Of a stretch of 64,000 nucleotides of DNA, positions 1 to 64,000 are shown piece by piece. The translations under genes were made by a program, and so were the position numbers. Under the pieces are notes generated by a model. The model saw only the letters and a program-made list of their open reading frames with translations. It was not told where the DNA came from and ran no database searches. Source of the DNA: Sporomusa termitida (GTDB lineage Bacteria > Bacillota > Negativicutes > Sporomusales > Sporomusaceae); NCBI RefSeq assembly GCF_007641255.1, contig NZ_CP036259.1, positions 1,240,001 through 1,304,000 on the forward strand, read 5' to 3'. How positions within the stretch are numbered: position 1 is the first letter of the stretch; every line of letters starts with the position of its first letter.

Positions 1-327
1 GAGGTGACGCTCGGGTATGACGGCACCCTGGAGCTGCTGCGGGAAAACCTGGCGCGGGGAATTCCCACCCTGGTGGAGTGGATCGACTGGGGCGGCCACT
101 GGGTGGTTGTCACCGGCTACTATGCCGCCTCCGAATCACCGTCCCGGGGTGTTGATTCCATCTTCTTTGCCGATCCGGCTGTCCAGTGGACGGCTGACAA
201 CAACCCGGACGGAATTTCTTCCTTTAATGCCTGGCGGTTCCGGGATATGTGGTTTGATGCCAAGTATTTAAATCCGGGCAATATAGTAAACAATGTATAT
301 ATTATTGCTGTCCCCCGGCGGCAGTAA
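1..327 (+). CDS. C39-like cysteine peptidase family protein (3' part only)
   Basis: The reading frame is open from the first base, so only the C-terminal 108 codons are present. A GTG at position 4 is just an internal codon that could be mistaken for a start. The segment carries GGHWVVVTGYY, matching the region around the catalytic histidine of papain-like C39/C39_2 peptidases, followed by FFADPA, where these families have the Asp/Asn-Pro of the active site. The catalytic cysteine would lie upstream of the window. Standalone C39_2 proteins are usually secreted or of unknown substrate; they need not process bacteriocins. The gene ends directly in a strong hairpin terminator. Family assignment rests on these two motifs. 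Confidence 0.6.
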   Translation, partial: EVTLGYDGTLELLRENLARGIPTLVEWIDWGGHWVVVTGYYAASESPSRGVDSIFFADPAVQWTADNNPDGISSFNAWRFRDMWFDAKYLNPGNIVNNVYIIAVPRRQ

Positions 328-368
328 GCAAAGCAACCAGCCTGCTTGCAAGGCTGGTTGCTTTGCTT
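326..368. terminator. Bidirectional hairpin between convergent genes
   Basis: A 17-bp perfect stem (AAGCAAAGCAACCAGCC at 326-342 with its complement at 352-368) encloses a 9-nt loop. It overlaps the stop codon of the peptidase gene and lies just past the stop of the opposing MFS remnant, so it can serve both strands. Confidence 0.85.
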
Positions 369-369
369 A

Positions 370-529
370 TTATAACTCAGACAGGGGCCGGCCCGCCACC
401 ACCGGCTTGGGGACTAACGGGCGTTCAGGCCTGACCGGCAGCCAGGCGAACATACCAACAACCGCCAAGGCGGCAGTGGTCATGATGGCCGCTTGCCAGC
501 CGTAATGAGTTGAGTAGCTTTTGTCTCAT
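370..529 (-). pseudogene. Remnant of an MFS transporter (CynX-like C-terminal end)
   Basis: On the minus strand a good ribosome site (TCAGGAGGTC) precedes an ATG at 529-527, but that frame gives only 34 residues. In the next frame, a TGA one base after the ATG's A is followed by a 49-codon open stretch containing HYGWQAAIMTTAALAVVGMF, AWLPVRPERP and the stop at 372-370. The aromatic-GWQAA run followed by a hydrophobic helix and WLP is typical of the end of CynX/NimT-type major facilitator transporters. I read it as the start region and final helix of an MFS gene joined by a large internal deletion that also shifted the frame. A T-box leader and a sigma-A promoter remain upstream, so the control region outlived the gene. 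Confidence 0.55.
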
Positions 530-589
530 AATGACCTCCTGAAAAAATATAAATGCTAAAACAGGGAAAAACTGCCGCGCGCAGGACAA

Positions 590-915
590 TAAAAAAATCC
601 CTTATCCCCTAGAATAAATCTAAGGGGCAAGAGATTAATCCCGCGGTACCACCCTCATTAACCGTCTGTATGAACAGCGGTTTTCTCGTCAGGTCAAACA
701 ACCCTAAGCAAATAACGGTTGCACTCGTTGGAGCCGAGTCCGGCGAAGCTTACTTGGCCGCAAAAACACTGGCCGTTGGGCTTTGCAGTTCAGGAGTGAT
801 TAGTCTATACCGGTTTGTTACTGACTCGCACCATCCGTCAGTTCTCTGCAACGCCGCGGCAAGCTTGTCTCCCTCATCACTTTTACTGGTTATTTCATAT
901 TGTAAACTTGTAAAG
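590..915 (-). promoter_or_regulatory. T-box leader (tRNA-sensing attenuator)
   Basis: The minus strand carries the invariant T-box sequence AGGGTGGTACCGCG (655-642), immediately before the terminator. About 170 nt upstream is the Stem I apical element: stem ACTGAC/GTCAGT enclosing GGATGGTGCGA (distal loop near 825-832). The UGGU of the T-box would pair with an ACCA-ended tRNA, meaning discriminator base A. The base of Stem I may be GTGAT/ATCAC. I could not fix the specifier codon with confidence; the 3' side near the stem base reads ATAGACTA. The only gene downstream is the decayed MFS remnant, so the leader is probably an orphan now. It fills most of the gap between 530 and 1048. Confidence 0.85.
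591..633 (-). terminator. T-box-associated intrinsic terminator
   Basis: Read on the minus strand, CTCTTGCCCC/TTAGA pairs with TCTA/GGGG/AAGGG and is followed by seven Ts (591-597). The stem begins just after the conserved T-box sequence, as expected for a terminator that competes with the antiterminator. Confidence 0.8.
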
Positions 916-925
916 CTTAATACAA

Positions 926-954
926 AGTATAGTCATCCCCGGATTATCCGTCAA
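926..954 (-). promoter_or_regulatory. Sigma-A promoter of the T-box leader
   Basis: On the minus strand, TTGACG (954-949), a 17-bp spacer and TATACT (931-926) give a near-consensus sigma-A promoter directly upstream of the T-box Stem I. Confidence 0.75.
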
Positions 955-1048
955 GCAATTTTTTAGGATATACAAGGGGAATGGTAGAACAGGATAAAAT
1001 AAAATGATAAAATAATTAAATAGCGAATTTACTGACAGGAGAATTGCA

Positions 1049-1900
1049 ATGAGAGTACTAGGGATCGTTGCCTCGCCCCGGCGGGTTGGCAATTCGGAGA
1101 TCGTCGTGAAAGAAATGCTGGCTGTGCTGCCAGATACCTGGGAGAAAGGGATGATCAATCTCAATGATCTGGTCATTGAGCGCTGTAAGGCCTGTTATGC
1201 CTGTCTGCCGAAGGAGAAAAGATGCATTCTCAATGATGATCTGAACTTTTTTTTAGATCAGCTCCGGGCCGCCGATAAGATCATTATTGCCGCACCGGTA
1301 TATTTCCTGGGCCAGCATACTGTCTTAAAACAGATTAATGACCGCCTGATATCCATTTTAAACAATGGCCCTGAGTATTTTACCGCTAAGCAGTGTGTGA
1401 TTGTCATACCTTACGGCATAAAAGACTGGGAGGGGTACGCCCGGGAGGCAACTATGCATTTTGCCCGTTTCCTGGGCTTGCAGGTAAGCGGGACCCTGCT
1501 TGTCAAGGCTACCCTGCCCGGTGATGCTGCCGAGGCAACATCACTGGCCGCCGTTAAGAAGCTGGCTAAGTCGCTGGCCGATAATACAGTCGTAGATTTT
1601 GCCGAGCCGGATCAGGTATATTGCCCGGATTGCGGCAGCAGTCTGTTGCAGATTCAGCATAAAGCCAAGTGGCGGTGTGTGTTCTGTGGTGCCGGCGGTG
1701 AATGGGCGGTTGCTGACGGGCAATTTGCCATCACCTGTGTCCCCCGGACCCGGCAGCGTTTTTCCCTGGCCGGAATGACAGCCCATGGGGAACTGCTGAC
1801 TCAGGCCAAAAATGAATTTATCAGCAACCGGAAACAAGTGGCTGCCATTCAGCAGCAATATAAAGACCCCGATTACTGGCTGAAACCGGGTTCTACCTAA
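1049..1900 (+). CDS. Iron-sulfur flavoprotein / NADPH-dependent FMN reductase family
   Basis: This 283-residue protein starts with a flavodoxin-like fold: MRVLGIVASPRRVGNSE holds the FMN-phosphate loop. A cysteine cluster CKACYACLPKEKRC at about residues 48-61 has the C-x2-C-x2-C spacing of archaeal and clostridial iron-sulfur flavoproteins, which carry a 4Fe-4S cluster next to FMN and move electrons from ferredoxin to unknown acceptors. The C-terminal third adds a CPDCG...CVFCG pair that looks like a zinc ribbon or rubredoxin-like knuckle, which the short family members lack. The ATG at 1049 follows GACAGGAGAATTGC. It is monocistronic and precedes a c-di-GMP-controlled gene. The electron partner cannot be told from the sequence. 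Confidence 0.75.
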   Translation: MRVLGIVASPRRVGNSEIVVKEMLAVLPDTWEKGMINLNDLVIERCKACYACLPKEKRCILNDDLNFFLDQLRAADKIIIAAPVYFLGQHTVLKQINDRLISILNNGPEYFTAKQCVIVIPYGIKDWEGYAREATMHFARFLGLQVSGTLLVKATLPGDAAEATSLAAVKKLAKSLADNTVVDFAEPDQVYCPDCGSSLLQIQHKAKWRCVFCGAGGEWAVADGQFAITCVPRTRQRFSLAGMTAHGELLTQAKNEFISNRKQVAAIQQQYKDPDYWLKPGST

Positions 1901-2005
1901 AGTCGTTTTATGTTAGAATTTGAAAGTAATTAACTAAATTTAGCAGGATTTTGCGGAAAAATTTCGAAATAAGTTAAAAAGAGAACATGGATTACTGTAT
2001 ACGTT

Positions 2006-2090
2006 GATACTAAGTTGGCAAACTTATCGAAAGATAGGGACGCAAAGCCGTGGGTCTACAAGCTGTTTGCGCTCAAGACTGCCAGGTTGC
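2006..2090 (+). promoter_or_regulatory. Cyclic di-GMP-I (GEMM) riboswitch aptamer
   Basis: The core GGCAAACTTATCGAAAGAT followed by AGGGACGCAAAGCC (2017-2049) matches the class I aptamer: GGCAAACC, a P2 hairpin with a GAAA tetraloop, GGGACGCAAAGCC. It is followed by a second arm and a GACTGCCAGGTTGC segment that closes the fold. It lies about 120 nt upstream of a chemotaxis receptor gene, a classic target. The 3' part of the aptamer is also the 5' arm of the following terminator, so ligand binding should oppose termination (inferred ON switch). Confidence 0.92.
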
Positions 2091-2113
2091 AATCTGCATC
2101 CTGGCAGTCTTTT
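2075..2113 (+). terminator. Expression-platform terminator of the c-di-GMP riboswitch
   Basis: AAGACTGCCAGG (2075-2086) pairs perfectly with CCTGGCAGTCTT (2100-2111), followed by a short T run. The 5' arm is shared with the aptamer. Confidence 0.85.
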
Positions 2114-2207
2114 CATTTGCCGCCGCCAGTAATGGCCAAATGACAGTCAGTACAGAGCTTTACCAGGATCAATAATAAAATATTATGTTATGAAAGGACA
2201 GGTTACT

Positions 2208-4241
2208 ATGAAGATTACAAGTATCAGAACCAAGCTGTTGCTCGTCTTACTGCCTTTTTTCATGCTGACTTTCGGATTATTGCTGGGGGTGAATTATTAC
2301 CTGGCCGAAGAAGCCCTGACAACAAGCATTGATGAGAATGCAGTGGCAACCGGCAGTGATTATTCCAACCGTATTGAGTCCTATGTGCAGGGAGCGGCAC
2401 TGCAGCTGGAGGCTTTTTCAACAAACAAAGCCTTATATAATCCGGCCGACAGGCAGCAGTTGCAGGCGGCCCTGCAGGATTGCGCCAAACGCCTGGGGAA
2501 TTTGGAGAATGTAACCTACATTGCCACCGACGGCGCCGCCCTGCGCCCGGACGGCACGACTACCCAACTGGGCGAACGGGAATATTTCAGGCAGGTTGTG
2601 GCTACCCAAAAAACGGTGGTTTCTGATGTGCTGGTTTCCAAAACCACCGGCAAGGTCGCTGTGAATGTGGCTGTACCGCTGGTGCATAACGATCAGCTTA
2701 CCGGCGTGTTAACCGGTACTGTTTCGCTGGCGAAACTGACGGAACTGATTGCCGATATGCAGTTTCTGACCACCGGCTATGGGGCGATTGCCGACAAAAC
2801 CGGCAAACTCATTATTCACCCCAAACTGCCGGAGCTTGTCGGTAAAATAAGCTTCACCGAAAAAAAGCTGGACCCGGCGCTCAATACCAAAGAAGCCGAG
2901 CTTGACGATCATTTTATCAGTCTGTTTACAACGGCGGCCGAAACCGGCAAGCCTGTGCGGGGAACCTATAAATTTGTTGACGGTGTTACCAGAATCGGTG
3001 TTTTTACACCAATCCAGCTAGCGGGTGGGCAACAGTGGATTTTGATTGTAACCGCGCCGGCGGTTGAAGCCACGCAGGCTATGACTACCTTCACCTATGC
3101 CATGCTGAGCGGCTCCCTGCTTTGTGTTGTTTTAGCCGCCTTGTTTATCATCCTGCTCAGTAAAAGGCTGACGAAGCCAATTGCGCTGATGCGGGACGAA
3201 TGCCTGCTATTGGCCCGGGGGGATCTGCGTGCGCAGCCGGCCAGCGTCTTTAGTCAGGATGAAGTGGGCCAGCTGGCGCAAGGTTTCCGGCAAATGCGCG
3301 ATAGTTTGCGGACCCTGGTAACCAATGTTCTTTCCCAGTCCGAAGCACTGGCCGCTTCCAGTGAAGAGTTAACGGCCAGTGCGCACCAGTCGGCCGATGC
3401 CGCTAATCAGGTCGCCGGTTCGATTACGGAAATCGCCCAGGCGGCCGAAAACCAGGTCGCTGTTGTGAGCCAGATCACTGACCAGTCCCAGGCAATGGCT
3501 GACCAGGTAAATCAGATATCGCATGCGACCCAGGAACTGTCTCATATTGCGGAAGACACGGCGGAGGCTGCCAGGCAAGGCCGTCAGTCTGTGGATCAGG
3601 CCGTAGGCCAGATGAATGAAATTGGCAGAAACACAGACATTACCCAGGCCACGATTGGCGAATTAACGCAAAGCTCCCAGGAGATCAGAGAAATTGTTAC
3701 CCTTATCGCCTCCATTGCCGGCCAGACCGATTTGCTGGCCTTAAATGCGGCGATCGAAGCGGCGCGCGCGGGCGAACAGGGGCGCGGCTTTGCCGTCGTG
3801 GCGGAAGAGGTCCGGAAGCTGGCCGAACAGTCCAATCGGGCGGCCCGTAAGATTAGTCAGTTAATCGAAAAAAATGAGTCCAATCTTAATGAGGTTGTTG
3901 TTATTACCCAAAACGGCGCCAGCGGCATTCAAACCGGTATCGCCCTTGTCAACAATACCGGTGAAAGCTTTAGCAGTATTGCCGATTCCATTCTGGCCAT
4001 TGCCCAACAGGTCCAGGAGGTGGCGGCCGCTATCAACCGGATTAATGCCAGCAACGCCACCCTGATCCGGTCAATTCAGGAAATTGACACTGCCAGCGCC
4101 AGGACTGCAGCCGAATCGCAGAACGTTTCGGCCGCTACCGAAGAGCAATCGGCGGCCATGCAGCAGATTGCCGCCTCCAGCCAAAGCCTGGCCGTACTGG
4201 CTGCCGACCTACAGGCCGGGATCGCAAAATTTCGCTTATAG
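2208..4241 (+). CDS. Methyl-accepting chemotaxis protein with dCache sensor
   Basis: A 677-residue transmembrane chemoreceptor. A membrane helix near residues 10-30 ([21 protein letters not shown]) is followed by an extracytoplasmic dCache-type domain of about 250 residues, a second helix ([19 protein letters not shown]), a HAMP linker and a long coiled-coil signalling domain. The signalling hairpin tip has [20 protein letters not shown] and [15 protein letters not shown], the CheA/CheW contact region. I chose the ATG at 2208 rather than 2190 because AAAGGACAGG lies at the proper distance before it. The upstream c-di-GMP riboswitch ties receptor production to the motile/sessile switch. The ligand is unknown. 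Confidence 0.93.
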
Positions 4242-4254
4242 GAGTGGTGTGATT

Positions 4255-4613
4255 ATGGAAAAAAATATCTATTCCTTTGCTACCCCAAATGCACGACCTG
4301 CCAAAAGGCAAAAAAATGGCTTGATGCCCATGGCCTGGCCTATGAACTGCGGAATATTAAGGACCACAACCCAACGGCCGCCGAGTTAAACCGCTGGTGG
4401 CAGAACAGTAATGTTCCGGTCCGCAAACTATTTAATACCAGCGGCAGTTTATACAAATCCCTGGCCCTGAAGGACAAACTGGCAGCCATGCCGGCAGCGG
4501 AGCAGCTGGCCTTGCTGGCAACCGACGGCATGCTTGTAAAACGGCCGCTGCTGATTATCGGCGATAAGGTTTTAATCGGGTTTAAAGAGGCGGAGTGGGA
4601 GGCCCTCCTTTAG
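4255..4613 (+). pseudogene. ArsC/Spx-family protein, frameshifted at an A7 run
   Basis: Downstream of the chemoreceptor an ATG (4255) enters a run of seven As. The ATG frame gives an unrelated peptide. One frame over, the DNA encodes YLFLCYPKCTTCQKAKKWLD and continues to the TAG at 4611, about 115 residues that match the arsenate-reductase-like/Spx thioredoxin fold: active-site CTTC, then KRPLLI, the cis-proline region. No ATG, GTG or TTG exists in that frame between the chemoreceptor stop and the CTTC motif. Adding one A (A8) would join MEKK to YLFLCYPK perfectly. So this is a recent frameshift, a sequencing error in the homopolymer, or expression by slippage. Such proteins are small redox or disulfide-stress factors; the specific role is unknown. 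Confidence 0.75.
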
Positions 4614-4620
4614 TAATCGC

Positions 4621-6297
4621 CTACAGCTTGCCTGAACGGATAATGGCGTACAGGAGCCAGCCAAACAGGAGCATGGCGATCCCGAAGCCGATTTCGACAA
4701 CCGGCAGTTTCCATAACAGGGAATATTGCCCGGCAATACTCAAACTGATGATAATACTGGACATAATCAGGCTGAAGGCCAGGAGAACTACGCTGAAGGA
4801 CAAGCGGTTACTTATACGGTCCTGGGCTTTCAGGATCTGCTCGATCGCAGGCAATGCTATCTCCACCTGCAGGCGCCCGTGTCTGACAATGGCTCTTAGC
4901 TCATGAAAATGCTGTGGAAACTGAAACAAGATCTCACTAAAGTCATTCAGGTTTCGCAGCCAGGTTCTGGCCAGGTTTTTAGGATGCAGGCGCTCTCGCA
5001 GCAGCTGCCGGCCGAAGGGTTCGGCAATATCCAGAATGCTTACGTTGGGGTCAAGCTTTTCCACAACCCCCTCCATGGTCAGCAAGGCTTTGCCGACTAA
5101 CACCAAATCGGCCGGGATCTTAATTTTGTGTTTGAGGGCGACGGCAAAAATGCTGCTGACCGCCTCCCCCAGACTGACCTTGCTTAACGGCACACCATAA
5201 TATTTTTCCCGTAACATCTCAATATCTGCCCGCAGCTGCAGCCTGTTGACCTGATCGGGAACCGTTCCCATCCGGAAAATGGCATTGGTTAATTCCTCCG
5301 CATTCTGACGCATTAAGCCGATTACCACTGACGATAGATTATATTTCATTTCGGTGCTGAGGCGGCCGACCATGCCAAAATCCAGAAACGCAATGACTTC
5401 TCCCGGCAGCACCACAACATTGCCGGGATGAGGATCGCCGTGGAAGAAGCCTTCCATAAAAATCTGCTGCAAGATCCCTTCGGCAAACCGTTCGGCTAAG
5501 AGGGAGAGATTATAGCCCTGTTGCGCCAACAATTCACTGCTGCTGATTTTTATGCCTTCGATATATTCTGCAGTCAGCACCTTGTGCGTCGAATACTGCC
5601 AATATACCCCGGGGATGTAAATCAGGTGGTTATTGATAAACTGTTTGGCAATTTTTTCGGCATTGCGGGCTTCACTTGTGTAGTCGAGCTCACGCAGGAG
5701 CGATTTTGCGAATTCATCAATCATATCGACAAGCTGGTATGATCTTGCCCAAAGAAACCGGCGTTCGGCCAGGCTCGCCAGTTCGTACAGAATTTCCAAA
5801 TCGGTTTCTATCGCGGTGACAATACCGGGGCGCTGAATCTTTACGGCAACGGTCTCGCCACTGGTCAGCACGGCCTGGTGGACCTGGCCGATAGAAGCCG
5901 CTGCCAACGGCTCCGGCGTAAACTGCAAAAATAGTTCTTCCAGTTTTCCCCCCAACTCTTCCTCAAGCACAGAACGAACCCCGGCAAGAGGGAAACCAGG
6001 TACTTTATCCTGCAATTTCTCCAGCTCATGAATAAGATCCCGGGGCAGCAGATCCGGCCGCGTACTGGCAATCTGGCCCAGTTTGACATAGGTGGGGCCT
6101 AATTGCTGCAGCACCAGCCGGATACGTTCACTCACCCCGCCGGTGCTGCCGGCTGTAATTACCGGACGTACGCGCTGGTAATAAGGGATCTTCTGCAGTA
6201 AGCCGATTTCTTCGACAATATAGTCAAATCCCTGGCTTAGCAGTGCTGTTGCAAGCTCACGGTAGCGGTTAATATGGCGCACTTTCTTTTTAAACAT
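4621..6297 (-). CDS. ABC1/AarF/UbiB-family atypical protein kinase-like protein
   Basis: A 558-residue member of the UbiB/COQ8 family. Landmarks include KxGQ-like YVKLGQIASTRPDLLP near residue 70, the A-rich and QVHQA region, the ATP-binding lysine in VAVKIQRPG, the catalytic-loop analogue GFFHGDPHPGNV and the metal-binding FLDFGMVGRL. Two C-terminal transmembrane helices (SFSVVLLAFSLIMSSIII and VVEIGFGIAMLLFGWLLYA) anchor it to the membrane. In proteobacteria UbiB assists ubiquinone synthesis; in anaerobic Firmicutes the client is unknown, perhaps menaquinone or isoprenoid-lipid handling. It runs convergent to the ArsC/Spx-like gene and ends 7 bases from it. Family assignment is firm; function is not. 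Confidence 0.9.
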   Translation of the reverse strand: MFKKKVRHINRYRELATALLSQGFDYIVEEIGLLQKIPYYQRVRPVITAGSTGGVSERIRLVLQQLGPTYVKLGQIASTRPDLLPRDLIHELEKLQDKVPGFPLAGVRSVLEEELGGKLEELFLQFTPEPLAAASIGQVHQAVLTSGETVAVKIQRPGIVTAIETDLEILYELASLAERRFLWARSYQLVDMIDEFAKSLLRELDYTSEARNAEKIAKQFINNHLIYIPGVYWQYSTHKVLTAEYIEGIKISSSELLAQQGYNLSLLAERFAEGILQQIFMEGFFHGDPHPGNVVVLPGEVIAFLDFGMVGRLSTEMKYNLSSVVIGLMRQNAEELTNAIFRMGTVPDQVNRLQLRADIEMLREKYYGVPLSKVSLGEAVSSIFAVALKHKIKIPADLVLVGKALLTMEGVVEKLDPNVSILDIAEPFGRQLLRERLHPKNLARTWLRNLNDFSEILFQFPQHFHELRAIVRHGRLQVEIALPAIEQILKAQDRISNRLSFSVVLLAFSLIMSSIIISLSIAGQYSLLWKLPVVEIGFGIAMLLFGWLLYAIIRSGKL

Positions 6298-6407
6298 AGT
6301 ATCCCGGCTCCTGTAGTAATCAATCAGTATTTTGTCAATATCCCCGCTTATGGCTAGGCATATACCCGGTGATTAGCGAAAAAATCCAATTTATCCCTTG
6401 TAAGAAA

Positions 6408-6492
6408 AGCAAACACGTGCTAAAATATAAACAATTTAAGAAACTTGGTCAATGAAGACCTCCCCAGAGCTTGGCCGGGGAGGTTTATTTTT
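6408..6492 (+). promoter_or_regulatory. Two-hairpin attenuator with hexaloops (ANTAR-target-like) and terminator
   Basis: Hairpin 1 is AGCA-AACACG-TGCT (6408-6421). Hairpin 2 is GGTC-AATGAA-GACC (6447-6460); its six-base loop has A at position 1 and G at position 4, the signature of ANTAR-protein RNA targets. The 3' arm of hairpin 2 overlaps the 5' arm of a strong terminator (ACCTCCCC at 6458-6465 with GGGGAGGT at 6477-6484, then TTATTTTT). The two structures are mutually exclusive, as in ANTAR antitermination. Hairpin 1 lacks the G at position 4, so the assignment is tentative. It occupies the gap between the UbiB-like gene and the small gene at 6587. Confidence 0.5.
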
Positions 6493-6586
6493 GTGTAACC
6501 GTTACTTGTACAATACAATTACTCCGGTTACAAAGTCGGGTTCCAGGTTGAGGTCAGATGTTTTTGATAAAGTAGGAGCGATTTTT

Positions 6587-6931
6587 ATGAAAGTAGCGGA
6601 TACAGATTTAAAGCAAGAGATTGCCCGGGTTAATAATCAGGTCAACCTTTCCCTGTTTGGGACAGGCCTGCGGAAACAGCGGGTAACCCTTGTGGAGGAC
6701 AAGATTATTATTACCGCCGATCATAAGCGCATTCCGGCCTTGGCTGCCATTGACCAGCAGGACCGGATGTCCTCCCGGATTGCCGATGTGGCGATATTAG
6801 ACGAGTATAAACGCCGTTTAAAGCAGGAACTTATCGAGCAAATCCAGCTGCCTGTCATCTGTGTTCTCAAAGATTATGCGCCTGAATATGAATTGGCTGT
6901 AACCTTTATCTTGCTTAGCAATACGCGTTAA
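6587..6931 (+). CDS. Small DUF2294-like protein
   Basis: A 114-residue soluble protein. I start it at 6587, where ATG follows GTAGGAGCG by about 8 bases; an upstream in-frame ATG at 6452 lies inside the terminator region and has no ribosome site. The sequence LKQEIARVNNQVNLSLFGTG...VEDKIIITADHKRIPAL...LIEQIQLPVICVLKDYAPEYELAVTFIL has a short basic N-terminus and alternating strands. It recalls the DUF2294 (Na-translocating-like) family, which has no established function. Its upstream attenuator suggests conditional expression. The family match is from memory of the pattern and should be treated as weak. Confidence 0.5.
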   Translation: MKVADTDLKQEIARVNNQVNLSLFGTGLRKQRVTLVEDKIIITADHKRIPALAAIDQQDRMSSRIADVAILDEYKRRLKQELIEQIQLPVICVLKDYAPEYELAVTFILLSNTR

Positions 6932-6954
6932 GCAGCAAGTGGAACAGCATTAGC

Positions 6955-7080
6955 AAATAAAATATCTGAGGTTGGCCGTAGGAACTCTGCACGAGAGCTG
7001 AAAGCTACCGCTTTGTGTAATGCCGCCGGCTGCGTAAAACATGCGCAGCCTGTGCCAGGACTAAGCGGTAGCTTTTGTTT
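6955..7080 (+). promoter_or_regulatory. Structured leader with a long branched terminator
   Basis: A 13-bp stem (AAAGCTACCGCTT near 7004-7016 with AAGCGGTAGCTTT, then GTTTTTTA) encloses a second hairpin GGCTGCG...CGCAGCC and two roughly 13-nt single-stranded flanks. A small hairpin CTCT-GCACG-AGAG precedes it. The U-rich end makes it a terminator, and the branched internal structure is larger than usual, so it may be a regulated leader. I do not recognise a riboswitch class. Confidence 0.5.
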
Positions 7081-7113
7081 TTTATCCTGTCACAAGCCAA
7101 TACCCAAAGGACA

Positions 7114-7178
7114 CTGGCGGCTGCTGCCGGCGTCCTAAGGGGCTTGCTATAAGCCAAGTTTTCCTAACAACAAGGAGG
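7114..7178 (+). repeat. 65-nt leader element, copy 1 (also at 38537)
   Basis: This segment, ending in the ribosome site AAGGAGG, aligns end to end with 38537-38601 in front of nifI1. Both share the exact core CTGCCGGCGTCCT (7124-7136), a GTCC/GGGC or GTCC/GGAC mini-hairpin, a CTTG...AAGC hairpin, a T-rich run, CTAA and the ribosome site, with only small indels. It may be a conserved structured 5' UTR. Confidence 0.5.
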
Positions 7179-8207
7179 TTGGACAAAATTATCAGAGTAA
7201 AAGATGTTTTGGCGGCACTGGATCAAATTACCGGCGGCCGGTGTGTTAAAAGCCTGGCGGACATTTTCAGCGGCAGCAATAAATTCGTCATCATGAAGTC
7301 CTCCCATATCCCCGGCAAAGCCTGTATGGAGCTGCCGGGGCTGGTGTGCGGCGACTTGGAAGCACCGGTAAAGAAGCTGGCGGTGACGATGACCCTGACC
7401 GAGTGCAATATTGAATTGGCCGGGGCAACCGGTGTTGATGCCATCATTGCTCATCATCCGGTGGTGGATGCCGCCAATTCGGGCGGCGTCAATATGCGCG
7501 GCTATTTAGACCTGTACGGGTTGTCGGTTTTTGAACTGCATGAGGCTTTCCACGGGCTGCATCCCGGTATCGCCTATATCCATGGACACCAGGCTTTCCG
7601 GGTAGACATTGCTTATGGCAATATCCCCGGCAATATCGTCTATGTCGGCCGGGCGCTGGCGGATGTGCCAACCATCGGCGCTATTTTGGACAGGCTTAAT
7701 GAATTTATGGGGATGGGTGAGGAACAAAAAATGCTGCTGACAGAAAAAAACGTGCGCGATTGCAATGAAATCTGTGAAACCAATGTTGCTACCGGCGGCA
7801 AGCTGCTTGTCGGCAGCCGGGAAAACAAGGTGGGGACTATTATCCATATATTTCCTCATACCGGTTTTACCGCCCAGCACCTTGCGCGGATAAAGCAAGA
7901 GCATCCGGAAGCAGATACTGTCATCGCCTCCATCAGCCGGGTAAGGGAGGATAGTGAGTTAGTGAACAAGGCAGCGGAGTTAGGCCTTAACTTTGTTGTT
8001 GGCAATTCGCATGCCATGGAAATGCTGGAGAACGGGCTGCCGCTGGCTGCGGCCCTGCATAACCTGCTGCCGGCGGTGGAGGTTGTCCTGTTTCGCGAGC
8101 GGATTACTTCTACCCCCCTCTATAGGGTTGGTACCACTGCAATCAGGAATTATGCGGATTATATTGCCCGTGAGTACCTGATTAACAAAGCAAGGAGGTA
8201 TGAGTAA
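7179..8207 (+). CDS. NIF3 / GTP cyclohydrolase I type 2-like protein
   Basis: A protein of about 340 residues. IIAHHPVVDA in the first third is the HHP metal-binding motif of NIF3/YbgI proteins, and FVVGNSHAMEML near the end has a second His. Family members are dimetal toroidal hexamers of uncertain activity. The start is odd: the only standard codon before the conserved region is TTG at 7179, directly abutting the AAGGAGG ribosome site (7172-7178). An ATT at 7188 has ideal 9-base spacing and would give a start IIRVKDVLAALDQI, so a rare ATT start is plausible. It is followed 71 bases later by an MFS gene, suggesting a joint role in handling an imported compound. Confidence 0.75.
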   Translation: MDKIIRVKDVLAALDQITGGRCVKSLADIFSGSNKFVIMKSSHIPGKACMELPGLVCGDLEAPVKKLAVTMTLTECNIELAGATGVDAIIAHHPVVDAANSGGVNMRGYLDLYGLSVFELHEAFHGLHPGIAYIHGHQAFRVDIAYGNIPGNIVYVGRALADVPTIGAILDRLNEFMGMGEEQKMLLTEKNVRDCNEICETNVATGGKLLVGSRENKVGTIIHIFPHTGFTAQHLARIKQEHPEADTVIASISRVREDSELVNKAAELGLNFVVGNSHAMEMLENGLPLAAALHNLLPAVEVVLFRERITSTPLYRVGTTAIRNYADYIAREYLINKARRYE

Positions 8208-8278
8208 AACATATAAGCGGGGACCGCAGCTGTGCTCAAGCACTCTCGTCAATTATAAAATATTAGGAGGATAAGATA

Positions 8279-9670
8279 ATGGCAACGATAACAGACCGTT
8301 TAGGTAATCTTCCCCTGGGTAGTTTTCATTACCGTCTTTTACTGTTAATGGGCTCCGGTATTGCCTTTGAAGCCCTGGATACCGGCCTTATTGCCTTCGT
8401 ACTGGCAAAAATGATCGGGGCCTGGAACCTGTCGCCGGCCCAGATCGGCTTTATCAGCAGTGCCGGCTTATTAGGTATGGCGGTTGGCGCCATTTTGTCA
8501 GGCACGCTGGCCGACCGGATCGGGCGGAAAAAGATTTTCGTCGCTACGCTGGGCATCTATGCTATTGGTACCGGCCTGTGCGGCCTGGCCTGGAATTATG
8601 AATCTTTGCTGGTTTTCCGTTTTTTAGTCGGCGCCGGCGTCGGCGGCCAGCCGCCGGTAGCCAATGCCTTAATGAGTGAGTACGCCCCGGTAAAGCACCG
8701 CGGGAAAATGCTGGTGCTGCAAAATAGCAGCTGGGCTGTTGGCTGGCTGCTGGCCGCGGTGCTGTCTTATCTGGTTATTCCCCGATATGGCTGGCAGCTG
8801 GCTTTTTATATCGGCGCCCTCCCGGCGCTGGTGGTGGTTTATGTCTGGCGGATACTGCCTGAATCGGCCATGTACCTTGCCAGCAAAGGCCTGCATACCG
8901 AAGCCCATGTGCTTGTCGCCAAAATCGAGCGGGAATTGGGCGTGCCGGTGGGAGAACCGTCGCCGGTGCCCCCCCTGGCGGGAATTACTGCGAAAAAGTT
9001 CGGCTTTATGGACCTCTGGTCCCCCTTATATCGCCGGCGCACCATTTGCCTGTGGGTCCTCTGGTTCGGTATGGTATATTCCTATTACGGTATATTTACC
9101 TGGCTGCCCTCGCTGCTGGTACAAAGCGGGCATACGCTCATCCGTTCTTTTGAATTTCTCTTATATATGACGCTGGCGCAGATTCCCGGTTATTTTGCCG
9201 CCGCCTACTTTGTGGATAAGGTGGGCCGCAAGGCGACTATGGGGACATTATTAGTGGTTTGTGCCTTGTCGGCCTTTATGTTTGGCCAGGCCGCCTCGGC
9301 CGACAGTATCATCCTCTGGGGCTGTGTGATGTCCTTTTGCAACTTAGGGGCCTGGGGAATAACCCATGCCTATTCGGCCGAGCAATACCCCACCCATGCG
9401 CGGGCTACCGGTGTGGGCTGGGCCGCAGCCTGCGGCCGGACCGGCGGCATTATCGCCCCGATTGTGGTGGGAGCGCTGATGACCGGCTCCGACCAGTATG
9501 GCACTGTGTTTATGATGTTCACGGCAGTGCTGGCAATGATTGCGTTCGATATTATCTTTCTGGGGAAGGAAACTATGAATAAATCCCTGGATGAACTGAC
9601 AGAAAAACAGTCTGCACCGGCGCTGGCACTGGCAAGTACCGGTTCCCCGGGGAGTGAGGCCAAGGGGTAA
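8279..9670 (+). CDS. MFS transporter, aromatic acid/niacin-type (sugar-porter-like)
   Basis: A 463-residue, 12-helix major facilitator. Conserved loop motifs are GTLADRIGRKKIF after helix 2, RFLVGAGVGGQPPVANALMSEYAP (helices 4-5) and YFVDKVGRKATMG (loop 8-9), the pattern of the metabolite:H+ symporter and NiaP-like branch that imports aromatic acids or nicotinate. The start ATG at 8279 follows TTAGGAGGATAAGATA. It lies downstream of the NIF3-like gene, probably in one transcript. The C-terminal 25 residues are an Ala/Ser-rich tail without recognisable features. Substrate cannot be read from sequence. Confidence 0.85.
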   Translation: MATITDRLGNLPLGSFHYRLLLLMGSGIAFEALDTGLIAFVLAKMIGAWNLSPAQIGFISSAGLLGMAVGAILSGTLADRIGRKKIFVATLGIYAIGTGLCGLAWNYESLLVFRFLVGAGVGGQPPVANALMSEYAPVKHRGKMLVLQNSSWAVGWLLAAVLSYLVIPRYGWQLAFYIGALPALVVVYVWRILPESAMYLASKGLHTEAHVLVAKIERELGVPVGEPSPVPPLAGITAKKFGFMDLWSPLYRRRTICLWVLWFGMVYSYYGIFTWLPSLLVQSGHTLIRSFEFLLYMTLAQIPGYFAAAYFVDKVGRKATMGTLLVVCALSAFMFGQAASADSIILWGCVMSFCNLGAWGITHAYSAEQYPTHARATGVGWAAACGRTGGIIAPIVVGALMTGSDQYGTVFMMFTAVLAMIAFDIIFLGKETMNKSLDELTEKQSAPALALASTGSPGSEAKG

Positions 9671-9712
9671 ACCCTGGCGGGGACTCTGGCCACAGCTGTG
9701 GCCGCTTGCTGG

Positions 9713-10165
9713 TTAGAGTTTATCAATACTGACGACAACGGTACCCCGTGACGGCCAGTTAAGCCGTACAGCCGGCTGGTTAAGGCGAATATGTATCGGC
9801 GGCTCATTCTCCTGGCCAACGTCTAACCACAGGCAGGAAGCCAGCAGGCCGGGATCAAGGATAATATCAGTGGTAATTTTAAATAATAGTGCAGAGGGCT
9901 TGCTCTGGCAGGCTACCCAGGCGGACGGCGCGGCTTCCATCGCGCCCGGTCCCGGCCGGGCCGCCCTGTCTTCCCGGCGGCAGACATTATTTCGCCCGCA
10001 CCCTGCCAGGCGGTGTCCGGCTTTAATCAAGCCGGCAACCTGGAATTCGTCCCAGCCGGCTGCCGCCTGGCCGATACCGTCTGGGGCCGGCACCCTGGTG
10101 GTAAAAAAATTACGGGGAATTACCGGGATGTCCTGTTGGGCCTTCCATTCCCAACAACACTTCAT
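9713..10165 (-). CDS. Hypothetical protein, 150 residues
   Basis: I do not recognise this protein. Codon choice resembles that of neighbouring genes, and the C-terminal half has strand-like alternation (LLFKITTDIILDPGLLASCL, then PIHIRLNQPAVRLNWPSRGT). The N-terminal half is rich in Gly, Ala, Arg and Cys (five cysteines). A weak ribosome site (AGGGGGGTG, about 12 bases upstream) precedes the ATG. It stands alone, convergent to the MFS gene and divergent from the FAD oxidoreductase gene. An overlapping plus-strand frame is less protein-like and was rejected. Confidence 0.45.
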   Translation of the reverse strand: MKCCWEWKAQQDIPVIPRNFFTTRVPAPDGIGQAAAGWDEFQVAGLIKAGHRLAGCGRNNVCRREDRAARPGPGAMEAAPSAWVACQSKPSALLFKITTDIILDPGLLASCLWLDVGQENEPPIHIRLNQPAVRLNWPSRGTVVVSIDKL

Positions 10166-10305
10166 TGTTAATCACACACCCCCCTGATTTCCTGTATATT
10201 ATGATGCCTCGGCCTGTTTTGTTCCAGGGCCGGCGCGGCAGCGGGGTGAGCCGGTGAGCATAAGTCGAATAAATTAAATTCCAGCGTAAGCTGAGGAGGG
10301 ATCAA

Positions 10306-11592
10306 ATGAGCAAAAAAATAGTGATTGCCGGTGGCGGCTGGTCGGGGGCCGCCGCTGCCCTGGCAGCCAGGAAAACCGGTTGTGAGGTTGAGTTGTTTGA
10401 ACGGGCTGACATGCTGCTTGGCACCGGCCTGGTGGGCGGGATTATGCGTAACAATGGCCGTTTTACCGCGACCGAAGAGTGTATTGCCATGGGCGGCGGT
10501 GAGCTGTTTCAAATCTGTGATGCCCATTCACGCCATAGAAACATCTCATTCCCCGGGCATAACCATGTTAGTCTGTATGATGTAGCCGCTATTGAGCCGG
10601 CGGTCCGCCGGGCCCTGCAGGCTGCCGGCGTAAAACTTCATATCAAAACCCGGATCAACGATGTTGTCATGGATGGTGCTAACGTTGTGCAAGTGGCGGC
10701 CAGTCTGCTGCACGGTGAGGCGATTGCGGCTGACGGCGACGCGTTTGTCGATGCATCAGGTACTGCCGGTCCTCAGGGCAATTGCATGAAATACGGCAAT
10801 GGCTGTGTCATGTGTATCTATCGCTGCCCGACCTTTGGCCCCCGGTTCAGCATTGCCGCGAAAGCGGGGGTGCAAGAAATTATTGGCGAAAAAGCCGATG
10901 GCACCTTGGGGGCCATGAGCGGCTCCTGCAAGCTGCATAAAGATTCGCTTGATCCGGCAGTCCGGGAACAGCTGGACAGAACCGGTGTCTGCGTAATTGC
11001 CGTTCCGCCCCGCCTGCAAAAAAGTATGGAATCTCTTGGCCAAAAGGCGTGCCAGCAGTACGCCCTCAAGGAATTTGCCGAGAATATTGTCCTGCTCGAT
11101 ACCGGTCATGCCAAACTGATGTCAGCCTATTATCCGCTGGAGGTATTGCGGCAAATACCCGGCTGTGCCAATGCCCGTTTTGAAGATCCCTATGCCGGCG
11201 GCATCGGCAATTCCATGCGCTATTTCGGCATGCTGCCCCGGGACAATACCTTAAAAGTGCAAGGTCTGAACAATGTTTTTTGTGCCGGCGAAAAAGCCGG
11301 GCTGCTTGTCGGCCACACCGAGGCCATTGTTACCGGCACCCTGGCCGGTCATAACGCGGCCAGAGTGGCGCTGGGGCAAAAGCCAATCGAAATTTCCCGG
11401 GAACTGGCCTGCGGGGATGCTATTGCCCATGTAAATGAAAAGATGCAGACCCCGGAAGGTCTGACTAAAAAGTACACCTTCTCCGGGTCTGTGTATTTTG
11501 AGAGTATGAAAAAGAAAAACCTCTACAGCACCGATGTGGCAGCGATTCGGCAAAAAGTAATGAAAACCAACATGGGTGGGATCTTCGCCTAA
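10306..11592 (+). CDS. FAD-dependent oxidoreductase
   Basis: A 428-residue flavoprotein. The N-terminus IVIAGGGWSGAAAALAARKTG...VELFER is a Rossmann dinucleotide fold with GxGxxG and the acidic residue binding the ribose. The C-terminal GLNNVFCAGEKAGLLVGHTEAIVTG is the second FAD motif, with an architecture related to GidA/TrmFO and FAD-dependent dehydrogenases rather than to pyridine nucleotide disulfide reductases. Cys pairs at CMKYGNGCVMCIYRC (residues about 162-176) might hold a cluster or be redox active. ATG at 10306 follows GAGGAGGGATCAA. Substrate unknown; it is monocistronic. Confidence 0.8.
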   Translation: MSKKIVIAGGGWSGAAAALAARKTGCEVELFERADMLLGTGLVGGIMRNNGRFTATEECIAMGGGELFQICDAHSRHRNISFPGHNHVSLYDVAAIEPAVRRALQAAGVKLHIKTRINDVVMDGANVVQVAASLLHGEAIAADGDAFVDASGTAGPQGNCMKYGNGCVMCIYRCPTFGPRFSIAAKAGVQEIIGEKADGTLGAMSGSCKLHKDSLDPAVREQLDRTGVCVIAVPPRLQKSMESLGQKACQQYALKEFAENIVLLDTGHAKLMSAYYPLEVLRQIPGCANARFEDPYAGGIGNSMRYFGMLPRDNTLKVQGLNNVFCAGEKAGLLVGHTEAIVTGTLAGHNAARVALGQKPIEISRELACGDAIAHVNEKMQTPEGLTKKYTFSGSVYFESMKKKNLYSTDVAAIRQKVMKTNMGGIFA

Positions 11593-11799
11593 CCGGCAAA
11601 AGCTGAGTTCCAAGCGCAAACCGGGAAACAATACCCTAAATCCGGCCGCTGCCAAAAAGCGCGGCTTTTAATCCGGACCCAGGGACGGTGAGTGTGTTTT
11701 TTTGAAAAAACAGTCGCTAACTGTGGCCCGGTTTGTGGTAAAATTAAGGCAGCTAACATTGCTTAATGAATTTCACAAAAACGGATAAGGGGTAATGCA

Positions 11800-12732
11800 A
11801 TGATAAAAAATTTTGCAGAGATTATCCAGGCCGCCCAGGCTAAAGGGCCAAAAACAATTGCTGTTGCCGTTGCGCAGGATGCGGAAGTCCTGCTTGCCGT
11901 ACAACAGGCTCAAGCACTGGGGATTGCCGATGCCATACTGGTGGGTAATGCGGCGCAAATCCGGCAAATTGCCCGGGAACGTCATATCGGGATCGAACGT
12001 TTTACCATTGTTGATCAAGCCGATAACACGGCGGCATGCCAGACCGCCGTGCAGCTTGTGGCCCGGGGCGAAGCCCAGGTTGTTATGAAAGGCCTGGTAG
12101 AAACGGCCGTAATCCTGAAGGCGGTTCTGCACAAAGAAACCGGACTCCGGACAGACAATGTACTGTCGCATGTAGCCGTAGCTGAAATCAGCGGCTATGA
12201 CCGGTTATTTTACATTACCGATGCCGCCATGAACATTGACCCGGATGTGTTGATCAAAAAGCAAATTATTGACAATGCGGTACAGGTTGCCCGGGCACTG
12301 GGCAATGACCAGCCTAAGGTAGCCTGTGTCTGTGCTGTTGAAAAAACCAACGCCAAGATGCAAGCCACCCTGGATGCCGCTGCGCTGGTGACCATGAATG
12401 AAAACGGCGAGCTAAAGGGCTGCACAGTTGCCGGTCCTTTGGCGCTGGACAATGCAGTATCGGTGACGGCGGCCCGGCATAAGGGGATTGTCAATCCGGT
12501 GGCCGGCCAGGCGGATATATTGTTAATGCCTTTTATAGAAGCAGGCAATATGCTGTATAAATCGATCGTGTTTTTTGCCAGAGGCAAAATAGCTGGCATT
12601 GTTGTGGGAGCCAAAGCCCCGGTTGTCCTAACCTCGCGCGCCGATTCTGATATTGCCAAGCTAAATTCAATCGCAATCGGCATCCTGATGGCCTGCAATG
12701 CTCCTGGTTGTGGCGGACAAAGCGTTGTGTAA
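11800..12732 (+). CDS. ptb: Phosphate butyryltransferase / phosphotransacetylase-family protein
   Basis: A 310-residue member of the PTA/PTB family, which transfers acyl groups between CoA and phosphate. The length matches phosphotransbutyrylases, not the longer Pta. Signature stretches include VLSHVAVAEISGYDRLFYIT, DAAMNIDPD and the late PLALDNAVSVTAARHKGI...VAGQADILLMPFIEAGNMLYKS block, which forms the CoA/phosphate site. The C-terminal GKIAGIVVGAKAPVVLTSRADS is also typical. No butyrate kinase gene adjoins it, so the physiological acyl group is uncertain. It starts at ATG 11800 after GGATAAGGGGTAATGCA. Confidence 0.8.
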   Translation: MIKNFAEIIQAAQAKGPKTIAVAVAQDAEVLLAVQQAQALGIADAILVGNAAQIRQIARERHIGIERFTIVDQADNTAACQTAVQLVARGEAQVVMKGLVETAVILKAVLHKETGLRTDNVLSHVAVAEISGYDRLFYITDAAMNIDPDVLIKKQIIDNAVQVARALGNDQPKVACVCAVEKTNAKMQATLDAAALVTMNENGELKGCTVAGPLALDNAVSVTAARHKGIVNPVAGQADILLMPFIEAGNMLYKSIVFFARGKIAGIVVGAKAPVVLTSRADSDIAKLNSIAIGILMACNAPGCGGQSVV

Positions 12733-12815
12733 GCCTGTTGAGCTTGCCGTAATGTTTCTTTTTATGTATGATGCTGAGATAGATAATTAGCATACATTAT
12801 GAGGTGTGGGATAAC

Positions 12816-13439
12816 ATGAAAAACTTTATCGATACTCCGGTTTACTCGCAGATTGCCCTGGATATAGCGACTCGTATTGCCAAAGGCGAGCTGAAGGAAG
12901 GGTCCCGGATATCGGGGCGTTCTTTACTGGCAAGTGAATATAATGTATCACCGGAAACGATCCGGCGTTCGCTGCGCTTGCTGGAAGACATGGGGATTGT
13001 CGAGGTGCTTACAGGCAGCGGCGTAACCATTAAGTCCCGGGTAAATGCCCTGCAGTATTTGGAAAAATATAATACCGGCAAAGACTTACGGGACCTGAAA
13101 GCCGATATCTATAAAAAAATTGGCGAACGCAATAGCCTAAACCAGGAGATATTGGAAACCATTGAGCATATGTTTGATCTTAGCGAACGGCTGCGGAATA
13201 TTAACCCTATCCACATTATGGAATTTGAGGTGCCGTTGAATTCACCGCTGCTGGGAAAAATGATCGGTGATGTGCAGTTCTGGCAGGGTACCGGCGCCAC
13301 GATCGTGGGCATCAAGCGGGACGGCAAGGTGATTGTGTCACCGGGCCCGTATGCTTGCTTTATGCCTACCGATATCATTCTGTTTATTGGCGATACCGGT
13401 GTCTTTAAGCGGGTGGAACGGATGATGACTGAGGGTTAA
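12816..13439 (+). CDS. BusR-like GntR/TrkA_C transcriptional regulator
   Basis: A 207-residue regulator with an N-terminal GntR winged helix (VYSQIALDIATRIAKGELKEG, then LASEYNVSPETIRRSLRLLE), a central coiled coil and a C-terminal RCK_C/TrkA_C domain (IMEFEVPLNSPLLGKMIGDV...TDIILFIGDTG). This is the layout of BusR, which binds c-di-AMP through RCK_C and represses betaine transporter genes in lactic bacteria. Here the next three genes encode exactly such a transporter, so the same control is a well-founded inference. ATG at 12816 is preferred over the GTG at 12804 because GAGGTG lies 9 bases before it. Confidence 0.85.
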   Translation: MKNFIDTPVYSQIALDIATRIAKGELKEGSRISGRSLLASEYNVSPETIRRSLRLLEDMGIVEVLTGSGVTIKSRVNALQYLEKYNTGKDLRDLKADIYKKIGERNSLNQEILETIEHMFDLSERLRNINPIHIMEFEVPLNSPLLGKMIGDVQFWQGTGATIVGIKRDGKVIVSPGPYACFMPTDIILFIGDTGVFKRVERMMTEG

Positions 13440-13464
13440 CCGGATAGCAACCGCTGTTCAGCAG

Positions 13465-13534
13465 CAGGCACGGCCATTGCTTTTTAAGCCGCTAAGCGGG
13501 TTAGCAAGCAGGCCGTGCCTGTTTTATTCTTTTT
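13465..13534 (+). terminator. Terminator after the BusR-like gene
   Basis: CAGGCACGGCC (13465-13475) pairs with GGCCGTGCCTG (13511-13521), with an inner TTGCT/AGCAA stem, followed by TTTTATTCTTTTT. It separates the regulator from the transporter operon. Confidence 0.8.
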
Positions 13535-13609
13535 GTTTCTGTCTTGACAGAGTAACAACTTGCATACTAAAATAAAGTTGTGAGTTGTGAACGAAAAAGG
13601 AGTGAAGAT

Positions 13610-14614
13610 ATGTTGAAAAGGAAAACGGTACTTTTGCTGCTGATCATTGGTGCCATGCTGGTATTGCTTGCCGGCTGCGGCAGCAGTCAACAATCATCTG
13701 ACCGACAGGTTACATTAAAGTTTGCTGATGCCGGTTGGGACAGCATTAAGTTTCATAATGCCGTGGCTATGTTTATGATCCAGCACGGTATGGGGTACAA
13801 AGTGGAAGAGACCAGCGGCACCTCCACGCTTACCTATCAGGCCATGAAAAATGGCGATCTGGATATTTACATGGAAGCCTGGACCGATAATCTGTCCGAT
13901 TACAAAACCGATGTGGAACAAGGCAATATCCTAGAGTTAGGTATAAATTTTGATGATAATGCGCAAGGCCTGTATGTTCCCCGCTATGTGATTGAGGGGG
14001 ACGAAGAACGCAATATCCGGCCATTGGCGCCAGAACTAAAAACTGTACAGGATTTAAAGAAATACAAAGAGGTTTTTGCTGACCCGGAAACCAGCGGTAA
14101 AGGGCGCATTTACGGGGCCATCCCCGGCTGGGAAGTCGATAAGATCCTCTATAAAAAGTATATGAATTATGGTCTGGATAAAGACTTCACCTATTTCCGT
14201 CCCGGCTCCGATGCCGCCCTGGCGGCAGCGTTTACCACCGCTTATGAAAAAGGGCTGCCGATTGTGGGCTATTACTGGGAACCGACCTGGCTGACCGGCA
14301 AATATGACATGGTCAGACTGCAGGATACGCCTCATGATCCGGACACGTTTACCGAAGGCAAAGGTGACTTTGCTGCCGTCAAAGTCACGATCAGCACCAA
14401 TAAAGATCTGGCGGCGAAAGCACCGGATGTTGTTGACTTCCTGAAAAAATATAAAACATCAAGCGATATTACCGCTAAAGCGCTGGCTCATATGAGCGAA
14501 ACCAAGGCCGGTTATCCTGAGACTGCCAAATGGTTTCTGGCCAACAATGAGGCTTTATGGCAGCAGTGGGTAACACCCGGACAGGCCGAAAAAATTAAAA
14601 ATGCCCTTAAATAA
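13610..14614 (+). CDS. Glycine betaine/proline-type ABC transporter substrate-binding lipoprotein
   Basis: A 334-residue OpuAC-family binding protein. The N-terminus is a lipoprotein signal (LLIIGAMLVLLAGCGSS) with the lipobox cysteine at about residue 22. The mature part begins VTLKFADAGWDSIKFHNAVA, and GTSTLTYQAMKNGDLDIYMEAWTDN is the aromatic/hinge region of quaternary-amine binders. ATG at 13610 follows AAAAAGGAGTGAAGAT; an upstream in-frame ATG at 13580 would spoil the signal peptide. In this diderm cell the lipoprotein would face the periplasm. It is the first gene of a three-gene importer operon. Confidence 0.9.
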   Translation: MLKRKTVLLLLIIGAMLVLLAGCGSSQQSSDRQVTLKFADAGWDSIKFHNAVAMFMIQHGMGYKVEETSGTSTLTYQAMKNGDLDIYMEAWTDNLSDYKTDVEQGNILELGINFDDNAQGLYVPRYVIEGDEERNIRPLAPELKTVQDLKKYKEVFADPETSGKGRIYGAIPGWEVDKILYKKYMNYGLDKDFTYFRPGSDAALAAAFTTAYEKGLPIVGYYWEPTWLTGKYDMVRLQDTPHDPDTFTEGKGDFAAVKVTISTNKDLAAKAPDVVDFLKKYKTSSDITAKALAHMSETKAGYPETAKWFLANNEALWQQWVTPGQAEKIKNALK

Positions 14615-14635
14615 TGAATCAGGTGGGAGAGAGTA

Positions 14636-15496
14636 GTGGAACACTTGTTTACGACATTTCCGGAAGTATTGCAATTTGACATCGGTACTCCCATTAATCA
14701 GGCCATCCTGTATTTGAGTAAAAATTATGGTGGGGTTTTTGATTTTATTAAAGCCGTACTATCTGGTTTTACTCTGAGTATTCAATTTGTAGTGGAATTG
14801 ATTCCCTGGTGGCTGACAGTCATTGGGGTTGGTGTGTGGGGCTGGCGGACAAACGGCAGGCCGGCCCGGGGTCTGCTGTTTAGCTGCCTGCTGCTGAGCA
14901 TTGGTTTTCTGGGCTTATGGCAGCTGATGCTGGAAACGATTTCGCTGGTAATCGCCTCAGTCCTTATATCTTTATGCATTGGTTTCCCGCTTGGTATCCT
15001 GGTGTCCGGCAGTGACAAAGCCAATCAGGCTGCCAGACCGGTCCTTGATGCCATGCAGACCATGCCGACCTTTGTCTATCTGATACCGGCAGTTATGTTT
15101 TTTGGTCTGGGGCAGGTACCGGCAGTGATTGCCACCACAATCTACGCAGTGCCGCCGGTGATCCGCCTTACAAGCCATGCGATCAGGCAGGTAGATGCCG
15201 AAGTGGTGGAAGCCGCCCGGTCCTTTGGTTCCACCTGGGGCCAGACACTGGTTAAGGTCCAGATCCCCCAGGCCCTGCCAACCATTATGGCCGGCGTCAA
15301 CCAGACAATTATGATGGCTGTTGCCATGGTGGTCACTTGTGCCATGATTGGTGCCAAGGGTTTAGGCATGGAGGTGCTTATCGGGATTAACCGCCTGGAA
15401 ATCGGGCGCGGGTTCACGGCCGGGGTGGCGATTGTCATTGTGGCGATCATTATTGACCGCCTGACCCAGGGGGTTTCAGCCGTTAAGAAGCAATAA
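14636..15496 (+). CDS. Glycine betaine/proline-type ABC transporter permease
   Basis: A 286-residue integral membrane protein with several hydrophobic helices and the EAA loop typical of OpuAB/ProW: EAARSFGSTWGQTLVKVQIP near residues 190-210. It starts with GTG at 14636, 21 bases after the binding-protein stop, preceded by GGTGGGAGAGA. It partners the lipoprotein before it and the ATPase after it. The N-terminal periplasmic part is short, so this is the stand-alone permease type, not the permease-binding protein fusion. Confidence 0.92.
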   Translation: MEHLFTTFPEVLQFDIGTPINQAILYLSKNYGGVFDFIKAVLSGFTLSIQFVVELIPWWLTVIGVGVWGWRTNGRPARGLLFSCLLLSIGFLGLWQLMLETISLVIASVLISLCIGFPLGILVSGSDKANQAARPVLDAMQTMPTFVYLIPAVMFFGLGQVPAVIATTIYAVPPVIRLTSHAIRQVDAEVVEAARSFGSTWGQTLVKVQIPQALPTIMAGVNQTIMMAVAMVVTCAMIGAKGLGMEVLIGINRLEIGRGFTAGVAIVIVAIIIDRLTQGVSAVKKQ

Positions 15497-15512
15497 GGAA
15501 GGAGACCGCCCC

Positions 15513-16688
15513 GTGAAGGAGATTTTAAGGGTACACCAGTTAAGCATGCTATTTGGCACCAACACGGCAGCCGCGCTAAAAAAACTGCAGGCCGGCGCCG
15601 AAAAAAACGATATACAAAAGTCTACCGGGGTAACAGTGGGGATTTTTGATGTCAGCCTGTCGATTGGGGACGGCGAGATTTTTGTTATTATCGGTTTGTC
15701 CGGTAGTGGCAAATCCACGCTTGTCCGGTGTCTGAACCTGCTGCATCAGCCTACTGCCGGCGATATTTTTTTTAAGGACGCCAATGTCACCAGGTTTTCC
15801 AAACAGCAGCTCATGGAATACCGGCGTAATAATATTGCCATGGTTTTTCAGAATTTTGGCCTCATGAGCCACCGCAATGTATTGGGAAATGTGACTTATG
15901 GCCTGGAAGTAAAAAATACGCCGGCCCCGGAGCGTGAGCAAACAGCCCTGGCCATGATCGAACTGGTCGGCCTGTCCGGCTGGGAGCAGCACCCGATCAA
16001 TGCCCTGAGCGGGGGAATGCGGCAGCGGGTCGGTCTGGCGCGGGCCCTGGCCAATGATCCGGATATATTATTGATGGATGAACCGTTTTCGGCGCTTGAC
16101 CCCATTATTCGCCGGGATATGCAGTTTGAGCTGTTAAGTATTCAGAAAAAAGTGCGCAAGACGATTATCTTTATCACCCATGATATTAATGAAGCCTTTA
16201 AGATCGGTAATCGGGTGGCCATCTTGAAGGACGGCCGCCTGATTCAGACCGGCACACCGGAGGAACTGCTGGAAAAACCGGCTGATGGATATGTTGAAAA
16301 CCTGATCAAAGATATTGACAGGACCAGGATTTTATCTGTCAGGCAGGTCATGACCGCTCCGTCGGCAATCATCATGGCCGGGGCCGGCTGGCATGTGGCC
16401 ATGCAGCAGATGCGCTCCAGCGGTGTTTCCAGCGTCTACATGGTGGATGAAAACATGCGGCTGGCAGGGTTGTTGACGCTTGATCATGCGATGCGGGTCC
16501 GCAGTGGCGAGCTTACCCTGGAGGAGGCTGTTATCCGGGATATCCCGCTGACAACGCCGGAGGTATCGCTGCAGGAACTGATGCCTGTTGCCGCTGAGGC
16601 CAAATACCCCATTGCCGTTACCAACGACAACGGACAGCTTGTCGGGATTGTAACTAAAGCAGCTGTCCTGTCTTCGCTGGTTGTGTAA
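15513..16688 (+). CDS. Glycine betaine/proline-type ABC transporter ATPase with CBS domains
   Basis: A 391-residue quaternary amine transporter ATPase (OpuAA/ProV). Walker A is GLSGSGKST (residue about 70), the signature motif LSGGMRQRVGLARALA and Walker B LLMDEPFSALD. The C-terminal 110 residues contain a CBS pair (VRQVMTAPSAIIM... to the end), which in OpuA senses ionic strength or c-di-AMP. It starts with GTG at 15513 after AAGGAAGGAGACC. With the two preceding genes it forms an osmolyte importer. A long unusual N-terminal insert (GAEKNDIQKSTGV) separates the first strand from the Walker region, as in other OpuAA proteins. Confidence 0.93.
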   Translation: MKEILRVHQLSMLFGTNTAAALKKLQAGAEKNDIQKSTGVTVGIFDVSLSIGDGEIFVIIGLSGSGKSTLVRCLNLLHQPTAGDIFFKDANVTRFSKQQLMEYRRNNIAMVFQNFGLMSHRNVLGNVTYGLEVKNTPAPEREQTALAMIELVGLSGWEQHPINALSGGMRQRVGLARALANDPDILLMDEPFSALDPIIRRDMQFELLSIQKKVRKTIIFITHDINEAFKIGNRVAILKDGRLIQTGTPEELLEKPADGYVENLIKDIDRTRILSVRQVMTAPSAIIMAGAGWHVAMQQMRSSGVSSVYMVDENMRLAGLLTLDHAMRVRSGELTLEEAVIRDIPLTTPEVSLQELMPVAAEAKYPIAVTNDNGQLVGIVTKAAVLSSLVV

Positions 16689-16733
16689 TTCAAAATAATA
16701 TTTGCTGCCGCCGGCAGCTTGCTATGGTGGAAA

Positions 16734-16784
16734 AACCGAGCCGCTGCTAATGACTGTTTACAGTCATTAGCAGCGGCTCGGTTT
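16734..16784. terminator. Bidirectional terminator between convergent operons
   Basis: A near-perfect 23-bp stem (AACCGAGCCGCTGCTAATGA onward and its complement) with a short loop, A-rich before and T-rich after, ends the betaine transporter operon and the thioesterase gene on the opposite strand. Confidence 0.85.
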
Positions 16785-16789
16785 AATAT

Positions 16790-17188
16790 TTACAGAATAG
16801 TTTTACTTTCAGCCTTTTTCAGGAATTTAGCAAGATCAATGATGTAGCGTTCGTGTGTGCCCTGACCTATTTTCTCCCTGTCATCATAGGCTTCAATAGT
16901 AAAGGTCAGCTTTTTACCGGCGATTGCCGTCAGCTCGGCTGTAGCCCGGACCGTCATGCCAACCGGCGTGGCCGCCAGATGCTTGACGGCAAGCTCAATC
17001 CCCACTGTAGCCAGGCCTGACGGCAGGTGCGGATCAACTGCCGCCAGGCAGGTTCCCTCCATGAGTCCGACCATGGCCGGCGTGGCATATACGGCGACGC
17101 CGCCACTGCCATATTTAATAGCCGTGTTTTCGCTGGTCACCTGTTCTGATCTTTCTGCTTTCATACCTGTCTGTAAATTAAATTCCAT
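16790..17188 (-). CDS. Hotdog-fold thioesterase (FlK-like)
   Basis: A 132-residue single-domain hotdog protein similar to the fluoroacetyl-CoA thioesterase family and related acyl-CoA hydrolases. GVAVYATPAMVGLMEGTC and HLPSGLATVGIELAVKHLAA are the active-site strand and helix; the TPAMVGLMEG block holds the catalytic Thr/Glu region and KHLAATPVGMTV follows the conserved His. It likely hydrolyses a small acyl-CoA, perhaps for detoxification. It is encoded divergently from its terminator, just after the PucR gene on the same strand, and may share that transcript. ATG at 17188 follows AAAGGGGATTCAG. Confidence 0.8.
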   Translation of the reverse strand: MEFNLQTGMKAERSEQVTSENTAIKYGSGGVAVYATPAMVGLMEGTCLAAVDPHLPSGLATVGIELAVKHLAATPVGMTVRATAELTAIAGKKLTFTIEAYDDREKIGQGTHERYIIDLAKFLKKAESKTIL

Positions 17189-17239
17189 CTGAATCCCCTT
17201 TCCTTTGGTGAACTACCTGCGGCCGGAGAGGCTTAGGCC

Positions 17240-18919
17240 TTATAGCTCACGGCTTTTTTTTCCGGCTTGACCACCGCTTATTTTTCGCCGCCGCAAAGCC
17301 AGGCGCAGGCAAAAGACCAATTCTTTGTTGGTAAAATCCAAATTCACGATATCCATAATTTTTTCCAGCCGGTTAGAGAGTGTATTCCTGTGAATATACA
17401 GTTCACTGGCCGTTTCCGTCAGGCTTTTGTCACATTCAAGATATTTTTCCAGGGTTTGCAATAGATCGGTGCCGGAGTTTTTCTCCCCATATTCCAGTTT
17501 CTCAATAATCGAGCTGCAGACCTGCGCTAAGATGGCGGCCGCAGCATCGTTTTCTAAAATGGAGTAACAGGCAATCTCATAAGGAAAAGTAATGTGGCCA
17601 TTGCCCTTGATTTGCTGGCCCAGGCGCAGGCAGGTTAAGGCATTATGAAAACTTTGCCGGGCATCACTTAGCTTAGTCGACAGTGTGCCTACGCCAATCG
17701 AGATGGTAAGGTCCTGATACAGGCTGGTCAAGGTGTTATGCAATATTATCCCTAAATGTGGCTCATTATTAATAAAGCTGTTGGCAGAGGCCATAAGAAC
17801 AATGATTTTGCCTGTGCGTTCCGACACGATGGACAGGGGACTGGCGGCTGTGACCAATTGCTGCGTGGTTTTGTAAATGCGGGTTAACAGGACCGGGATG
17901 TTTACCACATTCTCGTCTTCAGCCAGTTGAACAACCCAGCACTCAAAGAATTTAGCATGCATTAGCCTGGAGCCGGTTAACACTTCGGCCACATTAGGTT
18001 TTGCCAAATCATCGAATAATATATATTCAAGTATATCGCGGGAATGTAACCGGCGGCTTTGGGCGATTGCTTTTTGCTTGGCGAAATCCAGGGCAGCCAC
18101 GATGCAGGTTTGTTCCAACGCCACATCGTTAATATCGGCGAAAGTGTCATTTAGCTGGACGATTGAGATATGGCCAAAGGTTTCGTTGTCAGACATAACC
18201 GGGAAGGAGGTGAGCAGATAGCAGCCGGTTTCGATGCTGAGACTCTGGGTCCAGGGGGATTTTGTCCGGGCCAGCAAACCCTGCAGCTCGTCATTGTTTT
18301 CCACTTGCTTCTCCAGCAGGGCGGCAATTTGCCTGACAATACGGTCAGGTATCCCCGGCAGGTTTTCCGGGAGCCAGCGGGCGAGCGGGGAACCGTTGAC
18401 ATCATAGCAGCCGACAGGGCACTGGGTGAGCTTGCCGAGGCAGGTTATAATCGAGCATAAGCCCTCACCCTGAATGGCAACTCTGGTCAGGGCTTTCTGG
18501 ATTTCGATCGTCCGGTGTAATACATAGGATTGCCGGTTGGCAATATTGCTGATAATCGGGTTCATAATTTCGGACAGGGACATGTCCAACGGCAGGTCAA
18601 GAATGGGAAAGCTCAATTCATCGGCCGTTTTTTTTATAATAGCGGGAATTTCCGGCAAAAACCGCTTGGTTTTGATACCCAGCCCGGCAGCGCCGATGGC
18701 GGCAAGATCTTTGATTAAGCGCTCCTGCAAGACCGGATCGTCTTTGGCAATATAGGCAGTTGTTAAGATCAGATCACCGGGTTTTACCCAATTCAGAATA
18801 TCCGGTGCATCCATAATATTTACGGATATTACGGTATTATCCAGTCCGGCCAAGCCAGCCGCCAGGGATACTGATTTGTCCTGAAAAAGCTGGAGAACAT
18901 CTTTGATGAGTAAATGCAT
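17240..18919 (-). CDS. pucR: PucR-family purine catabolism regulator
   Basis: A 559-residue regulator. The N-terminal ~120 residues (LLIKDVLQLFQDKSVSLAAG...DLILTTAYIAKD) are the PucR sensor domain, a middle GGDEF-like/CdaR region follows, and the C-terminus has the PucR HTH (LLQTLEKYLECDKSLTETAS, then ELYIHRNTLSNRLEKI). I use the ATG at 18919, preceded by GGTGGGGGC, rather than an upstream ATG at 18976 with no ribosome site. It is divergent from the allantoin degradation operon, and in Bacillus PucR activates the purine catabolic genes, so it is the probable activator of the allC-to-aminotransferase cluster. The inducer is probably allantoin or a derivative. Confidence 0.9.
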   Translation of the reverse strand: MHLLIKDVLQLFQDKSVSLAAGLAGLDNTVISVNIMDAPDILNWVKPGDLILTTAYIAKDDPVLQERLIKDLAAIGAAGLGIKTKRFLPEIPAIIKKTADELSFPILDLPLDMSLSEIMNPIISNIANRQSYVLHRTIEIQKALTRVAIQGEGLCSIITCLGKLTQCPVGCYDVNGSPLARWLPENLPGIPDRIVRQIAALLEKQVENNDELQGLLARTKSPWTQSLSIETGCYLLTSFPVMSDNETFGHISIVQLNDTFADINDVALEQTCIVAALDFAKQKAIAQSRRLHSRDILEYILFDDLAKPNVAEVLTGSRLMHAKFFECWVVQLAEDENVVNIPVLLTRIYKTTQQLVTAASPLSIVSERTGKIIVLMASANSFINNEPHLGIILHNTLTSLYQDLTISIGVGTLSTKLSDARQSFHNALTCLRLGQQIKGNGHITFPYEIACYSILENDAAAAILAQVCSSIIEKLEYGEKNSGTDLLQTLEKYLECDKSLTETASELYIHRNTLSNRLEKIMDIVNLDFTNKELVFCLRLALRRRKISGGQAGKKSREL

Positions 18920-19247
18920 AATTAGCCCCCACCGTAAATAATAGAAATGTAAGCTTGATTCGACATTCTGCTGCAAATTCCTGCCAAATTGGCATCATTA
19001 TGCAGAACAGCTGCCGAATGGGCCTAAGGTATATTGTCGCAATTGAATGAATATGCAATATGCACAGTTATGCCTGATTTATTTACAAACTATGCACTGG
19101 TGGAAAAATAAAAAGATTCAGTATAATTAACCTAACTTACAAGGTACCCGCAGTGTTTCCAGCCTTGTAAAACAGGGATATCAGGCACAGGGAAAGCGCT
19201 CTCCCTTGGGATGAGTTTTTATATATTGGCAATTCAGGAGGGAAACC
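18920..19247. promoter_or_regulatory. Divergent control region pucR / allC
   Basis: The 328-bp gap is AT-rich. A plus-strand TATAAT (19122-19127) has no matching -35 hexamer 17 bp upstream, as expected for an activator-dependent promoter. Downstream is an inverted repeat TTACAAGG (19137-19144) / CCTTGTAA (19163-19170), then AGGGAAAGCGCTCTCCCTT, which can form a hairpin in the leader. Either may be an operator; no terminator U-tract follows. Confidence 0.5.
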
Positions 19248-20483
19248 ATGAGTACGTTTGATTTTGGACAGGAAACCGAAAAACTTCTCCACTGGCTGGG
19301 CGAATTTGGTAAAGATTCGACTGGCGGAGTCTCGCGTTTCCTCTATAAACCCGAGTGGGTGGAGGCGCAACAGGCGTTGGCACAATATATGCAGCAGGCC
19401 GGCCTTGTTGTTCAATACGATGACGTCGGCAATTTATTCGGCCGGCTGGCAGGATCAGTTTATCCGGAGGAGACAATTTTAACAGGTTCCCATGTGGATA
19501 CTGTGAAAAATGGCGGGTTGTATGACGGTCAGTTCGGGATCATTGCCGGAATTATTGCGCTGAAGTACTTGCAGCAAGAATATGGACAGCCACTGCGTAA
19601 TATTGAAGTGGTTTCTATGGCTGAAGAGGAAGGCAGCCGCTTCCCTTATGCCTTCTGGGGCGTAAAAAATATTCTGGGGCTTGCCAGGCGGGCAGACGTG
19701 GAAGACATGGAGGACTTTGCCGGCATATCCTTTACCGAGGCGATGGGCAAAGCCGGTTTCCGCTTCCGGCCCGAGGGCAGTGCCGTAAGGCAAGACCTGC
19801 AAGCATTTGTAGAGGTTCATGTCGAGCAGGGCGGTGTGCTGGAAGCGGAAAACAAATCAGTAGGGATTGTGGAGCATATTGTTGGCCAGCGGCGTTTTAC
19901 CGTCGAGATTACCGGCGAGGCCAATCATGCCGGCACAACCCCGATGGGGTACCGCAAAGATGCAATTTATGCCGCCAGCCGTATTATTTGTGCGATTATG
20001 GATATAACAGCAAGCTACGGTGATCCCCTGGTAGCGACAGTGGGCAAAGTGGAGCTGGAGCCCAATATCGTTAATGTAGTACCCGGCAAGGCATTGTTTA
20101 CATTAGATGCCCGCCATACGCATAAAGAAGTTTTGGCTGGTTTTACAGAAGCAGTGACGGCCAGAATGCGGCAGATTGCCGGTCAGGCCGGTGTGAAAAT
20201 CGATATCGACATGTGGATGGATGCCGAGCCGGTGCCTATGGATACTGCCATTGTTGAGGTTTTAAAAAAGCAATGCGAGCAAAACGGGCTGAGTTATAAA
20301 ATGATGCACAGCGGGGCCGGACACGATTCTCAGATTATGGCTCCCTTCATCCCCACGGCAATGTTGTTTGTGCCAAGCCATAAAGGCATTAGCCATTCAC
20401 CTTTGGAGTATACCGCGCCCCGTGACCTGGCTGCCGGGGTACAAGCCCTGGCCGGCGCGTTATATGAATTAGCATATAAATAA
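19248..20483 (+). CDS. allC: Allantoate amidohydrolase
   Basis: A 411-residue M20-family zinc hydrolase that converts allantoate to (S)-ureidoglycine, CO2 and ammonia. Metal-site landmarks are GSHVDTVKNGGLYDGQFGII (His/Asp), MAEEEGSRFPYAFWG (Glu pair), then the dimerisation-domain segment GEANHAGTTPMGYRKDA and the C-terminal SGAGHDSQIMAPFIPTAMLF with the last metal His. The length equals E. coli AllC. The ATG at 19248 follows TCAGGAGGGAAACC. First gene of the allantoin operon, divergent from pucR. Confidence 0.92.
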   Translation: MSTFDFGQETEKLLHWLGEFGKDSTGGVSRFLYKPEWVEAQQALAQYMQQAGLVVQYDDVGNLFGRLAGSVYPEETILTGSHVDTVKNGGLYDGQFGIIAGIIALKYLQQEYGQPLRNIEVVSMAEEEGSRFPYAFWGVKNILGLARRADVEDMEDFAGISFTEAMGKAGFRFRPEGSAVRQDLQAFVEVHVEQGGVLEAENKSVGIVEHIVGQRRFTVEITGEANHAGTTPMGYRKDAIYAASRIICAIMDITASYGDPLVATVGKVELEPNIVNVVPGKALFTLDARHTHKEVLAGFTEAVTARMRQIAGQAGVKIDIDMWMDAEPVPMDTAIVEVLKKQCEQNGLSYKMMHSGAGHDSQIMAPFIPTAMLFVPSHKGISHSPLEYTAPRDLAAGVQALAGALYELAYK

Positions 20484-20504
20484 ACAGAAGGAGTGGAACA
20501 CAGT

Positions 20505-21266
20505 ATGGGATATCCCAAAGACTTATTGGTCAGCAGAGCCGTTATCAAACATGGCAGTTATGCCATCATTCCGCCGGCAGGCCTGGTGAATAATGTGATA
20601 CCGGGGTTTGAACAGTGCAAAGTGTCGATTCTGGCATCGCCGAAAATGGGCGCAAGCTTTGTGCATTACCTGGTGGCAATGGAGCCGGAGGGCCGGAATA
20701 CCCGGGGTTTTGGCGGTGCCGGCATAGAAACCTTTGTCTATTGTATGGCCGGAAAAATAAAAGCCCATACCGAGGCCCAGGCCGCGGTCCTGGAAGCCGG
20801 CGGCTATATGTACTGCCCGCCCGGGGACAAGCTGTTCCTGCAAAACCTGGCCGACAATGAAACCCAGCTTATTCTGTATAAACAGAGGTATGAAGCAGTA
20901 GAAGGGACCCAGCCCTGGGTTGTTGTCGGCAATGTCAATGAAATTGCCGAGAGAATTTATGACGATATGGAAAACGTCAAAATCATTGATCTGCTGCCAA
21001 CTGATTTGGCGTTTGATATGAATATGCATATTCTCACATTTGAGCCGGCCGGAAGCCATCCCTTTGTCGAGACGCATGTACAGGAACACGGGGCGTATTT
21101 ATTCTCCGGTGAAGGCTTGTATTATCTGGATAATGAGTGGATTCCTGTCAAGAAAGGGGATTATATCTGGTTTGGTCCGTACGTGCCACAGGCTGTTTAT
21201 GCCGTAGGCCGTGAGAAGCTGTCTTATCTTTATTCGAAAGATTGCAATCGTGATGCCGCTTTATAA
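20505..21266 (+). CDS. allE: (S)-ureidoglycine aminohydrolase
   Basis: A 253-residue bicupin that deaminates the unstable (S)-ureidoglycine to (S)-ureidoglycolate. Two cupin repeats are visible: residues about 60-125 (RGFGGAGIETFVYCMAGKIK) and about 170-245 (HPFVETHVQEHGAYLFSGEG, then YLDNEWIPVKKGDYIWFGPY); ETHVQEHG supplies Glu/His/Gln metal ligands for Mn. ATG at 20505 is preferred over GTG at 20493: AGAAGGAG lies 11 bases before it. It sits directly after allC, whose product it uses. The aminotransferase at 33774 competes for the same substrate. Confidence 0.92.
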   Translation: MGYPKDLLVSRAVIKHGSYAIIPPAGLVNNVIPGFEQCKVSILASPKMGASFVHYLVAMEPEGRNTRGFGGAGIETFVYCMAGKIKAHTEAQAAVLEAGGYMYCPPGDKLFLQNLADNETQLILYKQRYEAVEGTQPWVVVGNVNEIAERIYDDMENVKIIDLLPTDLAFDMNMHILTFEPAGSHPFVETHVQEHGAYLFSGEGLYYLDNEWIPVKKGDYIWFGPYVPQAVYAVGREKLSYLYSKDCNRDAAL

Positions 21267-21297
21267 GGTGCAAATACTAAGGATTTGAGGTGCTGAC

Positions 21298-22347
21298 ATG
21301 AGAATAGCAAGAGCTGAATTAAAAGAACTGATGAAAAGAAAATTCTGCCGGGCAGGCTTAAACGACGAGCACGCGGATATTGTTGCCGATGTCCTGGTGC
21401 ACGCCGATGCCAGGGGCGTGCATTCTCATGGCGCCATGCGGGTGGAATATTATGCCGAACGGATTGCCAAAGGCGGGACAAATACGAAGCCGCACTTTAC
21501 CTTCACCAGAACCGGGCCCTGCAGCGGTATTTTTGAAGGCGACAATGGCGCCGGCCACGTTGCTGCCAAGCTGGCTATGGATGAAGCGATTAAAATGGCC
21601 AGGGAAACAGGCATCGCCGTCGTTGGGGTCCGGCGGATTGGCCACAGCGGCGCCTTATCCTACTTTGTGCAGCAAGCCGCCAAAGAGAAGCTTATCGGCA
21701 TTGCCGTGTGTCAGTCAGATCCGATGGTGGTTCCTTACGGCGGGGCCGAGCCCTATTACGGAACCCATCCCATCGCTTTTGCCGCCCCCAGTCAAGACGG
21801 CAGGATATTAATGCTGGATATGGCTACCACGGTTCAGGCCTGGGGCAAGATCCTGCATGCCCGGTCCAGGCAAGAAGCAATACCGGATACCTGGGCGGTG
21901 GATGAAACCGGTGCCCCGACCACAGACCCGTTTAAAGTCAATGCTTTGGTACCGATTGCCGGTCCTAAGGGCTATGCCCTGCAAATGATGGTGGATGTTT
22001 TGTCAGGCGTGCTGCTGGGAGTTCCTTTTGGCGGTAAGGTAAGCTCGATGTATCATGATTTAAGTGAGGGACGAAATTTAGGCCAGCTGCATATTGTGAT
22101 CAACCCTGAATATTTTACAGACCTGAATGAGTTTTTACAAAATATAAACCAAACGATGGCGGACTTGAATAACATCAAGCCGGCGCCTGGCTTTGCCGCG
22201 GTTATGTACCCCGGTCAGTCCAGTCTTATCAGAGAACAGAACTACGAGAGAGACGGCATTGAAATTGTGGATGATGTTTACAATTACCTTGTTTCTGATG
22301 TCATTCATAACAATGCTTATGATAAAAAAGGGGCTTTTGCCAGGTAA
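21298..22347 (+). CDS. allD: Ureidoglycolate dehydrogenase (NAD+)
   Basis: A 349-residue member of the malate/L-lactate dehydrogenase type 2 family. The catalytic region DARGVHSHGAMRVEYYAERI and GDNGAGHVAAKLAMDEAIKM are diagnostic, with the nucleotide-binding stretch IGHSGALSYFVQQAAKE. In the allantoin pathway AllD oxidises (S)-ureidoglycolate to oxalurate, making NADH. Family members with other 2-hydroxy acid substrates exist, but the neighbours allC, allE and the oxamate carbamoyltransferase genes make this role nearly certain. Start ATG at 21298 follows GATTTGAGGTGCTGAC. Confidence 0.92.
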   Translation: MRIARAELKELMKRKFCRAGLNDEHADIVADVLVHADARGVHSHGAMRVEYYAERIAKGGTNTKPHFTFTRTGPCSGIFEGDNGAGHVAAKLAMDEAIKMARETGIAVVGVRRIGHSGALSYFVQQAAKEKLIGIAVCQSDPMVVPYGGAEPYYGTHPIAFAAPSQDGRILMLDMATTVQAWGKILHARSRQEAIPDTWAVDETGAPTTDPFKVNALVPIAGPKGYALQMMVDVLSGVLLGVPFGGKVSSMYHDLSEGRNLGQLHIVINPEYFTDLNEFLQNINQTMADLNNIKPAPGFAAVMYPGQSSLIREQNYERDGIEIVDDVYNYLVSDVIHNNAYDKKGAFAR

Positions 22348-22419
22348 ACAGGGCTGCAGGTTGAGCAAAGCACCCCTTTTGTCCAGGTCAGTGCGGATAT
22401 TGTTAAGGGAGGTTTTACC

Positions 22420-23778
22420 ATGTTTAATCTGGTTATCAAAAACGGCAGGATTGTAACGGCAGACCGGATTTTTGCCGCCAGCCTGTGTATCCGGGCCGGC
22501 AAAATTGCCGCCATAGCAGAGCCGGGGGCCGCTGTCACAGGCGATGAGGTCATTGACGCGCAGGGCAAGTATATTTTCCCGGGCGCTATCGACAGCCATG
22601 CTCATCTGAATGATCCGGGCTATAACTGGCGGGAGGATTATGCCCACGGTACTGCCGCCGCCGCGGTAGGCGGGTTTACCACAATCGTGGACATGCCCCT
22701 GCAGAATGAGCCGGCGCTTACTGACGGCAGCATTTTTGACAAAAAGCTGGCCCATGTTTCGTCTCAGGCTTATGTCGATTACTGCTTCTGGGGCGGGCTG
22801 GTGGACTATAATCTTGCCAGCCTGCAAGAACTTGACGAGAAGGGCTGTGTTGCCTTCAAATCCTTTATCGGTCCGGTTTCCCCGGATTACGTATCTTTAA
22901 CTATCGGTCAGGCGAAAGAAGCTATGGAAATTCTACAGCAGGCCGGCGCCCGGGCCGGCTTCCACTGCGAGGATTATTCCATCATCAAATGGGAGGAAAC
23001 CCGGGCCCGGAGGAAGGCTAAGCATGACTGGCAGGATTTTCTCGATTCAAGACCGGTTATTGCTGAACTGATTGCCACGCAAAACATCATCAGCCTGGCC
23101 GGAGAGCTGGGGGCCAAGATTCATATCTGCCATGTAAGCCACCCGCGAGTGGCAAAAATCATCAGGGATGCCCAGCTGGACGGGGTTGATGTTACCGCGG
23201 AGACCTGTGGCCACTATCTTACCTTTACCGATCAGGATGTAATCAAAAACGGCAGCCTGTTCAAGTGTGCGCCACCGCTGCGGGAACCGGCGGCCGTAGA
23301 AGCAATGTGGGAATATGTTAATAACGGCACCCTAAGCTGTATCGGCTCAGACCATTCACCCTGCGAACTCAGCGAAAAAAGTGAACAGAAACATGGCATT
23401 TTTGGGGCCTGGGGCGGCATCAGCGGCATCCAGAACACCATGCAGGCAGTATTCAGTGAAGGTGTGGTCAAGAGAGGCTACAGCCCGACCATCCTCGCCC
23501 GGGCCCTGAGTGCCGGACCGGCCCGCGTTTTCGGAATATACGGACAAAAAGGGGCCATTGAAGTGGGCTTCGATGCCGATCTTGTTATTTTAGATCCGGA
23601 CCAGGAATGGGAGATTACCCCGGAGTCTTTGTATTATGTTAATAAAATTTCAGCTTTTGTGGGCTTAAAGGGCGTCGGTCTGCCTGTATGCACTTTGGTC
23701 CGGGGCCAGGTTGTCGCCAGCGGCGGCAAGCTTATTGGCCGGCAAGGGTTTGGCGAATTTGTTAAAAAAATAAGATAA
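22420..23778 (+). CDS. allB: Allantoinase (cyclic amidohydrolase), copy 1
   Basis: A 452-residue zinc amidohydrolase of the allantoinase/dihydroorotase group. GAIDSHAHLNDPGYNWREDY provides the HxH metal site, CVAFKSFIGP the carboxylated lysine, HICHVSHPR a third His and CIGSDHSPC the catalytic Asp. The N-terminus FNLVIKNGRIVTADRIFAAS is the small beta domain. It opens the hydantoin ring of allantoin to allantoate. The adjacent paralogue (23791) has about the same length and arrangement, so the two may differ in substrate (S- versus R-allantoin, dihydrouracil or hydantoin). The ATG at 22420 follows AAGGGAGGTTTTACC. Confidence 0.88.
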   Translation: MFNLVIKNGRIVTADRIFAASLCIRAGKIAAIAEPGAAVTGDEVIDAQGKYIFPGAIDSHAHLNDPGYNWREDYAHGTAAAAVGGFTTIVDMPLQNEPALTDGSIFDKKLAHVSSQAYVDYCFWGGLVDYNLASLQELDEKGCVAFKSFIGPVSPDYVSLTIGQAKEAMEILQQAGARAGFHCEDYSIIKWEETRARRKAKHDWQDFLDSRPVIAELIATQNIISLAGELGAKIHICHVSHPRVAKIIRDAQLDGVDVTAETCGHYLTFTDQDVIKNGSLFKCAPPLREPAAVEAMWEYVNNGTLSCIGSDHSPCELSEKSEQKHGIFGAWGGISGIQNTMQAVFSEGVVKRGYSPTILARALSAGPARVFGIYGQKGAIEVGFDADLVILDPDQEWEITPESLYYVNKISAFVGLKGVGLPVCTLVRGQVVASGGKLIGRQGFGEFVKKIR

Positions 23779-23790
23779 GGGGGGAATTAG

Positions 23791-25143
23791 GTGAATAAGC
23801 GCTATGAGGTCATTATTCGTAACGGGCTGCTTGTTTGTCCGGAGGGGGTAATAAAAGCGGATGTTGCTGTTTGTGATGAAAAGATTGTGGAAATAGCCGA
23901 AGAAATAGCCGGCGAGGCGAGGGAAACGATTGATGCAGCAGGGCAGCATGTATTTCCCGGCATAACAGACGGACATGTGCATTTTAACGACCCGGGGAGA
24001 ACCGAGTGGGAAACGATTGCGACCGGCAGCCAGGCCCTGGCCGCCGGCGGCGGCGTGCTTTACTTTGATATGCCGCTGAACTGCAGCCCCTGCACGCTGG
24101 ACGCCAAAACCTTTAATGCCAAGCTGGCGGTGGCCCAGCGGGATTCTTTGGTTGATTATGGCTTTTGGGGCGGGTTTACTCCCAACAATCTGGATAAACT
24201 GGCAGAGCTGGCGGAGTGCGGGGTAATTGGCTTTAAAGCCTTCTCCTGCTTTAGCGGCATCGATGAATTCGGCCGGGCGGACGACTATACGGCCCTGGTA
24301 GGCATGGAAACACTGGCCAAGCTTGGCCTGCCGCTGATGGTGCATTGTGAGAATGCCGAAATTACAAGCGCGCTGACCGCAAAGGCGCTAATGCATAATA
24401 AAACAACAGTACGGGATTATTTTGCGGCCCGCCCGCCCATTACGGAGATAGAAAATGTTGCGCGTATGATTTCTTTGGCCGAGGAGACGGGCTGTAAACT
24501 GATCATCGCTCATATCAGCACGGCCAGGGCCGTGGCGCTTGTTACCGAGGCCAGACGCAGAGGGGTTGATGTCTGCTGCGAAACAATCGGCCATTACCTG
24601 ATTCTTACTGCTGACGATGTGGAACAGCTGGGTACAGTGGCCAAATGCTCGCCCCCGATTCGCGATCCTAAAAACCAGGCGAAAATGTGGGCCCGCTTGT
24701 TAAACGGCGAGATCGCCTTTGTTTCCTCCGACCATTCACCCTGCGACCCGAAGCTGAAAGACGGGGAATTCTTAAAAGTCTGGGGGGGAATCTCAGCCTG
24801 TCAGACAACCCTGCCGGCCCTGCTGACCCATGCCGGCCATGCCCGCAAGGTTGCCCTGGAGGACATCGCCCGGCTGACTGCCCAGAATGTTAACGAAATA
24901 TTTAACATTCCGGGCAAGGGGAAGATTGCTGTTGGCTATGACGGGGATTTTGCCCTGGTAGATTTGGCGAAGAGTTTTGCCTTACAGGCAGAGGACCTTT
25001 TCTACAAGCATCAAGTAAGCCCTTATGTCGGTGCCACCTTCCAGGGAACCGTGACGCAAACAATTCTCCGGGGGACAACTGTTTTTAAACATGGCCGGAT
25101 TGTATCAAAACCGATTGGCAAACACGTGAGACCCAAGTTCTAA
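23791..25143 (+). CDS. allB: Allantoinase/hydantoinase-like amidohydrolase, copy 2
   Basis: A 450-residue paralogue of the preceding gene, starting with GTG 12 bases after its stop behind AAGGGGGGAATTAG. It keeps the whole metal apparatus: GITDGHVHFNDPGRTEWETI, VIGFKAFSCFSGIDEFGRA with the bridging Lys, LIIAHISTARAVALVTEARR and FVSSDHSPC. Differences cluster in the first substrate loop (GRTEWETIATGSQALAAGG versus YNWREDYAHGTAAAAVGG). Tandem allantoinase genes may provide specificity for different enantiomers or a second cyclic ureide. Which one is the main allantoinase is not decidable by eye. Confidence 0.85.
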   Translation: MNKRYEVIIRNGLLVCPEGVIKADVAVCDEKIVEIAEEIAGEARETIDAAGQHVFPGITDGHVHFNDPGRTEWETIATGSQALAAGGGVLYFDMPLNCSPCTLDAKTFNAKLAVAQRDSLVDYGFWGGFTPNNLDKLAELAECGVIGFKAFSCFSGIDEFGRADDYTALVGMETLAKLGLPLMVHCENAEITSALTAKALMHNKTTVRDYFAARPPITEIENVARMISLAEETGCKLIIAHISTARAVALVTEARRRGVDVCCETIGHYLILTADDVEQLGTVAKCSPPIRDPKNQAKMWARLLNGEIAFVSSDHSPCDPKLKDGEFLKVWGGISACQTTLPALLTHAGHARKVALEDIARLTAQNVNEIFNIPGKGKIAVGYDGDFALVDLAKSFALQAEDLFYKHQVSPYVGATFQGTVTQTILRGTTVFKHGRIVSKPIGKHVRPKF

Positions 25144-25198
25144 ACCGATCATTCTCCGTACGGCGGCAAGAATAAAAGAGAGAAGGTGTGGTTTGACG

Positions 25199-26626
25199 AT
25201 GTATACAAAATTAGAAAGCGGCGATTCCACAACAGTGCCGGTCCAGCCGGATATGGGCGTCGATGAGTCCCTCGGTCCGAAGCCCGCGTCCGGCCGGACG
25301 GTTGGCCCGGTCGACTATATGTTTATGTGGCTGGGCGATGGCGTTAATTTAGGCAATATGACCCTTGGAGCCAGTTTGGTGGTGGCGGGAATTGCAACCC
25401 TGAATATCTTTCAGACCTTTGCCGCCGCAATTATTGCCATTGGCATTATCTCCGGTGTGTTCGCTTTAAATGACAGGCTTGGCTACAGAACCGGCATACC
25501 CTATGTTGTCCAGCTCAGAATGTCTTTCGGGATGAAAGGCTGCATAATATCATCCCTGCTGCGCGGCATTCCTGCTATTATCTGGTACGGGTTTCAAAGC
25601 TGGATCGGCGGTACGGCGCTGAATGAAATCGCAAAAATTATTACCGGCGGCAGTTTTGACAATATTTTTGTTTGCTTTGTCGTGCTGCAGTTAGCGCAGA
25701 TCGTGCTCTCGCTCTACGGCTTTCATGCCATCAAATGGGTGGAATCGGTGATATCGATTGTTATCATGGTGGCGCTGATTTATGTGTTTGGTATTCTTCT
25801 GAACGCTCACAGCGGCGTGATTGTGGAAAAATGGGTTCATGCCCAAGGCACCTGGGGCTTGCCGTTCTTTGCCTTCATCATGATGTTTATGGGAAATTAT
25901 GCTGCTATTTTTTTAAGCGCAGCCGACTATTCCCGAGAACTGAAAGCCGGTATTAGTGATGCCAAGCGGGGATTTTTATACTTCCTGCCGATTCTGATAG
26001 CCTACGGTTTCGTCTTATGTATCGGGGCAATGCTGGCGGCGGCAACCGGTGTTTCTAATCCCGTAAAGGCCTTTGCCATCGTAATTAATAACCCGTATAT
26101 TACCTTCTTTGTATCCGCCTTTATTGTTATGGGGGCAGTAGCCGTAAACATGGTTGCCAATATTATTCCGCCGACTTATGTGATTACGCTAATTACGAAG
26201 CTGAAGTATAAAACGGCAGTTACCATCTCCGGACTGCTGGCCTTAGGGTCCTGCCCCTGGGTGCTTGTGCAGGATTCCTCCGCCGAGGGGCTGGGGATGT
26301 TCATCCTTATCTATTCGGCATTTTTAGGGCCGATCGTGTCCATCTTACTGATCGAATACTATATATTAAGAAAGCAAACAGTAAATGTTGCCGATTTATA
26401 TAAAGAAGACGGTCCCTTTGCCGGTTATAACCCCAGCGCGATTCTGGCCATGCTGATTGGCGCCGGTGCTGCCTTCATGAAAGTGGAACTGGCCTGGGTT
26501 ATCGGTTTTGTTGTCGCCGGGATCGCCTATATCCTGTTAATGAAGTTTGCCTTTAAAGAATCAAGCTTCAGAAAAGGTACAATCTTTGAGGAAAGCATCA
26601 ATGGGGCAACGCCGCCTAAGCCCTAA
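25199..26626 (+). CDS. NCS1-family permease (allantoin/cytosine-type)
   Basis: A 475-residue membrane protein with about twelve helices of the nucleobase:cation symporter-1 family. Typical segments are YMFMWLGDGVNLGNMTLGAS (helix 1, substrate site), GIPYVVQLRMSFGMKGCIIS and IPAIIWYGFQSWIGGTALNE (helix 3). The family brings in cytosine, allantoin, uracil or hydantoin with H+ or Na+. Position directly after two allantoinase genes argues for allantoin import (PucI/AllP role). I use the ATG at 25199, not the TTG at 25193, because AGAAGGTG has better spacing to it. Confidence 0.9.
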   Translation: MYTKLESGDSTTVPVQPDMGVDESLGPKPASGRTVGPVDYMFMWLGDGVNLGNMTLGASLVVAGIATLNIFQTFAAAIIAIGIISGVFALNDRLGYRTGIPYVVQLRMSFGMKGCIISSLLRGIPAIIWYGFQSWIGGTALNEIAKIITGGSFDNIFVCFVVLQLAQIVLSLYGFHAIKWVESVISIVIMVALIYVFGILLNAHSGVIVEKWVHAQGTWGLPFFAFIMMFMGNYAAIFLSAADYSRELKAGISDAKRGFLYFLPILIAYGFVLCIGAMLAAATGVSNPVKAFAIVINNPYITFFVSAFIVMGAVAVNMVANIIPPTYVITLITKLKYKTAVTISGLLALGSCPWVLVQDSSAEGLGMFILIYSAFLGPIVSILLIEYYILRKQTVNVADLYKEDGPFAGYNPSAILAMLIGAGAAFMKVELAWVIGFVVAGIAYILLMKFAFKESSFRKGTIFEESINGATPPKP

Positions 26627-26664
26627 GTAACCGTTCAATAAGATAGCAAGCATCATAGTAGGAA

Positions 26665-26716
26665 GGGCTGCTGCCGATAGGAGCAAAAACTATGGGCAGC
26701 AGCCCCTGCTTATATT
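26665..26716 (+). terminator. Terminator after the permease gene
   Basis: GGGCTGCTGCC (26665-26675) pairs with GGCAGCAGCCC (26695-26705), with an inner ATAG/CTAT pairing, then a T-rich stretch. A TATAAT with adjacent AT-rich sequence at 26807-26812 suggests a new promoter for the downstream oxamate genes. Confidence 0.65.
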
Positions 26717-26836
26717 TACGGGGTGTAGCCGGGCGGTGTGCATTGTGCCTAGCGATTATTCATTTCTTTGGCGCAAATGCACTATGAATATAATTAGAAA
26801 ATTCATTATAATGGAACTCAGGAAGGTGATATAGTT

Positions 26837-27754
26837 ATGCTGCGACTTAAGGCTGCCGCAATTTCCACAGCGCTTGTACTGCCGGCGGACAATACAATTG
26901 GGCAGATAAAATCCCTCCACCGTGACTATATCAATATTTTTACTGCCGGCGGTATGGTAACTCTGGTTCGTTCCGGCCTTGATCATATTCCCTTCGGCCT
27001 GGAGGTGGACATTGCGGGCAGCTGGCTTTGTACCGGGCTGGACCAGCAACAAAAGGTATTGTACCTTGCCGATGCGATTATAATTGGTGAGACCCTGACA
27101 ATACAGGGGGTGCAGCAGTGTCCGCGCTTTTCCTGCCAGTATGCTTATTATCCTGCAGCTGCCGGGAATTTTTCGCTGCGGCTGCAACTGCTCCAGCAGT
27201 TGTATCATGACACCGGCAGGCCGGGCGGCATGATGGCTTATATTGGTGAGTTTGATGCCGGGATGATGTGCAGGGCCGGAGCAATACCCGGTTTGTCCGG
27301 GGAAAAAGTGCCGCAGCTCATCCGGCTGCTGATCGCCGGTAGCCTGGAAGATCAGGAGCCTTTACTGGCCGAAGGAATCTGCGGCCTGCTTGGCCTGGGA
27401 CCGGGTTCAACTCCCTCCGGCGATGATTTCCTGCTGGGCTTTCTCGCTGGTCTTATTCATACCCGGCCGCAGTGCTGCCGGCCGGCAGCGGCAAAAATGG
27501 CGCAGCTGCTGGTGCGGAACGCTCCCGGGCTAACCACCCTGCTGTCGGTTGAGTATCTGCGGTATGGCGCCCGGGGCTGGTATCATCAGCGCTTGGGGGA
27601 AGTGATACAGGCGTTTACGGACGGAACTGACCGGGAAATGCTTGATAAAGCCCGCAAACTCATGCAATTAGGGCACTTTTCCGGTGCCGACTTATTAGTA
27701 GGTTTCGTGTATGGCGGTTTTACCGCCCTGTCTGCAGGGATAACCGTGATGTGA
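26837..27754 (+). CDS. allH: DUF2877 protein, oxamate carbamoyltransferase subunit AllH (YlbF-like)
   Basis: A 305-residue DUF2877 protein. The hallmark GLLGLGPGSTPSGDDFLLGFLAGL lies near residue 200; the GxxPSGDD segment is conserved in the E. coli YlbF family. In E. coli, FdrA (AllF), YlbE (AllG) and YlbF (AllH) jointly form the oxamate carbamoyltransferase that splits oxalurate with phosphate into oxamate and carbamoyl phosphate. The gene is immediately followed by homologues of the other two subunits, so the role is well supported. ATG at 26837 follows AGGAAGGTGATATAGTT. Its own promoter region follows the permease terminator. Confidence 0.85.
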   Translation: MLRLKAAAISTALVLPADNTIGQIKSLHRDYINIFTAGGMVTLVRSGLDHIPFGLEVDIAGSWLCTGLDQQQKVLYLADAIIIGETLTIQGVQQCPRFSCQYAYYPAAAGNFSLRLQLLQQLYHDTGRPGGMMAYIGEFDAGMMCRAGAIPGLSGEKVPQLIRLLIAGSLEDQEPLLAEGICGLLGLGPGSTPSGDDFLLGFLAGLIHTRPQCCRPAAAKMAQLLVRNAPGLTTLLSVEYLRYGARGWYHQRLGEVIQAFTDGTDREMLDKARKLMQLGHFSGADLLVGFVYGGFTALSAGITVM

Positions 27755-27767
27755 AAGGGGTCAGTAA

Positions 27768-29318
27768 ATGAAAATCCATAATGTAGTACGCAAAAACAAC
27801 TATTATGATTCAGTTACCCTCATGCTTATTTCCAAACAGCTTAAACAAGTGGAAGGATTGGATGATGTTTCCGTTATGATGGGAACACCGGCCAATCGGG
27901 TGATTTTGCAAGAGGCTGATTTGTTAGGGCCTGAGGGAGAGAACGCCGGCCCCAATGATTTGATTCTGGCCTTCCGGGCGCCGGCCAATATTGATGTGCA
28001 GTGGGTTTTAAACAAAATTGATGAGCAGATGGGGAAAAAGGCGGCTGCCGGCGACAGTGCTGAACAGCTGATTGTCCGCTCGGCGGCTAAGGTTTATCAG
28101 GAGGACCCGGACACCAATCTGGCCTTTATCTCTGTTCCCGGTGAATATGCGGCTAGCGAAGCAGAGCGGGCCCTGAAGTATGGAAAAAATGTATTTTTAT
28201 TTAGCGACAATGTTGCGGTCGAAGAGGAAGCTTATCTGAAAACACTGGCGGCCGCAAAAGGTTTGCTGGTTATGGGGCCTGACTGCGGTACCGCAATTAT
28301 TAATGGTAAAGGGATTGGTTTTGCCAATAAAGTCAAAACCGGTGATATTGGCCTGATTTCCGCTGCCGGTACCGGTTTGCAGGAAGTAATCTGTTTGCTG
28401 GACGCGCTGGAACTGGGCATTAGCCAGGCGATTGGCACCGGTGGCCGGGATTTAAAGGATGCCATTGGCGCGGCGACGATGCTGCAGGCGCTCGAGCTGT
28501 TAAGCAATGACAGCAATACCCGGCTTATTGTGCTTATCTCCAAACCGCCGGCTCAGCCGGTTGTGGAGAAGATTCTGACAAGGCTGGCCGGGATCAGTAA
28601 ACCCGTTGTTCTCTGCTTTCTCGGCAGTGTGATTAAGCCGGCAGCAGCCAATATAACGGTTGCCGCCACGTTGGAAGAAGCCGCAGTAAAAGCAGCGCTG
28701 CTGAGCGGTAAACAGCCGGCACTGCCTACGCCGGCAGCGATACTGAAGAACTGGGCGGAAACGGCAACCGCCAAACTGGCCTCCGGCCAGCGCTATGTCC
28801 GGGCCCTGTATGCCGGCGGGACCTTGTGTTATGAAGCCATGCTGGTATTAGGTGAAACCCTTGGGCCCATATATTCCAATATTCCCTTAGCTCCGCAGCT
28901 GCTGACCCAGACGGTTATGGTGCCAGGTCAGCATACGGCGATTGATCTGGGTGACGACCGCTTTACCATGGGCAAGCCCCATCCGATGATTGACGGCTCG
29001 CTGCGCGACGCATACATTATGCAGGTTGCCGGTGATCAGCAAACGGCCGTCATATTGCTTGATGTTGTTATTGGCTATGGTGCCGGTGAAGATCCGGCCG
29101 GGGAATTAGTGCCGGTTATTGAAAGCGCCAGACAAGCGGCCGCCGGCGGCGGCAATACCCTGGTGGCTGTGGCCTATGTCTGTGGCACCAGTCAGGATGA
29201 GCAAAACAAAGCGGTACAAACCGCAAAACTCCAGCAGGCCGGGGTGCTGGTGGCCCGGACCAATGCCGAAGCGGCCAGACTGGCCGGAATGATAGCTGGT
29301 GCAGAAAGGAATGGCTGA
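27768..29318 (+). CDS. fdrA: FdrA-like subunit of oxamate carbamoyltransferase (AllF)
   Basis: A 516-residue FdrA homologue, of the CoA-ligase-like fold. The central part GLLVMGPDCGTAIINGKGIGFANKVKTGDI (residues about 165-195) and ISAAGTGLQEVICLLDALEL resemble the succinyl-CoA synthetase alpha nucleotide and phosphohistidine domains. The C-terminal ISAAGTG-type and DLGDDRFTMGKPHPMIDGSL blocks are FdrA-specific. With the AllG and AllH homologues it should phosphorolyse oxalurate, yielding carbamoyl phosphate for the carbamate kinase encoded downstream. It starts 13 bases after the AllH-like stop and overlaps nothing, with AAGGGGTCAGTAA before it. Confidence 0.9.
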   Translation: MKIHNVVRKNNYYDSVTLMLISKQLKQVEGLDDVSVMMGTPANRVILQEADLLGPEGENAGPNDLILAFRAPANIDVQWVLNKIDEQMGKKAAAGDSAEQLIVRSAAKVYQEDPDTNLAFISVPGEYAASEAERALKYGKNVFLFSDNVAVEEEAYLKTLAAAKGLLVMGPDCGTAIINGKGIGFANKVKTGDIGLISAAGTGLQEVICLLDALELGISQAIGTGGRDLKDAIGAATMLQALELLSNDSNTRLIVLISKPPAQPVVEKILTRLAGISKPVVLCFLGSVIKPAAANITVAATLEEAAVKAALLSGKQPALPTPAAILKNWAETATAKLASGQRYVRALYAGGTLCYEAMLVLGETLGPIYSNIPLAPQLLTQTVMVPGQHTAIDLGDDRFTMGKPHPMIDGSLRDAYIMQVAGDQQTAVILLDVVIGYGAGEDPAGELVPVIESARQAAAGGGNTLVAVAYVCGTSQDEQNKAVQTAKLQQAGVLVARTNAEAARLAGMIAGAERNG

Positions 29319-29319
29319 G

Positions 29320-30726
29320 ATGTCAAATAATCTGTTTAATCAAAAACTGAAGGTTGTCAATGTTGGCCTGGAGCTTTTTGCCCAGACGCTGACCAGGCAG
29401 GAGGTGCCAACAACCCATGTCTCCTGGCGCCCGCCGGCCGGCGGCAACAAGGTGGTGGCTAAACTGCTGGATAAGCATGAAGAGCGAATTAATGCCGCCA
29501 ATGATAAAGTCATACAAATGTACAACGATGCGCAGCCGGTACTTACCGGTGTTAAACCGGCCCATACGGTGCTGACGGGCCTGACCAGAGACACGATTTT
29601 ACATGCCGGACCGCCCATCCGCTGGGAGGACATGTGCGGGCCGCTGCAGGGGGCCATCTTAGGGGCTGTGCGGTTTGAGGGTTTGGCTGAGGATGACGAA
29701 ACCGCGGTACAGCTGATTAAACGCGGCCAGATAAAGCTGGCACCCAACCATCATTACGGCTCGGTCGGGCCGATGACAGGCATGATAACCTATCATATGC
29801 CGGTATTTGCGGTGAAAAACGAGACTTTCGGGAATATGGCCTACTGCTCCATTAACGAAGGTCTGGGCAAGGTTATGCGGTTTGGGGCCAATGACCCGGA
29901 GGTGATTGATCGGCTGATCTGGTTTAGGGACAGCCTGGGCCCGGCTCTCGATCAGGCGATTGGCTTAAGCGGCGGCATCAACCTAAAGGTCATTATGGCT
30001 CAGGCCGTAGCGATGGGGGATGAGATGCACCAGCGCAACATTGCCGCCTCATCCCTGTTTGCCAGAAAAATCTGTCCCCGGATTGCCCGCCTGGCCATGG
30101 ATAATGCCGAGAAAGCTAAGGTAATCCAATTTATTTGTGACAATGATCAGTTTTTCCTCAATCTGGCTATGGCGGCCGGTAAAGCCACCACTGATCCGGC
30201 TAAGGGCGTACAGGACAGTTCGCTGGTTACCGTCATGTGCCGCAACGGTACAGAGTTTGGCGTCAAGGTCGCAGCTACCGGTGAAGAATGGTTTACGGCC
30301 CCCGCCAATATGCCGGAAGGCTTGTACTTCCCCGGCTACGGGCCGCAGGATGCCAATCCGGACATGGGCGACAGTGCAATTATTGAAGTAATCGGTCTGG
30401 GCGGTGTGGCTATGGCGGCCTCACCGGCGGTAGTCCGGTTTGTGGGCGCCGGTTCCCAAGCCGATGCCGTACGTTATACCAGGGAAATGGGTGAAATCTC
30501 TCATGCCAAGAGTACGCAGTTCCTGCTGGCGACCATGAATTTTGAAGGTGTACCGCTGGGGATTGATATCCGCAAGGTGGTGGAAAGCGGGATTGTACCG
30601 GTTATTAACACCGGCATGGCCCACCGGCAGCCGGGAATTGGCCAGATTGGGGCCGGGGTGGTCAAAGCACCGTATGGCTGCTTTGAAAAAGCGTTGGCGG
30701 CCTTTGCTGAAACTTTAACAGAGTAG
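29320..30726 (+). CDS. allG: DUF1116 protein, oxamate carbamoyltransferase subunit AllG (YlbE-like)
   Basis: A 468-residue DUF1116 protein homologous to E. coli YlbE. Recognisable blocks are THVSWRPPAGGNKVVAKLLD, HAGPPIRWEDMCGPLQGAIL, NHHYGSVGPMTGMITYHMPV and GDEMHQRNIAASSLFARKI. It forms part of the three-gene oxamate carbamoyltransferase complex and sits between fdrA and the permease. I start it at the ATG at 29320, because AAAGGA ends 9 bases before it; the GTG at 29299 and ATG at 29311 lie upstream in frame but inside the end of fdrA. The FdrA stop is at 29318, so the two genes are translationally coupled. Confidence 0.9.
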   Translation: MSNNLFNQKLKVVNVGLELFAQTLTRQEVPTTHVSWRPPAGGNKVVAKLLDKHEERINAANDKVIQMYNDAQPVLTGVKPAHTVLTGLTRDTILHAGPPIRWEDMCGPLQGAILGAVRFEGLAEDDETAVQLIKRGQIKLAPNHHYGSVGPMTGMITYHMPVFAVKNETFGNMAYCSINEGLGKVMRFGANDPEVIDRLIWFRDSLGPALDQAIGLSGGINLKVIMAQAVAMGDEMHQRNIAASSLFARKICPRIARLAMDNAEKAKVIQFICDNDQFFLNLAMAAGKATTDPAKGVQDSSLVTVMCRNGTEFGVKVAATGEEWFTAPANMPEGLYFPGYGPQDANPDMGDSAIIEVIGLGGVAMAASPAVVRFVGAGSQADAVRYTREMGEISHAKSTQFLLATMNFEGVPLGIDIRKVVESGIVPVINTGMAHRQPGIGQIGAGVVKAPYGCFEKALAAFAETLTE

Positions 30727-30736
30727 GTGATGGATT

Positions 30737-32329
30737 ATGTCAGTTAATTTGGTGCAGTGGCTGGCAGCACTAGTGCCGATTCTGGTGCTGCTGGTGCTCT
30801 TGCTGCGCTGCAAGTGGGGCGGCGATGAGGCGGCATCGGCCGGACTGCTGTTCTCGATACTGATTGCCTATCTGGTCTTTGGCGGCGGAATAGACATGAT
30901 TGCCCTGGCTGTTGCCAAGGGGATGTGGTCCTCGCTGTCTATTATCTTAGTAGTATTTCCGGCTTTAATTATCTATGAATTGTCACAGGAATCAGGTGCC
31001 TTTGCGGTAATTCGCGCCGGCATGCAGCGCTTTACCCCGGATAAGGTGCTGCAAGTGCTGGCTGTTGGCTGGATTTTTGTCGGGTTTTTGCAGGGGATTA
31101 CCGGCTTTGGCGTGCCGGTGGTGGTAGGAGCACCGCTGCTCATTAGTATGGGGGTGCGGCCCCTGACCGCCGTGCTGATTACTATGCTGGGGCAGGCCTG
31201 GGGCAATACCTTCGGGACGTTGGGAATCGCGTGGGATGGCTTGCTTAGCCAGGTGGATGTAAGTGACCCGCTGACCCTGAAGCGAACCGTGCTGTGGTCT
31301 ACCGGCCTGCTGGGTGTTGTCAATCTTATTGCCGGGCTGCTGATTGCCTGCCTGGCTGGCGGTTACAAAGGGCTGAAGCGCAATGCGCTTACCGTCATGC
31401 TGCTGGGACTGCTGCAAGGGGCCGGCCAGATGGGCTTAGCCTTACTCAACCCCATGCTCTGCAACTTTGTTGTCGTATCCCTATCGTTAGGCTTAATCTT
31501 TATCATTGGCCGACTCGACTATTACCGCCGGCCGGCAGAGCTGTATGATCCGGCGGCAGAACAGCCTGATGCGGGGTTAACAGGCAATGCAATGCGTATT
31601 CAACAGGCCTTTCTTCCTTATTTGATTTTGATTGTTATTGCGGTTACGGTGCTGCTGAATAACAGCCTTAAAGGCTATTTCGGGCAGTGGAAGTTTGCCC
31701 TGGCCTTTGCCGGCAAAACAACCCTGCTGGGTTTTGCCACCCCCAGTTACCCGGCTTATGCGCCGCTGGCACCACTCATTCATTCCGGCGCCTTTCTGCT
31801 GTTGGCGGCAATGATCGGCTACGCCTGCTATGCCCGGTGGGGTTATATAGCGGCCGGCGGGCTGTCGCGCATTATGAAAAACTCGCTGAACAAAACCATT
31901 CCTTCCGCCATTGCGGTGATTGGTCTGATTGCGATGTCCAAAGTAATGGATGAGACCGGCCAGACGATGGTGCTGGCCCAGGGCGTGGCTGCCGTAGCCG
32001 GCGGAATTTACCCGATACTTGCTCCGTTTATCGGGCTGTTAGGCACATTTATGACCAGCAGCAATCTGTCTTCCAACATATTATTTGGCAGCTTCCAGCA
32101 ACAGATAGCCCTGTTGCTGCAGATTGATAAGGCGCCGCTGCTGGCGGCCCAGACTGTGGGCGGGGCTGTGGGCAGCATTATTGCTCCCAGTAAAATTCTG
32201 TTAGGGACAACTGCAGCCGGAATTCTCGGCCGGGAAGGCGAGGTTATCGGCCGGGTTTTGGCCGGGGCGCTGCTGCTGTGTGCGGTTTTTGGCGTGATTA
32301 TTTTCATAGCGTATCAGTTGGGGTGGTGA
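30737..32329 (+). CDS. L-lactate permease (LctP)-family transporter, candidate oxamate/oxalurate carrier
   Basis: A 530-residue membrane protein with about fourteen hydrophobic helices. VGFLQGITGFGVPVVVGAPLL and TMLGQAWGNTFGTLGIAWDG are the two hallmark stretches of the LctP lactate/glycolate permease family, and VGGAVGSIIAPSKILLGTTA ends the second half. It lies between the oxamate carbamoyltransferase genes and carbamate kinase, with 10 bases after AllG. Oxamate, the product of that enzyme, is a close structural mimic of lactate and pyruvate, so this carrier may export oxamate or import an upstream 2-oxo acid. That substrate is inferred from context only. Confidence 0.85.
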   Translation: MSVNLVQWLAALVPILVLLVLLLRCKWGGDEAASAGLLFSILIAYLVFGGGIDMIALAVAKGMWSSLSIILVVFPALIIYELSQESGAFAVIRAGMQRFTPDKVLQVLAVGWIFVGFLQGITGFGVPVVVGAPLLISMGVRPLTAVLITMLGQAWGNTFGTLGIAWDGLLSQVDVSDPLTLKRTVLWSTGLLGVVNLIAGLLIACLAGGYKGLKRNALTVMLLGLLQGAGQMGLALLNPMLCNFVVVSLSLGLIFIIGRLDYYRRPAELYDPAAEQPDAGLTGNAMRIQQAFLPYLILIVIAVTVLLNNSLKGYFGQWKFALAFAGKTTLLGFATPSYPAYAPLAPLIHSGAFLLLAAMIGYACYARWGYIAAGGLSRIMKNSLNKTIPSAIAVIGLIAMSKVMDETGQTMVLAQGVAAVAGGIYPILAPFIGLLGTFMTSSNLSSNILFGSFQQQIALLLQIDKAPLLAAQTVGGAVGSIIAPSKILLGTTAAGILGREGEVIGRVLAGALLLCAVFGVIIFIAYQLGW

Positions 32330-32333
32330 GAAA

Positions 32334-32504
32334 ATGCAACAGCTGGTGATATATTTGCCGGTATTGATTATCCTGGCTTTTCCGTTATTGTACTTTGGCG
32401 GTCAGCTGGGTAACAGCGTTTGCGCAGCCGCAGGGATACTGATGCTGTTCCTGGGGATGTCGGGCCCGCTGATTAAACGCCTGTTATCAATTATAAAGAG
32501 ATAG
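32334..32504 (+). CDS. Small two-helix membrane protein
   Basis: A 56-residue protein, too short to be found by ordinary length cut-offs. It begins with ATG 4 bases after the LctP-type permease stop, with GGTGAG before it, and has two hydrophobic helices (LVIYLPVLIILAFPLLYFGG and VCAAAGILMLFLGMSGPLI) followed by a basic tail (KRLLSIIKR). It ends 10 bases before the carbamate kinase start. Its tight fit between two operon genes argues that it is real. It may be an accessory subunit of the permease, as seen with other small transporter companions. I recognise no family. Confidence 0.6.
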   Translation: MQQLVIYLPVLIILAFPLLYFGGQLGNSVCAAAGILMLFLGMSGPLIKRLLSIIKR

Positions 32505-32514
32505 GGGGGAGTAT

Positions 32515-33534
32515 ATGCAACAGGGTATTTGTGTGGTAGCCATCGGCGGCAACGCCATTCTGAGCGAAACCGATCAGGGAACGATTGATGAGCAGATTGA
32601 GAATATCCGGCTGGTTTGCCGAAAAATAGTCGGCTTGATCCAGCAAGGGTATCAGGTTATCGTCACCCACGGCAATGGGCCGCAGGTGGGGCAAACGTTG
32701 CTGCGCCATAAGCTGTCGGCCGGTATTGTCTCTGAGGGGACACTCGATGCCTGCGGCGCCGAGACGCAAGGGCTGTTAGGCTATTTGATCCAGCAGGTAT
32801 TGCGCAATGAACTGGATAAGGCCGGTTTAGCCCTGGAGGTGGCTGCGGTTGTTACCCAGGTGCTGGTAGATAAAGAAGATCAAGCCTTCCGGCAGCCGAC
32901 TAAACCGATTGGCCCCTTCTATTCAAAGACGGAGGCGGAGGAAATTTCCCGGAAATATGACCGGAAAATGATCGAGGACAGCGGGCGCGGCTACCGGATC
33001 GTGGTACCCTCACCGCTACCGGTGGATATTGTTGAAAAAAATACAATATTAGCCTTGCTCAAGTCCGGCAATGTGGTGATTGCCGCCGGTGGCGGCGGCA
33101 TACCTGTTGTCAGACAGGCTAACGGTCTGACGGGCATCGCGGCCGTGATTGACAAAGATGCGGCTTCCTCGCTCCTGGCCAGGATGGTTGGTGCCGACTA
33201 TCTCCTGCTGCTGACCGGCGTGGAGAAGGTATGCATAAACTACCGTCAGCCGGATGAAAGGCAGCTCGATTATTTGCCGGTAGGGCAAGCCGAGCAATAT
33301 CTGGCCGCCGGCCAGTTTCCGGAAGGCAGTATGGCTCCTAAGATCAGGGCCGCCGTTGAATTTGTCCGATTTGGCGGCAAGAAGGCAATTATTACCACCT
33401 TGAATAATATTTGTGCGGCTTTACAGGGGAAAACCGGGACGGCCATTGGCCTGAGTGACCAGCCGGCAGGGCCTGGCTTTCCTGACGGCACGGCAGAAAA
33501 ACCGGCAGCAGAGCCGGGCGTGATGGAGGCATAG
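32515..33534 (+). CDS. arcC: Carbamate kinase
   Basis: A 339-residue amino-acid-kinase-fold enzyme transferring phosphate from carbamoyl phosphate to ADP. Key blocks: VVAIGGNAIL at the N-terminus, VIVTHGNGPQVGQTLLRH, VASPLP-like VVPSPLPVDIVEKN, VIAAGGGGIPVV and VIDKDAASSLLARMVGADYL; FPEGSMAPKIRAAVEFV closes the nucleotide site. The C-terminal 25 residues (KPAAEPGVMEA) extend beyond the usual ~310. In the allantoin context it is the AllK/YbcF role: ATP, CO2 and ammonia from carbamoyl phosphate released by the oxamate carbamoyltransferase. ATG at 32515 follows ATAGGGGGGAGTAT. Confidence 0.93.
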   Translation: MQQGICVVAIGGNAILSETDQGTIDEQIENIRLVCRKIVGLIQQGYQVIVTHGNGPQVGQTLLRHKLSAGIVSEGTLDACGAETQGLLGYLIQQVLRNELDKAGLALEVAAVVTQVLVDKEDQAFRQPTKPIGPFYSKTEAEEISRKYDRKMIEDSGRGYRIVVPSPLPVDIVEKNTILALLKSGNVVIAAGGGGIPVVRQANGLTGIAAVIDKDAASSLLARMVGADYLLLLTGVEKVCINYRQPDERQLDYLPVGQAEQYLAAGQFPEGSMAPKIRAAVEFVRFGGKKAIITTLNNICAALQGKTGTAIGLSDQPAGPGFPDGTAEKPAAEPGVMEA

Positions 33535-33589
33535 TCAGGCCGGGTGAAATACAAGACAAAGGGTGGGGCAATCTGGCGATATAAATAAG

Positions 33590-33625
33590 AAGCAGGATGG
33601 GCTGAAAAGTCACGTCCTGCTTCTG
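33590..33625 (+). terminator. Hairpin after carbamate kinase
   Basis: AAGCAGGA (33590-33597) pairs with TCCTGCTT (33615-33622) around a 17-nt loop. The T content after it is low, so termination would be weak. The next gene is preceded by TTGACT at 33663 with downstream AT-rich sequence. Confidence 0.4.
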
Positions 33626-33773
33626 CATACCTGTACTGCCTTTTGTCCCGGCCGGCTGTTTATTGACTGGACAGGCAGCCTGTGGTAAGTTGAAATTAAT
33701 AATTATGGTAAAGGGGACAGTTAGCCAAGCAGGCTCTGCCGGCTGCAATACCAATAAAAGGAGACATGATCTG

Positions 33774-35009
33774 ATGTATAAAGACTTGAACACTTCTGTC
33801 CGCACCCTGATGACCCCGGGACCGGTTGAGGCTGAACCCCGGGTGTTAAGAGCCATGGGCACTCCGGTTCTGGGACAGTTTGATCCCGAATTTACTGAGA
33901 TTATGAATGAAACGATGGCTATGCTCAGGGCCGTTTTTCAGACTGAAAACCAATGGGCTTTTCCGGTTGACGGTACTTCCCGGGCCGGCATTGAGGCTGT
34001 TCTCGGCAGTATTATTGAACCCGGGGACCGGGTGCTGGTTCCGATTTACGGCCGTTTTGGCCAGCTGCTTACGGAAATTGCCGAGCGGTACGGTGCGGAA
34101 GTCGTAAATATTGAGACCGGCTGGGGCCAGGTGTTTGATCCCCAGGTGGTGATCCAGGCCATGCAGCAGGTCAAGCCTAAAATTGTGGCCATGGTTCACG
34201 GCGAAACCTCAACCGGTTGTATGCAGCCGCTCCAGGCAATTGGTGAAGCCTGCCGGGCGCTGGATATTCTGTTTGTCGTCGATGCGGTAGCTACGCTCGG
34301 CGGCACAGCCGTCAAGGTGGATGAATGGAAAATTGATGCCGCTATCGGCGGCACCCAAAAATGTTTATCTGTTCCCGCCGGTATGGCGCCTCTTACCTTT
34401 AATTCCCGGATCGAGGCAGTGCTGTTAGCGCGTAAAAAGATTGAGCGGGGGTTAGTGGAGCCTGACAAATACAAGTTAAATCAAAACCGGATGATTCGCA
34501 GCAACTATTTTGATCTTAGCCAGTTAATGGATTACTGGAGCCCAGCCCGCCTGAATCACCATACGGAGGCCACCACCATGCTGTATGCTTTGCGGGAAGG
34601 GCTGCGGATTATACTGGAGGAAGGGCTTGAACCGAGGTTTGCCAGACATGCCTGGCATGAAAAAGCGCTGATCCAGGGAATTCAGGCCATGGGGTTAACC
34701 TTGTATGGGGATCCTGCCTGCAAGCTGCCGGTAGTAACTGCTGTTTCTATTCCGGCAGGGGTTGACGGCGAAGCCGTTCGCCGCATGCTGCTGGAGGAAT
34801 TTCACATTGAAATAGCCAGCTCCTTCGGTCCCCTAAAAGGGAAAATCTGGCGAATCGGGACGATGGGCTATAGCTGCCGGCAGAAAAATATCCTCCATGT
34901 CTTAGGGGCGTTAGAGGCCGTTCTGCTATGGCATGGAGCAGCGATCCCTGCCGGCAGGGCGGTGCAGGCAGCATTGGCTGTGTACCGGCCACAACAATCA
35001 GCTTTATAA
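33774..35009 (+). CDS. pucG: (S)-ureidoglycine-glyoxylate aminotransferase (PucG-like)
   Basis: A 411-residue class V aminotransferase (alanine-glyoxylate aminotransferase 1 type). MTPGPVEAEPRVLRAMGTPV is the family's opening, FVVDAVATLGGT holds the PLP-binding Asp and GGTQKCLSVPAGMAPLTFN the Schiff-base lysine. PucG transfers the amino group of (S)-ureidoglycine to glyoxylate, giving oxalurate and glycine, which is a second route to the substrate of the oxamate carbamoyltransferase. I start at the ATG at 33774; AAAGGAG sits 10 bases before it. It ends the allantoin block with a strong terminator. Confidence 0.88.
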   Translation: MYKDLNTSVRTLMTPGPVEAEPRVLRAMGTPVLGQFDPEFTEIMNETMAMLRAVFQTENQWAFPVDGTSRAGIEAVLGSIIEPGDRVLVPIYGRFGQLLTEIAERYGAEVVNIETGWGQVFDPQVVIQAMQQVKPKIVAMVHGETSTGCMQPLQAIGEACRALDILFVVDAVATLGGTAVKVDEWKIDAAIGGTQKCLSVPAGMAPLTFNSRIEAVLLARKKIERGLVEPDKYKLNQNRMIRSNYFDLSQLMDYWSPARLNHHTEATTMLYALREGLRIILEEGLEPRFARHAWHEKALIQGIQAMGLTLYGDPACKLPVVTAVSIPAGVDGEAVRRMLLEEFHIEIASSFGPLKGKIWRIGTMGYSCRQKNILHVLGALEAVLLWHGAAIPAGRAVQAALAVYRPQQSAL

Positions 35010-35024
35010 AGGTGTTTAATGATC

Positions 35025-35068
35025 ATGACCCCATGCCCGCAGCTTTGTTGGGTATGGGGTCATTTTTT
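35025..35068 (+). terminator. Terminator after pucG
   Basis: ATGACCCCATGCCC (35025-35038) pairs with GGGTATGGGGTCAT (35050-35063) followed by TTTTTT. It closes the allantoin region. Confidence 0.9.
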
Positions 35069-35208
35069 CGTGTTCCCGGGCAGCTGTTACCCGCTGGCTG
35101 TCAAGCCTGCGGTTGCCGGCAAGGGGAAGTTGGCTATTGACCTGTAAAAAATACCGATAGTATTAATAAAGAGGAGTATGTAGGGGCGCAGTTTTTGCGG
35201 AAACCCTA

Positions 35209-35237
35209 TTGACGCGGAGTGAAATATATCATACTGT
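35209..35237 (+). promoter_or_regulatory. Sigma-A-type promoter for uspA
   Basis: TTGACG (35209-35214), a 17-bp spacer and TACTGT (35232-35237) lie about 170 bases upstream of the UspA start. The rest of the 394-base gap between 35010 and 35403 shows only the pucG terminator and this promoter; no gene was seen. Confidence 0.55.
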
Positions 35238-35403
35238 GGTAGTAAAGGAATACCTGAATTCCGCTGCTAATTCCGGGCCGGAAATATCAGTTTTCAGCGT
35301 GTGTTTTGGCGGCGGTTTACTGGCACTGCTGATTCGCCGGCAACAGGCTGATGCCAAGCCCTGGGCCGCCGGAGCGTCATTAGCAAAAGGGGAGGGAAGG
35401 AAA

Positions 35404-35847
35404 ATGCTCGCTGTTAGCAATATTTTGGTTCCTGTCGATGGTTCGGAGAATTCCCGGCGGGCTTTGGCTTATGCCGGCTATCTGGCCGGCGTGTGCCAGG
35501 CATCTGTCGGCATCCTGCATGTGGTTAATCTGGCGGCGGTAATCTCCTCGGCCGGACAAAGCAATATGGGCGTATATATTCCGGACCGCGTTTTTGAGAA
35601 CCTCCAGGAAGCCGGGCAGTTGATGATCGACGAGGCTCTGAACCAGCTGCCGCCTGCCGTACAGGCCCAGGGGTTTATGAAAATCGGGGCGCCGCCGGAA
35701 ATTATTGTAACCTTTTGCGCGGCCAACGGCTATGATTTAATCGTTATGGGCCGTCGCGGCCTCGGAACAATTAAAGAGCTGGTACTCGGCAGTGTCAGCA
35801 GTTATGTTCTCCATCGCGCTTCCTGCCCGGTTATGGTTACGAAATAA
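35404..35847 (+). CDS. Universal stress protein UspA family
   Basis: A 147-residue Usp domain. ILVPVDGSENSRRALAYAGY opens the alpha/beta fold; the ATP-binding motif GRRGLGTIKELVLGSVSSYV near residues 118-137 matches G-x2-G-x9-G-S, so this is an ATP-binding Usp. The ATG at 35404 follows GGGGAGGGAAGGAA; the frame is open about 65 codons upstream, but that part lacks Usp character. Usp proteins are induced by starvation and other stress. Its location between the nitrogen-scavenging island and codY may reflect starvation control. Confidence 0.85.
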   Translation: MLAVSNILVPVDGSENSRRALAYAGYLAGVCQASVGILHVVNLAAVISSAGQSNMGVYIPDRVFENLQEAGQLMIDEALNQLPPAVQAQGFMKIGAPPEIIVTFCAANGYDLIVMGRRGLGTIKELVLGSVSSYVLHRASCPVMVTK

Positions 35848-35937
35848 CAGGGTAAATGCCGGCCTGATTGCATGGGGGTTGGCCGGGGTAGCGGCAAGAC
35901 AGCGCTGACCCCAAAATTGGCTTGCAATGTTCGACCC

Positions 35938-35969
35938 AAGGTATAGGAATTGTCTCCTATACCTTTTTC
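35938..35969 (+). terminator. Terminator after uspA
   Basis: AAGGTATAGGA (35938-35948) pairs with TCCTATACCTT (35955-35965) and runs into CTTTTTC. The stem is perfect. Confidence 0.85.
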
Positions 35970-36134
35970 TTTTCCAGAAGCGTATTCCCTGAACGACAGG
36001 TCCGGAACAATACATAAACACAGGAAAATCAGACAATTATATATATGAATTTATCTGAAAATACCGTATTGTTTTATTGTGGAGAAGATACAAGCGGGGA
36101 AATACGACCATTACTTGCTGCAAGGAGGGTTTGG

Positions 36135-36464
36135 ATGAAAACAGTGGCTATTGCCGGTACCTTTGACTCCAAGTATCTCGAGTTTGGCTATTTGCAGGAG
36201 ATTATTCAAAGTCTGGGCTTACAGACCTTTATGATCCATACCGGCGTATTTGCAGCAGCAAACAGAGGCTTTCAAGGCGATAAAAAAATAGCGTTTTGGG
36301 TACCGGGCAGTGAGGCTTTTGAGGGAATTCATATAATTGCTAAACTTAGCAGATTCAGTAAGTGTTGGCAACTTATGTTAGACGCATTTATAGAAAAAAC
36401 GCGAAAAAAAGTAGAACTCCTGCCAAATCTTGTCGGATGTGGCAGGAGTTCTGTATGTTTATGA
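36135..36464 (+). pseudogene. Truncated Tm-1-like ATP-binding (UPF0261) gene
   Basis: After AAGGAGGGTTTGG an ATG starts KTVAIAGTFDSKYLEFGYLQEIIQ and LGLQTFMIHTGVFAAANRG, which fit the first 45 residues of the UPF0261/Tm-1-like family (about 400 residues when complete). The following 65 residues are unrelated to the family and low in conservation features, and the frame stops at 36462. The C-terminal nine-tenths is missing. The DNA at 36413-36452 forms AGAACTCCTGCCA / TGGCAGGAGTTCT, a terminator-like stem within the aberrant tail, so the fusion may come from deletion down to a neighbouring terminator. I read it as a decayed gene. Confidence 0.65.
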
Positions 36465-36567
36465 GAAATAGAATATAATCCAGCGGAAAATCAGGGGTGA
36501 TGAAAACAACCTTAGAAGGATTTGATATAGGATCAAAAAATATTAGCGAGAAAGGCGGGCTTGTACC

Positions 36568-37344
36568 GTGACGACATTATTGAGCCAGACGCGAGAAATT
36601 AATAAACTGCTCCAGGAATCGGAAAAGGTGGATTACAATAAGGTTACCAGGCTGCTCAGCGGCTTCATGTCGGCAAATGTTTATCTGATTGACAAAGAGG
36701 GGCTAATCCTCGGACATGCCTTGTATGAAAGCTTTGATTGCGGCACCATACTGGAAGAAGTGCTGGAGCAAGGTCAGTTTCCGGAAGAGTACATGAAAGT
36801 ATTGCGCAGTGTGCGTGAGACCACCACCAATATTCGGCTGGAAGAGGGCTGCTGCGTATTCAGTGACCAGCTGCACTGCCATGTTGGCGAAAAGTATTCG
36901 CTGGTGGTACCTGTTGTTGGCATTGGTAAACGGCTGGGTTCGTTAGTGATTGCCAAGTTTCATATTGAATTTACCGAAAACGATCTTATGTTGGCTGAGT
37001 ATGGGGCCACAATGCTGGGTATGGATCTGCTCCGGGGCCGGGTGGATAAACTGGAGGAGGACACACGCCGGCGAACCACCGTCCGGGTTGCCTTAAACAC
37101 ACTTTCTTATTCCGAGCTTGATGCCGCTGTAAATATTCTCAGTGCAGTCGAAGGTGATGAGGATTTGGTCGTAGCCAGCAAAATCGCCGATCAGGCCGGG
37201 ATTACCAGGTCTGTTATTGTCAATGCTTTGAGAAAATTGGAGAGCGCCGGCGTGATTGAGTCCAAATCGCTGGGCATGAAAGGCACCAATATCCGGATTC
37301 TCAATGACTATCTGATTGAAGAATTAAAAAAGAAAAAGCACTAA
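36568..37344 (+). CDS. codY: GTP-sensing transcriptional pleiotropic repressor CodY
   Basis: A 258-residue CodY. Residues 1-155 form the GAF domain for branched-chain amino acids; the C-terminal winged helix VASKIADQAGITRSVIVNALRKLESAGVIE plus SKSLGMKGTNIRILN is the near-invariant DNA-binding region. The start is GTG at 36568 after AGAAAGGCGGGCTTGTACC. CodY represses nitrogen and amino acid uptake genes when GTP and branched amino acids are plentiful. It lies between the allantoin island and the nitrogenase island, a suggestive position, but I found no clear CodY box in either control region. Confidence 0.95.
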   Translation: MTTLLSQTREINKLLQESEKVDYNKVTRLLSGFMSANVYLIDKEGLILGHALYESFDCGTILEEVLEQGQFPEEYMKVLRSVRETTTNIRLEEGCCVFSDQLHCHVGEKYSLVVPVVGIGKRLGSLVIAKFHIEFTENDLMLAEYGATMLGMDLLRGRVDKLEEDTRRRTTVRVALNTLSYSELDAAVNILSAVEGDEDLVVASKIADQAGITRSVIVNALRKLESAGVIESKSLGMKGTNIRILNDYLIEELKKKKH

Positions 37345-37380
37345 AGGCTAAATGTAACCTGATAGATTAAGTTTGAAAAC

Positions 37381-37417
37381 AACCAAACCGCGAGTAACGC
37401 CGGTTTGGTTGTTTCAG
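37381..37417 (+). terminator. Terminator after codY
   Basis: AACCAAACCG (37381-37390) pairs with CGGTTTGGTT (37401-37410) followed by GTTT. It separates codY from the long nitrogenase leader. Confidence 0.75.
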
Positions 37418-37674
37418 TTTAAAGGCATAGAACCACCAGCCTGAGTCTTTTTATTTCAATAGTTTAAATATTAAAAAAATAGTACATTGACAGTAGTCTT
37501 ACCTCATTCTTACTATATTTTTGCAAAAATACAGTAAGAAGGTAAGGTATAGTTTAAGCAAACAAAAACGAATAAAAACCAATATAAACAAACTTAAACA
37601 ATATGAAAATAACTTCTGAATTAGTTTTTATTTGCTGGAGTTGTGAAAAAAGATATTTATTTGCTAAAATGTTA

Positions 37675-37703
37675 TTGACTATAGCCCGGTTTTGATGTAT
37701 CTT
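37675..37703 (+). promoter_or_regulatory. Main promoter of the nitrogenase leader
   Basis: TTGACT (37675-37680), a 17-bp spacer and TATCTT (37698-37703). Upstream at 37559-37634 are several A-rich boxes (CAAACAAAAACGAAT at 37560-37574 and, inverted, AATTAGTTTTTATTTG at 37619-37634) that recur at two other promoters in the window. Confidence 0.6.
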
Positions 37704-37722
37704 ATGTATAAATACTAATTCA

Positions 37723-37778
37723 GGTACAACGGGGTATCAATTAACCGTCTTAAGGTGCGGTTGGTTGATTTTTTTTTA
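37723..37778 (+). promoter_or_regulatory. Hexaloop hairpin overlapping a terminator (ANTAR-target-like), nitrogenase leader
   Basis: GGTAC-AACGGG-GTATC (37723-37738) forms a hairpin whose six-base loop has A1 and G4. Its last two bases are the first two of a terminator stem TCAATTAACCG (37737-37747) / CGGTTGGTTGA (37758-37768), followed by ten Ts. The structures exclude each other at the base. It lies about 20 nt after the presumed transcript start. The same layout recurs at 48977-49032, with a compensating wobble change in the stem. ANTAR targets normally have two such hairpins; only one is evident here. Confidence 0.6.
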
Positions 37779-37781
37779 CCC

Positions 37782-37904
37782 GCAGACAGTAAAATAAAAA
37801 GTCTGCAGGATACCACGAATATCCGGCAGACGATAACTCAGCGAGAGGGAAAAAACCATTTGCCAATACCAGTGACACTAGGTTTATTTGGGTTACCTAT
37901 TTTT
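37782..37904 (+). promoter_or_regulatory. CCACGAA-loop RNA element, copy A, with U-tract
   Basis: A hairpin with stem GTCTGC (37801-37806)/GCAGAC (37826-37831) and inner GGATA/TATCC encloses the loop CCACGAA (37813-37819). After a 39-nt linker comes AGTGACACTAGGTTTATTT (37871-37889), then TAGGT/ACCTA and five Ts (37900-37904). The upstream GCAGAC at 37782-37787 can alternatively pair with GTCTGC, giving a switchable fold. CAC of the loop may pair with GTG of the downstream block. Copy B at 38066 repeats the loop and downstream block. Confidence 0.6.
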
Positions 37905-38065
37905 GCATTAAAAAATTAATCAACAGCAAATAAACTCATCACCACAGTCAATTTTCCCAAGCAATGCAGCTTAAAAAAAAATTGATTGTGTTGAAAAGCT
38001 TAAACAGAGATTGACCGGTTAAGGAGGTGATCTGTATCGGGATAAGTAACAATACCGCGTTAAAA

Positions 38066-38150
38066 GCTTCATGGGTACCACGAATACCCATGAAGCACAG
38101 GCAAATCTTCTATTCCCAGTGACACCAGGTTTATTTAATTTACCCATTTT
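38066..38150 (+). promoter_or_regulatory. CCACGAA-loop RNA element, copy B
   Basis: A perfect 12-bp stem (GCTTCATGGGTA 38066-38077 with TACCCATGAAGC 38085-38096) encloses the same seven-base loop CCACGAA. A 21-nt linker leads to AGTGACACCAGGTTTATTT (38118-38136), differing from copy A by one base, then a T-rich stretch. Stem sequences differ completely between copies while loop and downstream block are conserved, the hallmark of a selected RNA structure. The conserved parts remind me of the guanidine-IV (mepA) riboswitch class, a match from memory only. Confidence 0.6.
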
Positions 38151-38204
38151 ATTATAACAAGTTAGTTTTCATTTTTCAAGCAGAAAAATAGGGAGGAATA
38201 ATCC

Positions 38205-38447
38205 ATGGCAAAGGAGGCATTGCACACAGGCAGTAAATATACTGACGGCAGCAGATCTGCTGAACAAGGCGCTATTGCAGCCAGAATTATGCTTCCGGCC
38301 ACGCCCGCTACAGACAAAGTCCAGGATAATCAATGCGATCCTGTCTGTAAAGCAGAGCTGATTTCTTTGGCCACCAGGGAAGAAATCAGGCAATCAGTAG
38401 CCTTAATTGACCATCTGCTCTCGCCTTACCGGTTAGCTAAAGTGTAG
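38205..38447 (+). CDS. Hypothetical 80-residue protein in the nitrogenase leader
   Basis: An ORF with a proper ribosome site (AGGGAGGAATAATCC before ATG). The product is soluble, with a polar N-terminus, two cysteines (DNQCDPVCKAELISLATREE) and a helical C-terminal part (IRQSVALIDHLLSPYRLAKV). I do not recognise it. It lies after the two CCACGAA elements and before nifI1, in a region where a 165-base spacer follows. It could be a target of the RNA elements in its own right or a small regulator of the island. No similarity to NifI or ferredoxins is apparent. Confidence 0.5.
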   Translation: MAKEALHTGSKYTDGSRSAEQGAIAARIMLPATPATDKVQDNQCDPVCKAELISLATREEIRQSVALIDHLLSPYRLAKV

Positions 38448-38477
38448 CTTAGGATAGAAGAAGGTTGCAACCCAATG

Positions 38478-38506
38478 TTGACAACCCCATCAAGAATTTA
38501 TAAAAA
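38478..38506 (+). promoter_or_regulatory. Possible internal promoter before nifI1
   Basis: A perfect TTGACA (38478-38483) is followed after 17 bp by TAAAAA (38501-38506) or after 15 bp by TATAAA. It could supply nifI1 and anf transcripts independently of the long leader. The -10 element is weak. Confidence 0.35.
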
Positions 38507-38536
38507 TTCAAAGCTATTTCTAAGGGATAAGAAAAA

Positions 38537-38601
38537 TCTTTGGCTTCTGCCGGCGTCCTTAGAGGACTTGGCACAAGCTAGTTTTTCTAAAAAAATAAAG
38601 G
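38537..38601 (+). repeat. 65-nt leader element, copy 2 (also at 7114)
   Basis: This segment aligns along its full length with 7114-7178, sharing the exact CTGCCGGCGTCCT core (38547-38559), a GTCC-TTAGA-GGAC mini-hairpin, a CTTG-GCA-CAAG hairpin, a T-rich run, CTAA and a ribosome site. It lies directly before nifI1. Confidence 0.5.
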
Positions 38602-38612
38602 GGTAGATTGCT

Positions 38613-38939
38613 ATGATCATGGTTCGAGCCATTGTTAGACCGGAGAAAAAAGACGAACTGCTTGCCGAACTGTCGGCGGCCGGCTTCCATGCCGCCACCG
38701 TTGTCGATGTTGTGGGCCGCGGCAAGCAAAAGGGGATTACAATCGGCGGTGTCGTCTATGATGAGATTCCCAAGAGTCTGATTATGATGGCGGTCCCTGA
38801 AGCCAGCAAAGATGAATTGGTAGCATTGATCATCAAGCATGCCAAGAGCACGGGTGAAGGCGCATTTGGCGATGGTAAAATTTTTATCAGCCCGGTTGAA
38901 GAGGTATATACCGTCTCCACCGGTGCCGCCGGGTTGTAA
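38613..38939 (+). CDS. nifI1: Nitrogenase-associated PII-like protein NifI1
   Basis: A 108-residue PII-superfamily protein. IMVRAIVRPEKKDELLAELS matches the N-terminal strand and helix of NifI1, GRGKQKGITIGGVVYDEIPK covers the T-loop region and TGEGAFGDGKIFISPVEEVYT is the conserved B/C-loop with GDGKIF. NifI1 and NifI2 form a hetero-oligomer that binds dinitrogenase and blocks it when ammonium is available; 2-oxoglutarate and ATP relieve this. Here the pair precedes the structural genes rather than lying between the H and D genes. ATG at 38613 follows AAAGGGGTAGATTGCT. Confidence 0.92.
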   Translation: MIMVRAIVRPEKKDELLAELSAAGFHAATVVDVVGRGKQKGITIGGVVYDEIPKSLIMMAVPEASKDELVALIIKHAKSTGEGAFGDGKIFISPVEEVYTVSTGAAGL

Positions 38940-38952
38940 GGGAGGCTGGAGT

Positions 38953-39360
38953 ATGAAGGAGATCATTGCTGTCATCAGGATGAACAAAGTCAGCGCTACG
39001 AAAAAAGCGCTGGTGGAGGTCGGGGTGGCCGGTTTCACCGCCATCAAAGTGCTGGGCCGGGGCCGGCTGGTTGCTGATCCAACGGTCATTGCCGACCGGC
39101 GGAAAATGTTATTGACCCTGTCTAAGGACGATGCGGCCAGGACGGAAAAGTTCATTGTCGAGTTTCTGGATGGAACCCGGCTGTTTCCCCGCCGGCTGTT
39201 TACCATTCTCGCCCATGATGAGGATGTACCCAAAATCGTTGCCAAAATTATCGAGGTAAACCGCACCGATAATAAGGTCGGTGACGGCAAAATATTTATC
39301 CTGCCGGTTTTTGACGCCATTCGGGTCCGGACCGGTGAAACCGGCGATGCCGCTGTGTAA
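38953..39360 (+). CDS. nifI2: Nitrogenase-associated PII-like protein NifI2
   Basis: A 135-residue partner of NifI1, starting 13 bases after its stop behind GGGAGGCTGGAGT. MKEIIAVIRMNKVSATKKAL is the PII N-terminus; a longer T-loop (RKMLLTLSKDDAARTEKFIV, then FLDGTRLFPRRLFTILAHDE) marks it as NifI2; VGDGKIFILPVFDAIRVRTG is the nucleotide-binding C-terminal region. Together they give rapid post-translational control of the iron-only nitrogenase. In methanogens and clostridia the pair is usually between nifH and nifD. Confidence 0.9.
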   Translation: MKEIIAVIRMNKVSATKKALVEVGVAGFTAIKVLGRGRLVADPTVIADRRKMLLTLSKDDAARTEKFIVEFLDGTRLFPRRLFTILAHDEDVPKIVAKIIEVNRTDNKVGDGKIFILPVFDAIRVRTGETGDAAV

Positions 39361-39409
39361 CCGGCAGTGCAACCGTTACGTGCTGTTATTAAAAACAAGG
39401 ATACTTTAA

Positions 39410-40252
<843 letters not shown>

Positions 40253-40259
40253 ATAATAA

Positions 40260-41852
<1,593 letters not shown>

Positions 41853-41867
41853 CGGAGGATGATAGCG

Positions 41868-42218
41868 ATGGAGGATATGATGAAAGACAGGATTGAGCAA
41901 CTGGTAGATTATATTATGAAAAAATGCCTGTGGCAGTTTCATTCCCGTTCCTGGGACCGGGAGAAACAAAACGAGGGAATTCTTACGAAAACCATGCAGC
42001 TATTGTGTGATGAGCCTGTCGATCTGGGAACCCCGACTGACAAGGTCTATTGGGTAGATGCCGTGTGTTTGGCTGACGCTTTCAAAAGCCGGTATTCCTG
42101 GCTGGCTACGATGGATAAAGCGGAGATTAAGCTGCTCATGCGGGGCCTCAAGGACCGTATGGATTACTTAACAATTACGGGATCGCTGAATGCAGAGCTT
42201 ACTGACCCGCATTATTAA
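41868..42218 (+). CDS. anfG: Iron-only dinitrogenase delta subunit AnfG
   Basis: A 116-residue delta subunit found only in alternative nitrogenases. [20 protein letters not shown] followed by [20 protein letters not shown] is diagnostic, as is [20 protein letters not shown]. Its presence between the D and K genes settles that this is not a molybdenum enzyme. The ATG at 41868 has GGAGG 9 bases upstream; ATG at 41859 is too close to it. The subunit sits on AnfD and is needed for cofactor insertion and activity. Confidence 0.96.
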
Positions 42219-42289
42219 AAAATAAGGGAAGAGCTGTGTGCCATTACGGCGGACGCAGAACAAAACAAATAGAAAAAGGAGTAATTACT

Positions 42290-43678
42290 ATGTTTTGTGA
42301 AGTAAAACCCAAAGAGCGTGCCGGCGTTATCAACCCGATATTTACCTGCCAGCCTTGTGGCGCGCAGTATGCCAGCATCGGGATCAAGGATTGTATTGGA
42401 ATTGTTCATGGCGGGCAGGGCTGTGTCATGTTCGTCCGCCTGCTGTTCTCGCAGCATTTCAAGGAAAGCTTCGAGATTGCATCTTCCTCACTGCACGAAG
42501 ATGGTGCGGTGTTCGGAGCCACCCATCGCGTGGAAGAAGCGGTGGATGTGCTCTTGATGCGGTATCCGCATGTTAAAGTTATACCGATTATCTCAACCTG
42601 TGCGACAGAGGTCATCGGCGACGATATTGACGGTGTTGTTTTAAAGCTTAATAACGGACTGCTCAAAGAAAAATATGCCGGCCGGGAGGTTCATCTGATT
42701 TCGTTGCATACCCCCAGTTTTAAGGGCAGTATGGTGAGCGGTTATGATGTTGCGGTCAAAGATTTTGTCAGCCATTTTGCGAAAAAAGATAAACCTAACG
42801 GAAAACTTAACCTGATTACAGGCTGGGTCAACCCCGGGGATGTAACAGAACTTAAGCATCTGCTGGCGGCCATGCAGGTGGAGGCGACCGTTCTGTTTGA
42901 AATTGAGAATTTCGATTCCCCCCTGATGCCTGACGGCAACCATGTATCCCATGGTGACACGACGATTGCGGACCTGACCGGGACAGCAGACGCGCTGGGA
43001 ACGATTGCGCTGAACAGGTATGAAGGCGGCCAGGCTGCCACCTATCTGGAAAGGGAGTTCGATATTCCGACGATTATTGGTCCGACCCCTATCGGTATCC
43101 GCAACACAGATACCTTTTTACAGAACGTGAAAAAGCTTACCGGCAAGCCGATTCCTGAGTCACTCGTCTGGGAGCGGGGACTGGCCCTCGATGCCCTGAC
43201 CGATCTGGCCCACATGTTTTTCGCGGATAAGAAGGTAGCGATCTATGGCAATGCCGATCTCGTCATCGGCCTGGCCGAGTTCTGCATCGATCTGGAGATG
43301 AAACCTGTGCTGTTGCTGCTCGGTGACGATAACACGTCTTATCCGAACGATCCCCGGATCAAGGCCCTGCAGGAAAACGTTGATTTCAACATGGAAATCA
43401 TTATGAATGCCGATCTGTGGGAGCTGGAAAACCGGATCAAAAACGAGGGGCTGGAGCTTGATTTGATTCTTGGTCATTCCAAAGGCCGGTTTGTTGCTAT
43501 TGACAATAATATCCCCATGGTCCGCGTAGGTTTCCCCACCTATGACCGGGCAGGCCTGTACCGCCATCCGGTTGTCGGTTATGCCGGCGCGACCTGGCTG
43601 GCTGAACAGATGGCCAATACCCTCTTTACTGATATGGAGTATAAGAAAAACAAGGAATGGGTTCTGAATGTCTGGTAA
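42290..43678 (+). CDS. anfK: Iron-only dinitrogenase beta subunit AnfK
   Basis: A 462-residue AnfK. FTCQPCGAQYASIGIKDCIG and GIVHGGQGCVMFVRLLFSQH contain the P-cluster cysteines of the beta subunit; PIISTCATEVIGDDIDGVV supplies the next. NHVSHGDTTIADLTGTADAL and the C-terminal VVGYAGATWLAEQMANTLF are Anf/Vnf-type. ATG at 42290 follows AGAAAAAGGAGTAATTACT. It completes the anfHDGK set. A stem-loop without a clear U-tract follows it. Confidence 0.96.
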   Translation: MFCEVKPKERAGVINPIFTCQPCGAQYASIGIKDCIGIVHGGQGCVMFVRLLFSQHFKESFEIASSSLHEDGAVFGATHRVEEAVDVLLMRYPHVKVIPIISTCATEVIGDDIDGVVLKLNNGLLKEKYAGREVHLISLHTPSFKGSMVSGYDVAVKDFVSHFAKKDKPNGKLNLITGWVNPGDVTELKHLLAAMQVEATVLFEIENFDSPLMPDGNHVSHGDTTIADLTGTADALGTIALNRYEGGQAATYLEREFDIPTIIGPTPIGIRNTDTFLQNVKKLTGKPIPESLVWERGLALDALTDLAHMFFADKKVAIYGNADLVIGLAEFCIDLEMKPVLLLLGDDNTSYPNDPRIKALQENVDFNMEIIMNADLWELENRIKNEGLELDLILGHSKGRFVAIDNNIPMVRVGFPTYDRAGLYRHPVVGYAGATWLAEQMANTLFTDMEYKKNKEWVLNVW

Positions 43679-43698
43679 GGCATAACGGGAATTTATTA

Positions 43699-43740
43699 GA
43701 TTCTGCCAGTTCCTGGCGCTGGTCAGGTTCTGGCAGAATC
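43699..43740 (+). other. Stem-loop between anfK and the HEPN-like gene
   Basis: GATTCTGCCAG (43699-43709) pairs with CTGGCAGAATC (43730-43740). No T-run follows, so it may protect the anfHDGK mRNA 3' end or lower expression of the downstream cofactor genes. Confidence 0.6.
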
Positions 43741-43762
43741 AATAGTAAAAGAGGATAGAACA

Positions 43763-44197
43763 ATGGTTGATATGAATAAAATCGATCTTGAGGCGTTTGA
43801 AGCAGACTATCGCAGTGCGAAGATGTACCATTACCGGGCCGAACAGTTCGTGGAAGAAGGGCAGAGCTCCAGCGTGGTTTTTAATGTAGCTTCCGTTGCG
43901 CTCGAAAACTATCTGATTGCTTTATGTGATTTGTACGGGGAAGAGCCGGGAAATCACAATTATACCTGTCTTATGGATACGGTCGAAACCGTTATTGATG
44001 TTTCTGAGGTATTAAATAAGGAAATAAGATCGCTGGATTCAATATTCGGTATCTGTTCTCTGGAAAATTATCATCATGGAATTCCCGCAGAATCTGACTC
44101 GGATCGCGTACTGGCAATGTGTAATGAGGTGCGGCAGCTATTTGACCAGACCAGAATTGCCGCAGTACGGGCGGCTTTTAAAAACACCGCCGAATAG
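43763..44197 (+). CDS. HEPN-like alpha-helical protein of the nitrogenase island
   Basis: A 144-residue, all-helical protein. SAKMYHYRAEQFVEEGQSSS, VVFNVASVALENYLIALCDL and the later helix with LFDQTRIAAVRAAF suggest a HEPN/nucleotidyltransferase-partner or related four-helix bundle; I do not see the RxxxxH RNase motif, so nuclease activity is not indicated. It lies between anfK and an FMN-binding protein gene, in the same direction, so a maturation or regulation role for the iron-only nitrogenase is possible. No assignment to the known AnfO or AnfR proteins is apparent. Confidence 0.6.
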   Translation: MVDMNKIDLEAFEADYRSAKMYHYRAEQFVEEGQSSSVVFNVASVALENYLIALCDLYGEEPGNHNYTCLMDTVETVIDVSEVLNKEIRSLDSIFGICSLENYHHGIPAESDSDRVLAMCNEVRQLFDQTRIAAVRAAFKNTAE

Positions 44198-44223
44198 GGG
44201 TTTGCGCTTATCGGCAAGAGGGA

Positions 44224-44778
44224 GTGAGTACGATAGAACAAATAAGATATACCCAACGGATTTGTGAGGATAAAGAAAAAATTAAGCTCTTTTTGACCGC
44301 CAAAAGGGTAGGGACATTGAGCATGTGCGAGACTGCCGGGAGGCCCTATGCCCTGCCTGTCAATTATGTTTATTGGAATGATAAGATATATATCCATGGT
44401 ATGGGCAGCGGTAAAAAAAATCTTGTTCTCGCCGCCAGGCCGTCGGTCTGTTTTACCGTATTTGAGGAATTCGGTACTGTGGCTGATCCTGTACCGGCCA
44501 AATGTGATACTGCCTACCTGAGTGTTGTTATTTTTGGCAAAGCGGTACTTGTCAAAGACTTAGAAGAAAAAACGCAAGTGCTGGCGTTGTTTCTGGAAAA
44601 GTTTATGCCCCGGTTTTTTAAAACCCCGCTTTCAGCGCAATTTGTCGATAAATACCGTTCCTCCTTTGATAATAATGCTGTTGCCGTTTACGCCATTGAG
44701 CCGGAGGAGCTCACTGCCAAAGAAAACCCAGTCGATCCGGAGCATATGTTTCAGGCTGTAGGAAAAGGGGATGATTAG
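44224..44778 (+). CDS. Pyridoxamine 5'-phosphate oxidase-fold flavin-binding protein
   Basis: A 184-residue split-barrel (PNPOx-like, NimA-type) protein that probably binds FMN. IKLFLTAKRVGTLSMCETAG, RPYALPVNYVYWNDKIYIHG and GSGKKNLVLAARPSVCFTVF are the barrel strands with the phosphate-binding Lys/Arg. Start is GTG at 44224 behind AAGAGGGAG. It is followed after two bases by nifB, so the genes are translationally coupled. A redox or flavin-donor function in nitrogenase maturation is conceivable but only contextual. Confidence 0.8.
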   Translation: MSTIEQIRYTQRICEDKEKIKLFLTAKRVGTLSMCETAGRPYALPVNYVYWNDKIYIHGMGSGKKNLVLAARPSVCFTVFEEFGTVADPVPAKCDTAYLSVVIFGKAVLVKDLEEKTQVLALFLEKFMPRFFKTPLSAQFVDKYRSSFDNNAVAVYAIEPEELTAKENPVDPEHMFQAVGKGDD

Positions 44779-44780
44779 CG

Positions 44781-46043
44781 ATGGAAAAACAGGAATTAGC
44801 AGAAATTACGGCTAAACACCCCTGCTATTCTTTTGCTGCCCATCATAAATATGCCAGGATGCATCTGCCGGTGGCGCCGAGTTGCAACATTAGCTGCAAC
44901 TACTGTAACCGCAAGTATGACTGTGTGAACGAAAGCCGTCCTGGGGTGACAAGTGAGATATTGACGCCGGCCCAGAGTCTGGCAAAGTTTATCAGGGTAA
45001 AAGCAGAGCTTCCCCATTTGAGTGTCGTTGGGATTGCCGGTCCTGGTGATGCTTTAGCCAATTGGGAGGCGGTAACAAGCAGTATTCAGTTAATCAAAGC
45101 CGAAGCGCCGGCTATGATCTTCTGCCTGTCCACCAACGGCTTGATGCTTCCCCACTACTGGCAGGATATTATCGACCTGGGGATTAACCATGTAACCGTT
45201 ACTGTAAACTGTCTGGAGCCTGCCATCGGGGCCGGAATCTACCGTCATATTCATTATCAGGGTAAGTACTATGTGGGAGAAAATGCTGCTGAACTATTGA
45301 TCGGCAACCAGCTGACAGGGATTAAGCTGTTGGCTGATCATGGCATCCTGGTTAAGGTTAATATTGTTATGATCAAAGGCATTAATGATGAGCACATCCC
45401 GGCTGTAGTAAAAAAAGTAAAGAGCCTGGGGGCCCTAATGACCAATATTATGCCGTTAATTCCGGCGCCGGGCAGTGTTTTTCAGGGGTTTTCCCAGACC
45501 AGCAGGAAGGAAGTAGATGCTATGCGTGATCTGTGCCAAACCGACCTTACGCAAATGCGTCACTGTCAGCAATGCCGGGCTGATGCCATTGGCCTTTTGG
45601 CAGAAGATCAGTCCCATAAATTCCGCAGCCCCAAGCCTGAATCTGTAAAAAAATGCAACCTTCCGGCCAGGGTGTATAAGATAGCTGTAACCTCCAAATA
45701 TAAAAAGCTGGTTGATTTGCACTATGGTCACGCCGCCGAGTTTCATATCTATGAAACAGACGGTAGGGATACCCGGTTTATCGAAACCAGACCCACCCAG
45801 AAGTATTGTCTGGGTGTGGCAACCTGTGAGGAGACAGAAGCAAAAAAGGATGCCCTGATTGAGGGGATTGCCGATTGTGATGCCGTACTCACTATGCGGA
45901 TCGGTTATGAGGCGCAAAAGCGTTTACTGGGTTATGGTATCCCGGTAGCCGAGTCGTGTGCAAGTATTGAAGAGGGTTTGCAACAGGCCTTTCAGCAATT
46001 GCGCCAGGCAGAGCAGCCGGGGGCGGTGTGTAGTGGTCTATAG
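44781..46043 (+). CDS. nifB: Nitrogenase cofactor biosynthesis protein NifB (SAM-NifX fusion)
   Basis: A 420-residue radical-SAM enzyme making NifB-co (8Fe-9S-C), the core of all nitrogenase cofactors. MHLPVAPSCNISCNYCNRKY has the cluster cysteines 35, 39 and 42; SVVGIAGPGDALANWEAV and FCLSTNGLMLPHY are SAM-binding motifs; the terminal barrel end TDLTQMRHCQQCRADAIGLL carries additional cluster cysteines. From about residue 297 a NifX/NafY-like domain (RVYKIAVTSKYKKLVDLHYG, then HAAEFHIYE) follows. Only this enzyme plus homocitrate is thought necessary for FeFe-co; nifEN are absent here. Confidence 0.95.
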   Translation: MEKQELAEITAKHPCYSFAAHHKYARMHLPVAPSCNISCNYCNRKYDCVNESRPGVTSEILTPAQSLAKFIRVKAELPHLSVVGIAGPGDALANWEAVTSSIQLIKAEAPAMIFCLSTNGLMLPHYWQDIIDLGINHVTVTVNCLEPAIGAGIYRHIHYQGKYYVGENAAELLIGNQLTGIKLLADHGILVKVNIVMIKGINDEHIPAVVKKVKSLGALMTNIMPLIPAPGSVFQGFSQTSRKEVDAMRDLCQTDLTQMRHCQQCRADAIGLLAEDQSHKFRSPKPESVKKCNLPARVYKIAVTSKYKKLVDLHYGHAAEFHIYETDGRDTRFIETRPTQKYCLGVATCEETEAKKDALIEGIADCDAVLTMRIGYEAQKRLLGYGIPVAESCASIEEGLQQAFQQLRQAEQPGAVCSGL

Positions 46044-46098
46044 CGGGTAAGTGAAAGGGGCTATCGGGGAAAAATATAAATGAAAGAGGTTGTGTGTA

Positions 46099-47154
46099 AT
46101 GAAAACAGATGTTATATTCATTGACCAAACACTGGGGTATGGGCTAGAGCACCAAGGCTTGGGCACCTCTGAATTTATTTATATACAGCGGAAAATTGCA
46201 GCGCTGGCGCAGGTTATGTTTGATGTAAGCCTGCAATCGTTAGTGGCTGTGTTAGACTGTGGCGCGGTGGCTGTAAAAGATATTCGCGCCGGTATTGCGC
46301 CTGATGCCCGGCAGGTTGCCCTTGCTCACCAATCAGGCTGCAGCAAGGTCAAAGTAAATCTAAACGCTATGGATTTCTGCAATTTGGCGGCGCCTGTGGC
46401 CGAAGCGCTCCGGCAGGCGCGGGCCCGGGGGCTGGCGGTATCGCTTCAGCTCACCGGCAACTGCCAGTATTCTTCAGCCAGGCTTCTGCAGCTGTGCTGG
46501 CTGATCAGCAAGTATGAGATTAGCAGTGTTGCCTTTGTGGATGAATATAGTGATCATGATCCGTTGTTTACTTATGGGGCTTTATTGAATCTGCAGCAGC
46601 AATTACCCTGTCCTATCGAGTATTGCGGCAAAAATGGCAGCGGTTTAGCCACCGCCAATGCCCTGGGGGCCATAAAAAGCGGCGTAGCTTGTGTTGCTGT
46701 TGCCGTCGGCGGGGTTGCCGGCTACCCGGCGTTTGAAGAAGTACTGATGGGTGCGCGGTTTTTGCTGAAACTGCCGCTGGCTGTACCTGCCAATATTGCA
46801 ACCTGTTGTGAAGAAATACTTAGCTATATCGGCCAATGCGTTCAACCGACAAAACCGATTATCGGGTCCGATATTTTCGCCCATGAATCAGGGATTCACG
46901 TTGATGGCGTTAATAAAAAAAGTGATTTGTATGAGTTTTTTACGCCTGAGACGGTAGGCTTATCACGTAAAATTGTTATCGGCAAACACTCGGGTAAAGC
47001 GGCCATTGAGCTGAAACTAAAAGAATTGAATATTTTCCTTCAGCCTACAGCGGTGTTAACCGTGCTGGAAAAAGTCCGCAGCCTGGCAATCAGGCAAAAA
47101 GCCCCTGTTTCCGATCTGCAGCTGCAAAAACTGGTGCATGAGGTTGCTTCATGA
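46099..47154 (+). CDS. Homocitrate synthase, omega subunit (NifV-omega)
   Basis: A 351-residue TIM-barrel/C-terminal part of a split homocitrate synthase. It has CGKNGSGLATANALGAIKSG, matching the isopropylmalate/homocitrate synthase HNDxGxAxANxxA region, and PIIGSDIFAHESGIHVDGVN and VIGKHSGKAAIELKLKELNI, which are the diagnostic C-terminal blocks. Its N-terminus lacks the catalytic DTTLRDGEQ motif, supplied by the next gene. Clostridium pasteurianum also uses nifV-omega and nifV-alpha. The ATG at 46099 is used (GAAAGAGG 10 bases upstream). It overlaps the next gene by 4 bases. Confidence 0.92.
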   Translation: MKTDVIFIDQTLGYGLEHQGLGTSEFIYIQRKIAALAQVMFDVSLQSLVAVLDCGAVAVKDIRAGIAPDARQVALAHQSGCSKVKVNLNAMDFCNLAAPVAEALRQARARGLAVSLQLTGNCQYSSARLLQLCWLISKYEISSVAFVDEYSDHDPLFTYGALLNLQQQLPCPIEYCGKNGSGLATANALGAIKSGVACVAVAVGGVAGYPAFEEVLMGARFLLKLPLAVPANIATCCEEILSYIGQCVQPTKPIIGSDIFAHESGIHVDGVNKKSDLYEFFTPETVGLSRKIVIGKHSGKAAIELKLKELNIFLQPTAVLTVLEKVRSLAIRQKAPVSDLQLQKLVHEVAS

Positions 47155-47960
47155 AGATCAGGATTGTCGATACAACCTTGCGCGATGGTGAGCAAGCGGC
47201 CGGGCTGGTGTTCTCCCAGGCAGAGAAGCTGGCAATTGCCAGGGCGCTTGACCGGGTCGGGGTATTTGCCATTGAAGCAGGAACCCCGGCTATGGGCGTA
47301 GAAGAACAAAGTGCATTGCAAGCCATCGTCGAAGCAGGCCTGTCGGCAAGGGTTATTGCCTGGAACCGGGCTGTCAGGCAAGATATTCTGACATCGGTAC
47401 AGTGCGGTTTTTCCTTTATCCATATCTCGGTGCCGGTATCAGAGCTGCACCTTACCTATAAATTAAAAACAACCAGGGAAGCCATTTTGCAGCAACTGGC
47501 TGATTCGGTAGCCTACGCCCGCAGCTTTGGCTGCACCATATCGGTGGGAACAGAGGATGCATCAAGGGCTGATGAAGCCTTCTTCTTACAGGTGGCTGAA
47601 GCTGCCGCCCGGACAGGCGCGGAATATATCCGTTACTCCGATACCGTCGGCTGCCTGGAGCCGCTACAGACCTATGAAATTATGCAAAGGCTTGTGAAAA
47701 AATCGCCCCTGCCGCTGGAGATTCATGTTCATAATGACTTCGGGCTGGCTACTGCCAATACATTAGCGGCCATTCAGGCCGGTGTGCTGATGGCAAGTGC
47801 CACGGTGTGCGGGATTGGCGAACGGGCCGGCAATGCAGCGTTGGAACAGATTGCCGGGGTGTTGACAGAGCTCTATGGACATGAAACCGGCATCGACAGG
47901 AAGTTGTTGCCTGACCTAACCAGGCTGGTGGCGCAGGCGTGTCAAAAAAACAGTCAATAG
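47151..47960 (+). CDS. Homocitrate synthase, alpha subunit (NifV-alpha)
   Basis: A 269-residue catalytic half of homocitrate synthase. IRIVDTTLRDGEQAAGLVFS is the metal/2-oxoglutarate site, with IEAGTPAMG, RYSDTVGCLEP and IHVHNDFGLATANTLAAIQA providing the remaining barrel residues including the HxH. It overlaps the omega gene in an ATGA arrangement, so the two are made in equal amounts. The product is homocitrate, the organic ligand of FeMo-, FeV- and FeFe-cofactors. The last gene of the nif-type set. Confidence 0.94.
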   Translation: MKIRIVDTTLRDGEQAAGLVFSQAEKLAIARALDRVGVFAIEAGTPAMGVEEQSALQAIVEAGLSARVIAWNRAVRQDILTSVQCGFSFIHISVPVSELHLTYKLKTTREAILQQLADSVAYARSFGCTISVGTEDASRADEAFFLQVAEAAARTGAEYIRYSDTVGCLEPLQTYEIMQRLVKKSPLPLEIHVHNDFGLATANTLAAIQAGVLMASATVCGIGERAGNAALEQIAGVLTELYGHETGIDRKLLPDLTRLVAQACQKNSQ

Positions 47961-48072
47961 CCATACAATGAAGTGTCAACTAGGCGGAGTTAGATTCGCA
48001 TAAGGGTTGGCTTTTTAATTTATTTGTGAGAAAATGGATAGAGCAAAGTAGGACGAAAGGACAGGAGATAAG

Positions 48073-48786
48073 ATGAGACTTCATTATTTGCAACATGTCC
48101 CCTTTGAAAACCCTGGCAGTATTCTGCAATGGGCCAGGGAAAACGGCCATGTGCTGACAAACACGCAGCTGTACCGGGAGGAGACGCTGCCGGCACCGGC
48201 CGCTTTCGACTGGCTTGTGGTCATGGGCGGGCCGATGAATATCTATGAAGAGGCGGTCTATCCGTGGCTGGCTGCTGAGAAGGAGTTCATCCGGGAGGCT
48301 ATTGACGCCGGTAAAGTAGTGATTGGCCTTTGTCTGGGCGGGCAATTAATTGCCGATGTAATCGGCGGCCGGGTAACCCGGAATCCGTGTAAGGAAATTG
48401 GCTGGTTTCCGGTCAGCCTGAGTGAGCAGGTGAGACAGTCACCGTTGTTTTCTTTTTTTCCGCCTGCCCCTATCGTCTTTCAGTGGCACGGGGATACCTT
48501 CAGTGAACTGCCGGCAGCCGCCACCTGTATCGCGACAAGCGAGGCCTGCCGGCATCAGGCCTTTATCTATAAAAACCGGGTATTCGGGTTTCAGTATCAT
48601 CTGGAAAATACACCGGAGATCATTGCCGGTCTTATAGAGAATTGCCGGGATGAAATGATTCCTGCCGAATATGTGCAGACGCCGGCGGAACTGCTGGCTC
48701 ATCCCGAATATATCGAACAAAGCAATACCTGGATGGCAATGTTTCTGACCCAACTGGAAAAAATGTACCGGCAGGGTACCCTGTAG
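48073..48786 (+). CDS. Class I glutamine amidotransferase (GMP synthase-like)
   Basis: A 237-residue stand-alone glutamine amidotransferase domain, like YfeJ/YLR126C. MGGPMNIYEEAVYPWLAAEK is the oxyanion strand, VVIGLCLGGQLIADVIGG carries the nucleophile cysteine (residue about 92), and FGFQYHLENTPEI the catalytic His and Glu. The partner domain is unknown. ATG at 48073 follows AAAGGACAGGAGATAAG. It lies after the nitrogenase island in the same direction but 112 bases away and may or may not belong to it. Glutamine hydrolysis would fit a nitrogen theme. Confidence 0.85.
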   Translation: MRLHYLQHVPFENPGSILQWARENGHVLTNTQLYREETLPAPAAFDWLVVMGGPMNIYEEAVYPWLAAEKEFIREAIDAGKVVIGLCLGGQLIADVIGGRVTRNPCKEIGWFPVSLSEQVRQSPLFSFFPPAPIVFQWHGDTFSELPAAATCIATSEACRHQAFIYKNRVFGFQYHLENTPEIIAGLIENCRDEMIPAEYVQTPAELLAHPEYIEQSNTWMAMFLTQLEKMYRQGTL

Positions 48787-48807
48787 GGAAGAGGCAGCGT
48801 TTGTATT

Positions 48808-48842
48808 AAAACCGGCTGGCCCCAAGGCGAAGCCGGTTTATT
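48808..48842 (+). terminator. Terminator after the amidotransferase gene
   Basis: AAACCGGCT (48809-48817) pairs with AGCCGGTTT (48831-48839), loop GGCCCCAAGGCGA, followed by ATTG. The stem is stable but the U-tract poor. Confidence 0.6.
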
Positions 48843-48887
48843 GCGCTGATAAATGAATTTTCATAAAAAAACAAAATAAAACAAAAC

Positions 48888-48952
48888 AAAACAAACAAAA
48901 ACAATATAAAAGCAATATTTATATTGACCTGAGTTAGTTTTTGTATTAAGAT
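48888..48952 (+). promoter_or_regulatory. A-rich operator-like boxes and promoter of the TonB operon
   Basis: A run of AAAACAAAACAAAC ends in ACAAACAAAAACAATAT (48891-48907). The promoter is TTGACC (48924-48929), 17-bp spacer, TAAGAT (48947-48952), and its spacer contains the inverted copy GAGTTAGTTTTTGTATT (48930-48946). The same boxes occur near 37560 and 60917. Confidence 0.55.
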
Positions 48953-48976
48953 GAATAAAAAGTAAAATTGTGGATA

Positions 48977-49032
48977 GATACAAAGCGGTATCAACTAAAC
49001 AACGCCGGTGCTGTGTGTTTAGTTGATTTTTT
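48977..49032 (+). promoter_or_regulatory. Hexaloop hairpin overlapping a terminator (ANTAR-target-like), TonB leader
   Basis: GATAC-AAAGCG-GTATC (48977-48992), loop with A1 and G4, shares its last two bases with the terminator stem TCAACTAAACA (48991-49001) / TGTTTAGTTGA (49016-49026), followed by six Ts. This is the same layout as 37723-37778; both stems are 5 bp and both loops read AA[A/C]G[C/G]G. The TonB gene starts about 90 nt further on. Confidence 0.6.
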
Positions 49033-49119
49033 ACATGTCAATGTGTAATATTTTTGAAAGTTTGGGTTTGAATTGAAATATTTATTTCAGAGGTTGTGAA
49101 CTGGCTATGGGAGGCCGGA

Positions 49120-49833
49120 ATGAACGATTTCAGCAAATCACCCTATAAAAAAACAGCCGGAATCTCGCTGCTGCTTCACGGGGCCCTGATTGCCTGGCTG
49201 GCGATGCTGGGCCCGCCAGGTCCGGTCGAACAACCGGCAGTGATTGCGGCGATCGCAGTTGATATCGTTCCTGTTGCTGTGACCGCCGCCGGGGATAGGG
49301 CAGCACCGGCCCCACCGGCATCATCCCCGCCGGCGGCGGACAACCGGCCGGCTTCCCGGCTGCTGCCGGTTGCAGCCCGCCCGGAGCCTGCCGCTCAGGC
49401 TCAGGCTCCGGCGGCAGCGGCAGACAGCAGCACCACGGCGACAGCTGCTGCTTCCGCGGCAGACGCAGCGGTTGCGCCGGCTTTGGCTGTAACCGCCCGG
49501 GGCGGGCAAGCAAACGCCGGTGACGGCGGGGGCAAGCCTGCTGCCGGCGGCGGCAGAACCAAACCGGCATTTATTGCCGGTTCCAGGCCGGCCTATCCCC
49601 AGGCCGCCCGCAAAGCCCGCTGGGAAGGGGCGGTCATAGTCCGTATTTTTATTGAAGCGGATGGAACCGTCACCTCGGCAGCGGTAAAGGCGGGGAGCGG
49701 TTATGACATCCTGGATGAGGCTGCCGTACAGGCCGTTAAAAAATGGCGCTATTCCCCGGCGAAGGAAGGTGGTGTGCCGGTTGCCAGTTTGCACGATGTA
49801 AGGGTCCGCTTCAGTCTGGACGAGGCCGATTAA
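49120..49833 (+). CDS. tonB: Energy transducer TonB
   Basis: A 237-residue TonB. One N-terminal transmembrane helix (GISLLLHGALIAWLAML), a long Pro/Ala-rich periplasmic spacer and a C-terminal TonB domain of about 85 residues: RPAYPQAARKARWEGAVIVR and SGYDILDEAAVQAVKKWRYS with the YP box. It couples the proton-motive force to outer-membrane receptors with ExbB and ExbD. The ATG at 49120 has GGGAGG 5 bases before it; the GTG at 49096 would add eight residues. The gene heads a seven-gene operon ending with a TonB-dependent receptor, and confirms a diderm envelope. Confidence 0.92.
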   Translation: MNDFSKSPYKKTAGISLLLHGALIAWLAMLGPPGPVEQPAVIAAIAVDIVPVAVTAAGDRAAPAPPASSPPAADNRPASRLLPVAARPEPAAQAQAPAAAADSSTTATAAASAADAAVAPALAVTARGGQANAGDGGGKPAAGGGRTKPAFIAGSRPAYPQAARKARWEGAVIVRIFIEADGTVTSAAVKAGSGYDILDEAAVQAVKKWRYSPAKEGGVPVASLHDVRVRFSLDEAD

Positions 49834-49871
49834 GCGGCAGCACGGCAATAGGCCTGCAAGCAGAAAGAGAG

Positions 49872-50477
49872 ATGATCCCGGTGCATGAACTGTTACAAGG
49901 CGGCTGGATGATGCTGCCCCTCGCGGCCTGCTCGATTGTGGCCGTGGCTGTTATTCTTGAACGTATGTACTTCTTCCGCCATAGCGGTGCCGCCAACCTG
50001 GCCGAAACATTACTGGCAATGATCACCGGCAACCAGCGGGAGGAAGCCGCGGACCGGGCCAAGGGGTCCCCGCTGCCGTTAATCCGCATCCTGGCGGCCG
50101 GTATGGCCCATCCGTATCAGCCGGCAAAAGCCATGGAGGCGGTGGTTGTCAATGAGCTGGCTGCGATGCGGCGCGGATTGCCGATACTGGATACGATTGT
50201 TACCTTGTCGCCGCTCCTGGGGCTCCTGGGTACGATTATCGGCATGATTGACTCTTTCCAGGTGATGGCCTTGTCCGGCATGGGACAACCCCGTGCCGTT
50301 ACCGGCGGGATCGCGGAGGCCTTGATTGCCACGGCGACCGGCATCACTGTGGCCGTCATCGCCCTTATTCCGTACAATTACTTTCTGGCCCGGATCGAAA
50401 GGGAAACAGAGATTATCGAACATTATGCCACCCGCCTGGAATTGGCATTAAACCCGGCGGCGGAGCAGCAGCGATGA
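49872..50477 (+). CDS. exbB: Biopolymer transporter ExbB (MotA/TolQ/ExbB)
   Basis: A 201-residue protein with three membrane helices. The MotA/TolQ/ExbB domain shows LPILDTIVTLSPLLGLLGTI, then IGMIDSFQVMALSGM and the conserved EALIATATGITVAVIALIPY helix of the proton channel. Start ATG at 49872 follows CAGAAAGAGAG; the frame is open about 43 codons upstream but overlaps tonB. The stop overlaps the exbD start (ATGA). ExbB pentamers house an ExbD dimer and drive TonB. Confidence 0.92.
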   Translation: MIPVHELLQGGWMMLPLAACSIVAVAVILERMYFFRHSGAANLAETLLAMITGNQREEAADRAKGSPLPLIRILAAGMAHPYQPAKAMEAVVVNELAAMRRGLPILDTIVTLSPLLGLLGTIIGMIDSFQVMALSGMGQPRAVTGGIAEALIATATGITVAVIALIPYNYFLARIERETEIIEHYATRLELALNPAAEQQR

Positions 50478-50899
50478 AGATACCGCGAAAACCGCGAAAA
50501 AAAGCCCGGATTGAGATTATACCGATGATTGATACCATGTTTTTTCTGCTGGTGTTTTTCATGCTGGCGGCCTTAGCCATGACCGCCCAGAACACCCTGC
50601 CTGTTGCTCTGCCCCAGGCCGCCGGGGTTCAGGACCGGAACCGGCCGGCAATCGTGCTGACTGTAACCAAAGACGGCAAGCTCTTCTGTGACGGGGAGCA
50701 GGCCGGGACGCCGGCGGAAGCGGCCCGGTGGCTGGTGCAGCAAAGCCAGGGCGATAACCAAATCTCTGTTATTATTAATGCCGACAGCGGGGTCGAGCAC
50801 GGGCGGGTGGTGGCCCTGATGGCTGCTATCCGTCAACAGGGAATAGACCGAATCGCTATTGGTGTTCAGCCTGACGGACCAGGGGCGGCAGCCAGATAA
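50474..50899 (+). CDS. exbD: Biopolymer transporter ExbD
   Basis: A 141-residue ExbD/TolR protein. IEIIPMIDTMFFLLVFFMLA contains the membrane helix with the proton-carrying Asp, followed by a periplasmic domain with IVLTVTKDGKLFCDGEQ and SVIINADSGVEHGRVVALM. It overlaps exbB by four bases. The three genes tonB, exbB, exbD form a complete energising unit dedicated to this locus. Confidence 0.92.
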   Translation: MKIPRKPRKKARIEIIPMIDTMFFLLVFFMLAALAMTAQNTLPVALPQAAGVQDRNRPAIVLTVTKDGKLFCDGEQAGTPAEAARWLVQQSQGDNQISVIINADSGVEHGRVVALMAAIRQQGIDRIAIGVQPDGPGAAAR

Positions 50900-50922
50900 A
50901 TGCATTGATGGGGGGCTAAGCG

Positions 50923-51609
50923 ATGAAACTTATTACCGTATCAGGGGCACCCTCGGCCGGTAAAACCTCGATCATCCTCAGACTGATTGACTGCCTCCGG
51001 GAGGGCGGCCAGGCGGCCGGGGTGGTAAAGTTTGACTGCCTGACTTCTTTTGATCAGCTGCGCTATCAGGAATATGGGGTACCGGTTCAGGTGGGGTTCT
51101 CGGGTAAGTTTTGCCCTGATCATTTTTTTATCAGCAATATTGAGGATGCTGTCGAGTGGGGGCAGCGTACCGGGCTCGATATCCTGATTAGCGAAAGTGC
51201 CGGCTTATGCAACCGCTGTTCGCCGCATATTCAGGGTATTCTTGCTATTTGCGTGATTGATAATCTCGCCGGCATTAACACCCCCCGCAAAATTGGCCCC
51301 ATGCTGAAGCTGGCCGATATTGTCCTGATTACCAAGGGGGATATCGTCTCCCAGGCCGAACGGGAAGTGTTTATGTTTAATGTACGGCAGGTAAATCCCG
51401 GCGCCCGCATCCTGTTTGTCAACGGCATTACCGGCCAGGGGGCATTTATGCTGAGCAAGCAGGTCAGCAAGGCGGCTGATATTACCACCCTGAGAAACCG
51501 GCGGCTGCGTTTCTCAATGCCGGCTTCGGTATGCGCCTATTGTACCGGCGAAACCCGGGTCGGTGAGAGTTACCAAATGGGGATGCTGAAAAAGATGGAA
51601 TTTAGGTGA
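50923..51609 (+). CDS. P-loop GTPase of the HypB/UreG/CobW type, metal-uptake locus
   Basis: A 228-residue nucleotide-binding protein. ITVSGAPSAGKTSIILRLID is the P-loop, DILISESAGLCNRCSPHIQG the switch II region with a CNRC pair, VLITKGDIVSQAE the NKxD-like base-recognition site, and MPASVCAYCTGETRVGESYQ near the C-terminus adds a CxxC pair. These are features of metallochaperone GTPases that insert nickel, cobalt or zinc; its actual metal is unknown. It is encoded 4 bases before the ABC ATPase and after exbD, suggesting a cytoplasmic step in processing the imported metal. Start ATG at 50923 follows GGGGGGCTAAGCG. Confidence 0.75.
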   Translation: MKLITVSGAPSAGKTSIILRLIDCLREGGQAAGVVKFDCLTSFDQLRYQEYGVPVQVGFSGKFCPDHFFISNIEDAVEWGQRTGLDILISESAGLCNRCSPHIQGILAICVIDNLAGINTPRKIGPMLKLADIVLITKGDIVSQAEREVFMFNVRQVNPGARILFVNGITGQGAFMLSKQVSKAADITTLRNRRLRFSMPASVCAYCTGETRVGESYQMGMLKKMEFR

Positions 51610-51613
51610 AACG

Positions 51614-52717
51614 ATGGGGGACAACGCAAAAATTAGAGAGAGCATCACGAAGCAGACCATAGCTGAGCTCATCAGCACTTATCCGGTCGTGCAGGATTTT
51701 TTTGTCAATTATAATTTGCAGAACCTGCAGCAGGATCTTACGGTAGCCGGGGCCCTGGCCAGGATACCGCCGGAGCAGTTACAGGAGTTCGGCCTTGATG
51801 TATTCAGTTTGACTGAAGAACTGGTGAAGTTCATGGCCACATTGATCCATAACCGGGAAGAACGGGAAAGCGTCCGCACCATTACCATCATCGGCGGCCG
51901 CAATAAGCAGGGGGAAGCGGAGAATGTGACCCTTACCATTGCCGCCGGCGAGGTTGTGAGTATTGTTGGCCCCACCGGTTCCGGCAAAAGCTGCCTGCTG
52001 GGCGATATTGAGTGCCTGGCTCAGGGCGATACGCCAACCAGACGACATATCCTGATTAACGGCCGCTCTCTGACCGATGAGGAACGCTTTGATATAGGCA
52101 ATAAAATGGTGGCCCAGTTATCGCAGAACATGAATTTCGTCATGGATCTAAATGTTGCCGAATTTCTGGCCATGCATGCCAAAAGCCGGCTGTGTGAGGA
52201 GGCCGGACAGGTGATCCAACAATGTTTTACCTGTGCGAATGAACTGGCCGGGGAAAAATTTACCCTGGATACGAAAGTAACCCAGCTTTCCGGCGGGCAG
52301 TCGCGGGCCCTGATGATTGCCGACACGGCCTATATGAGTTCTTCGCCGATTGTGCTGATTGATGAAATCGAAAATGCCGGTATTGACAGGAAACAGGCGA
52401 TCGGCCTGCTGACGGAAAACGAAAAAATTGTTTTAATCTCCACCCATGATCCCCTGCTGGCGTTAAGTGCCGATAAGCGGATTGTGATAAAAAACGGCGG
52501 CATTCACAAAATTATGAAAACCTCGGCTGCAGAAATAAACAGCCTGCGGGACATTGAAAAACTGGATGCCATCATGCTGGCTATCCGTCAGCAGCTGCGG
52601 TATGGCGAACGGGTTTCGCCTTTGGCGGTTAACTTTAACAAGCTGGCGCCTGCTGAACAGGGACCGGGCTCTGACCAGCAGGAAAAGGAGTGTCAACAAC
52701 ATGTGGGAATTATATGA
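51614..52717 (+). CDS. Soluble ABC ATPase with an N-terminal DUF1858/ScdA_N-like domain
   Basis: A 367-residue protein without transmembrane helices. Residues 10-70 (TIAELISTYPVVQDFFVNYN) resemble the helical DUF1858/ScdA_N domain but without its usual cysteines. From residue 90 follows an ABC ATPase: Walker A SIVGPTGSGKSCLLGDIECL, signature VTQLSGGQSRALMIADTAYM, Walker B SPIVLIDEIENAGIDR and the H-loop LISTHDP. No partner permease is next to it, so it more resembles an energising or disassembly ATPase than a transporter. It overlaps the following DUF364 gene by 17 bases. Confidence 0.75.
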   Translation: MGDNAKIRESITKQTIAELISTYPVVQDFFVNYNLQNLQQDLTVAGALARIPPEQLQEFGLDVFSLTEELVKFMATLIHNREERESVRTITIIGGRNKQGEAENVTLTIAAGEVVSIVGPTGSGKSCLLGDIECLAQGDTPTRRHILINGRSLTDEERFDIGNKMVAQLSQNMNFVMDLNVAEFLAMHAKSRLCEEAGQVIQQCFTCANELAGEKFTLDTKVTQLSGGQSRALMIADTAYMSSSPIVLIDEIENAGIDRKQAIGLLTENEKIVLISTHDPLLALSADKRIVIKNGGIHKIMKTSAAEINSLRDIEKLDAIMLAIRQQLRYGERVSPLAVNFNKLAPAEQGPGSDQQEKECQQHVGII

Positions 52718-53450
52718 TGCCTTAATTGATGGGATACCGGACACGTGCCTTGTTGATGAATTCATTTGCGGCACGTATGCCGCCTTAGTCCGCAGCGGCA
52801 ATGGGCTGGGCTTCAGCCATGTTCTGCCGGGCGATACCCTGCCGGAGGTGATGCGGAAATCACTGGGTATGCCGCTGAAACAACTGGCCCAGTGCATCAA
52901 ATCCTGGAACTTTATTGAGGCCTCTGTTGGCATGGCGGCGATAAACGCCTGGTATAATGCCCCGGCAAAGGCGGCTGCCAACGGCATTGTGCTTACCGAC
53001 AGCCTGTATAGCGAGGACCGGACCAGTGATCCTTTTATTTCCTATCAGAATGCCGTCAAAAATAAAAAAGTAGCCGTACTTGGCCATTTTCCCTATATTG
53101 AACAGCTGTATCAGCCGGTCTGTGAGCTGACCATTATCGAACGGGAGCCCCGGGAAGGGGATTACCCGGAGGCGGCTGCTGAATATATCCTGCCGGCCAG
53201 TGATTTCGTCATTCTCAGCTGCAGCAGCCTGGTATATAAAACGCTGCCCCGTCTGCTCGAACTGGCGGAAAATGCCTATGTCATCCTTGTCGGCCCGTTT
53301 ACGCCGCTGGCACCGGCGCTGTTTTCGTTTGGGGTCAACGACCTGTCGGGGTTTGTGGTTAAGGACAATGCCGGTGCGGCCCGGATTGTTTCAGGACTGC
53401 AACGGACATCGATCTACAAAACAGGGCAGAAGGTAACACTGAGAGCGTAA
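52701..53450 (+). CDS. DUF364 (putative heavy-metal chelation) protein
   Basis: A 249-residue protein with an N-terminal DUF4213-like enolase-type domain (MWELYDALIDGIPDTCLVDE, then FICGTYAALVRSGNGLGFSH) and a C-terminal DUF364 Rossmann-like domain (KVAVLGHFPYIEQL, ASDFVILSCSSLVYKTLPRL and VILVGPFTPLAPALFSFGVN). The one characterised structure of this family suggested binding of a metal or chelate at the domain interface. The start ATG at 52701 lies inside the ABC ATPase gene, with AAAAGGAG 10 bases upstream. Placement beside a GTPase, an ABC ATPase and a TonB receptor fits metal or metallophore handling. Confidence 0.85.
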   Translation: MWELYDALIDGIPDTCLVDEFICGTYAALVRSGNGLGFSHVLPGDTLPEVMRKSLGMPLKQLAQCIKSWNFIEASVGMAAINAWYNAPAKAAANGIVLTDSLYSEDRTSDPFISYQNAVKNKKVAVLGHFPYIEQLYQPVCELTIIEREPREGDYPEAAAEYILPASDFVILSCSSLVYKTLPRLLELAENAYVILVGPFTPLAPALFSFGVNDLSGFVVKDNAGAARIVSGLQRTSIYKTGQKVTLRA

Positions 53451-53491
53451 AGGTATATTCCGGAAAATATCATGGAAAGGGGATTTATCAT

Positions 53492-55495
53492 ATGTATAAA
53501 AGGTTAAGCAAAATGGTTATTCCACCGGCGGTTTGCGTCTGTTTGCTAAGCTCATTTAATCCTGTCATGGCCGAAGAGGCGGTGGCGCTGGACGAAGTGG
53601 AGGTCCGTTCGACAGCACTGTCCGATTATCTGGTTACTACTGCGGTCATTACTGCCGATAAGATTAAAGAGATGGGGGCAACCAACCTGGCTGAGGCCAT
53701 TGAAGGGGTGCCGGGCCTGTATGTTGCCCGGGCCGACAAAGGCAGCCGGCTGGCACGCATCCGGGGGGCGGCCTCTGACCAGACGAAAGTCTATATTGAC
53801 GGTATGCCCGTATTTCCTTTGTCGGGCATTGCCTCGAACTCAGCCTCGAATCTGGAAACCATACCTATTGACAATATTGAAAAGATTGAAATCATCAAGG
53901 GGCCCGGCCCGGTGCAATACGGGACAGACTACAAAGGCGGCATTGTTTTAATTACTACCAAGGACGGCAAGGGGGCCGGCCAGATCAATCTGCATCTGTC
54001 GGCCGGTTCACATAGCACTTATAATACCTATGCCACCTATAGCGGCAGCGAGGGCACGACCAGTTATTATCTAGCCGCCGGCAAAAAACAGACCGATGGC
54101 CACCTGAATAACTCGGACACGGACAGCGATTATTTCAACGGCAAAATCAAGTGGCAGCTTAATGAGAATTCCAATCTGACTCTGAGCGGCTACTATATGA
54201 ATACCGACCGCGAAATCCCCAATGATATTGACCAGCTCACCGGCCGGGAAGTGCCTTCTACTATTACATGGTCGGGCGATACGCCGGTGGACGGCAAGAC
54301 AAAGGTCACAGATTGGAAATACACTGACTTTAAACAGTCCAATATTGCCTTGCAGTTTGACCAAAAGGCCAGCGACCGGTTTGCCTACAACGTCAAGGTA
54401 TATCACGTAACCGATGAAAACGACCTGTGGGTACATAACGGCAATAATGCCGACAACCCGGCATTTGTCACCCCGGCCAGCCCGGTCTGGTATCGCAGCG
54501 GCTGGTATTCCAAAGGGAACGGCATGGAGTTTGCCGGCGACCTGCAGGCCGACAGGAATAATACGGTGACCTTTGGTGTGAAATACAATAAAATCGACTG
54601 GGACACAGATGAGAACAATTCCGACCTTGACGAAGGCGGGACCGACAAACGGCTTGGCTATTACATTCAGGATAACTGGCGTATTGACAATAAAACCAAT
54701 TTCACCCTGGGCGTCCGGTATGACGAGGCCAAACAGTCGTATTCGTATGCTAAAACCGATACTGAGGGCAACTTCAAAAGCGAACGCAACAGCAGCAAAG
54801 TAGATGCCACTGATCCGGTTCTGAATATTACCCATCAGCTGGATGCGCAAAACACAGTGCGTTTTTCCGCCGGCAAGTCCCATATCTTTGTGACCGCCAA
54901 GCAGGTTGCCTCGAACCTCGCCAAAGGCGTGGCTTTGCCGGAAACGGAAAAGGCAACTAATTATGAAATCGGCTGGAAGCACGATTTTGATGAAAAGGCG
55001 TCACTGGATGTCGCGGCCTTTACCAATAAGATTGACAATCGCATCGACCGGCGGACCTCTGATAAAACCTACTATAATATCGCTGAAACCGATATAAAAG
55101 GCATTGAGCTGGAGTACACCCGTCAGCTTACCGACCGGGTAAAAGGCTTCCTCAATTATACCTATCTGGATGCCAAGGATACGAACGAAGCAGGGGTTAA
55201 GACCAAAGCCGTCAATCTGCCAAGCTCCCTGTTTAATTACGGATTAACCTATACGGTGGACAAGTTCCAGGCGACTGTTCTGGGGCAGGCCTTCGGCAAG
55301 AGTGATACCGATCACAAAACGTATAAAAAGCTGGCCGGCTACCATACCCTGGATGTTGAGCTGAAATATCGTGAGAATGACAACCTGGGCTATTTTTTGC
55401 GGGTAAACAATATTCTTGATTCTGACTACTGGGAAAAAGCAACCTATCCGGCTGATGGCATCAATTTTGCTACAGGGGTTACGCTCAGAATGTAA
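53492..55495 (+). CDS. TonB-dependent outer-membrane receptor
   Basis: A 667-residue receptor with a signal peptide (MVIPPAVCVCLLSSFNPVMAEE), a TonB-box-like DEVEVRSTALSD, the plug domain (residues about 45-155: LAEAIEGVPGLYVARADKGS, RIRGAASDQTKVYIDGMPVF, IEIIKGPGPVQYGTDYKGGI) and a 22-strand beta barrel ending ... NFATGVTLRM with a terminal aromatic-like strand. The plug's GPGPVQYG motif is common in siderophore and cobalamin receptors. The ligand is unknown; its company suggests a metal chelate. ATG at 53492 follows GGAAAGGGGATTTATC. Confidence 0.93.
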   Translation: MYKRLSKMVIPPAVCVCLLSSFNPVMAEEAVALDEVEVRSTALSDYLVTTAVITADKIKEMGATNLAEAIEGVPGLYVARADKGSRLARIRGAASDQTKVYIDGMPVFPLSGIASNSASNLETIPIDNIEKIEIIKGPGPVQYGTDYKGGIVLITTKDGKGAGQINLHLSAGSHSTYNTYATYSGSEGTTSYYLAAGKKQTDGHLNNSDTDSDYFNGKIKWQLNENSNLTLSGYYMNTDREIPNDIDQLTGREVPSTITWSGDTPVDGKTKVTDWKYTDFKQSNIALQFDQKASDRFAYNVKVYHVTDENDLWVHNGNNADNPAFVTPASPVWYRSGWYSKGNGMEFAGDLQADRNNTVTFGVKYNKIDWDTDENNSDLDEGGTDKRLGYYIQDNWRIDNKTNFTLGVRYDEAKQSYSYAKTDTEGNFKSERNSSKVDATDPVLNITHQLDAQNTVRFSAGKSHIFVTAKQVASNLAKGVALPETEKATNYEIGWKHDFDEKASLDVAAFTNKIDNRIDRRTSDKTYYNIAETDIKGIELEYTRQLTDRVKGFLNYTYLDAKDTNEAGVKTKAVNLPSSLFNYGLTYTVDKFQATVLGQAFGKSDTDHKTYKKLAGYHTLDVELKYRENDNLGYFLRVNNILDSDYWEKATYPADGINFATGVTLRM

Positions 55496-55542
55496 TTAAA
55501 GTAGGCTAGTTATTGCCACCGCTTAGGCGCTGGGCGTAAGAC

Positions 55543-55589
55543 AAAAAGTACAAGTAATGGCCCGGCGGGCTATTGCCTGTACTTTTTTC
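55543..55589. terminator. Bidirectional terminator between receptor and phosphoesterase genes
   Basis: AAAAAGTACA (55543-55552) pairs with TGTACTTTTT (55579-55588), with an inner AATGGCCCG/CGGGCTATT stem. A- and T-runs at either side let it work in both directions for the convergent operons. Confidence 0.85.
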
Positions 55590-55638
55590 TTAGGCGGCAG
55601 GTTGGATAAAATATATTGCCGGGAAATAAAAAATGGCC

Positions 55639-56907
55639 TCACTGGGCCATTTTTAGTCGTGCCGGTGCGGCTTTAGCCAGCTGCCATTGATCAATTAACG
55701 CCCCGTCCTGTTGCCAGGCCTTTACCGTCAGTGTATCGTCCTGTACCTGGACGGTTAGATAATTGGGCTGGTCCAGGGGGTTGTAAAATGCCTCATCCCA
55801 CAGACCGGCGGCGGCCCGGTCATGAGCTTTGGTGCCGCTGCGGCCGGCGGTGATATAAACGGTCCCCCGGTCGGGGCCTGGGGCGCGGTTGCCGCCATAC
55901 AGCGGATAGGTCCGGGCGTAGATATGCTCATGGCCGGAAAACACCACATCCACCTGATATTTGTCGAAGAGGGGCACAAAGGCCGCCTGTATCCTGTCAT
56001 TGTGATAGGGAGGGCGGTGCAGAAATACGATCTTCCAGGGCTTGTCCGTCCGGGCTAAGTCCTGGTCCAGCCACTCCCGCTGCCTCGCCAGCATGTCAGG
56101 GTTGAACAGCTGCTCTTCTCTTTCCTGGCTGTCGAGCATCACGAAATGCACGTTGCCGTAATCAAAAGAGTAAACCTGTTCTGTCAGCCCGGCCGGTCCG
56201 TTGCGGGGCAGTTGGAACTGGGCCGTGAACAAGGCCGGCGGCTCGTTGACTTTCCAGCGGGGCGTGTACATTTCGTGATTACCGGTTAACGGCATGGCCG
56301 GAATCCGGTTAATCACGCCCTGCGAGGCGGCAAACCAGGCCTGCCATTCGTTGAAATCAGTGCCGGTGTTAACCAGATCGCCTACGTTTGTAAAAAAAGC
56401 GGCGGCCGGCTGGGCCTGATAAGCTAGCTGGAGTGTCTGCCGCCAGGTGGTATAAAGGTCGTCGCTCTGGGAGTCGCCAAACACCAGGAAGGTAAACCTG
56501 GTTACCGCGTCGGCCGCGGTCTGGAAAGAATGGAAGTCACCCCAGGCGGTGCCGTTGCCAAGCCGGTACAAATAACGGGTGTCTGGCTGTAAATCAGTTA
56601 AACATGCTGAGAATACATGGACAGCGGTCTCCTGTCCGGGCAGATATTCCTTGGTGGCTGTGGCGGTTTTAGCCGCACCCGGCAGGCCCTGGCCAGGGCC
56701 TGCGATGATATACTGCACCTGGTCTAAGGCCGGGTCCGGTGTCTGCCAGGTAATGGCCTGCGTGGTCCGGGGATCACCGGACCAGGTCAGGGCGATGCAA
56801 TCAGGTCCGGTCGGGTTCGACCGGGCCAAACTGCTGCCGGACACAAGCAGGACGGCAAGCAGCAGGGTGGTAAAAACCAATTTGGGCAAGCTTTTTTTTA
56901 AGAACAC
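55639..56907 (-). CDS. Secreted metallophosphoesterase (purple acid phosphatase-like)
   Basis: A 422-residue protein with a signal peptide (KLVFTTLLLAVLLVSGSSLA), an N-terminal fibronectin-like PAP domain (IALTWSGDPRTTQAITWQTP) and a calcineurin-like metallophosphatase domain: FLVFGDSQSD (GDxQ), FFTNVGDLVNTG (GDxV), LTGNHEMY (GNHE), VFLHRPPYHNDR and FSGHEHIYARTYP (GHEH). These hold a dinuclear metal centre. It starts with GTG at 56907, overlapping the ATPase stop by 10 bases, so it is translated with the importer. It could free phosphate or process a periplasmic ligand. Confidence 0.88.
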   Translation of the reverse strand: MFLKKSLPKLVFTTLLLAVLLVSGSSLARSNPTGPDCIALTWSGDPRTTQAITWQTPDPALDQVQYIIAGPGQGLPGAAKTATATKEYLPGQETAVHVFSACLTDLQPDTRYLYRLGNGTAWGDFHSFQTAADAVTRFTFLVFGDSQSDDLYTTWRQTLQLAYQAQPAAAFFTNVGDLVNTGTDFNEWQAWFAASQGVINRIPAMPLTGNHEMYTPRWKVNEPPALFTAQFQLPRNGPAGLTEQVYSFDYGNVHFVMLDSQEREEQLFNPDMLARQREWLDQDLARTDKPWKIVFLHRPPYHNDRIQAAFVPLFDKYQVDVVFSGHEHIYARTYPLYGGNRAPGPDRGTVYITAGRSGTKAHDRAAAGLWDEAFYNPLDQPNYLTVQVQDDTLTVKAWQQDGALIDQWQLAKAAPARLKMAQ

Positions 56908-57704
56908 TGCTTTTCCCTCCCAATATTTTTGGGGACTATCACCTGCAGGCCCCGGCTGGTGGTATCTGTTTGAATATTATCGCCGAAGGCCTGCTGCAGA
57001 CTGGTGTCGCTTAAGGCCTGTTCTATCGGGCCGGCGCTAATCAGGCGCCCTTCTTTCATGAGCAGGGCAGCGTCGCAGTAATTCAGGACCAGATTGGGAT
57101 CATGGAGCGTGATCAGGGCGGTGGCATTCTTGCGTTTGATTATATCGCGGACCAGGGCCATCATTTTGTGCTGGTTGCAAAAATCCAGATGGGACGTGGG
57201 TTCATCCAGCAGCAGGACCGGGGTTTCCTGAAACAGGGCCCGTGCCAGCAGGACCAGCTGCTTTTGGCCGCCGGACAGCTGCTGAAAGGGCTGGGCGGCC
57301 AGGTGGCGGATCCCGATTTCCTCACAAATGGCCTGGGCTTTGGACCTGTCCTGCCGGCTGGGGGCCGACCAGGCATTAAGGCGGGCGGCGCTGCCCATCA
57401 GCACCATTTCCAGCACGGTAAAAGCAAACACGCTGTGCGTGATTTGGGGCACAAAGCCGATCAGCCGGGCTGTCTGACTGCGGGAAAGCCGGGCCACATC
57501 CTGATTGGCGACCAGGATACGGCCGCTGAACGGGGTAAGAATAGCATTAATGCAGCGCATCAATGTGGTTTTGCCGGAACCATTAGGGCCAACGAGGGCA
57601 CAAAACTGACCGCCGGGCAAAGCGGCGCTGATATCCTTAAGGATTGGTACTTTAGTATAGCCGGCCGAAATGTTGTTAATTTGCACGGTCACTGCCGAGT
57701 GCAC
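56898..57704 (-). CDS. ABC transporter ATPase, FecE/BtuD/MolC-like
   Basis: A 268-residue metal-chelate importer ATPase. Walker A LVGPNGSGKTTLMRCINAIL, signature QQLSGGQKQLVLLARALFQE, Walker B PVLLLDEPTSHLDF and H-loop ALITLHDPNLVL are intact. The start at 57704 lies 29 bases inside the permease gene, so permease and ATPase are translationally coupled. It powers the import of a siderophore-, cobalamin- or molybdate-type ligand across the inner membrane. The next gene downstream is the phosphoesterase. Confidence 0.92.
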   Translation of the reverse strand: MHSAVTVQINNISAGYTKVPILKDISAALPGGQFCALVGPNGSGKTTLMRCINAILTPFSGRILVANQDVARLSRSQTARLIGFVPQITHSVFAFTVLEMVLMGSAARLNAWSAPSRQDRSKAQAICEEIGIRHLAAQPFQQLSGGQKQLVLLARALFQETPVLLLDEPTSHLDFCNQHKMMALVRDIIKRKNATALITLHDPNLVLNYCDAALLMKEGRLISAGPIEQALSDTSLQQAFGDNIQTDTTSRGLQVIVPKNIGREKQCS

Positions 57705-58704
57705 CCCCTTTGCGGCTTTGAATCAGGTAGCCCAGAAAGGGCGCACCAAATACAGAGGTAACAATACTGATCGGGATTTCCGCCACCAGCAGCGAACGGG
57801 CCAGGGTATCCATCAGTATCAGGAAAATCCCGCCCAGCAGGCCGGCAACCGGAATCAGCCGCCGGTGTTCGGTGCCCACCAGATAGCGGGCAATATGGGG
57901 AATAATGAGACTGACCCAGAGAATCGCGCCGACCGCGGCCACCGAGGCCGCGACAATTAATGTGCTTAAAAAGATATAGAACATGCGCCACCGGAAAACG
58001 GGGATTCCCAGAGCCAGGGCCTCTTCGTCGGCTAAAGTCAGCACATTCAAACGCCAGCTGAACAGGCAGATGAGCAGGGAGGAAACGGTGATAAGCGGGA
58101 AGATGCCGGCCAGCTTAAGCCACGAAGCCGTATGGAAACTGCCCATCAGCCAGAAGGTGATTTGGGCTAATTTGTCGTAAGGGTCAGCCAGGTAAATCAG
58201 CACCGACAAGCCGGCCTGAAACAAGGCAGACACGACAATGCCAGCGATGACGAGCACTGAGGCCGACGGGTCCTGGCTGCGCTGGGCCAGCAGGTAGGCC
58301 GACAGAACCGCAGCCAGACCGAAAACAAACGCCAGGCTGTAGACACCAAAGGTAATTTGGGTAAAAAAGATAATGGCCAGCGCCGCCCCGAAGGCGGCGC
58401 CAAATTTCACGCCCAGGATGTCGGGCGAGGCCAGGGGGTTGCGGAAAATTCCCTGAAAGACAGCACCGGCAATGGAAATGCCGCCCCCAATCACAAAACT
58501 CATAATGATCCTGGGCAGGCGGATGTTCGTGAAAATGAGATAGGTCTCCGGGGCTACGGCCGGCAGCCGCCCGTTCCAGCCCACGGCCGCGCAAAAAATA
58601 CTGGCAATCTCCAGCGGCTTGATGGCATACCGCCCCACACCCAGCGCCACTGTGAGGGCGCAAACAAATAGTGCTGCCAGCAGCAAAATAATCTTGTTAT
58701 TCAT
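57676..58704 (-). CDS. ABC transporter permease, FecCD/BtuC/MolB-like
   Basis: A 342-residue membrane protein with about ten helices. IIMSFVIGGGISIAGAVFQG plus IFRNPLASPDILGVKFGAAF is the family hallmark near residues 65-100, and PHIARYLVGTEHRRLIPVAG contains the loop that contacts the ATPase. FecCD-type permeases move iron-siderophore, B12 or, in the MolB branch, molybdate or tungstate. It is encoded 7 bases after the binding-protein gene. No feature decides the ligand. Confidence 0.92.
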   Translation of the reverse strand: MNNKIILLLAALFVCALTVALGVGRYAIKPLEIASIFCAAVGWNGRLPAVAPETYLIFTNIRLPRIIMSFVIGGGISIAGAVFQGIFRNPLASPDILGVKFGAAFGAALAIIFFTQITFGVYSLAFVFGLAAVLSAYLLAQRSQDPSASVLVIAGIVVSALFQAGLSVLIYLADPYDKLAQITFWLMGSFHTASWLKLAGIFPLITVSSLLICLFSWRLNVLTLADEEALALGIPVFRWRMFYIFLSTLIVAASVAAVGAILWVSLIIPHIARYLVGTEHRRLIPVAGLLGGIFLILMDTLARSLLVAEIPISIVTSVFGAPFLGYLIQSRKGGALGSDRAN

Positions 58705-58710
58705 AGGCGC

Positions 58711-59757
58711 CTACAGTTTTCCACCCAATGCGGTAAAAGAATGTCCGAGAAACTCGGTATAGAATTCATCGGCGAGCCTGGTCAGGTCAATATCGGCGAA
58801 TTTTTCCGGATGTAAGGTTTTAGCAGCCCAGACTATGCCCAGGACATGATGTGGAGCCGGGTAGTCCCACCAGCCGATCGTGGACGGAAAGGAATAAACC
58901 CGTTTATCCCGGGCTGCCTTGACTGTGGCAAAATGTGGATTGCCGTACAGGGTTTCCGGGCTGTAGGTATCCCGGGATGAGCCGAGGAAAATAACAGCAG
59001 GATTCCAGGCTGAGACTTGCTCCGGTGACGCAGTGATCCAGTAGCCTTTCAGTTCGGTGGCAACATTCCTGCCGCCGGCTGTTTCAATAATTGAGGCCTG
59101 CAGCATATCACCGGTGGCAACGGCAAAAATATCTCTTGGCCCTGAAAACATGACGGTGGGCCGCTGATCGGCCGGGATCGGGCCTGTCCGCTCCTGGACA
59201 AGCTGGAGCAGCTTGTTGCAGGCGGCAATATAGGTTTCACCCCGGTCCTGACAGCCGAGTACTCTGGCCATCAGCCTGACCGCCTCATAGCTATCCGCCA
59301 GGGTCTCGCCTTTGAGGGCAATGACCTTCATGCCGGCACTCTCAAACTGCTGCAGTTGTGTTTTGTCAAAGGAAGAGTTGATGAAGATGAGTTCCGGATT
59401 TAATGCGGCCAGCGATTCGGTGGTAATTGTTTTTTGCATCTGCCGCAACTGGGGTTTGGCGCGGAAACCGGCATCGGCCCCGAGCATGGCCTGGCCGAGC
59501 TTATTGTAAAGGGCCTGGTGGACCAGCTTGTCCTGCTGGCCCAGGGCGAAAGCAATCTGGCCCTCAAAATGATCCAGGGCTGCTATTCGCTGGATGTGAC
59601 GGGGAATCTCCACCTGCCGTCCCAACTGATCGGTTACCGTGACTGTCGGACTGTCAGCAGCCTGGTTTTGATTGCCGCCGGCAACAGGGGTTTGGCCGCA
59701 GGCACTGAGTAAGAAAAGCAGGCACAGCAAGCTGAATACCAGGGCTGTTTTTCTCAT
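58711..59757 (-). CDS. Periplasmic substrate-binding lipoprotein, FecB/MolA-like
   Basis: A 348-residue class III binding protein with a lipoprotein signal (LVFSLLCLLFLLSACGQTPV). VTDQLGRQVEIPRHIQRIAA opens the cluster-A fold, ESLAALNPELIFINSSF and VYSFPSTIGWWDYPAPHHVL, then GIVWAAKTLHPEKFADIDL follow. The WWDYP and LW-AKTLHPEKF stretch is reminiscent of MolA-type proteins that bind molybdate or tungstate, and of iron-chelate binders. Start ATG at 59757 follows AGGGAGGATTCGACA. It supplies the FecCD-type permease encoded after it. Confidence 0.88.
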   Translation of the reverse strand: MRKTALVFSLLCLLFLLSACGQTPVAGGNQNQAADSPTVTVTDQLGRQVEIPRHIQRIAALDHFEGQIAFALGQQDKLVHQALYNKLGQAMLGADAGFRAKPQLRQMQKTITTESLAALNPELIFINSSFDKTQLQQFESAGMKVIALKGETLADSYEAVRLMARVLGCQDRGETYIAACNKLLQLVQERTGPIPADQRPTVMFSGPRDIFAVATGDMLQASIIETAGGRNVATELKGYWITASPEQVSAWNPAVIFLGSSRDTYSPETLYGNPHFATVKAARDKRVYSFPSTIGWWDYPAPHHVLGIVWAAKTLHPEKFADIDLTRLADEFYTEFLGHSFTALGGKL

Positions 59758-59781
59758 TGTCGAATCCTCCCTGTATGTAAT

Positions 59782-60771
59782 TTAGGGGCGGGTTGCTGTC
59801 AGGACAGCAACAATATCGGTGATATTGGCAGTCTGGATGTTGCTGAAGCCATATTCAGCCAGCCAGGTTTGCCATTCAGTCAGTGTATACATGGTTCGCT
59901 GGCCGTTGAGGGTGCAGAACAGGCGGTTAATACTGCCGGCCAGGCTGGGGAATCCGTCCTTGATATGAGTCCGCACAATCAATGTGCCCCCCGGCAGTAC
60001 GGCTGAGTAGACTTTGGGCAGTACCGTGGCTAACGTAGACGGGGACAGCATCAGGGAACAGAGAACAGCATCATAGCCGGAACCGATATCTGTCGCCAGA
60101 AAATCGCCGGCCCGGGTCTGGACGCGGCCGCTTAAGCCGTAGTTAGCGATGGCGGCCGCGGCCAGGGCGGCAATGTCCGGCACATCAAATAAGGTAACCG
60201 TCAGGCCGGGGTATTTCTGGGCAAAAGCAATACTGTAAAAACCATGGCCGCCGCCTAAGTCCAATAAATGTTTTTTCCGGTCCAGGCTGACTGCCTGCAC
60301 CGTGGTCTGGACGAATTCGCCGGTTACCGCGCGGGCACCGATGCCGCGCAGGCGTTCTGGCTGGTTTTGTGCTTTTTTATGGCAACAGGGGGTAACGGTC
60401 TCGTTGTTAAGCGCCGCCAGCACCCTGTGGGCAAAAGAGCCGGCCGGAAACTCGGACAGCAGGGAATCGGCCAGAAACCAGGGGCTGTTTCTATGCAGAT
60501 ATTTGGCCATTGCTGGGACCGCTGTATAAGCACCGCCGACACAGGTCAGATAGCCCGCCTGGGCCAGGACCTGCAGCACCCGCTCGGTGATGGTTTCGTC
60601 CCAGGCCAGCTCGCGGGCCAGCCCGGCTGCAGTTTTCCTTACCGCCAAAGCGGTAAACAGACCTTCTTTAGCCGCCAGGGCTGTTAATTCGTAAACAATG
60701 CCCTGCGTGAGCAGGTTTTGGACCGGGGAAGGATCAACAGGCAGTTTTTCGTATAATTGGGGGATCGGCAT
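59782..60771 (-). CDS. SAM-dependent O-methyltransferase family 2-like
   Basis: A 329-residue methyltransferase heading the importer operon. The N-terminal 100 residues form a helical dimerisation domain (TAAGLARELAWDETITERVL, QVLAQAGYLTCVGGAYTAVP), followed by a Rossmann SAM domain: LLDLGGGHGFYSIAFAQKYP (motif I), LTVTLFDVPDI, and the late PGGTLIVRTHIKDGFPS. I start it at 60771, where ATG has AGGAGG 10 bases upstream; the 13 residues before it (from 60810) lack a ribosome site. An O-methyltransferase with a metal importer might make or modify a metal chelator. The substrate is unknown. Confidence 0.8.
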   Translation of the reverse strand: MPIPQLYEKLPVDPSPVQNLLTQGIVYELTALAAKEGLFTALAVRKTAAGLARELAWDETITERVLQVLAQAGYLTCVGGAYTAVPAMAKYLHRNSPWFLADSLLSEFPAGSFAHRVLAALNNETVTPCCHKKAQNQPERLRGIGARAVTGEFVQTTVQAVSLDRKKHLLDLGGGHGFYSIAFAQKYPGLTVTLFDVPDIAALAAAAIANYGLSGRVQTRAGDFLATDIGSGYDAVLCSLMLSPSTLATVLPKVYSAVLPGGTLIVRTHIKDGFPSLAGSINRLFCTLNGQRTMYTLTEWQTWLAEYGFSNIQTANITDIVAVLTATRP

Positions 60772-60887
60772 GTTTGCGGGGCCTCCTATCTTTCTGATGA
60801 ACCTTGCCATAAGCGCTGTCTTGTTGACGGGGAAAACTGATAATAAATTAAAATAAACATAAACTAATTAAACTGAACTTTAATAGT

Positions 60888-60937
60888 ATAATAAACTGTT
60901 AATAGTAAAAGTGCAATAAGTTTTTGTTAGTTTTTGG
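60888..60937 (-). promoter_or_regulatory. Promoter and A-rich boxes of the methyltransferase-importer operon
   Basis: On the minus strand TTGCAC (60916-60911), a 17-bp spacer and TATTAT (60893-60888) form a promoter. Directly upstream is CCAAAAACTAACAAAAACTT (60937-60918), two overlapping copies of the ACAAAAAC-type box. The gap 60772-61086 otherwise shows only AT-rich sequence and no gene. Confidence 0.5.
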
Positions 60938-61080
60938 CCATTCTGGAAAATACTAAATGCTGCACTCGTCAAAAGCAAGAATACAAGGATAACCGGGGGT
61001 TTAGAATTAAAACCCAAGGGTAACTTTTCTGTGAATATCTGGTATAATAAGAATAGGAAGGATGAGAATGGATTGGCCCC

Positions 61081-61403
61081 CAAGAAATGGAGGAGATTGC
61101 CATGAGTGAACCAGCAATCCGCAAGGCTCTGACGGCTGAGGAAATCTTTCTCAAGCAGGACAAAGAGCGATATTTATATGAAATGAGGGAGAAGGCCCTG
61201 TTAGACCATGTATCCGCTATGGAAGGCGCCGGGAAAGGCAAAGAAGCAGGCAAAACAGAAATAGCAATTGCGCCTGTTAAAGCGGGGTATGAGGGTAACT
61301 GAAGTGGCAGAGTTAACCGGGCTGGCGCCGGCAGATATAGAAAAACTACAACCCCCGCAGTCTTCCGCCTGCAATTAGCCTTGCAAGAAATGGAGGGGAT
61401 TGC
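61081..61403 (+). repeat. Direct repeat flanking the Rpn remnant
   Basis: AAGAAATGGAGGAGATTGCC (61083-61102) recurs with one change at about 61385-61404 (AAGAAATGGAGGGGATTGCC), 302 bases later. The first copy includes the ribosome site of the remnant. The pair may record a partial tandem duplication of adjacent Rpn copies followed by deletion. Confidence 0.55.
61087..61379 (+). pseudogene. Remnant of an Rpn (PD-(D/E)XK) family recombination nuclease
   Basis: A 71-codon ORF starts at 61087 and encodes EEIFLKQDKERYLYEMREKA and LLDHVSAMEGAGKGKEAGKT, the helical C-terminal part of Rpn/PDDEXK_2 transposase-like nucleases (typically RYLLYLKREKALLDYxSxMEGA). A one-base frame change then gives VAELTGLAPADIEKLQPPQ, their C-terminal tail. 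The nuclease domain is missing. The last base before the conserved tail frame overlaps the TGA at 61300-61302. Such genes decay readily and often mark transposition hot spots. Confidence 0.65.
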
Positions 61404-61445
61404 CGGACTCAGCGGACTCAGGTAGGCGGAGTTCCGATAGCGGCC

Positions 61446-61497
61446 AGGGACGGTGGTTGTGTGTATGCTGGGAGAGCAGACACGACCACCGTCCCTT
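61446..61497. repeat. REP-like imperfect palindrome
   Basis: AGGGACGGTGGTTGTGT (61446-61462) is matched by ACACGACCACCGTCCCT (61480-61496). The tip AGGGACGGTG also occurs at 11691-11700, without its partner. Sequences with GGGACGGT/ACCGTCCC are common as REP-type repeats tied to Y1 transposases. The remainder of 61380-61626 shows no gene. Confidence 0.5.
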
Positions 61498-61626
61498 TGT
61501 CTTGAGGTGATTTCTGCCTGGCCAGGCAGGAGTTTTAGGTTGATTTTGGAATGTATAAGGGTTATATTCCGTGATAAAGAATAATGCGGAATAACTTGCT
61601 GTGATACTTGCTAAACGGAGGCCTTT

Positions 61627-63378
61627 ATGTCAATCTGGTCAAAATTCATCCAATATTATAAACCGTACCGGTGGCTATTTTTTACCGATCTGGCCTGTGC
61701 ATCGGTGGTTTCCCTGGTGGACATTACCTTTCCCCAGATCCTTTATTTTCTCACCCACGGTGTTTTTACCCGGAGCGCGGCGGAGATTAAAGGGGTATTG
61801 GGCCTTGTCGCCGCAGGGATGATCGCTTTGTACGGCATCCGCTATGCCTGTCAGTATTACATTACCACCTGGGGCCATATTATGGGCGCCCGGATGGAAA
61901 GCGATATGCGCCAGGACCTGTTTGATCATTACCAGCGGCTGTCTTTTTCCTATTATGACCGCAATAATACGGGCGAAATGATGTCCAAGCTGGTGGCCGA
62001 TTTGTTCGATATTTCCGAGCTGGCTCACCATGGGCCGGAAAACGTCTTTATCTGTACCCTGAAGATTGTCGGGTCATTTTTATTATTGCTGCTCCTCAAT
62101 GTTAAAATGACGTTAATTCTTTTTGCCGTTGTCCTGGTGATGATTGTGTTCAGTATTTATAAAAACCGGCGGATGAAAGCCGTGTTTATGGATAACCGGC
62201 AAAAGATTGCCGGCGTTAATTCCCGGGTTCAGGATAGCCTGGCCGGTATCAGGGTTGTCAAATCTTTTGCCAACGAGGATTTGGAACGGGAAAAGTTCTG
62301 CACCAGCAACCTGCAGTTTTTGGAGTCTAAAGTAAACAGCTACCGCCTTATGGGCAGCTTTCATGCCGGCAATGGTTTTTTTCAGGGTTTACTGTATACA
62401 GCGGTGCTGGTCAGCGGCGGTTTTTTTGTTGCCGGCGGTACGCTGCAGGTTGCCGATCTGGCGGTATATGCTTTGTATATCGGCATTTTTATGGGTCCCA
62501 TTGATGTGTTGATTAACTTTACCGAGCAATTTCAAAAAGGCTATTCCGGTTTCAAACGGTTTCAGGAAGTTGTTGATACGGTGCCGGAAATTTTAGAAAA
62601 ACCGGCCGCCGTACCACTGACCAATGTCAAAGGCCGGATCGTTTTCCAGGATGTTTCTTTCCGGTATAATCAGGCTGCCCAAGTGCTGGCTGGTGTGAAT
62701 ATTACCATTGAAGCCGGGAAAACAGTAGCCCTGGTGGGGCCTTCGGGCGGCGGCAAGACGACCCTGTGTTCCCTGGTGCCCCGCTTTTATGATGTGAGCG
62801 GGGGCGCGGTCCTGATTGACGGCCACGACGTGCGGGCGGTTACGCTCAAGTCCCTCCGCAGTGCGATCGGCATTGTCCAGCAGGATGTTTACATGTTTGC
62901 CGGCTCAGTACGGGACAATATCGCCTATGGCAAGCCGGCGGCCACGGAGGCGGAGATTAGGGAGGCCGCGAAAAACGCTAATATTCATGAGTTTATTATA
63001 GGCCTTGCCGACGGGTATGACAGCTATGTGGGCGAGCGGGGCACCCGCCTGTCCGGGGGCCAAAAGCAGCGGCTGGCGATCGCCCGCGTATTCCTGAAAA
63101 ATCCGCCTATCCTGATTTTGGACGAGGCTACCTCCGCCCTGGACAACGAGAGTGAGCGCTATATCCAGGCATCGCTGGAACGGCTGGCCCAAAACCGGAC
63201 GACAATTGTGGTGGCCCACCGGCTTAGCACCATTCGCAATGCCGATGAGATTATTGTTATTAATCGCAGCGGCATTCAGGAACGGGGCAACCATGAAGAA
63301 CTGCTGGCGAATAATGGTCTGTATGCCAAATATTATCATATGCAGTTTGAAGGGCTGGATGATTTGGAGGGTGAATAG
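61627..63378 (+). CDS. ABC exporter, MsbA/ATM-type half transporter
   Basis: A 583-residue fused permease-ATPase. Six membrane helices occupy residues 1-310 (WLFFTDLACASVVSLVDITF, GMIALYGIRYACQYYITTW, FICTLKIVGSFLLLLLLNVK and others). The ATPase shows Walker A ALVGPSGGGKTTLCSLVPRF, signature GERGTRLSGGQKQRLAIARV, Walker B PPILILDEATSALDNESE and H-loop VVAHRLSTIRN. It would work as a homodimer, exporting a lipid, peptide or drug. ATG at 61627 follows AACGGAGGCCTTT. It is single, with no partner half-transporter gene beside it. Confidence 0.93.
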   Translation: MSIWSKFIQYYKPYRWLFFTDLACASVVSLVDITFPQILYFLTHGVFTRSAAEIKGVLGLVAAGMIALYGIRYACQYYITTWGHIMGARMESDMRQDLFDHYQRLSFSYYDRNNTGEMMSKLVADLFDISELAHHGPENVFICTLKIVGSFLLLLLLNVKMTLILFAVVLVMIVFSIYKNRRMKAVFMDNRQKIAGVNSRVQDSLAGIRVVKSFANEDLEREKFCTSNLQFLESKVNSYRLMGSFHAGNGFFQGLLYTAVLVSGGFFVAGGTLQVADLAVYALYIGIFMGPIDVLINFTEQFQKGYSGFKRFQEVVDTVPEILEKPAAVPLTNVKGRIVFQDVSFRYNQAAQVLAGVNITIEAGKTVALVGPSGGGKTTLCSLVPRFYDVSGGAVLIDGHDVRAVTLKSLRSAIGIVQQDVYMFAGSVRDNIAYGKPAATEAEIREAAKNANIHEFIIGLADGYDSYVGERGTRLSGGQKQRLAIARVFLKNPPILILDEATSALDNESERYIQASLERLAQNRTTIVVAHRLSTIRNADEIIVINRSGIQERGNHEELLANNGLYAKYYHMQFEGLDDLEGE

Positions 63379-63382
63379 GTTG

Positions 63383-63565
63383 ATGAGGCCGGGCTCGCCC
63401 ATGATCCGTAAAGCCCAATGGTATTGGGACCTGCTGGCCGCTGAAAACAGCATGGGTTTCCATAATTTGCCCCAGGCGCTGAATACGCTGGGGCAGGCCA
63501 GCGAACCGGCCCGCCAGGCTGTGGCCGCCGCCAACCGGGCGGCTGGCATTAACCTGTTGTACTGA
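63383..63565 (+). CDS. 60-residue protein resembling the C-terminus of cytochrome c nitrite reductase
   Basis: The mini-ORF MRPGSPMIRKAQWYWDLLAA followed by ENSMGFHNLPQALNTLGQAS and EPARQAVAAANRAAG closely follows the C-terminal helices of ammonia-forming cytochrome c nitrite reductase (NrfA), where AQWxWDxVAAENSxGFHxPQxAL is typical. The heme-binding part (CxxCH motifs) is absent, so it cannot act as the reductase. It starts 5 bases after the ABC exporter stop with a GGAGG 17 bases upstream and ends in a terminator. Either a decayed remnant or a small protein that kept a helical module. The exporter gene is upstream. Confidence 0.55.
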   Translation: MRPGSPMIRKAQWYWDLLAAENSMGFHNLPQALNTLGQASEPARQAVAAANRAAGINLLY

Positions 63566-63570
63566 CATAA

Positions 63571-63600
63571 AAAGAAAGCCCGGCCGGGGCTTTCTTTTTT
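63571..63600 (+). terminator. Terminator after the exporter operon
   Basis: AAAGAAAGCCC pairs with GGGCTTTCTTT with a short CGGCC loop, followed by TTTTTT. It also lies next to the stop of the opposing gene at 63604. Confidence 0.85.
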
Positions 63601-63603
63601 AGG

Positions 63604-63924
63604 TCAGTCACTGCTTCCGTCCTCCTGCTGCTGCAGGAAGGTCATAAACTCCTGGCGGACCCGGCTGCTGTCCCGCAGCCCCTGCCGGTAGGCAATTTCC
63701 GCCGTCTGCCCGGACTCCAGCGCCGCCCAAGCCTCGAAATCCATGACCAAACCGGTCATTTCCGGCTGCTCGGCCTTCAGGGCCCGGGCCAGCTCCAACA
63801 GCCGGTCCAGGGCGGCGCTGACTTCGCTGGCTGTCCGGTTGTAGCCGGCATCCTGCGTGGCGGCCAGGTTGAGGATATGGTCGACCCTGGTGAAAATATA
63901 CTGATCAAAAGCCTGGTTTAACAT
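63604..63924 (-). CDS. Hypothetical 106-residue helical protein
   Basis: Unrecognised. It is alpha-helical and acidic: MLNQAFDQYIFTRVDHILNL, SEVSAALDRLLELARALKAE and DFEAWAALESGQTAEIAYRQ. The ATG at 63924 is preceded by GAAAGAG on the minus strand. Similar short helical proteins are common in Negativicutes and phage-like regions, but no family can be named. It converges on the exporter operon. The sequence before it (63925-64000) is extremely GC-rich with a CCGGGGGCCCGG-like palindrome, and no gene start is visible there. Confidence 0.5.
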   Translation of the reverse strand: MLNQAFDQYIFTRVDHILNLAATQDAGYNRTASEVSAALDRLLELARALKAEQPEMTGLVMDFEAWAALESGQTAEIAYRQGLRDSSRVRQEFMTFLQQQEDGSSD

Positions 63925-64000
63925 CTCTTTCAGCCCACCCCGGCTCGTCTGGCCGGCCCGCAGGCGCCGGGGGCCCGGCGCCTGGAGCCTGGGGCCGGGC

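Follow-up and report, generated by a model that had tools for sequence, protein, structure and literature searches.

The two CCACGAA hairpins in the leader of the iron-only nitrogenase (anf) operon of Sporomusa termitida appear, with good support from the sequence, to be the terminators of small RNA genes that lie on the minus strand and run against the operon within its leader. These genes belong to a family that probably acts as cis-antisense RNAs repressing nif (molybdenum nitrogenase) and anf operons, which suggests that nitrogen fixation is subject to an unrecognised antisense control. All positions refer to the window, i.e., the whole 64,000-nucleotide stretch of DNA that was analysed.

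The two hairpins of the anf leader

An earlier note on this DNA had described two hairpins in the leader, and both are present. The CCACGAA loops lie at 37813-37819 and 38078-38084, on the stems GTCTGCAGGATA/TATCCGGCAGAC and GCTTCATGGGTA/TACCCATGAAGC, respectively. Each hairpin is followed by CAGTGACAC[T/C]AGGTTTATTT and then by a T-rich stretch, and copy A has the second GCAGAC segment that is able to pair, at 37783. The two-block pattern occurs twice in the 5.3-Mb genome, compared with no occurrence of a reversed-pattern control, and among the 28 genomes of the order that were searched it is likewise confined to this place. The occurrence of the hairpin is more than chance. The note took a conserved loop on changed stems as the mark of a selected RNA. 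This holds, in that the stems are compensated, the loop is kept, and a search of other nitrogenase leaders found the hairpin upstream of anf operons in many genera. Its view of a structured RNA tied to the nitrogenase leader, with two copies that belong together, also stands; the riboswitch, its guanidine-IV identity, and the gating by a ligand are not supported, and the strand is the wrong one.

A predicted small RNA gene on the minus strand

Copy B is a compact small RNA (sRNA) gene that occupies positions 38062-38179 of the minus strand. The features of the two copies are as follows.

38174-38179, minus strand: -35 element TTGAAA of copy B, part of the best promoter found in the region (TG ahead of the -10 element; 11 of 12 matches)
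38151-38156, minus strand: -10 element TATAAT of copy B, 17 nt from the -35 element
38062-38145, minus strand: copy B small RNA of ~84 nt, predicted to start at about 38145
38145-38137 with 38107-38099, minus strand: stem P1 of copy B, with relatives in alignment A3
38129-38124 with 38120-38115, minus strand: stem P2 of copy B, with relatives in alignment A3; the terminator is next
38066-38096, minus strand: predicted intrinsic terminator of copy B, with a 12-bp stem, the loop UUCGUGG (38084-38078) and a U-tract (38065-38062); this is the second hairpin of the earlier note on the other strand
37793-37923, minus strand: copy A, a degenerate version of the gene, in which the terminator is strong and the promoter weak
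37801-37812/37820-37831, minus strand: terminator stem of copy A, with the loop UUCGUGG and a U-tract

The T-rich flank of the earlier description conceals a near-consensus minus-strand promoter. The conserved ATTATAACA after block 2 is the minus-strand -10 element TATAAT, which is preceded at 17 nt by TTGAAA, and the minus strand of block 2 provides the small RNA with its structured 5' half. Copy B folds with -35 kcal/mol (z -5.6) on the minus strand and with -21.9 kcal/mol (z -4.0) on the plus strand. Copy A shares its body with copy B and has an R2 match of 34 bits (E 0.002) and a fold with a z of -3.0. The gene thus has the predicted features of a cis-antisense sRNA, i.e., its own promoter on the opposite strand, a terminator and a stable fold on that strand, and a conserved antisense overlap with the target leader. 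The sequence supports the RNA gene well, and we infer its expression and its regulatory role.

The strand on which the hairpin works can be read from its imperfect pairs. Read on the plus strand, the copy-B stems have A.C mismatches and never G.U pairs. The terminator stem cells of 37 relatives feature 424 Watson-Crick pairs, 18 G.U, 0 A.C, and 2 others on the minus strand, compared with 18 A.C and 0 G.U on the plus strand. The p value of this asymmetry is about 8e-6 per case and 0.004 after collapse to nine column classes, and the G.U counts, like the loop shuffles described below, take related sequences as partly independent. Since A.C mismatches without G.U pairs on the plus strand are the signature of function on the opposite strand, the hairpin is taken to work on the minus strand. 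Additionally, double-sided changes were found in 9 of the 12 hairpin stem pairs, and the observed covariation counts were reached by 0 of 500 shuffles.

These results bear directly on the riboswitch that the earlier note had proposed. It is very improbable that the leader of the anf mRNA holds a plus-strand element that binds a protein or acts as a riboswitch, guanidine-IV included. Such an element would sit in the leader, and the complement of the sRNA also forms hairpins (the plus-strand z given above); however, the aligned stems have A.C and no G.U on that strand, the loop is reverse-complemented in Pelosinus and in one nif copy, and the minus-strand promoter and U-tract would be left unexplained. 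The structural signal sits on the strand opposite anf, and the terminator that the hairpin makes points away from anf. An Rfam scan of the leader returned no family at threshold and nothing riboswitch-like even at E<=10. No guanidine-IV match was found at the gathering threshold or at E<=10 with the Rfam copy used, which presumably includes that model. The likeness to the guanidine-IV (mepA) riboswitch that the note pointed to lies in the conserved loop of a hairpin found upstream of genes. The guanidine-IV riboswitch features a kissing loop between two aptamer loops in cis (PMC11611296), whereas here no more than 3-4 bases of the CCACGAA loop are complementary to block 2, with no covariation between the two, so that no conserved loop-loop pairing in cis was found. 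The element also differs in its strand and in its gene context. A strand error can thus make the terminator of an sRNA look like a riboswitch.

Several other readings of the hairpin and of block 2 were tried and rejected. Small proteins or leader peptides encoded on the plus strand through block 2 have some open frames, but the copies differ by frame-shifting indels. A sigma-54 promoter in block 2 (TGGCAC..) would lack GG in the window copy, and no copy has GC at -12. The CCACGAA loop could pair with GUGG of block 2 in some copies but not in others. No covariation links UUUAUUU to the A-tract on the 5' side of the hairpin, and this A-tract is the U-tract of the minus-strand terminator. An ANTAR or ANTAR-sponge role of the CCACGAA/UUCGUGG hairpin does not suit its 7-nt loop, which is without A1/G4. 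A search for a partner hairpin elsewhere in the genome gave chance coding matches only, and a search for plasmid relatives found none.

Distribution of the family

The anf leaders of 22 loci from 21 genomes were compared, with genes and hairpins mapped. The leaders that carry the hairpin have 2-4 repeats of it, in which the loop lies inside UA...UA closing pairs and the stem is free to change. Across 85,000 species genomes, the block-2 pattern was found in only 7 contigs (Pelosinus, Propionispora, Sporomusa, and a Bacillota MAG). This element belongs to the anf operon type. A first covariance model, built from the anf units alone, matched other loci too, one or two per genome and in 23 genera in all. 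The other loci inspected are placed a short distance upstream of nifH, nifI or anf genes and in antisense orientation to them, with the exception of one locus in the window's genome and a few weak matches.

Alignment A3 was gathered via the promoter pattern, which makes its promoter conservation partly circular, and a set of 30 nif-type units that was found with a model lacking the -35 element provides an independent test. In this set TTGAAA is present in 28 of the 30 units, the spacer is 17 nt in 29, and the -10 element is TATAAT or TATACT in all 30. The promoter spacing is kept among these relatives although the spacer sequences differ. It is decidedly unlikely that the promoter is itself the conserved thing, with convergent transcription into the leader interfering with anf or nif and the RNA as a by-product. 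The hexamers and their spacing are indeed the best conserved feature, and the promoter faces the operon at 25-100 nt from the first gene. Interference of this kind, however, needs neither P1 nor P2, nor the compensated terminator stems, the coupling of the loops, or the enrichment of U-turns in them.

A second covariance model, built from 37 sRNAs, gave matches in 57 of 379 genomes of the class, in 28 genera. Upstream of nifH or anfH lie 86 of the 94 matches, and all 86 are antisense. Counted by gene, the sRNA is found upstream of 68 of 119 genuine nifH/anfH genes (within 100 nt in 53 of the 68), 51 of the 119 have no match, and 0 of 31 NifH-like paralogues have the sRNA nearby. Among 398 genomes of the phylum beyond the class, four were matched at E of about 1e-3; the surrounding ORFs of those listed include no nitrogenase gene, and these matches are taken as chance. 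As judged from these matches, members of the sRNA family sit a short way upstream of the first genes of nif operons as well as anf operons in Negativicutes, in antisense orientation. Conservation of the 5' half of the sRNA (GGGUA..AAUAAACC..CUGGG) extends over nif and anf copies alike.

Three loci differ in their context. An 89-bit member of the family in the window's genome (L118; G000:C1:734166-734288, plus strand) lies antisense upstream of an MFS transporter gene and beside a two-component system, not a nitrogenase gene. Propionispora has an extra copy (L042:6064-6188) upstream of the anf promoter, outside the leader and hence not antisense to it. A promoter-plus-terminator small RNA upstream of a 296-aa gene on a 59-kb plasmid contig (L177; G017 contig 2, 48879-48996) is probably an unrelated promoter-terminator pair, possibly a plasmid antisense RNA.

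The sRNA gene is absent from Rfam. No earlier report of such an RNA was found among open papers, of which the coverage is incomplete, and the family is likely, but not certain, to be new.

The terminator loop

The anf copies A and B share their loop in 9 of 10 lineages despite differing stems (permutation p 0.0004). Where the loop varies, it does so in both copies, as CUACGAA in two genera and as CCACAAA in one. In Pelosinus the loop of every copy is UUCGUGG, the exact reverse complement of CCACGAA; the stems are of the same kind, and block 2 keeps its orientation. Two exact reverse complementations of the loop were seen, one in the anf copies of Pelosinus and the other, from CCGCAAA to UUUGCGG, in a nif copy; the chance expectation is 0.006. 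The nif loop and the anf loop are unequal in every one of the 13 genomes with both; in the window's genome the nif loop is CUCGCAC and the anf loop is UUCGUGG. A U-turn motif, YUNR, is present on one of the two strands in 13 of 15 distinct loops, compared with 37% of random 7-mers. The YUNR motif speeds sense-antisense pairing in known systems, and either partner may carry it (PMC6562991).

The behaviour of the loop, as it appears in these alignments, fits sense-antisense kissing loops and not a ligand or protein site. Inversion trades the loops between the sense and the antisense RNA and leaves the pair intact; a kissing pair therefore allows it, unlike the pocket of a ligand, the binding site of a protein, or a third-party target. 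The ligand gating that had been proposed for the leader is contradicted by the same result, since a loop that binds a ligand or a protein would not survive becoming its own reverse complement twice. A protein that binds TACCACGAATA in either orientation as a double-stranded DNA operator would see a duplex unchanged by loop inversion. Such an operator is nevertheless extremely improbable, as it accounts neither for the compensated changes of the arms and the G.U pairs on one strand only (18 to 0), nor for the promoter, the terminator U-tract, and P1/P2.

A trans-acting sRNA that is encoded beside nitrogenase operons and acts on other mRNAs, like NfiS/NfiR of Pseudomonas stutzeri, with an incidental overlap with the leader, is unlikely. 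The Propionispora copy outside the leader and the member before the MFS gene make some trans action possible, and the 5' half common to nif and anf copies is also in keeping with it. The position and orientation are, however, almost fixed (86 of 86 antisense), and neither the exact inversion of the loop nor the difference between nif and anf loops within a genome would be tolerable for a third-party target.

For the cis-antisense RNA, a more specific model can be put forward tentatively, as plausible but not the likelier outcome. In this 'loop code' each nitrogenase operon would have its own antisense RNA with a 7-nt kissing loop, like a plasmid incompatibility determinant, which is identical within a leader, differs between nif and anf, and is swappable between strands. 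It may give each nitrogenase its own threshold atop ANTAR attenuation, with a weaker nif-anf cross-pairing that links both enzymes. Cross-pairing energies, calculated with intramolecular folding ignored, suggest a weaker binding of sRNA B to leader A and to the nif leader.

The rest of the leader and the anf operon

The plus strand carries the following features.

37675-37703, plus strand: likely anf promoter TTGACT-17-TATCTT, whose position upstream of the attenuator is conserved in other leaders
37723-37769, plus strand: ANTAR-type attenuator, with the hairpin GGTAC-AACGGG-GTATC, a hexaloop with A1 and G4, and a terminator (37736-37769) with a T-tract, whose 5' arm overlaps the hairpin
38021-38032, plus strand: AAGGAGGTGATC, a very strong ribosome-binding sequence that lies between copies A and B and has no conserved start codon
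38205-43678, plus strand: target operon, consisting of an 80-aa ORF, nifI1, nifI2, anfH, anfD, anfG, and anfK

The operon is an iron-only nitrogenase operon, in which anfH/D/G/K score over curated cut-offs. The 80-aa ORF at its start (38205-38447) is about 48-53% conserved in several related loci (L028, L031, and L036), and a 144-aa ORF after anfK (43763-44197) is also found in the relative L032; neither has a Pfam/NCBIfam match. A CodY gene (36568-37344) lies directly upstream of the anf leader. Elsewhere in the window, a c-di-GMP-I riboswitch (Rfam RF01051, 69.6 bits) is located at 2007-2094.

The ANTAR rule describes a hexaloop with A1 and G4 (PMC3369931), and the hairpin at 37723-37738, which is separate from the CCACGAA hairpins, follows it. 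A four-base stem with an A1/G4 hexaloop that overlaps a terminator is present in 13 of 34 leaders, compared with none that were shuffled. Attenuators of this type are found at the start of anf leaders (window 37675-37777) and of nif leaders of the class (e.g., L117, L121, and L105), in some cases as tandem copies. No P1 hairpin of the dual ANTAR motif was recognised in these leaders. One ANTAR protein is encoded in the genome, and 59 of 60 in the class carry such proteins. Because they are nearly universal in the class, the protein provides no specific link.

The sequence AAGGAGGTGATC is a near-perfect complement of the 3' end of 16S rRNA and often has TATCG/TATAG next to it. It sits between the attenuator and the hairpin. 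Of 34 leaders, 28 have such a ribosome-binding sequence 29-109 nt (mostly 29-57 nt) to the 5' side of the hairpin, compared with 1.6 for shuffled leaders.

Proposed mechanism

The gene architecture, strand, conservation, position, and loop coupling of the predicted sRNA are supported by the comparisons above, and the course of its action can be proposed as follows. The ~84-nt RNA would be made from its own sigma-A promoter, and its 7-nt terminator loop would make the first contact by kissing the loop that is its complement in the nif or anf leader. Pairing would then spread via the folded 5' half of the sRNA. The sense-antisense duplex would sit between the strong 30S-binding sequence and the true start region, where it may draw RNase III cleavage that parts the ribosome-protected 5' end from the coding part; alternatively, it may block the passage of ribosomes from the standby site. 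Convergent transcription may contribute interference. The sRNA leaves the ribosome-binding site of the first gene uncovered, so its effect on expression is not obvious from the anatomy.

Comparison with known systems

To our knowledge, the control of nitrogenase operons in Negativicutes has been little studied. The sRNA gene described here lies antisense at most nif and anf operons of the 28 genera that carry it, points to antisense control in the manner of plasmids for an enzyme that is among the costliest a cell makes, and is a concrete element for deletion in culturable Pelosinus or Sporomusa.

The closest likeness is to cis-antisense RNAs from the copy control of plasmids and from type I toxin-antitoxin systems, such as pIP501 RNAIII, hok/Sok, and B. 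subtilis SR4/bsrG. These RNAs are also short and made of stem-loops, with their own promoter, an intrinsic terminator, and full complementarity to the leader. They feature YUNR U-turns in their recognition loops, and here too loop identity could set specificity. In contrast to them, the nitrogenase sRNA is chromosomal and tied to the nif and anf operons of one class, and it has two or more copies per leader, with loops that are coupled and have been inverted between strands.

Small RNAs linked to nitrogenase expression include NfiS/NfiR of P. stutzeri, and sRNA154 of Methanosarcina mazei and the cyanobacterial NsiR RNAs are other nitrogen-fixation sRNAs. All of these regulate other genes in trans, and they come from unrelated organisms and have no sequence relationship with the RNA described here, which lies antisense within the leader of the nitrogenase operon. 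ANTAR antitermination leaders have been predicted at the nitrogenase genes of Pelobacter carbinolicus (PMC3369931). The leaders described here likewise carry an A1/G4 hexaloop hairpin that overlaps a terminator just upstream; this hairpin is a neighbouring part on the plus strand and is distinct from the CCACGAA hairpin. The strong 30S-binding sequence upstream, with no gene of its own and with the antisense target between it and the coding region, may by analogy be compared with the standby-site control of IstR-1/tisB and with the STAB-SD stabilisers of mRNA.
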